DNA of 40,405 bases, taken from contig JAQWBI010000015.1 of the NCBI GenBank assembly GCA_028706475.1, positions 1-40,405 of the forward strand. The letters are read 5' to 3'. The notes beneath the pieces are model-generated. The model had not been told where the DNA came from, made no database searches, and saw nothing but the letters and a program-made list of their open reading frames with translations. This DNA is from Candidatus Cloacimonadota bacterium (GTDB taxonomy: Bacteria > Cloacimonadota > Cloacimonadia > Cloacimonadales > Cloacimonadaceae). Numbering within the stretch: position 1 is the stretch's first letter; each line of letters begins with the position of its first letter. Shown here piece by piece: positions 1-40,405 of this stretch. A program made the position numbers and the translations under genes.

Positions 1-1
1 T

Positions 2-65
2 AACACCTCGTTGTTATTCCTTGCCTAAAGCATAAAGCAACAATAATATACGAGGTGTTTTTGTC
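2..65 (+). terminator. Intrinsic terminator of a gene left of the window
   Basis: A 10-bp perfect inverted repeat (AACACCTCGT at 2-11, ACGAGGTGTT at 51-60) is followed by a T-run at 58-63. The inner part of the stem is AT-rich and can extend the pairing. It probably ends transcription of a + strand gene outside the window and insulates the rpsP operon. Confidence 0.7.
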
Positions 66-274
66 AAGAAGTATTTTAAGCTATTTTACTGCCTCTCAAT
101 CACATGGGCTACTGGGAAAGATTAGCTCTTTACAAATCATGCTGTTACCGATTGCCGAAAAAATGCAAAAAGTGAAGTTAGCTAACTGATGCCTTATTTT
201 TCAGAGACAAAATAGTCCTAACCTATGCTCAGATTGATACTCATATCAAACCGCTCTTTAATTTCGGGGGGATG
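66..274. other. Intergenic stretch with no recognised feature
   Basis: I see no plausible gene, RNA or strong hairpin here. It separates the first terminator from the dispersed hairpin repeat at 275-440. Confidence 0.5.
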
Positions 275-440
275 CGTACATTTGACCTTTTATCTTTTCA
301 TGTTTACCTATATGTTATACGGTTAAATGGACTTCTATAGCAGGGGGTAACTATTCATTGCCTGAAGTCCACCCATTAACTTATTTTAACATAGACAGTT
401 AGCATGGGCGGCTTGTTACTCCTGTGCATTGATTGGGTTT
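275..440 (+). repeat. Dispersed hairpin element, copy 1 (family A)
   Basis: About 165 bp that aligns along its length with 28449-28617. Shared blocks include ACCTATATGTTATA, AAATGGA, GAAGTCCAC and ACTTATTTTA. It can fold into a two-part hairpin: outer helix TGGACTT (328-334) with AAGTCCA (365-371), a 6-nt bulge, and inner helix CAGG (341-344) with CCTG (361-364). The second copy has CTGG/CCAG in the inner helix, an A-T to T-A compensatory change. No frame is open in this copy, so it is probably non-coding. Whether it is a mobile repeat or a structured RNA cannot be decided from two copies. Confidence 0.7.
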
Positions 441-651
441 ATCTCGAGATTGGGTGGAGGATTCTTGCTTTAACTATACTGTCCAGTCATAATCATGAGA
501 TTACGGTCATTGGTTTTGCATTCAGTAATCCGTAGAAATGCCAACTTCCCCTCAAGCAAAATGTTGCGATTTTTTCCTTGACGGAAACGGCATCGGAAAA
601 AAAGATGCTACAACATAGAAGAAATTTATATGATAATAACAAGGAGAAATA
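441..651 (+). promoter_or_regulatory. Upstream region of the rpsP operon
   Basis: No gene is visible. A TTGACG box at 578-583 is a possible -35 element, and a small GCATC/GATGC hairpin lies at 590-608. No convincing -10 box is seen. AAGGAG at 641-646 is a good ribosome binding site for rpsP. The promoter assignment is weak; the ribosome binding site is clear. Confidence 0.35.
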
Positions 652-927
652 ATGGTCAAGCTGAGACTGAGACGGATGGGAGCTGGTGATCAGCCCTTTT
701 ACCGGATTGTTGCTGTGGATTCCCGCGTGAAACAATGTGGTAAATATCTGGAATGTGTGGGTTGGTACGACCCCAAACCGGATCCATCCAAGATTAATAT
801 CGAAACAGAACGCGCGATTCACTGGCTCTCTGTGGGTGCACAACCCACCGATACAGTGCGCTCTCTGTTGCGCAAAGCCGGCATCTTGCAGATCTGGCAC
901 GAGCGCAAAATAGCGAAAGCTGAATGA
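652..927 (+). CDS. rpsP: 30S ribosomal protein S16
   Basis: A component of the small ribosomal subunit that binds 16S rRNA and helps 30S assembly. The 91-residue length and the opening MVKLRLRRMG followed by PFYRIVAVDSR are diagnostic of S16, as is the later GWYDPKP motif. The ATG is preceded by AAGGAG six bases upstream. It is the first gene of the conserved cluster S16-KhpA-RimM-TrmD-L19, so its transcription is tied to 16S processing and tRNA modification. The ffh gene that often precedes rpsP is absent; a repeat and a terminator lie upstream instead. The identification is secure. Confidence 0.98.
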   Translation: MVKLRLRRMGAGDQPFYRIVAVDSRVKQCGKYLECVGWYDPKPDPSKINIETERAIHWLSVGAQPTDTVRSLLRKAGILQIWHERKIAKAE

Positions 928-951
928 TTCATACAGAAACCGAGGTGATGC

Positions 952-1182
952 ATGAAAGATCTCATTGAATTCATGGTTAAAGCTCTTGTGGACGATCCCA
1001 GTGAAGTGTCTATCACCGAGATCAGTGGCGGAAAGGTCACAATTTATGAACTTCGTGTAGCAAAAAGTGACATTGGTAAGGTAATAGGAAAACGCGGTCG
1101 TACCGCAGGCGCTATTCGCACTATCATCAACGCTGTATCTACCAAGCAAGGAAAGCGCGCAGAACTGGAAATTATTGAGTAA
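952..1182 (+). CDS. khpA: KH-domain RNA-binding protein KhpA
   Basis: A small (76-residue) single-KH-domain protein. The KH signature is seen as the GKVIGKRGRTAGAIR loop at about residues 41-55, which grips single-stranded RNA in this family. The family is known from the S16-RimM-TrmD operon; in some bacteria it pairs with KhpB and affects small-RNA biology, cell elongation or division. No khpB is in the window. A strong GAGGTGA site at 941-947 sets the start. Its stop codon abuts the rimM start, indicating coupled translation. Confidence 0.95.
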   Translation: MKDLIEFMVKALVDDPSEVSITEISGGKVTIYELRVAKSDIGKVIGKRGRTAGAIRTIINAVSTKQGKRAELEIIE

Positions 1183-1731
1183 ATGACTGCCCCTCACCTA
1201 ATCGGAATCGGCAGACTGGGCGGGCAAGACAGTGAAGGTTGGCATCACGTGATGGTTCGGCCTGAATACCAAGAGGTCTTTCGTCACTATGTTGATCTGT
1301 ATTTGATCTTTGAAGAAAATAGAGTGTTTTACGTAACTATCAGTGATAGGAAGCAATGCGATAAAAAGACATATGTGCGCTTTGCCGAAGATGGCATAGC
1401 AGATGAACGCAAGCTACACCGGGAGACCATCCTTGCCATCTCCGAAGATGCTGGAGAGGACGAGGAAGAAAGCCTGTTGGGGCTGGATGTGGTATATAAC
1501 GGCAGCCTTCTGGGTTGTGTGGTAGATGTGTTTTTCAATGGCGCTCAAGATGTTCTGGTGATAGCTACAGCCTTGGATACGGAGCTTTTGGTACCCTATG
1601 TGGAACATTATCTGTCCACTCGGGATCCGGGAAGCGACGTCATCTTCCTGAAAAACATGGAAGATCTTCTATATACCAATGGCTTAGCCTTGCAAGACAA
1701 TGTGATAATCCCTTGCGAAGATGAAGATTAG
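1183..1731 (+). CDS. rimM: Ribosome maturation factor RimM
   Basis: A 16S processing factor that binds S19 during assembly of the 30S head. The 182-residue length and the order of two beta domains fit RimM: an N-terminal part from LIGIGRLGG, then a PRC-barrel part around LLGLDVVYNGSLLGCVVDV, ending with a VPYVEHYL-like segment. The N-terminal domain is divergent, so position in the operon adds weight. The ATG follows the khpA stop directly, and the 3' end overlaps trmD by 11 bases, which suggests translational coupling. Confidence 0.9.
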   Translation: MTAPHLIGIGRLGGQDSEGWHHVMVRPEYQEVFRHYVDLYLIFEENRVFYVTISDRKQCDKKTYVRFAEDGIADERKLHRETILAISEDAGEDEEESLLGLDVVYNGSLLGCVVDVFFNGAQDVLVIATALDTELLVPYVEHYLSTRDPGSDVIFLKNMEDLLYTNGLALQDNVIIPCEDED

Positions 1732-2389
1732 CGTACTTAGCCTCTTCCCGGAGTCATTTTCCGGTTTTTTGGGCACCAGTATGGTGGCGAGAGCGCTGCA
1801 ACAAGGTGCCATAGATGTGAAATTGGATGATATTCGGGCTTATAGCCAGGATAAACATCACCAAACTGACGACTATCCCTACGGAGGTTTCGCCGGGATG
1901 GTGGCCACACCTCAACCTCTTTGGGATGCCATCAAGGCACATCTGAAGGAGGGTCCGGCGCCGGTGATCTATTTTACACCTCAAGGAAGACGGCTGAATC
2001 AAAGAATCTTATTGGATTATGCCACAGAAGCTCGCATCATTCTCATCTGTGGACATTACAAGGAGATCGATCAGCGTATCCGCCGTCTGGCGGTGTCTGA
2101 CGAGATTTCTATAGGAGACTTTGTCCTGAGTGGGGGAGAGCTGGCAGCGCAAGTGTTTATTGACGGCTTGGCAAGACTGCAGGATGGCGTGTTGAACGAC
2201 ATCACAAGTGCACACAGTGATTCATTTTATCATGGTATGCTGGGATTTCCGTGTTATACGCGCCCTGAAGTGTTTATGGGACAATCTGTTCCAGACATAC
2301 TTCGTAGGGGTAATCACAGTAAAATCGAAGAATGGGCGGAAACCCAGGCAAAGTTTTTAACCAAAACCCGCAGACCAGATTTGCTATAA
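1721..2389 (+). CDS. trmD: tRNA (guanine-37-N1)-methyltransferase TrmD
   Basis: Methylates G37 next to the anticodon of tRNAs for Leu, Pro and Arg, preventing +1 frameshifting; the methyl donor is SAM. The protein begins MKISVLSLFPE and contains the SPOUT trefoil-knot signatures LICGHYKEIDQRI and ISIGDFVLSGGELAA. The C-terminal region includes RPEVFMGQSVPDIL and GNHSKIEEW, typical of TrmD. Length (222) is slightly below the usual 230-250. It overlaps rimM by 11 bases. Identification is secure. Confidence 0.97.
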   Translation: MKISVLSLFPESFSGFLGTSMVARALQQGAIDVKLDDIRAYSQDKHHQTDDYPYGGFAGMVATPQPLWDAIKAHLKEGPAPVIYFTPQGRRLNQRILLDYATEARIILICGHYKEIDQRIRRLAVSDEISIGDFVLSGGELAAQVFIDGLARLQDGVLNDITSAHSDSFYHGMLGFPCYTRPEVFMGQSVPDILRRGNHSKIEEWAETQAKFLTKTRRPDLL

Positions 2390-2651
2390 GCAATGCCCCC
2401 AAGGGCTATGTAACCAATCAGGAAAGCAGGATTCTAGATCAATCCTTTTATGTGAAGTGCGGAACTATCCGGTATTTCCGGTGTTTTCGATAAGCCTCTC
2501 CCACAAATGGAGGGAGCATTGATAAGGTTCAGTCTCACAGCGTTAGTCCGGTTTTATGCGCAGAGAACGGGCGATACAGAAGCTGTGATTTGCGCCGTAC
2601 CTCACATCCACAGAATTCCGCTTCTCCGAGTATATATATGGGAGGAACCCA
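2390..2651 (+). promoter_or_regulatory. Structured leader before rplS (possible L19 autoregulatory leader)
   Basis: A 262-base gap in an otherwise compact operon. It contains several potential hairpins. The last and clearest is GAAGCTGTG (2579-2587) pairing with CACA (2609-2612) and GCTTC (2620-2624), split by a 7-nt bulge and ending just before the rplS ribosome binding site GGGAGG. L19 leaders with autoregulatory hairpins are known in other phyla, so such a role is plausible here; I cannot match this sequence to a described family. A promoter within the gap is also possible. Confidence 0.35.
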
Positions 2652-3005
2652 ATGGATATTCTGCAACAAATAGGCAGAGACCAAATCAGAACTGATTTTC
2701 CGGATTACCGCGTTGGCGATACCGTGAAAGTCCATTATAAAATAAAAGAAGGCAGTAAAGAACGTATTCAGGTCTTCCAAGGCATCGTGATCCAAAAACG
2801 TGGTGCTGGCGTTTCCAGGTCCTTCACTGTTCGTAAGGTTTCCAGCGGAGTGGGTGTGGAAAGAGTATTTCCACAGAACTCACCCAATATCGACAAACTA
2901 GAGATCGTACGCCATGGCCAGGTTCGCAGAGCGAAACTCTTCTATCTGCGTCAAGCCAAGGGCAAAGCGGGCAGAATCAAAGAACGCAGAAGATTTACTG
3001 CTTAG
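2652..3005 (+). CDS. rplS: 50S ribosomal protein L19
   Basis: A large-subunit protein at the 30S-50S interface. Length 117 residues. Motifs seen: [49 protein letters not shown], and the C-terminal [10 protein letters not shown] segment. It is the last gene of the S16-TrmD operon and is followed by a strong intrinsic terminator at 3024. GGGAGG at 2640-2645 sets the ATG. It may be separately regulated by the long leader upstream. Confidence 0.98.
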
Positions 3006-3023
3006 TTACTTGAAACACTCCTT

Positions 3024-3064
3024 AGCCCCTTGGTCCATAATACATCAAGGGGCTTTCTCTTTTT
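3024..3064 (+). terminator. Intrinsic terminator after rplS
   Basis: A perfect 9-bp stem, AGCCCCTTG (3024-3032) with CAAGGGGCT (3046-3054), is followed by the T-rich tail ttctcttttt. It ends the ribosomal operon and shows that the next gene must start downstream, at 3081 rather than at the in-frame ATG at 3030. Confidence 0.9.
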
Positions 3065-3080
3065 AATTGAAGGAACGTGT

Positions 3081-3548
3081 ATGCTGAGAATACTGTACTA
3101 CGAAAGAACCAATATATGTCTTGAAATCGCCATAGAAGAAGAGACAATCACTCGTATTGTGTTTTGTAAGAAAGCGCTAAACCATCTGGTAGAAAACGAT
3201 TTTGAACGGGAAGTACTTCGCCAGTTTGATGAGTATTTCGCCGGAGATAGGTGTGAGTTTGATCTACCATTTTTTGCCACCGGAACTCCTTTTCAACTGA
3301 TGGTTTGGGAACAACTGCTCAAGATCGCTTATGGAGAGACAGTCTCCTACAAAGAATTGGCCTCCCGCATTGGTAAACCGAATGCGCAACGTGCAGTGGG
3401 TAATGCCTTGAATAAAAACAAGATAGTCATCATTGTCCCTTGTCACAGGGTGATTGCCTCCGACGGAAGTCAGGGTGGCTTCGGGGGGGACGGTAGCATC
3501 AAAAAGATGCTGCTGGATCTGGAGCACAAGTTCAAGGTGGGCTTATGA
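3081..3548 (+). CDS. ogt: Methylated-DNA--[protein]-cysteine S-methyltransferase
   Basis: A suicide DNA-repair protein that moves the methyl group from O6-methylguanine to its own cysteine. The active site PCHRVI is present with acceptor Cys at residue 121. The helix-turn-helix part reads VWEQLLKIAYGETVSYKELA, followed by the family's AVGNALNKN motif. The 155-residue length is that of a single-domain Ogt/MGMT enzyme without the Ada regulatory domain. An in-frame ATG at 3030 lies inside the terminator hairpin, so I chose the ATG at 3081 with AAGGA upstream. It overlaps acpS by four bases. Confidence 0.95.
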   Translation: MLRILYYERTNICLEIAIEEETITRIVFCKKALNHLVENDFEREVLRQFDEYFAGDRCEFDLPFFATGTPFQLMVWEQLLKIAYGETVSYKELASRIGKPNAQRAVGNALNKNKIVIIVPCHRVIASDGSQGGFGGDGSIKKMLLDLEHKFKVGL

Positions 3549-3919
3549 TTATCGGGGTAGGTACTGACATCGTAGAGATTGGCCGCATAGATCGGCTTTT
3601 GGATAGAAATCCTCGCTTTGTAGACAAGGTCTTCAGCTCTGCTGAAATTGAATACTGTAGCTCCAAAGCCAGTCCTGCCCAGAGTTTTGCCGCGCGCTTT
3701 GCCGCAAAGGAAGCCTTTCTGAAGTCCCTGGGAACAGGCTGGGATCAGGGTATTTCCTGGCAGGAAATTGAGGTTATGAACGACAACCAGGGTAAGCCAG
3801 ATATCCGGCTATGCGGAAAAGCCAAAGAATTGGCAGAACAAAAAGGAATCCGGCTTATCCATCTTTCATTAAGTCATGAGAAACAATACGCGGTGGCATC
3901 TGTTATAGCCGAAGGTTGA
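3545..3919 (+). CDS. acpS: Holo-[acyl-carrier-protein] synthase
   Basis: Transfers the 4'-phosphopantetheine arm of coenzyme A onto a serine of acyl carrier protein, activating it for fatty-acid synthesis. Length 124 fits AcpS. The N-terminal GVGTDIVEIGRI holds the Mg2+-binding Asp, and FAARFAAKEAFLKSLG carries the second metal-binding Glu and the CoA-contacting lysine. The ATG overlaps the ogt stop codon (ATGA), so the two are translationally coupled. It is followed by a 71-base gap before adk. Confidence 0.96.
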   Translation: MIIGVGTDIVEIGRIDRLLDRNPRFVDKVFSSAEIEYCSSKASPAQSFAARFAAKEAFLKSLGTGWDQGISWQEIEVMNDNQGKPDIRLCGKAKELAEQKGIRLIHLSLSHEKQYAVASVIAEG

Positions 3920-3990
3920 AAGGCTTTGAAAATACGAGAATTGCTTGACAGCAGGGATTATCAAAATATCCTGGCTCAACTGAGGTGAAT

Positions 3991-4623
3991 ATGACGGACG
4001 CCATAGTATTTTTAGGAATCCAGGGCAGTGGTAAAGGCACTCAAGCCAAGCTGCTGGCCGATCGTACAGGATTCAAGCATATCAATATTGGAGACCTGCT
4101 AAGGGAGCAAATCAGCCTTGGCACGGACATCGGTAAACAGATAGAAAGTATTATCAGGAGAGGAGATCTGGTGTCGGATAATCTGGTGTTTGAGCTCCTT
4201 GACAGCTCCATACCAGAGGAGTGTCCAGGCCTGATATTCGACGGCTTTCCCCGCACCATGCCCCAAGCGGAGCATCTGGTACGTCACTATCGTTTAGCTC
4301 GGGTATATTATCTTGATCTATCGGAAAAGCAAGCTTTTGAGCGTATAGATGGTCGCAGAGTATGCGAGACATGTGGCAGAAACTACCACCTGATTCACCA
4401 TCCTCCAAAGCATGAAGGCTTGTGCGATGACTGTGGTGCTGCTTTAATTACCAGGACGGACGATGCTCCAGCGGCAATCAGGAAGCGGATCAAGGCATTC
4501 TACGAGGAGACTTTTGCCCTAAAGACCTTTTTTGAACAGAAAGGTCTCCTGCTCAGCATTTCGGCACAAGCTACGGTTGATGAAGTTCAAGCGGCTATTT
4601 GGGCAGATATGATGTTGGAATAA
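3991..4623 (+). CDS. adk: Adenylate kinase, zinc-lid type
   Basis: Interconverts ATP + AMP and two ADP. The P-loop GIQGSGKGTQ is at the N-terminus, the AMP-binding INIGDLLR and FDGFPRT motifs follow, and the LID carries two Cys pairs (CETC near residue 125 and CDDC near 147) that should bind a structural zinc. The 210 residues match the long-LID form. A GTG at 3985 is also open but lies in the ribosome binding sequence; the ATG at 3991, five bases after GAGG, is the better start. Confidence 0.94.
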   Translation: MTDAIVFLGIQGSGKGTQAKLLADRTGFKHINIGDLLREQISLGTDIGKQIESIIRRGDLVSDNLVFELLDSSIPEECPGLIFDGFPRTMPQAEHLVRHYRLARVYYLDLSEKQAFERIDGRRVCETCGRNYHLIHHPPKHEGLCDDCGAALITRTDDAPAAIRKRIKAFYEETFALKTFFEQKGLLLSISAQATVDEVQAAIWADMMLE

Positions 4624-4626
4624 ACA

Positions 4627-6318
4627 ATGTCTAAACCCCGCGATAAAGGACTGTTGACAAATATCAAAGCCTTGGCCTATCCAGTTGCGGCATGGAGTTT
4701 TGCTGTTCTGTTTCTGGAGAGTATTATCCGCCCGTTGATGAATTACGGCTTGCTGGAACTAATCACAGCCGGCGTCAATCTGCTCTTGCTCTGCTTTATT
4801 ATCATTGGCCGTTTATTGGTAAAGGACTCCGGGAAACAGACCGTTCCGTTGCGTTTCGACATTATTATGCTGCTCCTGGGCGGGCTTTTGATGTTTTATC
4901 AGGCCAAGTATGTGATCTTTTTCCTGCTGATCCGGCAGACCTACTTTATCATTCAATACATGCTCTTTCACGCCTTTGACGGCAAGCTGTACAAGACTCT
5001 CACAAGCAATCCCCCAGTATCATTAATGCTTAGTTTTGCCCTTGTGATACTGATAGGTACTGTTCTCTTGATGTTGCCGGAAGCATCCGTTCAAAAGCAG
5101 GTGACTCCATTTATTGATGCTCTATTTACTGCTACTTCAGCTACCTGCGTTACAGGTTTGAGCGTTCAGGACACAGGTGGATACTTCAGCCTCTTTGGCC
5201 AATTGGTGATATTAGCTTTAATCCAGGTGGGTGGATTGGGCATCATGACGATTTCGACTGCCTTTGCTCTCATCATGGGACGCCGCCTTACGCTAAAGCT
5301 TGAGAACGTAATGCATAGTGTAGTGGGCGACAACGAGCGTTTGGATATGTTTCAGCTGTTGAAGAATATCGTGATAGTTACTGTGATAATCGAGATGATC
5401 GGGGCTATTTTGCTCTTTTTTGGGTTTGCCCGGACTCTGTCTCCTTCACAAGCTATGTACAATGCGATATTCGTATCCATTTCGGCCTTTTGTAATGCGG
5501 GTTTTTCGTTGTTTAGCAATTCCTTGATGAGCTATGTGGACGATCCTGTAGTGAACCTTACCATTACATCTCTTATTATACTGGGAGGCATCGGCTTTGC
5601 TGTGATAATCGATCTATATCGTTATGCTTTTAAACTGGATAAAGTGCGAAAACTGAGTTTGCACTCAAAGATTGTGTTATCCGTATCAGCAATCCTTGTG
5701 CTTGTTGGCCTTGTGTGTCTCTACATAACCGAATACAATGGTGTAATGCAAGATTTCAGCATCAGCCGAAGGCTCCTGAGTTCATTGTTTCAATCGGTCT
5801 CTGCCAGGACAGCAGGTTTCAACACTGTGGACATCACGAGTATAAGCCCAGCTTCAGTACTGGTGTTTCTGATCATGATGTTCATAGGAGCTTCTCCGGG
5901 TTCCACCGGTGGCGGAGTAAAGACCACTACCTTTGCTGTATTGATTCTATCGGTAACCAGCATGTTGCGGGGACGCAGAGAGTTAAGCCTCTTCAACCGT
6001 CGTATAGCTTTGTCAAACTTCCGCGAGGCTGCCAGCCTGGTTACGCTGTCTTTGGGAATCGTCTTCATTGTAGCTTTTCTGCTCTTTTTGGTGGAGAGCC
6101 TTCCTTTTGACAAGCTCATGTTTGAGGTCATCTCTGCTTTTGGAACGGTTGGACTTTCGATGGGTATAACGGCAAAACTGAGTGCTGCCGGAAAAATACT
6201 GATAACAATTCTGATGTACATCGGGCGCATTGGTCCGCTCACTCTTATTTATGCGCTTTCGATGCGTAAACATGAGCCAAACATACAATATGCAGAAGAA
6301 AAGATAGCCATCGGCTAA
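4627..6318 (+). CDS. trkH: Trk/Ktr-type potassium uptake channel subunit
   Basis: The membrane pore of a K+ uptake system. Four pore-loop motifs of the TrkH/KtrB superfamily can be read: SATCVTGLS, AFCNAGFS, SARTAGFN and AFGTVGLS, each with the selectivity-filter glycine. Total length 563 with about ten to twelve hydrophobic segments; the first 130 residues form extra N-terminal helices. The cytosolic gating partner trkA follows 10 bases after the stop. Whether the system is driven by Na+ (Ktr) or H+ (Trk) cannot be told from the sequence. Start chosen at the ATG three bases after adk. Confidence 0.93.
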   Translation: MSKPRDKGLLTNIKALAYPVAAWSFAVLFLESIIRPLMNYGLLELITAGVNLLLLCFIIIGRLLVKDSGKQTVPLRFDIIMLLLGGLLMFYQAKYVIFFLLIRQTYFIIQYMLFHAFDGKLYKTLTSNPPVSLMLSFALVILIGTVLLMLPEASVQKQVTPFIDALFTATSATCVTGLSVQDTGGYFSLFGQLVILALIQVGGLGIMTISTAFALIMGRRLTLKLENVMHSVVGDNERLDMFQLLKNIVIVTVIIEMIGAILLFFGFARTLSPSQAMYNAIFVSISAFCNAGFSLFSNSLMSYVDDPVVNLTITSLIILGGIGFAVIIDLYRYAFKLDKVRKLSLHSKIVLSVSAILVLVGLVCLYITEYNGVMQDFSISRRLLSSLFQSVSARTAGFNTVDITSISPASVLVFLIMMFIGASPGSTGGGVKTTTFAVLILSVTSMLRGRRELSLFNRRIALSNFREAASLVTLSLGIVFIVAFLLFLVESLPFDKLMFEVISAFGTVGLSMGITAKLSAAGKILITILMYIGRIGPLTLIYALSMRKHEPNIQYAEEKIAIG

Positions 6319-6328
6319 GGAGCAAATA

Positions 6329-7033
6329 ATGGCAAGATACGCCGTAATTGGACTGGGAAGATTTGGAATGACCGTTGCCAATATCCTCAGCGAAAGCGGA
6401 ATGGACGTGATAGCGATAGATAAAAGCCAGGAACTGGTGGATGAGGTATCCGGCAGAGTAACTTCCGCAATCTGTATGGATTCCACAGATGAAGCAGCCT
6501 TGAGGTCTCAAAACCTGAATGAAGCAGATGCTGTGATTATCGGCATCGGCAGCAACATCCAGGAAAGCATCCTTACTGCCGCAATTCTGAGAAAGATCGG
6601 AGTGGGTATCATCTATGCCAAAGTGGAGAATCGCCTTCACGGACGCATTTTGGAACTCATTGGAGTGCAAAACATTCTCTTACCGGAAGAGATCGTGGGT
6701 ACCCAGCTTGCCAAAACGCTGATCTCAAAGAACGTACGTGAATACATCATCCTCTCCAGCGGTCATGTAGTTATGGAGATGGTGGCACCACGGGAGTTTG
6801 TGGGCAAAGACCTGCAGGAGTTATCCTTGCCTTCCACTCGCGGCGTGAATGTAATTGCCATCAAGTACAACTCACTGTCCATAACCGAAGACGGACGCAA
6901 TGTTGTGGAGAAAAAGATGAACGACATGCCCGGTGCGAATGATACCATAAACGAAGGCGACATCCTGATTATGATGGGCCCCAAAGGCAATGTGGATAAA
7001 TTGATCTACGACACCACCATTAGGAAGGATTAA
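6329..7033 (+). CDS. trkA: Trk system NAD-binding regulatory subunit (RCK domains)
   Basis: A cytosolic gating ring for the adjacent K+ channel. It has an N-terminal Rossmann fold (VIGLGRFG, then the acidic strand end VIAIDKS) that binds NAD(H)/ATP in the family. A C-terminal TrkA-C domain spans about residues 140-230 (PREFVGKDLQELSLP to GDILIMMGP). The 234-residue length means one RCK unit, like KtrA, rather than the double unit of E. coli TrkA. A GGAG site precedes the ATG. It is in one transcription unit with trkH and the next gene, one base downstream. Confidence 0.93.
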   Translation: MARYAVIGLGRFGMTVANILSESGMDVIAIDKSQELVDEVSGRVTSAICMDSTDEAALRSQNLNEADAVIIGIGSNIQESILTAAILRKIGVGIIYAKVENRLHGRILELIGVQNILLPEEIVGTQLAKTLISKNVREYIILSSGHVVMEMVAPREFVGKDLQELSLPSTRGVNVIAIKYNSLSITEDGRNVVEKKMNDMPGANDTINEGDILIMMGPKGNVDKLIYDTTIRKD

Positions 7034-7034
7034 G

Positions 7035-7778
7035 ATGAAACGCTCCATAAAAAATCGTTATCACCTCATGATCGGTATTTTGTTCGCTCTCACTGTACTG
7101 CAATTTGTTGCGGTTCTCTTTACTATCGCCCAAGCTGACAACCTTCATACATTGGCCAGCGACATTCAATCCATCATGATTGTATTCCTGTTTGGGATAT
7201 TCATTTACCTGGTAGTAATCTACAACTATCTGCCTTTCCGCCTGCATCGGGCTGTAAAGCGGGTGGAAGACCTCATCAATGAGATCTCAAACGGAAATTA
7301 CCAGATCGATATAGATAGCTCTATTTACGAGCATGACAGCGATTTCGAAGAACTGATCTACGCTCTGCAAAAAATGCTGGAGATCATCATTCGGTTCGAT
7401 TCTGCCAAAGCCGATAAGATCTACGAACACCATCAGCGCATCAACCAACTCATCAATCTCTTGCCACAGGTGGTGATGATTGTAAACATCAACGGCGATC
7501 TGGTGTATATCAATGATGTCTTTCGCAAGCGCTTTCCGCATATCAGCGATGTGGGAAATCTAAACGAAGTGATAATGAAGGATGATTTTGACAACCAGAT
7601 ATTCACAATGATTACAGAATCCCTTCGCTTCGGTAACAACATCTATGACGAAAGCGTGAACTCCAAAGGATCTGCAAAGATCGCCCTGATCAAAGGCTCC
7701 ATCATTCGTAACCGTAAAGGAGGTGCTTCGGGCGGAGTCTACACTGTGGAGATAGTTGGTGAACCAACAGAAGATTAG
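7035..7778 (+). CDS. Membrane HAMP/PAS-like sensor without an output domain
   Basis: 247 residues: a short basic N-terminus, transmembrane segment about 11-33, a short external loop, a second segment about 46-66, a HAMP-like linker at about 67-118 (HRAVKRVEDLINEISNGNY), then a PAS-like domain from about 133 (INLLPQVVMIVNINGDLVYIND) to the end. It resembles the front half of a sensor histidine kinase, but no kinase, cyclase or chemotaxis domain follows: the ORF stops and rluD begins in another frame. It starts one base after trkA, with AGGAAGGA upstream, so it may sense something for the K+ system. That role is inference. Confidence 0.7.
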   Translation: MKRSIKNRYHLMIGILFALTVLQFVAVLFTIAQADNLHTLASDIQSIMIVFLFGIFIYLVVIYNYLPFRLHRAVKRVEDLINEISNGNYQIDIDSSIYEHDSDFEELIYALQKMLEIIIRFDSAKADKIYEHHQRINQLINLLPQVVMIVNINGDLVYINDVFRKRFPHISDVGNLNEVIMKDDFDNQIFTMITESLRFGNNIYDESVNSKGSAKIALIKGSIIRNRKGGASGGVYTVEIVGEPTED

Positions 7779-8793
7779 GATAGTTTACGAGGGCGACGAA
7801 CCGATACGCTTGGACAAGCATCTTGCCAATCTGCGCTTGCAAGAGTTGCATTCCCGTAGTTTTATCGAGAGCTTGATAACCGAAGATCGCATCCTGGTAA
7901 ACAATGTACCTGTAAAGAAAAGCTATCCTTTGAACAAAGGGGACGAGATCAGCCTGAAACTGCCCGATCCACCGGATTATAACCTAAATCCTGAAGATAT
8001 CCCGCTGGATGTGGTATATGAAGACGACTATCTTGCGGTAGTTAACAAAGCTGCTGGCATGATCGTGCATCCGGGGCATGGAAATCCGGACGGCACTTTG
8101 GTGAACGCAATTCTATACCGGTTTGGCAGCAATCTTTCCAGCGGCAGCGACAACAATCGTCCCGGCATTGTTCACCGCTTGGACCGAGGAACCTCGGGAC
8201 TTATCATTATTGCCAAGACAGACAGTGCTCAAGCGGAATTGAACCACATGTTTGCCCGCAGGGAAATCCACAAAACCTATCTGACAATAACCAGCGGAAT
8301 TCCGGAACCAAGTGAAGGCAGTATCGAGTGTCACATCGGCCGTTCTCTTAGCAATCCTCGCCAGATGTGTGTCACAGATGCGGGAAAGTGGTCACTGTCT
8401 CACTACAAGATCATCAAATATTATCATTACTTTGCCCTGGTGAAGGTAAAGCTGGAAACAGGACGGATGCATCAAATCCGGGTTCAGTTTGCTCACCATC
8501 ATGTTCCCCTTTTGGGCGATTTACTTTACAACACTCGCCGCCAAGTACATTCCCTGATGCCTCAGAACATGAAACGTAAAGCAACCGAGCTTCTAGCAAA
8601 TCATCTGTTGCGGCAGGCCTTGCATTCATGGCGGCTGGAATTTATACATCCCATCACCAAAGAGCACCTGGATATCTTTGCTCCTTTACCCGAGGACATT
8701 TTATACACTCTGGATTGGCTGGAAAAGTATTTTAGTATTGACACAGACAGCAAGCCATATAATATGATTTTAGAGGAAAATATACAGTGGTAA
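7759..8793 (+). CDS. rluD: RluD-family 23S rRNA pseudouridine synthase
   Basis: Isomerises uridine to pseudouridine in RNA, probably in helix 69 of 23S rRNA if truly RluD. An S4 RNA-binding domain is at about residues 10-80 ([10 protein letters not shown]), followed by the catalytic domain with [11 protein letters not shown]; the nucleophile is Asp142. Other family motifs are [17 protein letters not shown] and [12 protein letters not shown]. Start: TTG at 7756 or GTG at 7759; GGAG at 7748-7751 gives a normal spacing to the GTG. It overlaps the preceding gene by 20 bases. The exact target (RluD versus RluC/A) is not certain. Confidence 0.93.
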
Positions 8794-10019
8794 AACAAAA
8801 AAAGACAGCTATGGAATCTGCATTTAGCTCCATAGAAGACGCTATAAAAAGCATTGCCGAAGGTAAGATGATCATCGTGGTGGACGACGAAAACCGCGAA
8901 AATGAAGGAGATCTGCTAATGGCAGCAGATCTCGTTACACCTTCTCACATCAATTTCATGATCAGTAAAGGCAAAGGACTCTTGTGTGTGCCAATGCCTA
9001 CTGAATATGCCCAAAGGCTGGATATTCCTTTGATGACCAGCAGAAACAACGAGCGGCACGGTACCAAATTTACGGTATCGGTGGATGTCTTTGAAGGTAC
9101 AACTACGGGAATATCGGCATCAGAACGGGCAAAAACCGTGAAAGCGCTTGCAAATCCAAATAGCACTGCAGCTCAGTTCATGCGTCCCGGACATATATTC
9201 CCGCTTCTGGCGGAGAAAGGTGGGGTATTAAAGCGTGCTGGGCACACTGAAGCCGCGGTTGACTTGGTCGGAATGGCGGGTTTGAATCCTGTGGGAGCTA
9301 TATGTGAGATTATCCGTGAAGACGGAGAAATGGCGCGTCTGGACGATTTGATAAGCTTTGCCAGCATCCACGACCTCAAGATCGTCACTATCGAAGAACT
9401 CATTCATTATCGCCGCAAGAAGGAACGCTTGGTACATCAGGTTTCAAAGGCCAAATTACCTACTGAATACGGTTTGTTCGACATCATCACTTTCCAAAGC
9501 GATGTATCCGGAGAAGATCATGTGGCTCTTACCATGGGAGATATCAGTGGCTCCGATCCCGTGTTGGTAAGGGTTCATTCCGAATGCCTAACCGGCGACG
9601 CTCTGCACTCTCTGCGCTGTGATTGTGGCAAGCAACTGGAGCGCAGTTTTGAGGTGATTGCCGAGCAAGGACGCGGTGTAATCCTTTACATGCGTCAGGA
9701 AGGCAGGGGAATCGGGCTTTTGAACAAGATCAAGGCATATCATTTGCAAGACAACGGTGCCGATACTGTGCAGGCAAATCTGGATCTGGGATTTCCTGAA
9801 GACCTGCGGGATTACGGCATTGGAGCGCAGATACTGAAGGCACTCGGTCTAAAGAAGATCAAGCTACTCACAAACAACCCCAAAAAGATTGTAGGTCTCA
9901 CTGGATATGGCTTGGAGATAGTGAGCCGCATTCCCATTGAGATAAGTCCTCAAAAAGAAAACGAATTTTACTTGAAAACAAAGAAAAACAAGATGGGACA
10001 CATATTGAATGAAGTATAG
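8787..10019 (+). CDS. ribBA: Bifunctional riboflavin enzyme RibBA
   Basis: Two fused enzymes of riboflavin synthesis. Residues about 10-210 form 3,4-dihydroxy-2-butanone-4-phosphate synthase ([30 protein letters not shown]). The remainder is GTP cyclohydrolase II with zinc ligands in [15 protein letters not shown] and the active-site motif RQEGRGIGL. Both halves look complete over 410 residues. The GTG at 8787 overlaps the rluD stop and has GAGGA upstream; an internal ATG at 8811 would also keep both domains. No other riboflavin gene and no FMN riboswitch is seen here. Confidence 0.95.
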
Positions 10020-10812
10020 ATACATCCTGATTGCTCTGTGTCTTATCCTTTTCTCCGGGCTGAATGCCCAGAAGATTGATATTCCTCAACCGATTGGCTA
10101 TGTAAACGACTTTGCTTCCATATTGAGTGAAACTACCCGCAATCGCATAAATGATTGGGCTATAGAGCTGAAAGAGAAGACTGGAGTGGAGTACTCAATT
10201 GCTACTTTCCCAGAAATAGGCGGTGAAGACGAAGTCAGTTTCGGTGTACGCCTATTTGCGGAATGGGGGATTGGCTCTGAAAGGGATGAGGGCGTATTGG
10301 TCTTCATCGCGGTAAAGGAACGCCGCTTGCGCATTGAGGTCGGATATGGAGCAGAAGGCTATATCACAGATGCTTATGCACATAAAGTGTATCAAACCAT
10401 GGCATCATATCTTTCCCGAGGTTCCGAGGATTGGGATTCTTCTTTCATGCAGGGCAGCCTGATGTTGCTCTCTGCCATTGCCCGGGAAAAGGGTGTTACT
10501 CTCACCGGAATGTCCGACTTTTCTCAAATTGGAGCAAGTACTGAAAACGAAGTCTCACCATTGGCTGTGCTTTTCATGCTTATAGTCTTTGTGTTTTTGA
10601 TGATAATCACCCGCGGAAGAATCCTCAATGTGCTGCTTTGGATGCTGATCTTTGGAGGTCGCGGTGGTGGCCGTGGCGGTCCTTGGGGTGGCGGCGGATT
10701 TGGTGGAGGATCCCGTGGTGGATCGTCTTCTGGAGGTTTCGGCGGATTCGGCGGATTCGGTGGTTTTGGCGGAGGTCGTTCAGGTGGTGGTGGAGCAGGA
10801 GGAGGTTTTTGA
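10009..10812 (+). CDS. Secreted TPM-domain protein (YgcG-like)
   Basis: 267 residues. A signal peptide (hydrophobic to about residue 19, ending GLNAQ) leads into a TPM domain at about 22-155: a GYVNDFA start, and [17 protein letters not shown] as the hallmark. A transmembrane helix at about 185-210 follows, and the tail is almost pure Gly/Phe/Ser/Arg, as in many TPM proteins. The domain faces the periplasm and some members act as phosphatases or help membrane-complex repair; the role here is unknown. It overlaps ribBA by 11 bases. The usual LemA partner is absent; a different membrane gene follows, overlapping by one base. Confidence 0.88.
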
Positions 10813-11390
10813 TGCTCTTTTTAAAATCGTTACTCTTTATCGTATGGAATATTGCTCTTGGCTTAGCGATAGTGTACTTCATCAGATGGTATCTTTTCAA
10901 CAACAGGCATCACTTTTCCTTAGGTAAACACATAGTACTGTGTCCCGGTTTACTGGTTAGAAAACGGGATTGGCTCTTTACCAAAGCTCGTGATTTGTTG
11001 TTCGACTATATACGCCAAGCCGAAAATCCCGGTATCAAGGACGGCTATCTGGCAAAATGGGAACAGAAAGTGAGGGATTATCTTTGGGAAAAGACAGATT
11101 TTGTAGAATCCTGGCCATTGATGCCGGCGAAGATGAAGCAGTCCATCCGCACTAAGATTGTGGATGCCTTTACCGGCATTGTATCTAAGTTACTGAGGAA
11201 AACCGTACCCCGCTTGCTGGAACAGTGGCGGGTGGAGCACAGAATCGACGATTACGATTTTCAGTTTTCGATTGAGTTTTTCCTGAAGTACCATAACCTT
11301 TACGTCCATAAATACCTCGTGTACGTTTTCCTCGTCTTGAACTTCATCATCGGTGTGGAAAACATGATTTTGTATTTGATTATCGGTTGA
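10812..11390 (+). CDS. Unrecognised membrane protein, partner of the TPM protein
   Basis: 192 residues, family not recognised. It has one N-terminal transmembrane helix (about 5-25), a charged helical middle with the basic stretch LLVRKRDWLFTKARDLL, and a hydrophobic C-terminal end (about 165-192). The helical middle distantly recalls DUF445 proteins, but I cannot support that. The ATG shares one base with the TPM stop codon and sits after GGAGG encoded in the Gly-rich tail, so the two proteins are probably made together. The open frame extends upstream to 10638, but that part is a shadow of the Gly-rich coding region. Confidence 0.7.
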   Translation: MLFLKSLLFIVWNIALGLAIVYFIRWYLFNNRHHFSLGKHIVLCPGLLVRKRDWLFTKARDLLFDYIRQAENPGIKDGYLAKWEQKVRDYLWEKTDFVESWPLMPAKMKQSIRTKIVDAFTGIVSKLLRKTVPRLLEQWRVEHRIDDYDFQFSIEFFLKYHNLYVHKYLVYVFLVLNFIIGVENMILYLIIG

Positions 11391-11542
11391 TTATTCTCTA
11401 GCTTTGTCACTTACTGGTATCATTCGGTGTATTACACACAGTCTGATTAGTTATGGTTCAGTATATTTGTGTAGAAAAAGCAAGGCTTCTTGGGTTTTAA
11501 TCCGGGTTGGCGTTGCGGAATAAGCAGTTGCGGAGATTTTGG

Positions 11543-13678
11543 ATGAGAAAAAAACTGGCTGATAATCGGAAGTTTAAGGTTGCGAGAAACGAAGCCGCCC
11601 GCATGATCTTTCGATACATCCGGATCAAGGTTTCGGGACAAATCAAAGCAGTATCAGGTATTATAATATATCTTCTACTGTTTCAAGCAGTTGTGTTAGG
11701 TATTCCTATATTGGATGCAGCGATTATTGCTTTAGGTATGGTCATGGTGATACTGGGTCTCACATTATTTATGGAAGGCTTGTTGCTGGGTATCATGCCT
11801 ATGGGTGAAGAGATTGGAATTCGCCTGCCCCAAAAAGCAAAAGTGAGTGTAATATTGGCCATTGCTTTCATATTGGGTCTGGCTTCCACTCTGGCCGAGC
11901 CTGCCATAGGAGTCTTGAAATCAGCTGGATCCAGTGTATTGGCCTGGCGTGCTCCGATGCTGTTCTTGTTTTTGAACAAACACTCTTCATACTTGGTAGG
12001 GGCAGTAGGTATTGGCGTAGGAATCGCGCTGGTTCTGGGCATGTTCCGTTTTCTAAAAGGCTGGTCTCTGAAGCCATACATCTATACTCTGATATCAGTG
12101 CTCCTGGTTCTTTCTGCCTATGCCTCGTTTCATCCCAATCTTGTACATATCATAGGCTTGGCTTGGGATTGCGGTGGCGTAACCACCGGTCCGGTTACAG
12201 TGCCTCTCGTACTTGCACTGGGCATCGGTATCAGCCATGTGGCAAACAAAGGAGGCGAAAACACCGAAGGTGGTTTCGGTGTAGTTACTCTGGCATCTTT
12301 GGTTCCCGTGATAGCTGTGTTGCTGCTCGGTGTAGTCATGGCATCTCATGTGCCAAAGCCAATGGACGATGTCAGCTTTTTTGCCGCCAGCAACACTGAT
12401 AGCAGGTACCTCTTTGAGAATGACGCTCAGATGAAGGATTATGCAATCAGTAGAGCCAGTTACAAAGCTCAACTTGCCGCTTTTGATAATAATCCAGATA
12501 AATTGATGGAATATGTAGCGGAGATTGGCAGGGATGACCAGCGCATCAAAGCAGTGTTTAACGGCAAGGAGAAGTTTCGCACATGGTTGATTCACCATGG
12601 CAGCACAGATTTGAAACACACTTTTGCCCAAGTTCTCTTGCTTGACGAACAGTCCTTGAAACAAGACAGTACATATATGGAAAGCATGAATATTGGGGAT
12701 TACATCAGGCGAAACACGGTGAATGCTTTGCGAGCCATCGTACCTCTATCTTTGTTTATGTTGGGTGTGCTGTATTTTATTCTCAGAGAGCGTTTGACTA
12801 AGGCTGATGAGATATTTCTGGGTTTAGCTTTTGCTGTGATAGGAATGGCAGTATTCGGAGGAGGAATTGAGCTTGGTCTTTCCAAAATAGGGGATCAGGT
12901 AGGGTCAAACCTACCCGTATCTTTTACACCCATGGAAAACCCAGCAGATCAACTGATAATCAGGGATTTTGACAAGGGCATTGTAAACACTGCCGTCAAA
13001 CCCGATGGAAGCCAGAGCTCATTCTTCTATTATGAGGAAAATGGTGATATAAAAGCTGTTACTTTTGAGGAAAAAAACTACGATAACACTCAGAATCTAT
13101 ACAGTTATACTCCTGTTCGAGGTCCTCTCTTTGGGGATAAACCCTACAGTATGGCTGGAATCGCGGTAGTACTACTGTTTGCCTTCATCATGGGATACAG
13201 TGCAACCCTGGCGGAGCCTGCTCTGAACGCGCTGGGATTGACTGTGGAGGATATCACTGTGGGAGCCTTCAAAAAGACGCTCCTGATACAAGCAGTAGCC
13301 GTCGGAGTGGGAGTGGGGATAATGTTGGGAGTAGCAAAGATAATCTGGAACATTCCTCTGTTTTGGATGCTGGGGCCCATGTATGTGCTACTCTTAATTG
13401 TTACCCGCTTATCTTCGGAAGAATATGTGAACATTGGCTGGGACAGTGCTGGAGTAACAACCGGCCCCATTACTGTGCCATTGGTACTTTCCATGGGTCT
13501 CGGTATAGGAACTCAAGTAGGAGTGGTTGAAGGCTTTGGCATATTATCCTTGGCTTCTGTCTGCCCCATCTTATCTGTACTTGGAATGGGTTTGGTAGTT
13601 AGTTACAGGCGAAAAGCATTCTTACGGGATTATGAGCCGGAAATCGTCGAGTTATCTACGGGAGAGATCGCATCATGA
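11543..13678 (+). CDS. DUF1538 membrane protein (putative cation antiporter)
   Basis: A polytopic membrane protein of 711 residues with two homologous halves. Each half carries the same signature: LASTLAEPAI ... GLAWDCGGVTTGPVTVPLVLALG in the first, YSATLAEPAL ... GWDSAGVTTGPITVPLVLSMG in the second. This repeat is typical of DUF1538 proteins; as I recall, a two-gene DUF1538 pair (UmpAB) was reported as a Na+(Li+,K+)/H+ antiporter. Here both halves are in one chain, joined by a soluble insert at about 270-390. The ATG at 11543 (GGAG seven bases upstream) is preferred over the open start at 11507. It overlaps the next gene by four bases. Confidence 0.85.
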   Translation: MRKKLADNRKFKVARNEAARMIFRYIRIKVSGQIKAVSGIIIYLLLFQAVVLGIPILDAAIIALGMVMVILGLTLFMEGLLLGIMPMGEEIGIRLPQKAKVSVILAIAFILGLASTLAEPAIGVLKSAGSSVLAWRAPMLFLFLNKHSSYLVGAVGIGVGIALVLGMFRFLKGWSLKPYIYTLISVLLVLSAYASFHPNLVHIIGLAWDCGGVTTGPVTVPLVLALGIGISHVANKGGENTEGGFGVVTLASLVPVIAVLLLGVVMASHVPKPMDDVSFFAASNTDSRYLFENDAQMKDYAISRASYKAQLAAFDNNPDKLMEYVAEIGRDDQRIKAVFNGKEKFRTWLIHHGSTDLKHTFAQVLLLDEQSLKQDSTYMESMNIGDYIRRNTVNALRAIVPLSLFMLGVLYFILRERLTKADEIFLGLAFAVIGMAVFGGGIELGLSKIGDQVGSNLPVSFTPMENPADQLIIRDFDKGIVNTAVKPDGSQSSFFYYEENGDIKAVTFEEKNYDNTQNLYSYTPVRGPLFGDKPYSMAGIAVVLLFAFIMGYSATLAEPALNALGLTVEDITVGAFKKTLLIQAVAVGVGVGIMLGVAKIIWNIPLFWMLGPMYVLLLIVTRLSSEEYVNIGWDSAGVTTGPITVPLVLSMGLGIGTQVGVVEGFGILSLASVCPILSVLGMGLVVSYRRKAFLRDYEPEIVELSTGEIAS

Positions 13679-14799
13679 AAGCCGTGAAGATAAACATCAA
13701 TGTGCACAAGGAAACCGCCAAATCAGTAATAGATGATCTCATGGCTCTTGGGATCAGGCAAGTATTTACAGAAGTAGGTCGATCCTCAATTCTGGATAAA
13801 AACAGCAGTTTCACAAATTTCTTCAAACGCCAGGCATTAGTCACCTACCCGATAGAGATCCTCAGCTTTATCGTTGATGAAGCGGATGAGATCAGTGTAT
13901 TGAGTTATATCGCAAAGAAATATGACCTCAAAGCTCCGGGTAAAGGCAGCATCTACAGCTACGATATCGATATTCTGCATCAGCATCCCGAGTATAGCCT
14001 AAATCGTGACATCCATTTTTCCATGAAGAAAACAGAGAGCTTTTTCCATCAATTGGTTGGTATCATCTGTGTTGTTCAAAGGGGAGAAGGTGATAAAATT
14101 GCCCGCATATCCCTGAACTATGGTGCAAGCGTACCTGCCACTACTCATGGAGAAGGCTCTGGAGTACGGGATAAATTGGGACTGCTCAGGATTACCATCC
14201 CCCCCGAAAAAGAGCTGATAAACCTAGTATTGAGCAAACACGACACCAATCCTGTGATGGAGCTTTACATCGAAGTGGGCAAGCTGGATGAACCCGGCAG
14301 AGGGATCGCCTATGTGTTTCCAATCAAACAAGGTGTGGTCAATACCAAAATATCACGCTCACAGATCGACCAAGCTGCCAGTCTGGAACAAATGGTATCT
14401 GCCATCGATGCCCTGAAGGGTGGGATGGAGTGGCGTAAATCCAGTTTGGAACGGGAAGCTACCAAGAGACGTGATTACTTGCACGAGCTTACCGAACTCA
14501 ATCTGATCTGTGATGAAGGACGAGGTACTCCCCTCACGGAAGCTGCGATGAGCAGCGGCGCTCCCGGAGCCACTATCTGCAAGATTCGACATAGTAAGTT
14601 GGATGAAAACTTGGAAATGCGGCGCCATATACTTGAACTATGCAAGATGATCGTGCCCACTAGTCAGGTATCGGCAATATCCGATGCCCTGGCGCAAACC
14701 GGATGCTTCGAAAACGATGCCAAAGCTATACTTTATGCCTTGCCAGTGGAAAAAGCTTTCACATATCGTGCAAAGGAGATCAAGAAGAAACATCGGTAG
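13675..14799 (+). CDS. Tandem P-II-like regulator linked to the DUF1538 protein
   Basis: A soluble protein of 374 residues that I read as three P-II-like units. Unit 1, about 1-105, ends with KAPGKGSIYSYDIDIL. Unit 2, about 118-225, has GASVPATTHGEGSG, then LLRITIPPEKE and DEPGRGIAYVFPI. Unit 3, about 275-374, has DEGRGTPLTEAAMSSGAPGATICK. The PGxG loop and the PPEKE segment correspond to the B-loop and core of P-II signalling proteins. The ATG overlaps the DUF1538 stop (ATGA), so the two products are coupled and probably interact. DUF1538 genes are commonly paired with P-II-like genes; the three-unit fusion is the unusual part. What ligand it senses is unknown. Confidence 0.75.
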   Translation: MKAVKININVHKETAKSVIDDLMALGIRQVFTEVGRSSILDKNSSFTNFFKRQALVTYPIEILSFIVDEADEISVLSYIAKKYDLKAPGKGSIYSYDIDILHQHPEYSLNRDIHFSMKKTESFFHQLVGIICVVQRGEGDKIARISLNYGASVPATTHGEGSGVRDKLGLLRITIPPEKELINLVLSKHDTNPVMELYIEVGKLDEPGRGIAYVFPIKQGVVNTKISRSQIDQAASLEQMVSAIDALKGGMEWRKSSLEREATKRRDYLHELTELNLICDEGRGTPLTEAAMSSGAPGATICKIRHSKLDENLEMRRHILELCKMIVPTSQVSAISDALAQTGCFENDAKAILYALPVEKAFTYRAKEIKKKHR

Positions 14800-14827
14800 A
14801 TACAACGGTTGTTCATCTCCTTAATAC

Positions 14828-14949
14828 CCTCATTACCCGCTTGGCCTTAAGGAGACTTAAACGTGATATCATCGGGTTATCATCGAATGGGCACAGGATG
14901 ATAACGGGATTATATCTGATTCATATCGGGACGAGACAGAGAGGGAGCC
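14828..14949 (-). repeat. Dispersed palindromic element, copy 1 (family C)
   Basis: About 122 bp that matches 38314-38437 in reverse complement. The core carries GTTATCATC (14876-14884), a 12-nt loop and GATGATAAC (14897-14905), flanked by TGATATCA at 14864-14871. Shared outer blocks on the minus strand are GTTTAAGT and CCAAGCGGGTAATGA on one side and CTCCCTCTCTG on the other. It lies in the 378-base gap between the P-II-like gene and lon. Confidence 0.75.
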
Positions 14950-15171
14950 CTAGATCCTGAAAGGACATCCATTCCCTAATGAATTACCAGCCTTTGTGTT
15001 CTTGTCCGGGGAGACCATTTGTACAAGCTCGCTTCTGCATATACGGAGTGTAACAAACGGTAAATTGATCTGCAAAAGTCAAAATATTCCTTGTCAAAAA
15101 TCCGATGAGCCTGAATCTTGCATTTTTGCTAAAATGCCTTATTCATATAGTAAAATGCATAATCTAAGGAG
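14950..15171 (+). promoter_or_regulatory. lon promoter region with inverted and direct repeat
   Basis: No gene is seen in this part of the gap. Close to lon lies a perfect inverted repeat, GCATTTT (15120-15126) with AAAATGC (15131-15137), and the half-site TAAAATGC recurs at 15151-15158, 21 bases from its first occurrence at 15130. TTGCAT at 15118 and TATAGT at 15146 are loose promoter-like boxes with poor spacing. The arrangement looks like an operator for a dimeric repressor or activator, but no known heat-shock site (CIRCE) is present. AAGGAG at 15166-15171 is the ribosome binding site. Confidence 0.4.
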
Positions 15172-15177
15172 TGCACA

Positions 15178-17505
15178 ATGGAAGATAATAACAGCAGGAT
15201 TCCCAGAACCCTACCTGTTCTGCATCTGAGCAATGTAGTGATGTTTCCCTATTTGCTTATGCCGCTTGTTGTAACTGACGAGGAATCCAAGCTTGTAATC
15301 GATCACGCTCTATCAAACGATAAATTGATGGCCTTTTTCCTGGATCGTAGCGGAGAAGGTGATGCTGCCCAACTGGAAAGCATAGGCACTGCCATCACCA
15401 TTCTGCGTATGCTGCGCAATCAGGATGGCAGTATTAGTCTGCTTCTACAGGGTACTTCGCGTATACGTATGCAACGCCCCGTTCAACGCGAACCCTTCAT
15501 AATGGTGGATGTGGAAGTGATTGCCGAACCCATCAACGAAGAAATGGAGGTGCAAGCATATCGCACCATAGCGCTTGAGCTTTTAGATAAAGTATCTCAG
15601 GAAAGCAGTTTACTAAATCGGGAAATGATTGCCGGACTTGCCAATATCAAACAATCTGGACGTGTGGCGGATATTATCGCCGGTAATATAGAGCTGCAGA
15701 TTTCGGATCGTCAGAGGCTTTTGGAACTGGTGGATTTGAAACAGCGCTTTAAATATCTCAACAACTGCCTGGCGGAGCTTATCCGTCAGATGCGGATGGA
15801 GAACCATATCCGCAGCAATATTCAATTGGAGATGAACGAAGATCAACGTCGCTATTATCTGCGCGAACAAATGGATGCCATCCGCCGGGAACTGGGTGAA
15901 ACCGATGAGGTGAGCAAGGAAATCCAAAAATGGCAGGATCTGATCAAAAAGAACAAACTCCCGGAATATGTGCAGGAAGTAGCCAACGACGAATTGGAGC
16001 GCCTTTCCGTGATGCAGCCGGCTTCCAGTGAATATGGGGTGATCCGCAACTATTTGGATTGGATAGTGAACATCCCCTGGACCAAGTATAGCAAAGACAG
16101 GCTGGACATAAATAAAATTGAGCGTATATTGACCAAGGATCATTATGGTCTGGAAAAGCCCAAGGAACGCATCCTGGAGTACATTGCCGTAAAGAAACTG
16201 AAAGGTCAGATGAAGGGACCCATTCTGTGCTTTGTTGGCCCTCCCGGAACAGGTAAAACCTCCATCGGCAAATCCGTAGCCAGAGCATTGAACCGCAAGT
16301 TTATCCGCATGTCTTTGGGCGGCATACACGATGAAGCAGAAATCCGGGGGCATCGGCGCACCTATATCGGGGCCATGCCGGGTAAGATCATCAACGAAAT
16401 CAAGCGTCAGGGTACGGCAAATCCCGTGTTTATGCTGGACGAAATAGATAAACTGGGCCGGGATTTCAGAGGCGACCCTGCATCAGCTCTCTTGGAAGTA
16501 TTGGATCCCGAACAAAACAACAGCTTTGTGGACAACTATCTAAATCTGCCCTTTGATCTTTCGGAAGTGATGTTTATCACTACCGCAAACTCATTGGACA
16601 CCATTCCAGCTCCTCTGAGAGACCGGATGGAAATCATCGAATTTACCAGCTATCTGGAACACGATAAGATCGCCATCGCCAAAGCCTATCTGATTCCACG
16701 GGAAAAAGAGGACAACGGATTGAGTGGGAAGAAGGTTACCGTAAGTACAAGCGCTTTGAAGGAATTGATAAGATACTATGTGAGAGAAGCAGGTGTGAGA
16801 AACCTGCAGCGCAGAATTGGCTCTATCTTTCGTAAGATTGCTCGGGAGGCCGCTGCCGGAGCAGACGGACCCTGGAGTGTGAAAGCTAGCGATATCAACA
16901 AATACCTGGGACCGCGAAAATTCAGCTTGGAACTGGCCAACCGCAAGTCTGAGATCGGCGTAGCAACGGGCTTGGCATGGACCAGTTATGGCGGAGAAAT
17001 CCTCTTTTGTGAGGCTACCCGTATGCCTGGGAAAGGTGCGGTGATCCTTACCGGGCTTTTGGGTGAGGTAATGAAGGAATCCGCCCGCATAGCCATCAGC
17101 TATCTGAAAGCCAACCATCAACAGTACAAGATCAATCCCAAAGATTTTGGCACATACGATATCCATATCCACTTCCCTGCTGGATCGGTGCCCAAAGACG
17201 GCCCCTCTGCAGGAATAACTCTCACCACCGCTCTGGCATCGCTCTTTATGCAACGCAAGGTAAAACACGATATCGCGATGACCGGAGAGTTGACGCTGCA
17301 AGGCAAGGTGTTGCCCATCGGCGGCTTGAAAGAAAAGATGCTTGCGGCAAAGCGTGCCGGCATCCGGAAACTGATCATTCCCGAAGAAAACCGGGAAAGC
17401 TTAGCGGATTTCTCTGAAGAAATACTCAGCGGGATGGAAATCAATTACGTCTCGGAAGTATCGGAAGTACTAAAAAAAGTAATCATGCCTGCCAAAGAAA
17501 AGTAA
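15178..17505 (+). CDS. lon: ATP-dependent protease La (Lon)
   Basis: A cytosolic AAA+ protease that degrades misfolded and regulatory proteins. Length 775 is normal. Order: N-terminal substrate-binding domain to about 200, a coiled-coil linker, AAA+ module with Walker A GPPGTGKT (about residues 354-361) and Walker B PVFMLDEIDKL, then the protease domain with catalytic Ser677 in KDGPSAGI and Lys720 in GGLKEK. The Ser-Lys spacing of 43 equals that of E. coli Lon. AAGGAG precedes the ATG. The next gene starts five bases after the stop, so they may be co-transcribed although unrelated in function. Confidence 0.98.
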   Translation: MEDNNSRIPRTLPVLHLSNVVMFPYLLMPLVVTDEESKLVIDHALSNDKLMAFFLDRSGEGDAAQLESIGTAITILRMLRNQDGSISLLLQGTSRIRMQRPVQREPFIMVDVEVIAEPINEEMEVQAYRTIALELLDKVSQESSLLNREMIAGLANIKQSGRVADIIAGNIELQISDRQRLLELVDLKQRFKYLNNCLAELIRQMRMENHIRSNIQLEMNEDQRRYYLREQMDAIRRELGETDEVSKEIQKWQDLIKKNKLPEYVQEVANDELERLSVMQPASSEYGVIRNYLDWIVNIPWTKYSKDRLDINKIERILTKDHYGLEKPKERILEYIAVKKLKGQMKGPILCFVGPPGTGKTSIGKSVARALNRKFIRMSLGGIHDEAEIRGHRRTYIGAMPGKIINEIKRQGTANPVFMLDEIDKLGRDFRGDPASALLEVLDPEQNNSFVDNYLNLPFDLSEVMFITTANSLDTIPAPLRDRMEIIEFTSYLEHDKIAIAKAYLIPREKEDNGLSGKKVTVSTSALKELIRYYVREAGVRNLQRRIGSIFRKIAREAAAGADGPWSVKASDINKYLGPRKFSLELANRKSEIGVATGLAWTSYGGEILFCEATRMPGKGAVILTGLLGEVMKESARIAISYLKANHQQYKINPKDFGTYDIHIHFPAGSVPKDGPSAGITLTTALASLFMQRKVKHDIAMTGELTLQGKVLPIGGLKEKMLAAKRAGIRKLIIPEENRESLADFSEEILSGMEINYVSEVSEVLKKVIMPAKEK

Positions 17506-17510
17506 TACAG

Positions 17511-18956
17511 ATGGAACGCTATCCAAACATAAACATCCTGCTAAACTTGCCCCAGAGATACATTCCCAAAGCGGAGTTTGTGTTTCGCACCTTCTGTTAT
17601 ATATTGCGCCTTAGTCCGAAGTTCATCTATGGATCTCATTTTGAGGCGGCTCATCTATATTATGGGCCCCGTCCTACGCGAGAGTATCCGGTACGGATCG
17701 AGTTTGACCCACAAACGGCAGAGTTCTTTGAAAAGCGCGAGCTTTATCCTTTGGAAAAGGTGAATTTTTGCACTTTCAAAAATCATCATCTTCCCTTCCT
17801 CTTTTCCATGGGAGGGCCGATCTTTTCTTTCTCTGAGGAAAGCTGCATCCTGCGTAAAGATATCGTGGCGGGAGGTTTCTATTTCCTGACCTGCTGGCAC
17901 GAATACATCCGAAGCAATATGGGTTTGCCCCGAGGTCGGGTAGATTATAAGGAAAGTCTGCAATACCGGTGGGATTTTACCGAGACACCGGTGGTGGATG
18001 TGTATTGTCAGGCGCTTTCTTATGCTATGCAACAGACTTTACCGGAGTTTGTACGTGAGACTGCCTGGCAGGAAACAAAGCGCTTTGCCATGAGCTTGTC
18101 TCACGACATCGATTATTGGCGGTTTTGGGACAAAAACAGCATTAGTAAGACAGAGAAATACAATCTTCGTACCATGCTCAAACGCCCATTGAATGCGAGC
18201 TACAAGCTATTGGGACATAGTTTGCACAAGAGGTTTATATACAATCACTACAAGCTGCTAAGCAAGATGTTGCAGAAAGAACAGGAACTAAAGGTAAAAT
18301 CAACCTGGTTTCTGATGGCTTCCACTTCATTTGAAGACCAGCGGCAGAACTACATCTCGGATATGGTGTTTCGCGAGGAGATCATCGATCTGCTGGGTCA
18401 GGAAGATGTGGGTCTGCATGGCTCTCCGAAATCCGCTTACGATCCGGAAGTTCTGAGGACAGAATTGGCCCGGCTGCGTGATCTGGGCTTCTCTGTGGAG
18501 GGATTTAGAACCCACTATCTGCATTTCGATTATCAAAAGAGCTTTGCCAATCTGGAAGCTGAAGGAATCAAGTATGACAGCACTCTGGGATATTGGGAAA
18601 ACATCGGCTTCAGAGCGGGAATATCCTTCCCATTCTATCCTTTTAATATCCAGGAAAACCGGCCGTTCCGTGTGCTGGAGATACCCTTGATCGTAATGGA
18701 TACCAGTCTGTATTCATCCAGGGCGATGGACATGAGTAGAAATGGGGCAAAGCTGGCTTTGCGTCGTTTGATCGATGTGGCGGGATTGTATCAGTCTCAT
18801 TTGTCCCTGCTGTGGCACAATACCACATTCGATCCCATCGACTATCCAGGTTGGGGTAGCTTGTATTGGCAGACTATCCGCTACGCTTTGCGGCAGCGAG
18901 GATGGATCACATCGCTGACAGATATTTATGAAGAATGGGTAACCTTGAGCTACTAA
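17511..18956 (+). CDS. Polysaccharide deacetylase-like (NodB-fold) protein
   Basis: 481 residues. The C-terminal half carries motifs of the carbohydrate esterase 4 fold: SLSHDIDYW near residue 195 (metal-binding Asp), GLHGSPKSAYD near 302 (metal-binding His region) and FRTHYLHFD near 328. The N-terminal 180 residues are a separate domain often seen in front of this fold, with conserved CWHEYIR. There is no signal peptide, so a cytosolic or membrane-peripheral role, perhaps on a lipid-linked sugar, is inferred. The motifs deviate from classical deacetylases (THxxH is not exact), so activity is uncertain. It lies between lon and a PlsC-type acyltransferase. Confidence 0.75.
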   Translation: MERYPNINILLNLPQRYIPKAEFVFRTFCYILRLSPKFIYGSHFEAAHLYYGPRPTREYPVRIEFDPQTAEFFEKRELYPLEKVNFCTFKNHHLPFLFSMGGPIFSFSEESCILRKDIVAGGFYFLTCWHEYIRSNMGLPRGRVDYKESLQYRWDFTETPVVDVYCQALSYAMQQTLPEFVRETAWQETKRFAMSLSHDIDYWRFWDKNSISKTEKYNLRTMLKRPLNASYKLLGHSLHKRFIYNHYKLLSKMLQKEQELKVKSTWFLMASTSFEDQRQNYISDMVFREEIIDLLGQEDVGLHGSPKSAYDPEVLRTELARLRDLGFSVEGFRTHYLHFDYQKSFANLEAEGIKYDSTLGYWENIGFRAGISFPFYPFNIQENRPFRVLEIPLIVMDTSLYSSRAMDMSRNGAKLALRRLIDVAGLYQSHLSLLWHNTTFDPIDYPGWGSLYWQTIRYALRQRGWITSLTDIYEEWVTLSY

Positions 18957-18966
18957 AGGGAAAAGT

Positions 18967-19683
18967 ATGATATCCGCCTTCTGGAAAATCTGGTTTATTT
19001 GCTTTATGTTTGTCTGCCTTTTGGCGTATATCCTCTTGATTATCTGCAAAGTACTGCTGCCAAAAGGAGCTTATCGCAAGGTTGTGTATATCTTTGTTCG
19101 GTATTGGGGCAGAACCACAGTGCTAAGCACAGGCTCAAAGGTGGAAGTATGTGGTCTGGATAAACTCCCCTACAGCCAGAGTATCTGTTTCATCTCAAAC
19201 CATCAGGGTATGTTCGACATTCCACTGTTCCTGGGCTTCATTGGTCGCCCCGGAGGTTTCATTGCCAAGAAGGAGCTTTTTAAGATACCGGTTTTATCCT
19301 GGTGGATGAAAGAGATACCTTGTGTGTTTATCGACCGCTCTTCCGCACGTAAGGCTATTGAGACCTTTCAAAAGAGCGCAGAAGTGATCAAGGCGGGGCA
19401 TCCCATGGTGATCTTCCCGGAAGGGACCAGAAGCCAAAGTGACATGATGGGGGATTTTCATCTAGGCAGCTTCAAACTGCCGGCCATGGCGGAAGCTACC
19501 ATCGTGCCGCTGGTCATCAAAAACACTTGGCGAGTGTATGAGACAGATAAGCAAATCAAACCCGCAGAACTTAAAATGAGGGTCCTGGAGCCAATAGAAC
19601 CCCATGATACAATATATAAAGATAAACACGCGCTGGCAGAAGAGATTTACAATCGCATCAAAACGGCATTAGCGGAGATGTGA
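18967..19683 (+). CDS. plsC: 1-acyl-sn-glycerol-3-phosphate acyltransferase family protein
   Basis: Acylates lysophosphatidic acid to phosphatidic acid in phospholipid synthesis, or a related acceptor. The NHX4D catalytic motif is read as NHQGMFD (about residue 79), and the glycerophosphate-binding block as FPEGTRS (about 154). One N-terminal transmembrane helix (about 5-28) anchors it in the inner membrane. Length 238 is typical. It starts 10 bases after the deacetylase-like gene, so both may act on the cell envelope. The exact substrate cannot be read from the sequence. Confidence 0.92.
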   Translation: MISAFWKIWFICFMFVCLLAYILLIICKVLLPKGAYRKVVYIFVRYWGRTTVLSTGSKVEVCGLDKLPYSQSICFISNHQGMFDIPLFLGFIGRPGGFIAKKELFKIPVLSWWMKEIPCVFIDRSSARKAIETFQKSAEVIKAGHPMVIFPEGTRSQSDMMGDFHLGSFKLPAMAEATIVPLVIKNTWRVYETDKQIKPAELKMRVLEPIEPHDTIYKDKHALAEEIYNRIKTALAEM

Positions 19684-19713
19684 CCTTACACTACCAGTTT
19701 TAAAGGAGCAACT

Positions 19714-21108
19714 ATGCGTAAAATGTTTATACTTGCTATCTTGCTGCTGCAAACAGCACTCTTGCTGGCATATCTGGACTTTGAAAAGATATACGGCTTC
19801 GATCTGGGAAATCCTTATAGCTTTGTAGTTCCTATTAGCGGAGAGGGAAGCTATTACTATCTGGAAACTGGTGGCGTGGTGGAAGCCCAATTGATGCCAT
19901 GGATGCAAGGTTGGAAACAAGGCAACGTAAATGAATCAACTTATGTTGGCTTCAAAACCAGTATTATTGACTTGTTGAACCCTATCTATAGCCCCTCGGA
20001 ACCGGCCTTTGTCGCCTACACTCCCTTTCAAACCGACCCTCAGGGAGATCAGGCTATCGAGGATGCAAACCTGGATATCTTGGAAAGCAGAGTCTCCTTC
20101 GGCGATGATCGTCTGTATTATGCTATCCGCAACGCTACTGGGCTATATCCTCTGAATTCCGGCTTCAATTTCAACGCCTATATGCCCATCCTGGCAAATC
20201 CGAACTTCGATATTGAGAATGCTCCTGTTGCTTATGGGTTGGTATATACGGTGAATATGGGAACGCTCCTGAGTCCCGGCCTCTATAAGATTACGGGTAC
20301 CACTCTGGAAGGAGTACAGCGTCTGGGAGATATCCAGTTTTCCGTGCAAGGAGAATGGCTATTGCTTTCGTGCGCATTATCTGATCTGTATGCTGATCCG
20401 GATATGGGGGAGTGGTTGATACCGGATTATCCCATGTTTGCTTCCGCAACAGCTACAGGGCAACTAAACTTGAGTACCGGTATTCAAGCAGGAGATTACA
20501 GTATCCCCGGCTTAATCTTGTTAAAACCTCAGTTTGTGAACTCAGAGAACAGTTTCAGCCCTGTACTAAGTGACATCAGCTACGAATTGAATCCGGATGC
20601 TACCCTCTTGAATAACTTCTTTGTAACCTACTCCGATGCAGACGCTAATGTGCCTCATCAAGCATATCTCAGCATCGATGGTGCCGCTCAATACCTACTG
20701 GAATTGCAGAATCCCGATACTGTGGATTTTGGAATTAATGCTTTGTATGGTATTGGAAGTCTCGATCTGCCTCAGAATTGGGAGTCCCTAGATATCGTGT
20801 TTTCCGATGGTGCGGCTTTCGTGGAGGAACACATCGCCAATCCCTCAGCGACTGATGATGAGATCCAGATTCCGGCTTTTGCGCTCCATATATACCCCAA
20901 TCCAGTCAGATCGCAGCTAAAGATCAGTTCAGCTTTGCCTTCTGCTACCTCAGCAGCGATCTACAATCTGCGGGGTCAGAAGCTGCAGGATTTGCGGTTT
21001 GAAAGCGGGAAAAGCGAATCTATACTGGATCTCAGTCATTATCCAGCGGGTATTTATCTCCTGAAAGGAAAGGGGATCAGAACCCAGAAGTTTGCCATAG
21101 TACACTGA
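19714..21108 (+). CDS. Secreted protein with type IX-like C-terminal sorting domain
   Basis: 464 residues. A signal peptide (to about residue 19) is followed by a long beta-rich, Asp/Asn-rich region of unknown fold, and a sorting domain from about 388: HIYPNPVRSQLKI, then AAIYNLRGQKL, LDLSHYPAGIYLL and a final short beta strand. This domain type directs export by the type IX secretion system in the Bacteroidetes/FCB lineages. No enzymatic motif is seen. AAGGAG precedes the ATG. Function is unknown; surface attachment or release is inferred from the sorting domain. Confidence 0.8.
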   Translation: MRKMFILAILLLQTALLLAYLDFEKIYGFDLGNPYSFVVPISGEGSYYYLETGGVVEAQLMPWMQGWKQGNVNESTYVGFKTSIIDLLNPIYSPSEPAFVAYTPFQTDPQGDQAIEDANLDILESRVSFGDDRLYYAIRNATGLYPLNSGFNFNAYMPILANPNFDIENAPVAYGLVYTVNMGTLLSPGLYKITGTTLEGVQRLGDIQFSVQGEWLLLSCALSDLYADPDMGEWLIPDYPMFASATATGQLNLSTGIQAGDYSIPGLILLKPQFVNSENSFSPVLSDISYELNPDATLLNNFFVTYSDADANVPHQAYLSIDGAAQYLLELQNPDTVDFGINALYGIGSLDLPQNWESLDIVFSDGAAFVEEHIANPSATDDEIQIPAFALHIYPNPVRSQLKISSALPSATSAAIYNLRGQKLQDLRFESGKSESILDLSHYPAGIYLLKGKGIRTQKFAIVH

Positions 21109-21409
21109 TCCTCCTCTCTTGGGGAGAGGTCTCATATTGACGTATTCGCTTTTGTAGCGGGGCTTTAGCGTATATACCAGAGAAGGGCAGAGAAACGGAT
21201 AACTGACTATTTTTCTCAGATAGTCAGAAATCAGTTGACAAATGTTCCGAGTTTCCCAATCTGACGCCAAAACATTGTTTGCTCTTCCGCAACTTGCCTA
21301 GAAATCGGCAGATACGGTAGAAACAGACTGGATTACGGCATCATTAGCTTGCCCTTCCACCAAACAACGATTTTTGAAAACTGGGAGAATATGAGAAAGA
21401 AGATTTGAT
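21109..21409 (+). promoter_or_regulatory. Intergenic control region of the efflux operon
   Basis: A hairpin, CCTCTC (21113-21118) with GAGAGG (21124-21129), lies directly after the preceding gene; it lacks a T-run, so it is at best a weak terminator. An 8-bp perfect inverted repeat, CTGACTAT (21203-21210) with ATAGTCAG (21220-21227), lies eight bases before TTGACA (21235-21240), a good -35 box. The palindrome is placed where a TetR-type operator would be expected, upstream of the tetR-efflux genes. No clear -10 box is seen. No gene is present. Confidence 0.4.
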
Positions 21410-22009
21410 ATGAACCAAAGCAAGGATAAGAGACAGATAATCCTCGATATAGCCGCGAGGATTTTTTTACGTTATGGCTATTCAAAGACTTCGCTGGACG
21501 AGATTGCCGCAGAAGCAAGAATCGCCAAGGGGACTATATACTATTACTTCCCCAGCAAAGAAGAACTATACATAAATGTTGTGTCAGCACAAGCCCAAGC
21601 CTTTATGGAAGAGATGATCAGTCGGTTGAACGAAATCAAAGGTTTTGAGAACAGACTGAGGTTCTTTATGCAAGAGCCCGTGAAGTATGTGTGCAACGAA
21701 ATGCCGATGTGGCTGGACGGTCTGAAAAGCATTCCCTTTAACTATAAGGAGCATTTTGAAAGGTATCGTAAGATCAATCAAGATAAAATGCTGCAGATCC
21801 TTACCAGAATCATCAATGAAGGCATCGAAGAAGGCATGGTGACAGACAGGATCTTTGTAGAACGCTTGTGCGAAGTGCTGAACGACTGGTTTCTTCTGGG
21901 TAATACAGCGATTATGGTGGTGGATTTTGAAGGTCTTCTACGCATAATCGAGCGGGATCACGAAGTAATAATGCAATTGATATTGAACGGAATTTTGAAA
22001 AGAGGTTAA
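21410..22009 (+). CDS. TetR-family transcriptional regulator
   Basis: 199 residues with an N-terminal helix-turn-helix of the TetR family: RQIILDIAARIFLRYGYSKT, DEIAAEARIAKGTIYYYFPSKEEL. The C-terminal ligand domain is all-helical and specific to the protein. It begins the efflux operon, with two bases between its stop and the TolC-like gene, so it most likely controls its own operon by repression relieved by a pump substrate. The palindrome at 21203-21227 is a candidate site. The ribosome binding sequence before the ATG is weak. Confidence 0.93.
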   Translation: MNQSKDKRQIILDIAARIFLRYGYSKTSLDEIAAEARIAKGTIYYYFPSKEELYINVVSAQAQAFMEEMISRLNEIKGFENRLRFFMQEPVKYVCNEMPMWLDGLKSIPFNYKEHFERYRKINQDKMLQILTRIINEGIEEGMVTDRIFVERLCEVLNDWFLLGNTAIMVVDFEGLLRIIERDHEVIMQLILNGILKRG

Positions 22010-22011
22010 GA

Positions 22012-23400
22012 ATGAAGAAATGGATAGTGTTGATCATAAGCGCTGGCTGTTGCATAGCGCTTTCGGCCATTTCGCTAGAAGAAAGCATCAACATGGCAAA
22101 ACAGAACAACAAGAGTCTACTGATAGCAGCTCAAGAGATAAGCAAAGCGGATGAACAGTATAAAGATGTAAGGGGCAGTTTGCTGCCTCAGCTCAATCTA
22201 CAAGGCTCATATTCGCTTTCGAAGACCTATCTGCCGGATAGCGCAAGTGGCAGCGTTCCCAGCGTAAGCTCTATGCTGGATGATAATGAGGCGACAGATA
22301 CCGACGAGCTGATTGCAGGAGCATTGGATGGTATCGTAAGTAGGATGATTCCTTCTTCGCCCCAAGAGGAAGGTTCCCTTGCCATGCAGCTCAAGATGGA
22401 TCAGGTGCTCTTTTTGGGCGGCAAACTCATCAACGGCATTAAGGCTGTGGATCGCTATCGCAGCATTCAACGCTTGAACTACAGTGTGCAAGAACAGGAT
22501 GTGATTCTGGAAACCACCAATATGTTTTATCAGACCATATTGGCCCGGAAAGTGATGCAGATACAGGAAGAAGCCTTAGCTACAGCACGCCGCCATTTGG
22601 TAAGAGTGGAACTATTGGGAACTGAAGGTCAGGTATCGGAATTCGATCTTCTGAGTGCTCGCTTGGAAGTGGCAAAACTGGAACCGGGGCTTCTGCAGGC
22701 ACAGAACAACTATGATCTTGCTCTACACGCTTTTCGGAAGCAATTGGGTTCTGAGGATCCTAATCTGATCCCGGAAGGGGAATTTGTGATGCCTGAAATC
22801 TCTGAATTGAGCATAGAAGAAGCAATAGAGATTGCTGAACAAAACAGGACTGAGTTGGAACTACTGGACATAGCAACTGAAGTGAAACAGCTGCAATACA
22901 ATGCCGAACGCAGCAATTTCCTTCCCAATGTGGCTCTTAGCGCCAGCGCTGCCTTATATTCAGCGGCAGATGAGTATCGTATCGAATCCGAAGATTTTGG
23001 CACTCAGTATTCTGTGGGAATAGGTTTTAGCCTGCCTATTTTCACCGGATTATCCAATAGAAGTAAAGCTAGTTATGCCAGACACGATTTGGCCATAGCG
23101 AAACTTCAACAGCAGGAGACCAAGGAGCTTGTCAGCCTTGAGGTAAAGCAGAAACATCAGAAACTACAACACGCTTTGCACAATTATGAAGTGCAGGAAC
23201 AAAACATTACGATGGCAGAACGCAATTTGGAATTGGCTCAACTCAGGTTTGACAATCAGATGGGCATTCAACTGGAAGTGTTCGATGCACAAACCACACT
23301 TGCGTCCATTCGTCTTCAATATCTCAGTGCCGTATATGATGTGATCAGTGCGGAACGGGAATTCACAAAATCCTTAGGTTACAAATTAGCAGCGGAGTAA
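22012..23400 (+). CDS. TolC-family outer membrane efflux channel
   Basis: 462 residues. A signal peptide is followed by two homologous outer-membrane-efflux repeats rich in long amphipathic helices. Helix starts typical of the family are SLEESINMAKQNNKSLL near the N-terminus and SIEEAIEIAEQNRTELELL in the middle. It ends with a helix carrying EVFDAQTTLASIRLQYLSAVYDV. It forms the outer-membrane exit duct for the pump encoded downstream. The operon order regulator-channel-adaptor-pump is common in FCB bacteria. Confidence 0.9.
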   Translation: MKKWIVLIISAGCCIALSAISLEESINMAKQNNKSLLIAAQEISKADEQYKDVRGSLLPQLNLQGSYSLSKTYLPDSASGSVPSVSSMLDDNEATDTDELIAGALDGIVSRMIPSSPQEEGSLAMQLKMDQVLFLGGKLINGIKAVDRYRSIQRLNYSVQEQDVILETTNMFYQTILARKVMQIQEEALATARRHLVRVELLGTEGQVSEFDLLSARLEVAKLEPGLLQAQNNYDLALHAFRKQLGSEDPNLIPEGEFVMPEISELSIEEAIEIAEQNRTELELLDIATEVKQLQYNAERSNFLPNVALSASAALYSAADEYRIESEDFGTQYSVGIGFSLPIFTGLSNRSKASYARHDLAIAKLQQQETKELVSLEVKQKHQKLQHALHNYEVQEQNITMAERNLELAQLRFDNQMGIQLEVFDAQTTLASIRLQYLSAVYDVISAEREFTKSLGYKLAAE

Positions 23401-23403
23401 ATA

Positions 23404-24441
23404 ATGAGAAAGAGAACTACATATTTGATCATCGCCATGAGCTTTTTGATGCTTATCAGCGCTTGTGGCAAGAAGAAACAAGACGCCAAGAGCATGGAGC
23501 AATTACACGAAGAGCTGGGTATTCCGGTTCGCGTGACCACAATAGAAAGCGATACCTTTGTGCAGCAGTTGTTGTACAATGCCACTCTTACCGGTATGCA
23601 GGAATCCACTGTGCAAGCGATGCTGGGTGATGTGGTTACGGGTATCAAAGCCAAAGTTGGCGACAGAGTGGAAAAGGGAGACGTGATCGTTACCTTCCCT
23701 CTAAACAGCCCTTCAGCGCAGTATGAGCAAGCCAAAACCGCCTTCACCAGCATAAACGCTACTCATGACCGCATGTTGAGACTAAAAGATCAAGGTGCCA
23801 TCTCGCTGCAGGATTATGAGAATGTGAAAAGCCAATGGGAAGTATCCAAGGCAAATCTGGAATCCAGCGAACAGATGGTTTTCGTGAAAGCCCCCATTAG
23901 CGGTGTAATCACAGACATTATGGTGAATGTATCCCAAAAAGTTTTCCCCGGTACTGATCTCTTTACGGTCAGTTCCACTAATGGCTACAAAACCACCATT
24001 ATGGTACCGGAGGATGAGATCGGCAGGATCAAGAAAGGCGGCATCGTGAAAGCTACCTGGAATGACATCGTAATCACTGGACGAATAACCGAGATAGCTT
24101 TAGCGTTGGATCCTTCTGCAAAAGCTTTCCGTGTGGAAGCTCAGTTTCCTGGATACCGTCCCAATCTGGGCTTCGGTGTTACGGCAGAGATCGGCGTACA
24201 GGTACTTACCAAGCCGAATGTACTGATTGTTGACCGTCATCACTTGGTAAGAGAAAACGGAGATGCTTTTGTATGGCTGGCTCGTGAAGACAAAGCCACC
24301 AAAGTGCCGGTAACTACAGGTATTACCGATCAATTGCGTTATGAGATTACCGAAGGTCTTGAGATAGGTGATACATTGATTACTGAAGGGATCAAAGCAC
24401 TCTCCGAAGGCGCGAAGATTCGCATAATAGAAGGAAACTAA
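23404..24441 (+). CDS. RND efflux periplasmic adaptor lipoprotein
   Basis: 345 residues. A lipoprotein signal (LMLISAC, with Cys at about residue 21) anchors it in a membrane facing the periplasm. A barrel-sandwich (lipoyl-like) domain follows, with KAKVGDRVEKGDVIVTF and VKAPISGVITDI flanking a short helical hairpin at about 105-150, then a beta-barrel domain and a membrane-proximal end. This is the membrane-fusion protein that joins the RND pump to the TolC channel. It starts three bases after the channel gene and ends one base before the pump gene. Confidence 0.93.
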   Translation: MRKRTTYLIIAMSFLMLISACGKKKQDAKSMEQLHEELGIPVRVTTIESDTFVQQLLYNATLTGMQESTVQAMLGDVVTGIKAKVGDRVEKGDVIVTFPLNSPSAQYEQAKTAFTSINATHDRMLRLKDQGAISLQDYENVKSQWEVSKANLESSEQMVFVKAPISGVITDIMVNVSQKVFPGTDLFTVSSTNGYKTTIMVPEDEIGRIKKGGIVKATWNDIVITGRITEIALALDPSAKAFRVEAQFPGYRPNLGFGVTAEIGVQVLTKPNVLIVDRHHLVRENGDAFVWLAREDKATKVPVTTGITDQLRYEITEGLEIGDTLITEGIKALSEGAKIRIIEGN

Positions 24442-24442
24442 T

Positions 24443-27400
24443 ATGTTTTTAGCAAAACTATCCATAGACCGGCCGGTTCTGGTAACCATGGCCATATTGG
24501 TCTTTGTGGTGTTTGGCGCAATGGCATACATGGACATGCCCTTGAATCTGATGCCGGAAGTGGAACTGCCATATGTATCCATAATGACAGTGTATTCCGG
24601 AGCCGGACCCCGCGAAGTAGAAACCCAGGTTACAACCAAACTGGAGGAAGCAGCGGCAACAGCGCCACAAGTGGACTTCATCCAAAGCTACTCTATCGAA
24701 AATGTGTCTATCATCCTGGTAGCCTTTGAACAAGGCAAGGATATCAACGTTGCAAACTCCGAGGTTAAGGACAAGGTCGACGGTGTATTGCGGGATCTTC
24801 CCGATGGAGTGGATCGACCTTCGGTACAAAAGTTCGACATCAGCTCTTTCCCCTTCATGGATCTGGTACTTTCTGGGGACATGGATAGCCGTGAGATGTA
24901 TGAATTGGCTGATGGCCAGCTAAAAGAGCGGCTTTCCCAGATCGAAGGTGTAGCCCAAGTTTCTATCAATGGCGGGGCAAAGCGCGAGATCGGAGTGGAA
25001 ATCCCGAATCGCGTAGTTTTTCAGAACAGCATTTCACCCTCAGTTTTGAACCAGATCCTTGCCGCACACAATTTGGATATGCCTGCCGGTTCTTTCACTA
25101 GCAACAATCAGCAATACTCCGTGCGTCTGAAAGGTGAGTTTGCCAGCGTACAGGAGATCGAAGACCTGGACATTCCTACTATGAGTGGCCCCAAGAAACT
25201 GGGTAGCCTTGCCAATGTGATCGACGGGCAAGAGACGATCACTCAAAAAGCTACATATTTCAACGTGAAGAATCAGGTTGTGGACAACAATATCATTCGC
25301 TTGTCAATTACCAAAAGCTCAGATGGAAACGTTGTGAATATCGCCGAACAGGTGCGTAAGGAACTACCCGTTCTGCAAAGTGAATTGCCTCCGAACACGA
25401 AACTGAACGTGATTCGTGACGATAGCGAATTTACTCGCTCTACGGTTGCCGATACCCTGTCTACAATATGGATGGGGATATTACTCACTGGTCTTGTTCT
25501 GCTGCTCTTTTTGCACGATCTCCGCTCCACTCTCATCGTTGCTTTGTCGATGCCGATTTCCATTATCTCCACCTTTATCTTCCTGCAAGCAGCCGGGTTT
25601 ACTCTGAACATGCTTACTCTTACCGGTTTCTCCACTGCTGTGGGTATCTTGGTGACAAACTCGGTGGTGGTTATCGAAAACATCTTCCGTCACAAAGAAA
25701 TGGGAAACGGGCGTAAAGAGGCTTCCTACAAGGGAACTACTGAGATTACCATAGCCGTATTGGCATCCACGCTTACAAACATCGTGGTGTTTTTGCCCAT
25801 GGCCACTATGAAATCCATGGTGGGTGGTTTCTTGAGTGAGTTTGCGCTCACAGTTACTTTTGCCACTATCTTCTCTTTGATTTCGTCCTTTACCATCACT
25901 CCGATGTTGGCGTCCATCATTATCCCGGAAAAAACTAAAACCAGTAAATTCGGATTGAAGTTCGACCGCTTATTTGATAAGTTTTCGAACCAGTATCTGC
26001 GGTTCATGCGTTTTGTTCTCCGGAACAAGGGTACCAGCATCCGCATACTTGTGGTTTCGATATTGATGCTGTTGGGCAGCTTCCTGTTGGTACCTGGTCT
26101 GGGCTTTGAGCTAGTGCCGGCTATGGATCAGGGCAACGTAAGCATAAACATTGAACTTCCAGAAGGCGTAAGTTTGGATGAAACAGCCAAAGTGGTTGAA
26201 GTAGTAAACGGACGCGTTTCGAAATACGAGGAAGTGGAGCATGTGGTTAGCAACATCGGTTCTCAAGGATTCATCAATACTGCTAGCAACGTAGCCAGCA
26301 CAGACGTGAAGCTGATTGATGCGGACGATCGCTCGCGAAGCACTCTGGACATGGTGGGCGTAATCACCAAGGATTTGGCAGATATCCCCAATGCCATCAT
26401 CAAAGTAAGCGATCAGAGCAATGTGGGAATGGGCGGTTCCGGAATCAGCTTCTATATTCAAGGCCAAGATCAAGATGTATTGGAACAACTCAAGATCGAC
26501 ATCATGGATCAAATCCGGGATATCCCTGGTCTTTTGAATGTGGATAGCAGCTCTCGTCCAGGCAACACAGAGCTTACATTATCCCCCAAACGTGATAAAC
26601 TGGCAGAGATTGGTGCCACAGTATACGATCTGGCAATCGCGCTCAGAACAGGCATTGAAGGTATGGTAACCACGTACTATCGTGAAGGTGGAGATCAGTA
26701 CGATATCAAGCTCACTATGCCAGAAGAAGACGTGGATCATCCCGATAAAATCATGAACATGACCATAGTTGTAAATGGACAAAGCTATCTGCTTTCGCAA
26801 CTTGTAGATGTGGATTTTGCTACTGGCGTTTATCAATTGATCCATGTGGACCGTTATAAATCTATAGAGATCACAGGAAATGCCGCTAAAGGATTTTCCA
26901 CCGGTCAACTGAACGCAGAAATTACCCAAAGATTGAGTAACTTGCAGCTTCCCAGCGGATACAGGATTAAGTGGGGACAGCAAGCGGAGATGCTGAATGA
27001 AACCATGGTAGATATGATCAGAACTTTCGCAATCGCTATATTGCTTACATATATGTTGCTCGCGGCCATATTAGAGAGCTTCACTCAGCCACTTATCATA
27101 TTGGCTACCATACCTATGGCCATCATTGGCGTGATCCTCTCTCTGTTCTTCTCCGGAGTGGGTTTGAACATCTTCTCGATGCTGGCGGTTATAATGTTGG
27201 TTGGCATAGTCGTAAATAACGCTATATTAATACTAGACTATGTAAATGTAAAGCGAAAAGAAGGCATGAGTTCTCACGATGCACTCTTGGAAGCAGGAAA
27301 GATGAAGCTAAAACCGATAATTATGAGCACCCTTTGCATGGTAATCGGCATGTTGCCTATGGCTATGGGAGTCGGATCTGCGGGACGCGAATTCCGTATG

Positions 27401-27532
27401 TCCATGGGTATCGTGTCCATCGGCGGATTAGTTGTATCTACACTGCTTACTCTTATCGTGATCCCTGCTTTCTATTACCTTAGCACGCAAAACCAAGTTA
27501 AAAAGGAGATCTGTAATGGACAGAATCGTTAA
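24443..27532 (+). CDS. RND efflux pump (AcrB/HAE1 family)
   Basis: 1029 residues, the size of AcrB-type pumps. Twelve transmembrane segments are expected: one at the N-terminus (after the typical LSIDRPVLVTM), a block at about 335-545, another near 870-1020, and two large periplasmic loops. LTGFSTAVGILVTNSVVVIENI in TM4 is the family signature; the usual Asp-Asp pair of proton relays is replaced here by Thr-Asn, which deserves care. A motif GIVVNNAILILDYVN is in the second half. It uses ion gradients to export drugs, lipids or metabolites. The substrate is unknown. Confidence 0.94.
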   Translation: MFLAKLSIDRPVLVTMAILVFVVFGAMAYMDMPLNLMPEVELPYVSIMTVYSGAGPREVETQVTTKLEEAAATAPQVDFIQSYSIENVSIILVAFEQGKDINVANSEVKDKVDGVLRDLPDGVDRPSVQKFDISSFPFMDLVLSGDMDSREMYELADGQLKERLSQIEGVAQVSINGGAKREIGVEIPNRVVFQNSISPSVLNQILAAHNLDMPAGSFTSNNQQYSVRLKGEFASVQEIEDLDIPTMSGPKKLGSLANVIDGQETITQKATYFNVKNQVVDNNIIRLSITKSSDGNVVNIAEQVRKELPVLQSELPPNTKLNVIRDDSEFTRSTVADTLSTIWMGILLTGLVLLLFLHDLRSTLIVALSMPISIISTFIFLQAAGFTLNMLTLTGFSTAVGILVTNSVVVIENIFRHKEMGNGRKEASYKGTTEITIAVLASTLTNIVVFLPMATMKSMVGGFLSEFALTVTFATIFSLISSFTITPMLASIIIPEKTKTSKFGLKFDRLFDKFSNQYLRFMRFVLRNKGTSIRILVVSILMLLGSFLLVPGLGFELVPAMDQGNVSINIELPEGVSLDETAKVVEVVNGRVSKYEEVEHVVSNIGSQGFINTASNVASTDVKLIDADDRSRSTLDMVGVITKDLADIPNAIIKVSDQSNVGMGGSGISFYIQGQDQDVLEQLKIDIMDQIRDIPGLLNVDSSSRPGNTELTLSPKRDKLAEIGATVYDLAIALRTGIEGMVTTYYREGGDQYDIKLTMPEEDVDHPDKIMNMTIVVNGQSYLLSQLVDVDFATGVYQLIHVDRYKSIEITGNAAKGFSTGQLNAEITQRLSNLQLPSGYRIKWGQQAEMLNETMVDMIRTFAIAILLTYMLLAAILESFTQPLIILATIPMAIIGVILSLFFSGVGLNIFSMLAVIMLVGIVVNNAILILDYVNVKRKEGMSSHDALLEAGKMKLKPIIMSTLCMVIGMLPMAMGVGSAGREFRMSMGIVSIGGLVVSTLLTLIVIPAFYYLSTQNQVKKEICNGQNR

Positions 27533-28025
27533 GCTTGTCAGCATGGCACTTGTGGCCATCATCCTCACAGTTGGTGTGGCTGGTTGCTTTGGCAACTTCG
27601 CCGCAACCCGGAAAGTGTATGAATTCAATGAAACCTTCGGCGACAAATGGGTGAACACAGTAATGTTTTGGGTACTTAGTATAGTTCCCGTGTACAGCGT
27701 GGCATCTTTTGCTGATGTTGTTCTTTTCAATACCATAGAGTTTTGGACTGGAAGCAATCCTATCGCTATGGGACCCAATGATGAGGTTATAAAATATGCC
27801 AGTGAAGATGGCAAAAACCTCAAAATCACCATTCGTCAAAACGAAGTTTTAGTAGAAGATATGGACAATCCAGAGAATGAGATTGAACTAAGCTACAAAC
27901 CCTTGGAAAAGAGCTGGTACTACCAAAGCGATAATGGCTTGGTCAAGATCGCCTCTCTATCCGAAGACAAAGCCGATTTCATCACACCTACAGGAAAAGT
28001 CTATACCTTGAACCAGGCAATGTAA
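27516..28025 (+). CDS. DUF3332 lipoprotein
   Basis: 169 residues. A lipoprotein-type signal peptide (VGVAGC, Cys at about residue 24) is followed by the typical DUF3332 opening GCFGNFAATRKVYEFN, a hydrophobic segment WVNTVMFWVLSIVPVYSVASFADVVLFNTIEFW, and a small beta domain. The family is widespread in FCB bacteria and its function is unknown. It overlaps the pump gene by 17 bases, with AAGGAG placed within the pump's last codons, so it is translated as part of the efflux operon. A role in envelope maintenance is only a guess. Confidence 0.8.
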   Translation: MDRIVKLVSMALVAIILTVGVAGCFGNFAATRKVYEFNETFGDKWVNTVMFWVLSIVPVYSVASFADVVLFNTIEFWTGSNPIAMGPNDEVIKYASEDGKNLKITIRQNEVLVEDMDNPENEIELSYKPLEKSWYYQSDNGLVKIASLSEDKADFITPTGKVYTLNQAM

Positions 28026-28036
28026 AGAAGGATTCA

Positions 28037-28264
28037 ATGATAGACAGACAAAAGCTAGAAGCTGTATTGGATAAAGTTCGCCCAGCCATCATGTCTGATG
28101 GCGGCGACGTGGAACTGATCAATATCCGCGAAGACAACGTGGTGGAAGTACGTCTCAAAGGCGCTTGCAACGGCTGCCCTATGGCTACACTCACGCTGAA
28201 AGCCGGTATTGAACGCATCGTAAAGGAAGAGATTCCTGAAGTTGTGGAAGTAATTTCCGTATAA
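28037..28264 (+). CDS. NifU C-terminal-domain Fe-S scaffold protein
   Basis: 75 residues, a stand-alone NifU-C (Nfu) domain. The CxxC motif CNGCPM at about residues 44-49 binds a [4Fe-4S] cluster between two subunits and passes it to apo-proteins. Family hallmarks RPAIMSDGGDVEL and VRLKGAC are seen. It starts 11 bases after the DUF3332 gene, is the last gene of the efflux transcription unit and is closed by a strong terminator. The link to efflux is probably only positional. Confidence 0.94.
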   Translation: MIDRQKLEAVLDKVRPAIMSDGGDVELINIREDNVVEVRLKGACNGCPMATLTLKAGIERIVKEEIPEVVEVISV

Positions 28265-28279
28265 CAGCGAACATGATAT

Positions 28280-28317
28280 AAAAGCCCCTTTACTTTGCGG
28301 TAGAGGGGCTTTTTTTT
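28280..28317 (+). terminator. Intrinsic terminator after the NifU-like gene
   Basis: A strong stem AAAAGCCCCT-TTAC pairing with GTA-AGGGGCTTTT, followed by eight T residues. It ends the run of genes that began at tetR and marks the left edge of the accessory stretch. Confidence 0.92.
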
Positions 28318-28448
28318 GGTTTCTTGGTGGCATCTTTTTTGACCTCTAGAGATTATGAGCTTAAGCAAATCCTAATTATGAATGATTGGGTAACAACCAT
28401 ACATCAGGTGACAGCTTTTTTCCCTGAACTTGGATTATGTGTTTGGAG

Positions 28449-28617
28449 TTCATTTGACATAATGTATCTTATTGTATACCTATATGTTATATGGTCAAAT
28501 GGATTTCAATATCTGGGGTGGATTCTATGCATTGCCAGAAGTCCACGCAACCCCTCAACTTATTTTACGGAGATAGAGAGCATAGGTGTCTTGAACTCCG
28601 TGTGTTATTTGGGTTGA
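28449..28617 (+). repeat. Dispersed hairpin element, copy 2 (family A)
   Basis: The second copy of the element at 275-440. Outer helix TGGATTT (28500-28506) with AAGTCCA (28539-28545) contains a G-U pair where copy 1 has G-C. Inner helix CTGG (28513-28516) with CCAG (28535-28538) shows a compensatory exchange relative to copy 1. Both copies keep a 6-nt bulge between helices. A short open frame crosses this copy but is not shared by copy 1, so I do not call a gene. Family C copy 2 begins 13 bases further on. Confidence 0.7.
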
Positions 28618-28629
28618 ATGAGAACGTAT

Positions 28630-28750
28630 CGATCCCCTCTGTTCCACCTCTTGCTAAAGCTGTGGCGAACCAGATATAAAGCTGTTATGAAGCAGTGATC
28701 ACTCGATGATAACCCGATGACATCTGCTTCAGCACTCAACGAAGTACAGG
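28630..28750 (+). repeat. Dispersed palindromic element, copy 2 (family C)
   Basis: Shares with the other copies the core CGATGATAACCCGATGACATC (28705-28725, one position different), GATAT at 28673 and a left block CCCCTCTGTTC. The internal stem is degraded: only GTTAT with ATAAC remains of the 9-bp arm. It looks like the oldest of the three copies. Confidence 0.6.
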
Positions 28751-28994
28751 GCGAAGACCACGGACTCTGTTTTATCTTGAGGGAGGAAAAGTGGGTCAGT
28801 AAAATGTCTTGACTAAATTTGAAGAGATACCGACAGTATATAAAGTTTATTTGACTAACATAGATTGTGATTAACGATGGATATTGGATGCCATCAATGA
28901 GTTGAGAACCAATGAGTTGGAATTTCCACCGCATCTAGGACTCAACAGGATTTTAAATCTAATTTAGAAGTTGAAAATGAAAAAGGAAAATCCA
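28751..28994 (+). other. Upstream region of the accessory gene pair
   Basis: No gene is seen. Two TTGACT boxes (near 28809 and 28852) are possible -35 elements, but no matched -10 is convincing. AAAAGGAAAA shortly before 28995 serves as the ribosome binding site. Confidence 0.3.
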
Positions 28995-29780
28995 ATGAAA
29001 CAAAGATTGATTTTTTTACTCACAGTATCTTTCGTGAGCTTATTATTACTCTCATCGTGCTCTGATAGATCTGTAACCATTAGCAACCATGAAAGACTCT
29101 ATAGCATTGGTCTAATGCATAATGAGCTACTCAAAATTCAGAATAACAACCAGAACAACATAAGAGATTACGTACTTGATGAGAATGGTTTTATGAGCAT
29201 TGACAACCATAGTTTAATGTTTGCTAGTATGAGAGATTATTTTGTTACAGAAAAAGGCTTCATACCATCAGATGTTGACAACACGTTGCAGCAAATGAAT
29301 CAGGTACTGGATGTTATTGGTGCATTCGAGGATATTGATGGTACTCAATATGTCGTCCCCTTTGATTCGACATTTATTATAAACTCATACATTTACGCTA
29401 GAAATGCCGGATATTTGACATCAAAAGAGAAAGAACTAATTGATCCTGTAATCAGCGACTATATTAATGGAGCCCCTACTATTGCAATTGATGAAAAAAT
29501 AGAGTATATCAGCACTCAACTTAGCTTATACAACGAAGATCAGGTTAGAAAATGTTATGATTTTGTTGAAGTTTATTTAGCATCGAAGGATTATTGGGGA
29601 GATGCCGTAATTTTCCGCTATGGTAATGGAGTAATAATTGCTGATGCTATTGGAACAATAATAGGATCAGGAGCTTATTCATGGACGGGGCCTGGTGCAG
29701 TTATTGGTGGTGCAGTTTTAGGAGCATATTATTCGTGTTTAATGAACTGGCACAATGCTAATTTCCACCACAATCATTAG
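28995..29780 (+). CDS. Unrecognised lipoprotein with glycine-rich hydrophobic tail
   Basis: 261 residues, family not recognised. A lipoprotein signal peptide ends in LLLLSSC (Cys at about residue 22). The middle, about 25-205, is helical and acidic. The last 55 residues change character: a hydrophobic, glycine-zipper-like segment (ADAIGTIIGSGAYSW, then GPGAVIGGAVLGAYY) and a His/Asn-rich end. Such tails occur in membrane-inserting peptides, so membrane association or pore formation is possible. Codon use is more AT-rich than in the neighbouring housekeeping genes, suggesting transfer. Start: ATG 28995 rather than 28971 or 28977, because the signal peptide begins there. A partner gene follows 12 bases downstream. 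Confidence 0.65.
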   Translation: MKQRLIFLLTVSFVSLLLLSSCSDRSVTISNHERLYSIGLMHNELLKIQNNNQNNIRDYVLDENGFMSIDNHSLMFASMRDYFVTEKGFIPSDVDNTLQQMNQVLDVIGAFEDIDGTQYVVPFDSTFIINSYIYARNAGYLTSKEKELIDPVISDYINGAPTIAIDEKIEYISTQLSLYNEDQVRKCYDFVEVYLASKDYWGDAVIFRYGNGVIIADAIGTIIGSGAYSWTGPGAVIGGAVLGAYYSCLMNWHNANFHHNH

Positions 29781-29792
29781 ATCTGAGGGAAC

Positions 29793-30182
29793 ATGTTAGA
29801 TAATGTGAATCTTCTATCAGCCATAATTATAGCATGGATATTGGTGCTGCCTATTTATCTCGCCATAGCATTTCATAAAAAAATTGATTGGGAATATTAT
29901 ACAAAGTGGGAGAGATTACAGCTTCATACAGATGTCGAATGGAAAACAATCTCATTGAAATGCTCTCAATTATTTCTCTCTGGAAGATATTTGGTTTGCG
30001 GTGTTTCTGAGAGAAAAGTATTCCTTAAAGACGCTGTTTCTCTGACGAGGATTGGCAAATTCTACGTGATTGAATTTATCGACGATTCGAAAACACTGAA
30101 CGTGTACTATAGAGGCATTTTGACGTCATCCCAAAAATACAAATTAGATGTTACCAGCTTAGTCAATTTCTTTGCTTTATAG
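29793..30182 (+). CDS. Unrecognised small membrane-anchored protein
   Basis: 129 residues, family not recognised. One N-terminal transmembrane helix (about 7-27), then a soluble part of about 95 residues with alternating beta strands (FYVIEFIDDSKTLNVYYRG) that could form a small PH-like barrel. There is no signal cleavage site. It follows the lipoprotein gene by 12 bases and shares its AT-rich composition, so the two form an accessory pair. An immunity or anchoring role toward the lipoprotein is possible but not shown. Confidence 0.6.
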   Translation: MLDNVNLLSAIIIAWILVLPIYLAIAFHKKIDWEYYTKWERLQLHTDVEWKTISLKCSQLFLSGRYLVCGVSERKVFLKDAVSLTRIGKFYVIEFIDDSKTLNVYYRGILTSSQKYKLDVTSLVNFFAL

Positions 30183-30249
30183 ATATTCATATCTTGTTGG
30201 CTAATGACTTTTCTGGGTGTGTTAAGACAGGATATTTTTTAATTCTGCC

Positions 30250-30897
30250 TTAATCATATTTTTCGAAGATAGGTAATATTATTAACCAAACTGAATGCCT
30301 ATTTAGAGCATTCACGTTCTCACGTTCATAGATGTGCTCCTTTGTGTAGTAGGGTGGGTCGAGGTAGAAGAAGGTATTGGGTGTATCGAACCGGGCGATA
30401 ATCTTCTCAAAGCCCTGCTTTTCAATGATCACCTGCTTGAGCCGTTCTGAGGCTGCTTTCACCTTCTCAAGGTTACGCAGTGGCATATACTTGTATCCCT
30501 GCATGATGCAGAAGTTCTTTGACCGGGAGCCGTAGCTGCAGGATAGCTGAAAGTAGAAGCGGATGGCTCGTTCAAGCTCGGTTTTAGGTGGGTGTTGGGC
30601 GAACGTGTCGAACATCTCTCTGGATACCAGATACTGATTCAACTCCGTCACAAACGCTTCAGGGTGCTGCTTGATGTACTTCCAGAAGTTCACCAGATCA
30701 CCATTGATATCGTTATAGACTTCCGTGTATCTGCTCTTGGGTCCGGTCTGCCAATCTTCCTTATCTGGTGATTTCCCGAAGAGTATCCAGGCAGCGCCAC
30801 CAAAGACTTCACAGTAGATGTCATGCTTGGGGATGAGTGGCAGTATCTTCTTTCTTAGGAGACGTTTTCTACCTACCCAGGAGATGATGCTGTTCAC
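30250..30897 (-). pseudogene. D12-class adenine-N6 methylase, N-terminal fragment
   Basis: 215 codons reading like the N-terminal two thirds of a phage Dam/D12 methylase (usual length about 260-280). The FGGAAW SAM-binding region and the catalytic DPPY motif (FFYLDPPYYTKEH) are present, but the first motif, normally GGK, reads GRK, and the C-terminal target-recognition part is missing: coding similarity fades near 30300 and the frame ends EKYD. The GTG start overlaps the stop of the upstream methylase fragment. Probably an inactive phage remnant; loss of the GGK glycine supports this. Confidence 0.75.
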
Positions 30898-31194
30898 GAT
30901 ATCCCCCTAATCTCTCTGGTGGTTATGGCTTTGGGCTTGGCTGTATCCAGATCGATATCTACGAGAGCGAAGTTGGCAATGATCACTTCGTTGAACTCAG
31001 ACTTGCCTTCTTTGCGGTTGATGCCCTTGGTTCTGGTGACATGCTTGATGTCATAGCCTTTGTATAGCTTTAGAACATCCGGGTTGTCATCATAGCTGAG
31101 GATAAAGCGACCTTTGATGCTCTTCAGAATGTCTCGCAAGGCTTCGTGACTGAAGTGCTTGGCTGCGAAATAGGCTGAGGCATCAGAACACCCC
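30894..31194 (-). pseudogene. D12-class adenine methylase, C-terminal fragment
   Basis: About 100 codons matching the C-terminal third of a D12 methylase: HFSHEALRDILKSIKGRFILSY, then KLYKGYDIKHV and a FNEVIIANF end, followed by a tail to REIRGIS. No N-terminal or catalytic part precedes it; the upstream reading in this frame is a shadow of another phage gene. It lies before the N-terminal fragment on the same strand, so the two pieces cannot simply be one gene with a stop. They are either two neighbouring methylase genes each cut by a deletion, or a rearranged one. Confidence 0.7.
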
Positions 31195-31440
31195 TTTGAT
31201 CGCCTTACCGATGCTAAAGAGCCATTTGCGATTGTGGAACACGTATTCGATGGCTCCTCCGATAGTGCCGAAGACCTTGAGAATGACATTGGTCTGCTTG
31301 GCTGGGAGGGACTTGGTAGCCCGCTCCACTGCCAACTGCTTCTTGGCATAGTCATCCAGGTCTTTGGTGGCAGGGTTGATCTTGATGTCCTGGATGATGT
31401 CCAGGATGATCGCCAGAGCCGAGTTGATCTTGGAGTTAAA
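31183..31440 (-). pseudogene. Phage-like gene fragment of unknown function
   Basis: An open minus-strand frame of about 86 codons with natural-looking codon use: FNSKINSALAIILDIIQDIK, DLDDYAKKQLAVERA, a hydrophobic stretch VILKVFGTIGGAIEYVF, and a stop after GKAIKGVF. The frame remains open up to about 31500, but there is no start codon before the tRNA gene, so it is 5'-truncated. The product is not recognised; position next to methylase remnants and a tRNA suggests a prophage. Confidence 0.45.
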
Positions 31441-31461
31441 TGTCTCCCAGTAAAAAAAGGA

Positions 31462-31490
31462 TTGACAGAAAATACCATGCTTATTTTGGT
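31462..31490 (+). promoter_or_regulatory. Putative promoter of the tRNA-Pro/tRNA-Val unit
   Basis: TTGACA at 31462-31467 is a perfect -35 box. Downstream, TTATTTTGG (31481-31489) lies about 15 bases before the tRNA-Pro 5' end. It does not resemble TATAAT but recalls the TTTG-containing -7 element of Bacteroidetes promoters. Confidence 0.4.
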
Positions 31491-31503
31491 GAACAAACTG
31501 CCG

Positions 31504-31581
<78 letters not shown>

Positions 31582-31601
31582 GTGCTTACACCAAAAGCAG
31601 T

Positions 31602-31677
31602 GGGCGTTTAGCTCAGCTGGGAGAGCGCTTGCCTTACAAGCAAGATGTCGGGGGTTCAAGTCCCTCAACGCCCACCA
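31602..31677 (+). tRNA. tRNA-Val(TAC)
   Basis: Acceptor stem GGGCGTT with AACGCCC, anticodon stem CTTGC/GCAAG with loop CTTACAA (anticodon TAC), T-arm with GGTTCAAGTCC. CCA is encoded. It is 20 bases after tRNA-Pro and probably co-transcribed with it. Confidence 0.97.
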
Positions 31678-31701
31678 CTTCTTTCTAAACACAGGGGATC
31701 G

Positions 31702-32661
31702 ATGAAGATAGCTATTACCGGAGCCAACGGTTTTGTGGGCAGCACCATGCTTACGCACTTTTCCCAGAAGGGTTTCGAACCAGTGGCAATCGTGCGCAAA
31801 GCCTTCTTTCAAAATGGAATTATCACTCGTGTAGTAGATTACTCAGATACATTTTCTCTTACTAATGCTTTATCCGATGTCGATATCCTGATTCACAATG
31901 CCGGGAAAACCAAAAGTATAGGGCAAGAAGAGATGTTGAGCGTGAACTTGGGTCTAACCCGCAAAATCGTAGATGTCGTGAATGCGCAAAAACATCCGAT
32001 TCGCCTTATTTATATCAGTTCGCAAGCCGCTGGGGGACCTTCATCGAGAGAACATCCTATGCAGGAAACTGATGCTCCCAGACCCATCAGTATTTATGGA
32101 AAAAGCAAGGCTATGGCCGAGAGCTTGATTCAAAAGCAATGCAACAAGACCTGGAGCATAGTGCGCCCATGTTCGGTTTATGGCCCTGGGGACCGCGACT
32201 TTTTGAGCCTGTTCAAACTCAGCAAACTTGGATTTCAGATGCAAATCGGCAAACAAGAGCGGTCTTTGAACATGATTCATGTAAGCCAATTGGCAGAATT
32301 CATCCTTCATCTTATCGGCAATCCACAAGTGAAGAATGAGATATTTTATGCCACAGACAATCAAGTTTACACTCAAAGCGAGATTGCCGCTCACATTGCC
32401 GCAATAGCGGGAAAATCCATACATAAGCTGGTAATACCTTCCTGGGCAGCCCAAATCGCTTTCGGATTGGGGCAGATAGTCAGCCGAATGAGAAGCGAAC
32501 CCAGTGCGATGAATTTGGATAAATACAACGAGATCATCGCAGAAGGCTGGGTAGCGAATCCGGAAAAAGCCAAGAACTTGTTAGGCTGGGACCCTCCTGC
32601 CAGACTCCCTGAATTGATAAAGGAAACATACAAGTGGTATTGCGAAAACTCCTGGCTCTGA
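31702..32661 (+). CDS. NAD-dependent epimerase/dehydratase (extended SDR)
   Basis: 319 residues. The N-terminal Rossmann fold has the dinucleotide motif GANGFVG; the catalytic YxxxK is seen as YGKSK (about residue 132), with the serine in ISSQAAGG. These are the marks of extended short-chain dehydrogenases acting on nucleotide sugars or related compounds. The substrate is unknown. The ATG at 31702 has AGGGG upstream; the open frame extends back into tRNA-Val, so the longer start is wrong. It overlaps the next gene by 28 bases. Confidence 0.88.
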   Translation: MKIAITGANGFVGSTMLTHFSQKGFEPVAIVRKAFFQNGIITRVVDYSDTFSLTNALSDVDILIHNAGKTKSIGQEEMLSVNLGLTRKIVDVVNAQKHPIRLIYISSQAAGGPSSREHPMQETDAPRPISIYGKSKAMAESLIQKQCNKTWSIVRPCSVYGPGDRDFLSLFKLSKLGFQMQIGKQERSLNMIHVSQLAEFILHLIGNPQVKNEIFYATDNQVYTQSEIAAHIAAIAGKSIHKLVIPSWAAQIAFGLGQIVSRMRSEPSAMNLDKYNEIIAEGWVANPEKAKNLLGWDPPARLPELIKETYKWYCENSWL

Positions 32662-34442
32662 TTCTACTGATACTGTCTATTACTCTGCTGTCAGCTCAGG
32701 AAGCTGATAGCCTACAGCATGTGACGGCTCAGGAAGCGGACAGCCTGGATGTTGTTCCACTTCAGCAGGAATTGGAAGAAGCCAAGGATCAAAGCGAGGG
32801 TGAAACTTGGATAGATACTGATGAGCTTTTGGATTTTGACCTTCCCAGAACCATAGATGAACAAGCCATTTTGAGGGATATAAGCAAGAGTGATGTATTG
32901 GATATTATCTCTGAGCAAAGACAAAAAAGCTTTGTGAATCCACATCATTTCAAGCTCTTTGAGTATCCCAATCTATCCAGTGCCTATCGTTCATCTTTCA
33001 ATATGATCGGTTTGCAGACCGATCCTCTGTTCCTTTCAACAGATGGCTTCGAGCTGCCGCGATCCCTTCATTCCACTTGGTTTTATCAGGGACAGCTTGG
33101 CCAGTTTCACGATCTCATTCAGAACAATACAGCTATAGATGCCAAAGCTGTACTCTACGAGTATCCAGTTAGTCTGTCACGTCTGGAAGGCTCTTTGGGA
33201 GACTACGACAGCCGCTACGCATTGGGCTCTTTTGCTAAAGGTAATCTGCTTGGTATTCAGGGACTAAGCCTTGGTTTCGATTTCTCACTTTACAACGGTT
33301 ACTGGGTGGATAGTCCCAACAGCGGAAATTCATCTCATCAGCTTATCAGTTATAGATACAAGAAGCTGTTATGGACTCTGGATTACTCCTCCTACACAAA
33401 GAACGGGGGATCATACGAACTGCATCCAGCTTACTGGTATCTCGGCAACTACAGGATTAAGAACAAACACAATCGCTTTATCGGAAGCTTTGAAAATCCT
33501 GTATTGAACCTTAGTATAGCCAGTTTCCGAGATCGTTCCAGCTCAGAGGAATTCGCCTCCACTCAACAAAGCGATGCTCTACAGATTGCGGCAGAGAAGA
33601 ACCTGAAGCTTTGGGATATTGCGCTGGATCTGCGTCACGAATATCGCCATTTGGATAGGAACTACCTGCCTGCACAGCAAATGAATCAGCAGGATTATGA
33701 GCATAAAACCAGTATCTACCTGAACATTCCGTATTATGCAGATCTGGTATTGGATCTGGATTTGCTGGATTGGGAACAGCTTCGCCTATATGGGAAGCTG
33801 GGGAAACGCGTTTCCGTATTTGATCTGGGAATCTACACCCGCCAAAGCATGGGCGATTACAACAGTGTGACTGCCATCAGCTCTCCTTTGGGAGACAGCA
33901 CGATGGCAGTGCTAGATATCTACAGCCCCTCGGAGAGTGCAGTATTCGCCGGATTCGAGCAATGGGGTCTGAAGCTTTGGGCTGCTTTTGGCAACAAAAA
34001 GCAAGAGCAGTATTTACCTACATCCCAGTATGCATCATCAAAGAACATCCTTCGCCTTGCCGCTGGATATCAGAGGGATTTGGGGAGCTTCACTTTTAAG
34101 ATCAACTCCCAGTGGAATTACCATGAAATCGATAGATACTTGGTATCTGCCCCGGAATACAGTTTCAACAGTTCGCAGAGTGTTGCTTGGAACCTTAGCC
34201 ACGACAACAAACTGGAAGCAGGAATGAGCATCTATGGCCATTCGGATTATTATCTAGCAAACGCTCAGAATCCGGTTTTGATCGAAGCCTCGACTCTGAT
34301 GGACGCCTGGGCTGCAGTTCGCGTAAGCACACTCTTCGACTTCAACGTGAGTTTTCGCAATCTGCTAAGCACATCTCTCTATGGCCTGTACCCGATCCCG
34401 CTTTCCATTCATGCGGGATTGCGCTGGTATTTCATCAACTGA
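32634..34442 (+). CDS. Putative outer-membrane beta-barrel protein
   Basis: 602 residues. A signal peptide (hydrophobic to about residue 18, ending LLSAQ) is followed by an acidic, Gln-rich stretch with a short imperfect repeat (QEADSLQHV, QEADSLDVV). After that come many alternating aromatic beta strands, and the protein ends in the aromatic strand GLRWYFIN, as outer-membrane barrels do. No known domain is recognised; a TonB-independent porin or surface barrel is likely. The GTG at 32634 lies within the epimerase gene, 28 bases before its stop, giving translational coupling. Confidence 0.7.
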   Translation: MVLRKLLALILLILSITLLSAQEADSLQHVTAQEADSLDVVPLQQELEEAKDQSEGETWIDTDELLDFDLPRTIDEQAILRDISKSDVLDIISEQRQKSFVNPHHFKLFEYPNLSSAYRSSFNMIGLQTDPLFLSTDGFELPRSLHSTWFYQGQLGQFHDLIQNNTAIDAKAVLYEYPVSLSRLEGSLGDYDSRYALGSFAKGNLLGIQGLSLGFDFSLYNGYWVDSPNSGNSSHQLISYRYKKLLWTLDYSSYTKNGGSYELHPAYWYLGNYRIKNKHNRFIGSFENPVLNLSIASFRDRSSSEEFASTQQSDALQIAAEKNLKLWDIALDLRHEYRHLDRNYLPAQQMNQQDYEHKTSIYLNIPYYADLVLDLDLLDWEQLRLYGKLGKRVSVFDLGIYTRQSMGDYNSVTAISSPLGDSTMAVLDIYSPSESAVFAGFEQWGLKLWAAFGNKKQEQYLPTSQYASSKNILRLAAGYQRDLGSFTFKINSQWNYHEIDRYLVSAPEYSFNSSQSVAWNLSHDNKLEAGMSIYGHSDYYLANAQNPVLIEASTLMDAWAAVRVSTLFDFNVSFRNLLSTSLYGLYPIPLSIHAGLRWYFIN

Positions 34443-34561
34443 GCCTCGGAAAGCATTTTATAAAAGTGCAATACGCTGTTTATCCCTTGTACTGAACTGA
34501 TCTCCAGATCATTTGGGAACGGTTCTTGCATCTATACCAAACTAACTAAATGGGAGGACCC

Positions 34562-37500
34562 ATGAGAAAACTATTAACACTAGTATCAATAATAATATGT
34601 GCAGGCTTGCTGAATGCAGCACCTCTGCAGCTTTTTCATGAATCGGCTGGGATGATTGACGCCCGCTTTGAAAACCTGAGAGAGACTCCGATGTTTGTGC
34701 AGGAAAGCCAGTCTTTTGAAGAGACTGAACATCCGGATACGCCCATCATAAGCCGGACTCTTGCATTCCCTTACCAGAATGCGGAATTGCTGATACAGAG
34801 CATGACATGGCGAGTATTTGACAAGCAAGGTGAATATCTAAGAAGCAGCAGCGAGAATTTCACCGACGTTGCGAGCATTGCTCAGAGCTTCACTTTCCGG
34901 GAAATGCATGGTGTTACCATAAGGATACAAACACAGCGGGAAACTGACACAGAAATATATACATTGGACAATCTGGACCTCAGTGTGAGGGGACATGGCC
35001 AGTTGAACATACCTGAGAGTGTATCTCCCGCATTCATAGACGCATACAAGTATCTTGCGGACAACTGGGATACTTCATACTTGAAGTCATTGCCCGTGGA
35101 ACGTCCTTCGATGTTGATCCTTAGTCACGCTTCTCTGGCAAACTACCAAGCTCCTTTCATCTATTGGAAACGCTCTCTGGGTATGGATGTACACGTGATT
35201 AACACTGCTGACGCCGGTTCGTCCGCTCAAGAGATTCGTGAAAGCATCCGTGCTATGTATATGGAACACAGACCAGATTATCTGATGATATTTGGCGACA
35301 CCGTGGGTCCTTATGCTGTGCCCACAAACTTTTATCCATCTCCCGAACTCAATGAAAACGATGCCGATGACCAATACTACGCAATCATGGAAGGAGACGA
35401 CTATTTCCCTGATATGCTGGTGGGAAGATTCTCTTTCGTGGAACCCGTGGAACTCATTGTGATGGCTAATAAATCCATCGTTTACGAACAATCACCATAT
35501 ATGACAGACACTTCTTGGATGACCAGAGCCCTGGCAGTTGCGGGCAACTACGCAGAGGGTACTTTGCGCCCTACTACTCCGGTCTGGATGAGTCGCTGGC
35601 TCAGTGAACGCTGGTTGGATTATGGCTACACTCAAGTCGATTCCGTTTACTTTCCGCCTAGCTATCCGGGCACAAATGCCATTATCCAATCCATCCAGAA
35701 CGGCGTGCAAATAATCAGTTACCGCGGATGGGGTGATGCTAATGGCTGGCACTATCCCAGCTTCCACATGTCGGATCTGGACGACATAAACAGCGGGGGC
35801 AGAACGCCAATTGTCTATTCTATTGTGTGCAATACGGGCGATTTTGCCAACAGCGTGACTCCGTCATTTGGCGAGAAATGGATGCGTATGGGTACTACTG
35901 CGAACCTAAACGGTTGTGTTGCCTTTGTGGGTCCCTCGGATTTGCACACGCGTACCAGATTGAACAACACGATTGCCAGCGGTGCCTTCAATTCGATCCT
36001 GGATCATGGAGTGCGCGGTTTTGCAAGCTCGGTTCTGATGGGTAAAATTGAGCTCTACAAGAACTTCCCAAATGATCTTGAACCAGGTTCTTGGGTGCCA
36101 TTCTACTTCCATGTGTACAACATTTTATCCGATCCTTCCTTGAATATGTGGAGCCTTGTCCCGGATGTGATGGGGGAAGAGATCATCGAGGGAGGGCTTA
36201 GTTACTCTCAATCTACATCACACATCACCATCAATGCCCCTCATCTGGAAGGCGCTATGGTATCCGGAACTAAGGACGGTGAGAGTTTCAGCTATACTCA
36301 AGTAATTGATGGTTCTGCTATTTTGAACATCAATCCAGAAGAAGAAGGTGAGCTAAGTATTACGGTGTCCAAACCCGACTGGGTTCCCTTGGTTCGCACT
36401 CTTAGCCTGAACGAGGAAACGGGTATCGGAGTTACTGCAAATACTGGTATTGATGCGGGTATCAACCCCAATGGCACGAAGACAATCGAGATTAGCGTGA
36501 AAAATTATGGCTCAACCCCGCTCACCGGAATAAACGCAAGTCTGGCTCAGAATCCCGGACTGGAAATAATAGCACTCAATTCCGGGACATTCGACCTGGC
36601 TCCCGGTGCTAGTCACACACTTCAATATCAATTGAATGCCAGTTCCGACCTACAACCCGGCCAGGTAATCAAGCTAGAACACAATACCACCAATCCCGCA
36701 TCCAGTCATCGCTTCAGCATGAGTGTAGGTGGTGCGAAGTTCTATGTATATCGCCATGAAGGAACCCTGGATGTGGAAACAGGCGCACAGATCACTTTCT
36801 ACGCTGCCAATCAGGGCAATGCCGCTCTGCAAAACGCTAGTGTAACCGTGCTTTCCAGAACCGAGGCCGTGACCATCACTTCGGAGCCTGTGAATCTGGA
36901 TACGATTGAACCCGGAGAAGTATTCAGCTTTACTGCCAGCATCAGTCCTGAGCCAGGAGTATGGGATGGCAGAATGATACCATTATCCTTCGTTTTTGCA
37001 GACCAATCCGGATACGAATGGCTTTCATTCTACACATTTTTGGCTGGAACTCCCGGAACTGACGATCCTACCGGGCCTTGTAAATATGGCTATTATGCTT
37101 ATGATAATACCGATATAGAACATGATCTTGTTCCAGAATATGAGTGGATCGAAACAGATCCTCTGCTTGGTGGCAACGGTAACTTGTGGTTGGTCATGGA
37201 CGATGGCGTAAAGCGGGTGGAACTGCCCTTCACATTCCGTTTCTACGGTGTGGATTACGACCATCTTACCATCAGCTCAAACGGGTGGGCTTCTTTCGTT
37301 CATACAGATGAAAGCTACTTCAACAACCACTTCATCACTGCCGCTTTAGGTCCCGAAGCTTTGCTCGCCCCATATTGGGACGATCTGAAAGGTATGAAAA
37401 CCGGTGTAGATGGCACGGGTGCTGATGTCTTTGCGGATATGCGGATTTTGTATTGGCACGACGCTGCAAACAATCGCTTCATCGTCCAATGGAACGAGGC

Positions 37501-38083
37501 ATACAACCAGTCCACCATTCAGGCTGGTCCTGATGCGTCTTTGGAAAAGTTCCAAATTATCCTGTATCCCAAAACCGGAAGTGATGGCGATGTCGTGTTC
37601 CAATATCACACCATCGATAACCCTTCTGTAAATGCAAACTACTGCACAGTGGGAATTGAAAACCATCTGTCTAATGACGGTATCAGTTATAGCTACGGCA
37701 ATATATATCCCATCACCGCCGCTGTACTGGAAGCCGGCAGAGCCATTCGTTTCAGCACTACTGGGCCTGATAACTATGTATCAAACGAAGACGAAGTCAG
37801 CGCAGCTACCTTGTCGAACTTGCGCAACTATCCCAATCCCTTCAATCCCAATACTACCATTGCTTTCGATAGCAAATACGCTACAAATGCCAAATTGCAG
37901 GTATATAACACCCGGGGACAATTGGTAACAACTCTGCACAATGGACCCATCCAAGCCGGAGTCAATAGCTTCAACTGGGATGGAACGGACTCCAGCGGTG
38001 TATCGGTATCCAGCGGAATATACTTCTACCGTTTATATAGCGAACAAGATACTAAAACCCGCAAGATGCTCCTGATGAAATAG
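34562..38083 (+). CDS. Secreted C25 (gingipain-family) protein with sorting domain, His lost
   Basis: 1173 residues. Signal peptide to about residue 19; prodomain-like part; C25 peptidase region at about 165-540, with DYLMIFGD and FPDMLVGRFS. Catalytic Cys is Cys423 (SIVCNTGDF). The His that should sit 33 residues earlier (as His211/Cys244 in RgpB) is Trp390 in YRGWGDANG; His397 lies nearby. Then come Ig-like beta repeats, a beta domain at about 835-1080, and a type IX sorting domain (NLRNYPNPFNPNTTI ... GIYFYRL). It is probably surface-exposed. Whether it cleaves protein is doubtful. The ATG at 34562 follows GGGAGG. A terminator closes the gene. Confidence 0.85.
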   Translation: MRKLLTLVSIIICAGLLNAAPLQLFHESAGMIDARFENLRETPMFVQESQSFEETEHPDTPIISRTLAFPYQNAELLIQSMTWRVFDKQGEYLRSSSENFTDVASIAQSFTFREMHGVTIRIQTQRETDTEIYTLDNLDLSVRGHGQLNIPESVSPAFIDAYKYLADNWDTSYLKSLPVERPSMLILSHASLANYQAPFIYWKRSLGMDVHVINTADAGSSAQEIRESIRAMYMEHRPDYLMIFGDTVGPYAVPTNFYPSPELNENDADDQYYAIMEGDDYFPDMLVGRFSFVEPVELIVMANKSIVYEQSPYMTDTSWMTRALAVAGNYAEGTLRPTTPVWMSRWLSERWLDYGYTQVDSVYFPPSYPGTNAIIQSIQNGVQIISYRGWGDANGWHYPSFHMSDLDDINSGGRTPIVYSIVCNTGDFANSVTPSFGEKWMRMGTTANLNGCVAFVGPSDLHTRTRLNNTIASGAFNSILDHGVRGFASSVLMGKIELYKNFPNDLEPGSWVPFYFHVYNILSDPSLNMWSLVPDVMGEEIIEGGLSYSQSTSHITINAPHLEGAMVSGTKDGESFSYTQVIDGSAILNINPEEEGELSITVSKPDWVPLVRTLSLNEETGIGVTANTGIDAGINPNGTKTIEISVKNYGSTPLTGINASLAQNPGLEIIALNSGTFDLAPGASHTLQYQLNASSDLQPGQVIKLEHNTTNPASSHRFSMSVGGAKFYVYRHEGTLDVETGAQITFYAANQGNAALQNASVTVLSRTEAVTITSEPVNLDTIEPGEVFSFTASISPEPGVWDGRMIPLSFVFADQSGYEWLSFYTFLAGTPGTDDPTGPCKYGYYAYDNTDIEHDLVPEYEWIETDPLLGGNGNLWLVMDDGVKRVELPFTFRFYGVDYDHLTISSNGWASFVHTDESYFNNHFITAALGPEALLAPYWDDLKGMKTGVDGTGADVFADMRILYWHDAANNRFIVQWNEAYNQSTIQAGPDASLEKFQIILYPKTGSDGDVVFQYHTIDNPSVNANYCTVGIENHLSNDGISYSYGNIYPITAAVLEAGRAIRFSTTGPDNYVSNEDEVSAATLSNLRNYPNPFNPNTTIAFDSKYATNAKLQVYNTRGQLVTTLHNGPIQAGVNSFNWDGTDSSGVSVSSGIYFYRLYSEQDTKTRKMLLMK

Positions 38084-38105
38084 AATCTCTTCTCTCAATT
38101 AGCAT

Positions 38106-38135
38106 AAACGGGATACCACAATGTATCCCGTTTTT
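38106..38135 (+). terminator. Intrinsic terminator after the C25-family gene
   Basis: AAACGGGATAC (38106-38116) pairs with GTATCCCGTTT (38123-38133), with T continuing to 38135. It ends the surface-protein gene and shows that the activase remnant downstream has no promoter-proximal start of its own. Confidence 0.92.
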
Positions 38136-38246
38136 AATGGCCAGGCTTTTCCCTCAAAGAGGATTCTATCAGAACTCAGGAGTGGGTATTACCTTCTCCG
38201 GTGGTGAACCGCTTGCCCAGGCTGAGTTTGCCTTTGCTCTGGCTAG

Positions 38247-38520
38247 TTTCATGTCAAGCATGAGGTGGCAATCTACGACTTGCCACAACGACCGAAGGGA
38301 GCTTTAGAATCATGCTCCTCATTCCCTTTGTTCGATCCAGTGTTGAAGCTGATATCAAGGTGTTATCATCCTATGCTCACCCGATGATAACCCGATGATA
38401 TCAGGTTCAAGTATAGATAATCCAAGGAGGAATGAAGCTTCTGAATCATCTGCAGAAGTATCTGGCAAATTGGAGTTTGGCAACCCAATAACAAAACGAC
38501 ATTCATGCCTTGACGAGTCA
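38247..38520. mobile_element. 274-bp foldback (MITE-like) insertion with CTAG duplication
   Basis: Inserted in the activase gene and flanked by CTAG on both sides (38243-38246 and 38521-38524), likely a target duplication. Near its ends lie inverted repeats: GTCAAGCATGA (38253-38263) and TCATGCCTTGAC (38503-38514). The inner arms are also imperfect inverted repeats (CTCATTCCCTTTG against CCAAGGAGGAATGA), and the centre is the family C palindrome. It carries no transposase gene, so it must have been moved in trans, if mobile. Confidence 0.7.
38314..38437 (+). repeat. Dispersed palindromic element, copy 3 (family C)
   Basis: The best preserved copy: TGATATCA (38350-38357), AGGT, GTTATCATC, a 12-nt loop, GATGATAAC, CCGA and TGATATCA (38396-38403), a near-perfect cruciform of 54 bp. 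The outer blocks CATTCCCTTTGTTC and GTTCAAGT...CCAAGGAGGAATGA are shared with copy 1. It forms the middle of the 274-bp insertion. Confidence 0.8.
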
Positions 38521-39054
38521 CTAGAGAGATCAAGGAAGCGGGCTTTACCCTTGGTTTGGAGACTTGTGGTTATTTTGCCCCGGATCTCGATCAGGAGCAG
38601 TTAAAACTCATAAACTTCGTCTATTTCGATGTCAAACACTGGAGTAATTATGGCTACGTCTGCTATCCTTCATGCCCGATTACACCCATCTTGGAGAATC
38701 TATCCAGGCTTTGCTCCTGCCTGGGTTCGGATAGAATAATCCTAAGCCTGCCATTGATTACTGGAGTAAATGCCACGCTGGCATTCATAGATTGGATTGC
38801 CGATCATGCCCGGGATCACGCCATCTCCCAAATCCGTATCCTGCCCTATCACGAATATGGTAGAGCCAGATACCAATGCTTGGGAAAACAATACCCGATT
38901 GGTAACGTGACTCATCTGACGGAGCAGGATCTGAAGAGATTTTCCGAAGTACTAGAAGCCAGGAATTTGATCTGTGAGGTGCATGGTCTCTGAGCCAAAC
39001 TGGGATATATTACTCCTTGATCTGTTTGAGCTTCATTCACCTGCGAAAATGCGC

Positions 39055-39083
39055 TTGACAAATATAACAGGCTACAGCTTTTG
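39055..39083 (+). promoter_or_regulatory. Putative promoter of the phosphatase/nuclease lipoprotein gene
   Basis: TTGACA (39055-39060) is followed by CTTTTG ending at 39083. The distance between the two TTG triplets is 26 bases, the same as upstream of the 16S gene (40173 and 40199). No TATAAT is found. Low certainty. Confidence 0.35.
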
Positions 39084-39133
39084 AATCATTCCCGTCGTTT
39101 GATAGGGTGATTCAGACAAAAAAGGTAAAATAC

Positions 39134-40069
39134 ATGAAACATAGACACTTATTCGGCTTGCTACTGCTGATCCTCCTCACTTTGAGCTCCTGCGGCAAGA
39201 ACCAGTCGCTTACACCGCCAGATGACCCGGATATCCCTGTGGGATTCGGCACAGATAGCACTTTGGACATCATCAGCTGGAACCTGAAAGAGTTCCCTAT
39301 GAATGACAATACCATACCCTTACTGGTGGATATCATTCCCACACTTGATGCAGATGTAATAGCGTTTCAAGAGATTATGGACGCAAGTCTCTTCTTCGAG
39401 ATGGCACAAAGAATATCAGGATATCAAGGTTTGGTATATAACTACAACGGTGGATGGAAATTGGCGTATTTGTACAAGACAGAAAGCATTACTGTAAATA
39501 GCGATTACATCATTTTTCCCAGTGAGAGCAGACCGTTTCCGCGTCCCCCTTATGTTTTGGATTTGGAGTTTGGCGGCACACAGTATTTTGTGATTAACAA
39601 CCACTTCAAGGCATTGGGAGATAACACTGTAGATCACACAGATCCTTGGGACGAAGAGATGCGGCGGATCGAAGCCAATACTAAGCTGGAGGAGTATATC
39701 CGGCAAAACCATTCCACTGACAAGCTTATCGTACTGGGTGATCTCAACGATCAGATCCAGGAAGACCCAGTCACAAATGTGTTTATGGCGTTTCTGGATA
39801 GACCGCAGGACTACTATTTTACTACCATGCCCATAGCACAAAATCCAAGTCCAGACACAGTTTCCTATCCCAGATACAACAGTATGATCGATCATATTCT
39901 TATCACTGATGAGCTTTTTGCAGATTTCGAGGCCTCAGGCTCTGTGTGTATTGCGCTTCAAGTGGAACAGCGTTTAGGTGGATTATCGGGTTATTACGAC
40001 CAGGTATCGGATCACAGGCCTGTAGGAATTCGCCTGGAAGCAAGCCAGATTAAGTCCCCGAAATCATAA
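39134..40069 (+). CDS. Endonuclease/exonuclease/phosphatase-fold lipoprotein
   Basis: 311 residues. A lipoprotein signal (LLTLSSC, Cys at about residue 20) is followed by an EEP domain: ISWNLKEF (first metal-site Asn), DVIAFQEI (metal Glu), VINNHFKA (catalytic His region), VLGDLNDQ (Asp/Asn) and the final SDHRPVGI (catalytic Asp-His). All key residues of the fold appear intact, so it should be an active Mg2+-dependent phosphodiesterase or nuclease in the periplasm or on the surface. The substrate (DNA, RNA, phospholipid) is unknown. The ATG at 39134 is preferred over the in-frame start at 39107 because the signal peptide begins there. Confidence 0.87.
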   Translation: MKHRHLFGLLLLILLTLSSCGKNQSLTPPDDPDIPVGFGTDSTLDIISWNLKEFPMNDNTIPLLVDIIPTLDADVIAFQEIMDASLFFEMAQRISGYQGLVYNYNGGWKLAYLYKTESITVNSDYIIFPSESRPFPRPPYVLDLEFGGTQYFVINNHFKALGDNTVDHTDPWDEEMRRIEANTKLEEYIRQNHSTDKLIVLGDLNDQIQEDPVTNVFMAFLDRPQDYYFTTMPIAQNPSPDTVSYPRYNSMIDHILITDELFADFEASGSVCIALQVEQRLGGLSGYYDQVSDHRPVGIRLEASQIKSPKS

Positions 40070-40310
40070 TAATCTGACTGTTCAGAATTATTTATGAATC
40101 CGCATGAATATGTGATGGAGCTATATAGCAAGCTCATCTGTCATTGATTGAAGAACTATCACAAAAAATGTATTGACAAAATAAGCCCCCTAAAGAAATT
40201 GGCAAAACCTGCTCGGCATGAGCGGATCGAAATTGATCTTTTTACAAGTTTATAGAGTGCTATAGAGAAACAGTGACAAAGAAGCTCTTGTCAGTTCAAT
40301 CATTTTAGTA
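40070..40310 (+). promoter_or_regulatory. Leader and promoter region of the 16S rRNA gene
   Basis: TTGACA at 40173-40178 with AATTGG at 40197-40202 is a candidate promoter. A small stem GCTC/GAGC is at 40211-40224, and TGACAAAGA pairs with TCTTGTCA (40273-40292, one bulged A) just before the mature 5' end, as expected of a processing or antitermination leader. No protein gene is seen. Confidence 0.45.
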
Positions 40311-40405
40311 ATGATGGAGAGTTTGATCCTGGCTCAGGACGAACGCTGGCGGCGTGGATTAGGCATGCAAGTCGAACGGTAGATACCTTTCGGGGTATTG
40401 AGAGT
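40311..40405 (+). rRNA. 16S ribosomal RNA, 5' end (partial)
   Basis: The universal start AGAGTTTGATCCTGGCTCAG begins at 40318 (E. coli position 8), followed by GACGAACGCTGGCGGCGTG and GCATGCAAGTCGAACGG. The mature 5' end should be at about 40311. The gene runs off the window. The first variable region (about 40374 onward) is included only in part. Confidence 0.98.

Follow-up and report, generated by a model that had tools for sequence, protein, structure and literature searches.

A CTAG-flanked 274-bp repeat with IS630-like ends, probably an IS630-derived MITE, splits an activase gene in a Candidatus Cloacimonadota bacterium

Introduction

What split the activase gene near the end of this contig, and what brought it there? 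The window, that is the whole stretch of 40,405 nucleotides analysed here, is contig C15 of a Candidatus Cloacimonadota genome assembled into 90 contigs (G000, 2.06 Mb). In it the reading frame of a glycyl-radical-enzyme activase is interrupted at positions 38243-38524 by 274 bp lying between two copies of CTAG. An earlier note, made from the letters of the DNA alone, had described the insert as a non-autonomous element with a precise boundary and had taken the CTAG duplication as a clue to its transposase, to which it gave no name. The features of the locus are as follows.

38137-38246, forward strand: left fragment of the activase gene, reading MARLFPQRGFYQNSGVGITFSGGEPLAQAEFAFALA (translation, comparison with the 312-aa G016 orthologue)
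38243-38246, no strand: left copy of the target duplication, CTAG (sequence; 4-bp duplication test on 47 end pairs in relatives)
38247-38520, forward strand: MITE, 274 bp, non-coding, about 40 copies in the same genome (own-genome search, copy alignment)
38247-38259, forward strand: terminal inverted repeat on the left, TTTCATGTCAAGC, with TGTCATGTCAAGC as consensus of the family (agrees with the 5' end of the IS630-family ISs of G005, G061 and G115)
38343-38410, no strand: family C palindrome with 28-nt arms, a separately dispersed repeat that is probably nested in the MITE (sequence, other copies)
38508-38520, reverse strand: terminal inverted repeat on the right, CCTTGACGAGTCA, in reverse complement TGACTCGTCAAGG (agrees with the 3' end of the IS in G061)
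38521-38524, no strand: right copy of the target duplication, CTAG (sequence)
38525-38993, forward strand: right fragment of the activase gene, open to the stop codon (G016 orthologue alignment; TIGR02494)

Results

Excision of the insert restores the activase frame

When 278 bp, the insert and one CTAG, are deleted, ...FAFALA runs on into REIKEAGFTLGLETCGYF in the same frame, and since 278 is not a multiple of 3 it is the removal that restores the frame. From codon AGA across the junction the right fragment reads REIKEAGFTLGLETCGYF and runs to the stop at 38993. When 60 relatives were compared, the best activase homologue was an intact 312-aa protein in G016 (L058 1030-1965), to which all 155 of 155 residues of the right fragment align with 65% identity. 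By the profile TIGR02494 (274 bits) this protein is a glycyl-radical-enzyme activating protein. This orthologue is gap-free across the insertion point (FAFALAREIRDAGFTLGLETCG; longer stretch FAFALAREIRDAGF), and the G016 DNA at the matching site is GCCCTGGCAAGAGAGATC. The earlier claims that the insert is bounded by CTAG, that its removal with one CTAG rejoins the gene, and that the right part holds no further frameshift thus all stand. The expectation of an empty site with a single CTAG stands in part: the only empty site found, that of G016 at 65% protein identity, has a single copy and no gap, but it reads CAAG, one base away from CTAG.

About 125 N-terminal codons, the radical-SAM cysteine motif among them, are missing from the window activase. 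In G016 the reading frame just upstream of the activase resembles by eye the C-terminal part of a glycyl-radical enzyme, and this partner is absent from the window; with both the partner and the first ~125 residues gone, the gene has been damaged in at least two ways. Further along, positions 40314-40405 resemble the start of a 16S rRNA gene (agagtttgatcctggctcag) that runs off the contig end.

The insert belongs to a dispersed family with fixed ends

A search of the same genome found the element at about 40 places, with 76-93% identity. At least 17 of these copies have both ends visible and lie in unrelated flanks after strand-corrected alignment, and in most of the complete ones similarity ends at identical nucleotides, with CTAG directly followed by TGTCATGTCAAGC on the left and CCTTGACGAGTCA directly followed by CTAG on the right. 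About 40 further places in one genome, common terminal nucleotides and unrelated flanks together show that the element is not a product of chance. Eight copies keep an unchanged CTAG on both sides; in older copies the CTAGs have mutated, so several flanking pairs mismatch. Two copies (L020 and L021) have common flanks and could be a single locus that entered the assembly twice; some copies are truncated (one to just 127 bp, G000:C18:7716-7842), and two or three have themselves been invaded by another palindromic repeat.

The element begins TGTCATGTCAAG... and finishes ...CTTGACGAGTCA. Its inverted repeat, quoted earlier as GTCAAG[G]CATGA, proved longer than that and starts at the insert's first base (consensus read inwards TGTCATGTCAAGC on the left and TGACTCGTCAAGG on the right); TGNCNNGTCAAG is found at both ends, and there are relatives with a 13-bp perfect repeat. 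The insert is therefore a MITE: it is short, non-coding and multi-copy with shared ends and terminal inverted repeats, and it lies between CTAG and CTAG where the gap-free G016 orthologue has a single CAAG. The repeat family, the G016 homologue and the relatives with the same ends uphold the precise boundary and the non-autonomous character proposed at the outset.

Two further MITEs, G019:C51:15021-15269 and G019:C107:15518-15727, have perfect TGTCATGTCAAG ends and CTAG on both sides, and since their interiors are unlike that of the window element, several MITE families have common ends. At position 2411 of L153 (G067:C298:6806-6837) a 24-bp perfect palindrome, TGTCATGTCAAGCTTGACATGACA, lies between CCAG and CTGG and amounts to two element ends joined with nothing in between.

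A separately dispersed palindrome lies at the centre

The family C palindrome that the earlier note had placed at the centre of the insert is present, its 28-nt arms (38343-38370 and 38383-38410) being 86% complementary; what has to be refined is its status, as it is a repeat dispersed in its own right. The folding energy of the insert is far outside that of shuffled sequences (z = -7.3), and this strong fold is largely that of the palindrome and needs no function. Family C occurs without the MITE arms at 14854-14923 and 28662-28731 of the window and, alone in unrelated flanks, at many places in the sister species G003, while two relatives of ~145 bp in G029 possess the left and right ends of the MITE but lack the palindrome. 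Given these standalone copies and shorter relatives, the MITE and family C are probably a nested composite that was amplified as one unit. An ancestral short MITE would have gained the unrelated ~70-bp palindrome in its middle before amplification, and the composite would then have spread as a unit. Alternatively, the palindrome could have belonged to the MITE from the start, perhaps as a fold-back of the same event, with the forms lacking it arising by internal deletion; its presence in every near-complete own-genome copy seen except the 127-bp one fits such an origin, but given the solitary copies in the window and in G003 and the G029 relatives we consider it unlikely. Nesting, for its part, would explain how a dispersed palindrome of unrelated origin came to multiply, as a hitch-hiker inside a MITE.

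A second dispersed palindrome-like repeat (GTTCATTTGACATAATGTATC...GGTCAAATGGA) is found in the window at 276-346 and 28448-28518, the two being 77% identical. Sequence similar to it sits inside the MITE copies on G000:C10 (L261) and G000:C42 (L134), and probably in that on C25 (L267).

The same ends enclose IS630-family transposase genes

The 16-mer CTAGTGTCATGTCAAG, allowing at most one mismatch, was found in 23 of 125 genomes of the phylum, with near-zero matches for the reversed control. G115, G005 and G061 each carry a pair of such ends in inverted orientation, at a distance of about 1.2 kb; CTAG lies on both sides, and the ends enclose overlapping ORFs in two frames. In the G115 copy ORFA carries HTH_32 and HTH_29, and ORFB carries DDE_3 (97.9 bits) and reaches 165.6 bits with the NCBIfam model NF033545 for IS630, against a cut-off of 100. 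The search proposed earlier for full-length relatives and a transposase gene with these ends was thus successful, and the CTAG duplication did prove a clue to the transposase, which belongs to the IS630 family. In each of the three complete copies the overlap of ORFA and ORFB holds either TTCTAAAAAAAACGAACTTAAG or TTTTAAAAAAAACGAACTTAAG; to judge from its sequence, this A8 run would fit frameshifting or slippage, as described for the IS630 family (PMC5009743).

When the window element was compared with these ISs, 0 to 6 of 2000 shuffles scored as well as its left end did against the IS 5' ends, and none of 2000 as well as its right end did against the 3' end of the G061 IS; beyond the outer ~20 bp the likeness is modest (17-20 of 28 positions, ungapped). 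The MITE thus has ends in common with a DDE_3-encoding IS of the IS630 family.

In the same genome, contig G000:C74 holds a truncated transposase relic whose ORFA is 86% identical to the copy in G005, of the same genus, and has the same A8 run, and whose ORFB stops after about 35 matching residues. The assembly of this genome, 97% complete in 90 contigs, has no intact copy of the transposase, and that the element was mobilised in this species is therefore something that we infer.

The 20-mer CTAGTGTCATGTCAAGCTTG has further occurrences in Desulfobacterota, Aminicenantes, an Acidobacteriota bin, Marinifilum and ANME-1 contigs, and at the Desulfobacterota loci L250 and L254 there are complete elements of IS630 type, each bordered by CTAG at its two ends. 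The same IS end, together with pieces of IS630-type ORFA and ORFB, is found on L258, an IMG/VR contig classed as viral (IMGVR_UViG_3300031603_000043).

The target duplication is probably four bases long

Both IS630 and ISY100 reportedly duplicate 2 bp, TA, with IS630 preferring a TA within CTAG (PMC2170065, with the title of a paper by Tenzen and Ohtsubo cited in it); ISY100 rarely makes an AA duplication (PMC2170065). CTAG on both sides could accordingly reflect this preference together with terminal bases of the element, so it is insertions at other 4-mers that decide between 2 and 4 bp.

We compared the flanks of 47 end pairs from relatives, taken by best end match and not by flank, although the loci had been chosen in part for departing from CTAG. 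Nineteen pairs were CTAG/CTAG and four more were identical without being CTAG (CTAC/CTAC three times, and CAAG/CAAG, which taken alone could be an AA duplication). Other pairs match at three positions that include a non-consensus outer base (GTAG/GTTG, CTTT/CTAT and CTAC/CTGC), and pairs in disagreement are also present (CTAC/CTAG, CTAT/TTAG). TA is the centre of most sites and is found at both ends in 36 of the 47 pairs. Base agreement between the two ends was above that of all 20,000 permutations, and Fisher tests gave p about 0.001 for C at the fourth position and about 0.003 for G at the first.

As the non-CTAG pairs match over four bases (CTAC/CTAC, CAAG/CAAG), these sequence comparisons favour a true 4-bp duplication, which we regard as probable. 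That only the 2-bp TA of canonical IS630 and ISY100 is duplicated, CTAG being a target preference plus the element's own terminal G and C, would agree with the precedent of these two elements (PMC2170065), and the 19 pairs with CTAG at both ends do not inform on the choice; agreement outside the TA (CTAC/CTAC three times, GTAG/GTTG, CTTT/CTAT), with the permutation and Fisher results, makes this alternative rather improbable. We lean towards a wider view, in which a widespread two-frame IS630 subgroup (in Cloacimonadota and Desulfobacterota, its end sequence also in Aminicenantes, Bacteroidota and ANME-1 contigs) makes 4-bp CTAG-like duplications, not 2-bp TA ones, and drives MITE families across Cloacimonadota. 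Confirmation of the 4-bp duplication would mean that strand-transfer spacing can differ from 2 bp within the IS630/Tc1/mariner superfamily.

Other transposases as the source

The IS481 family has a CTAG target and TG...CA ends and was considered as the source on that account; these ends are present at none of the 30 best IS481-like loci, and an IS481 origin was therefore rejected. That some other CTAG-targeting family (IS5 or IS481 type) moved the element, its likeness to IS630 ends being coincidental, is highly improbable. The IS5-type MITEPsy1 also duplicates CTAG or YTAA (PMC3189936) and IS481-like genes abound in the phylum, but in several species and phyla it is IS630-family ORFs that these ends directly enclose. 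A DDE_Tnp_1 (PF01609) IS of the same genome was likewise discarded, as its visible end, ...AATGCCAG, differs from the MITE ends. The C-terminal part of its transposase lies at the ends of contigs G000:C14 and C21 (L031, L032), and it is probably a multi-copy IS collapsed in the assembly.

Discussion

The best explanation of this locus, and one in which we have high confidence, is that a 274-bp MITE with the ends of a two-ORF IS630-family IS was moved by such a transposase, duplicated CTAG over four bases and split the activase gene, family C having probably been nested in it earlier. It builds on the repeat family and its ends, the uninterrupted orthologue, the autonomous ISs with the same ends, the relic in the same genome and the correspondence of the flanking 4-mers. 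Mechanistically, an IS630-type transposase, now seen in the assembly as a relic only, would have bound the TGTCATGTCAAG-type ends (TGTCA...TGACA), mobilised the element by excision or copying and inserted it at a CTAG, where a four-base stagger would then have been filled in. This insertion would have split the activase gene, which is also truncated at its 5' end. Since the transposase is seen here as a relic only, the MITE family may now be immobile in this species.

In our literature search we found no description of this MITE family or of IS630 elements in Cloacimonadota, and no paper joining the IS630 family, target site duplication and CTAG. For Cloacimonadota the analysis provides a multi-copy MITE family that is precisely bounded and whose autonomous partner can be identified.

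Among the closest known systems is RUP of Streptococcus pneumoniae, a 107-bp, multi-copy, non-coding repeat whose partner is IS630-Spn1 (PMC2229807). Like RUP, our element is a short non-coding multi-copy repeat with inverted ends resembling those of IS630-family ISs and a TA-containing target (PMC2229807), but it differs in sequence and phylum, in length (274 bp versus 107 bp), in its nested palindrome and in the apparent 4-bp duplication. With ISY100 and IS630, of the Tc1/mariner/IS630 family, it shares the transposase family of the presumed partner and the preference for a TA target, CTAG in the case of IS630 (PMC2170065); those elements, however, have a single transposase gene and a 2-bp TA duplication, whereas the transposase of the presumed partner is encoded in two overlapping frames that contain an A8 run, and the flanking pairs match over 4 bp. 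The NEMIS/Correia elements of Neisseria are also MITEs with a shorter form and a longer one carrying an internal segment (PMC2229807), but their sequence is unrelated, and the segment inside our element is a palindrome that is also dispersed on its own. MITEPsy1 of Pseudomonas syringae is a MITE with a 4-nt CTAG or YTAA duplication as well, but it is 100 bp long, has 18-nt ends (GGAAGGTCTGAAAAAGCC) and is tentatively assigned to IS5 (PMC3189936). Judged by its sequence, the element is thus an IS630-derived MITE and as such of a general kind already known, with RUP and IS630-Spn1 as a comparable pair; unusual are the probable 4-bp duplication and the probable nesting.
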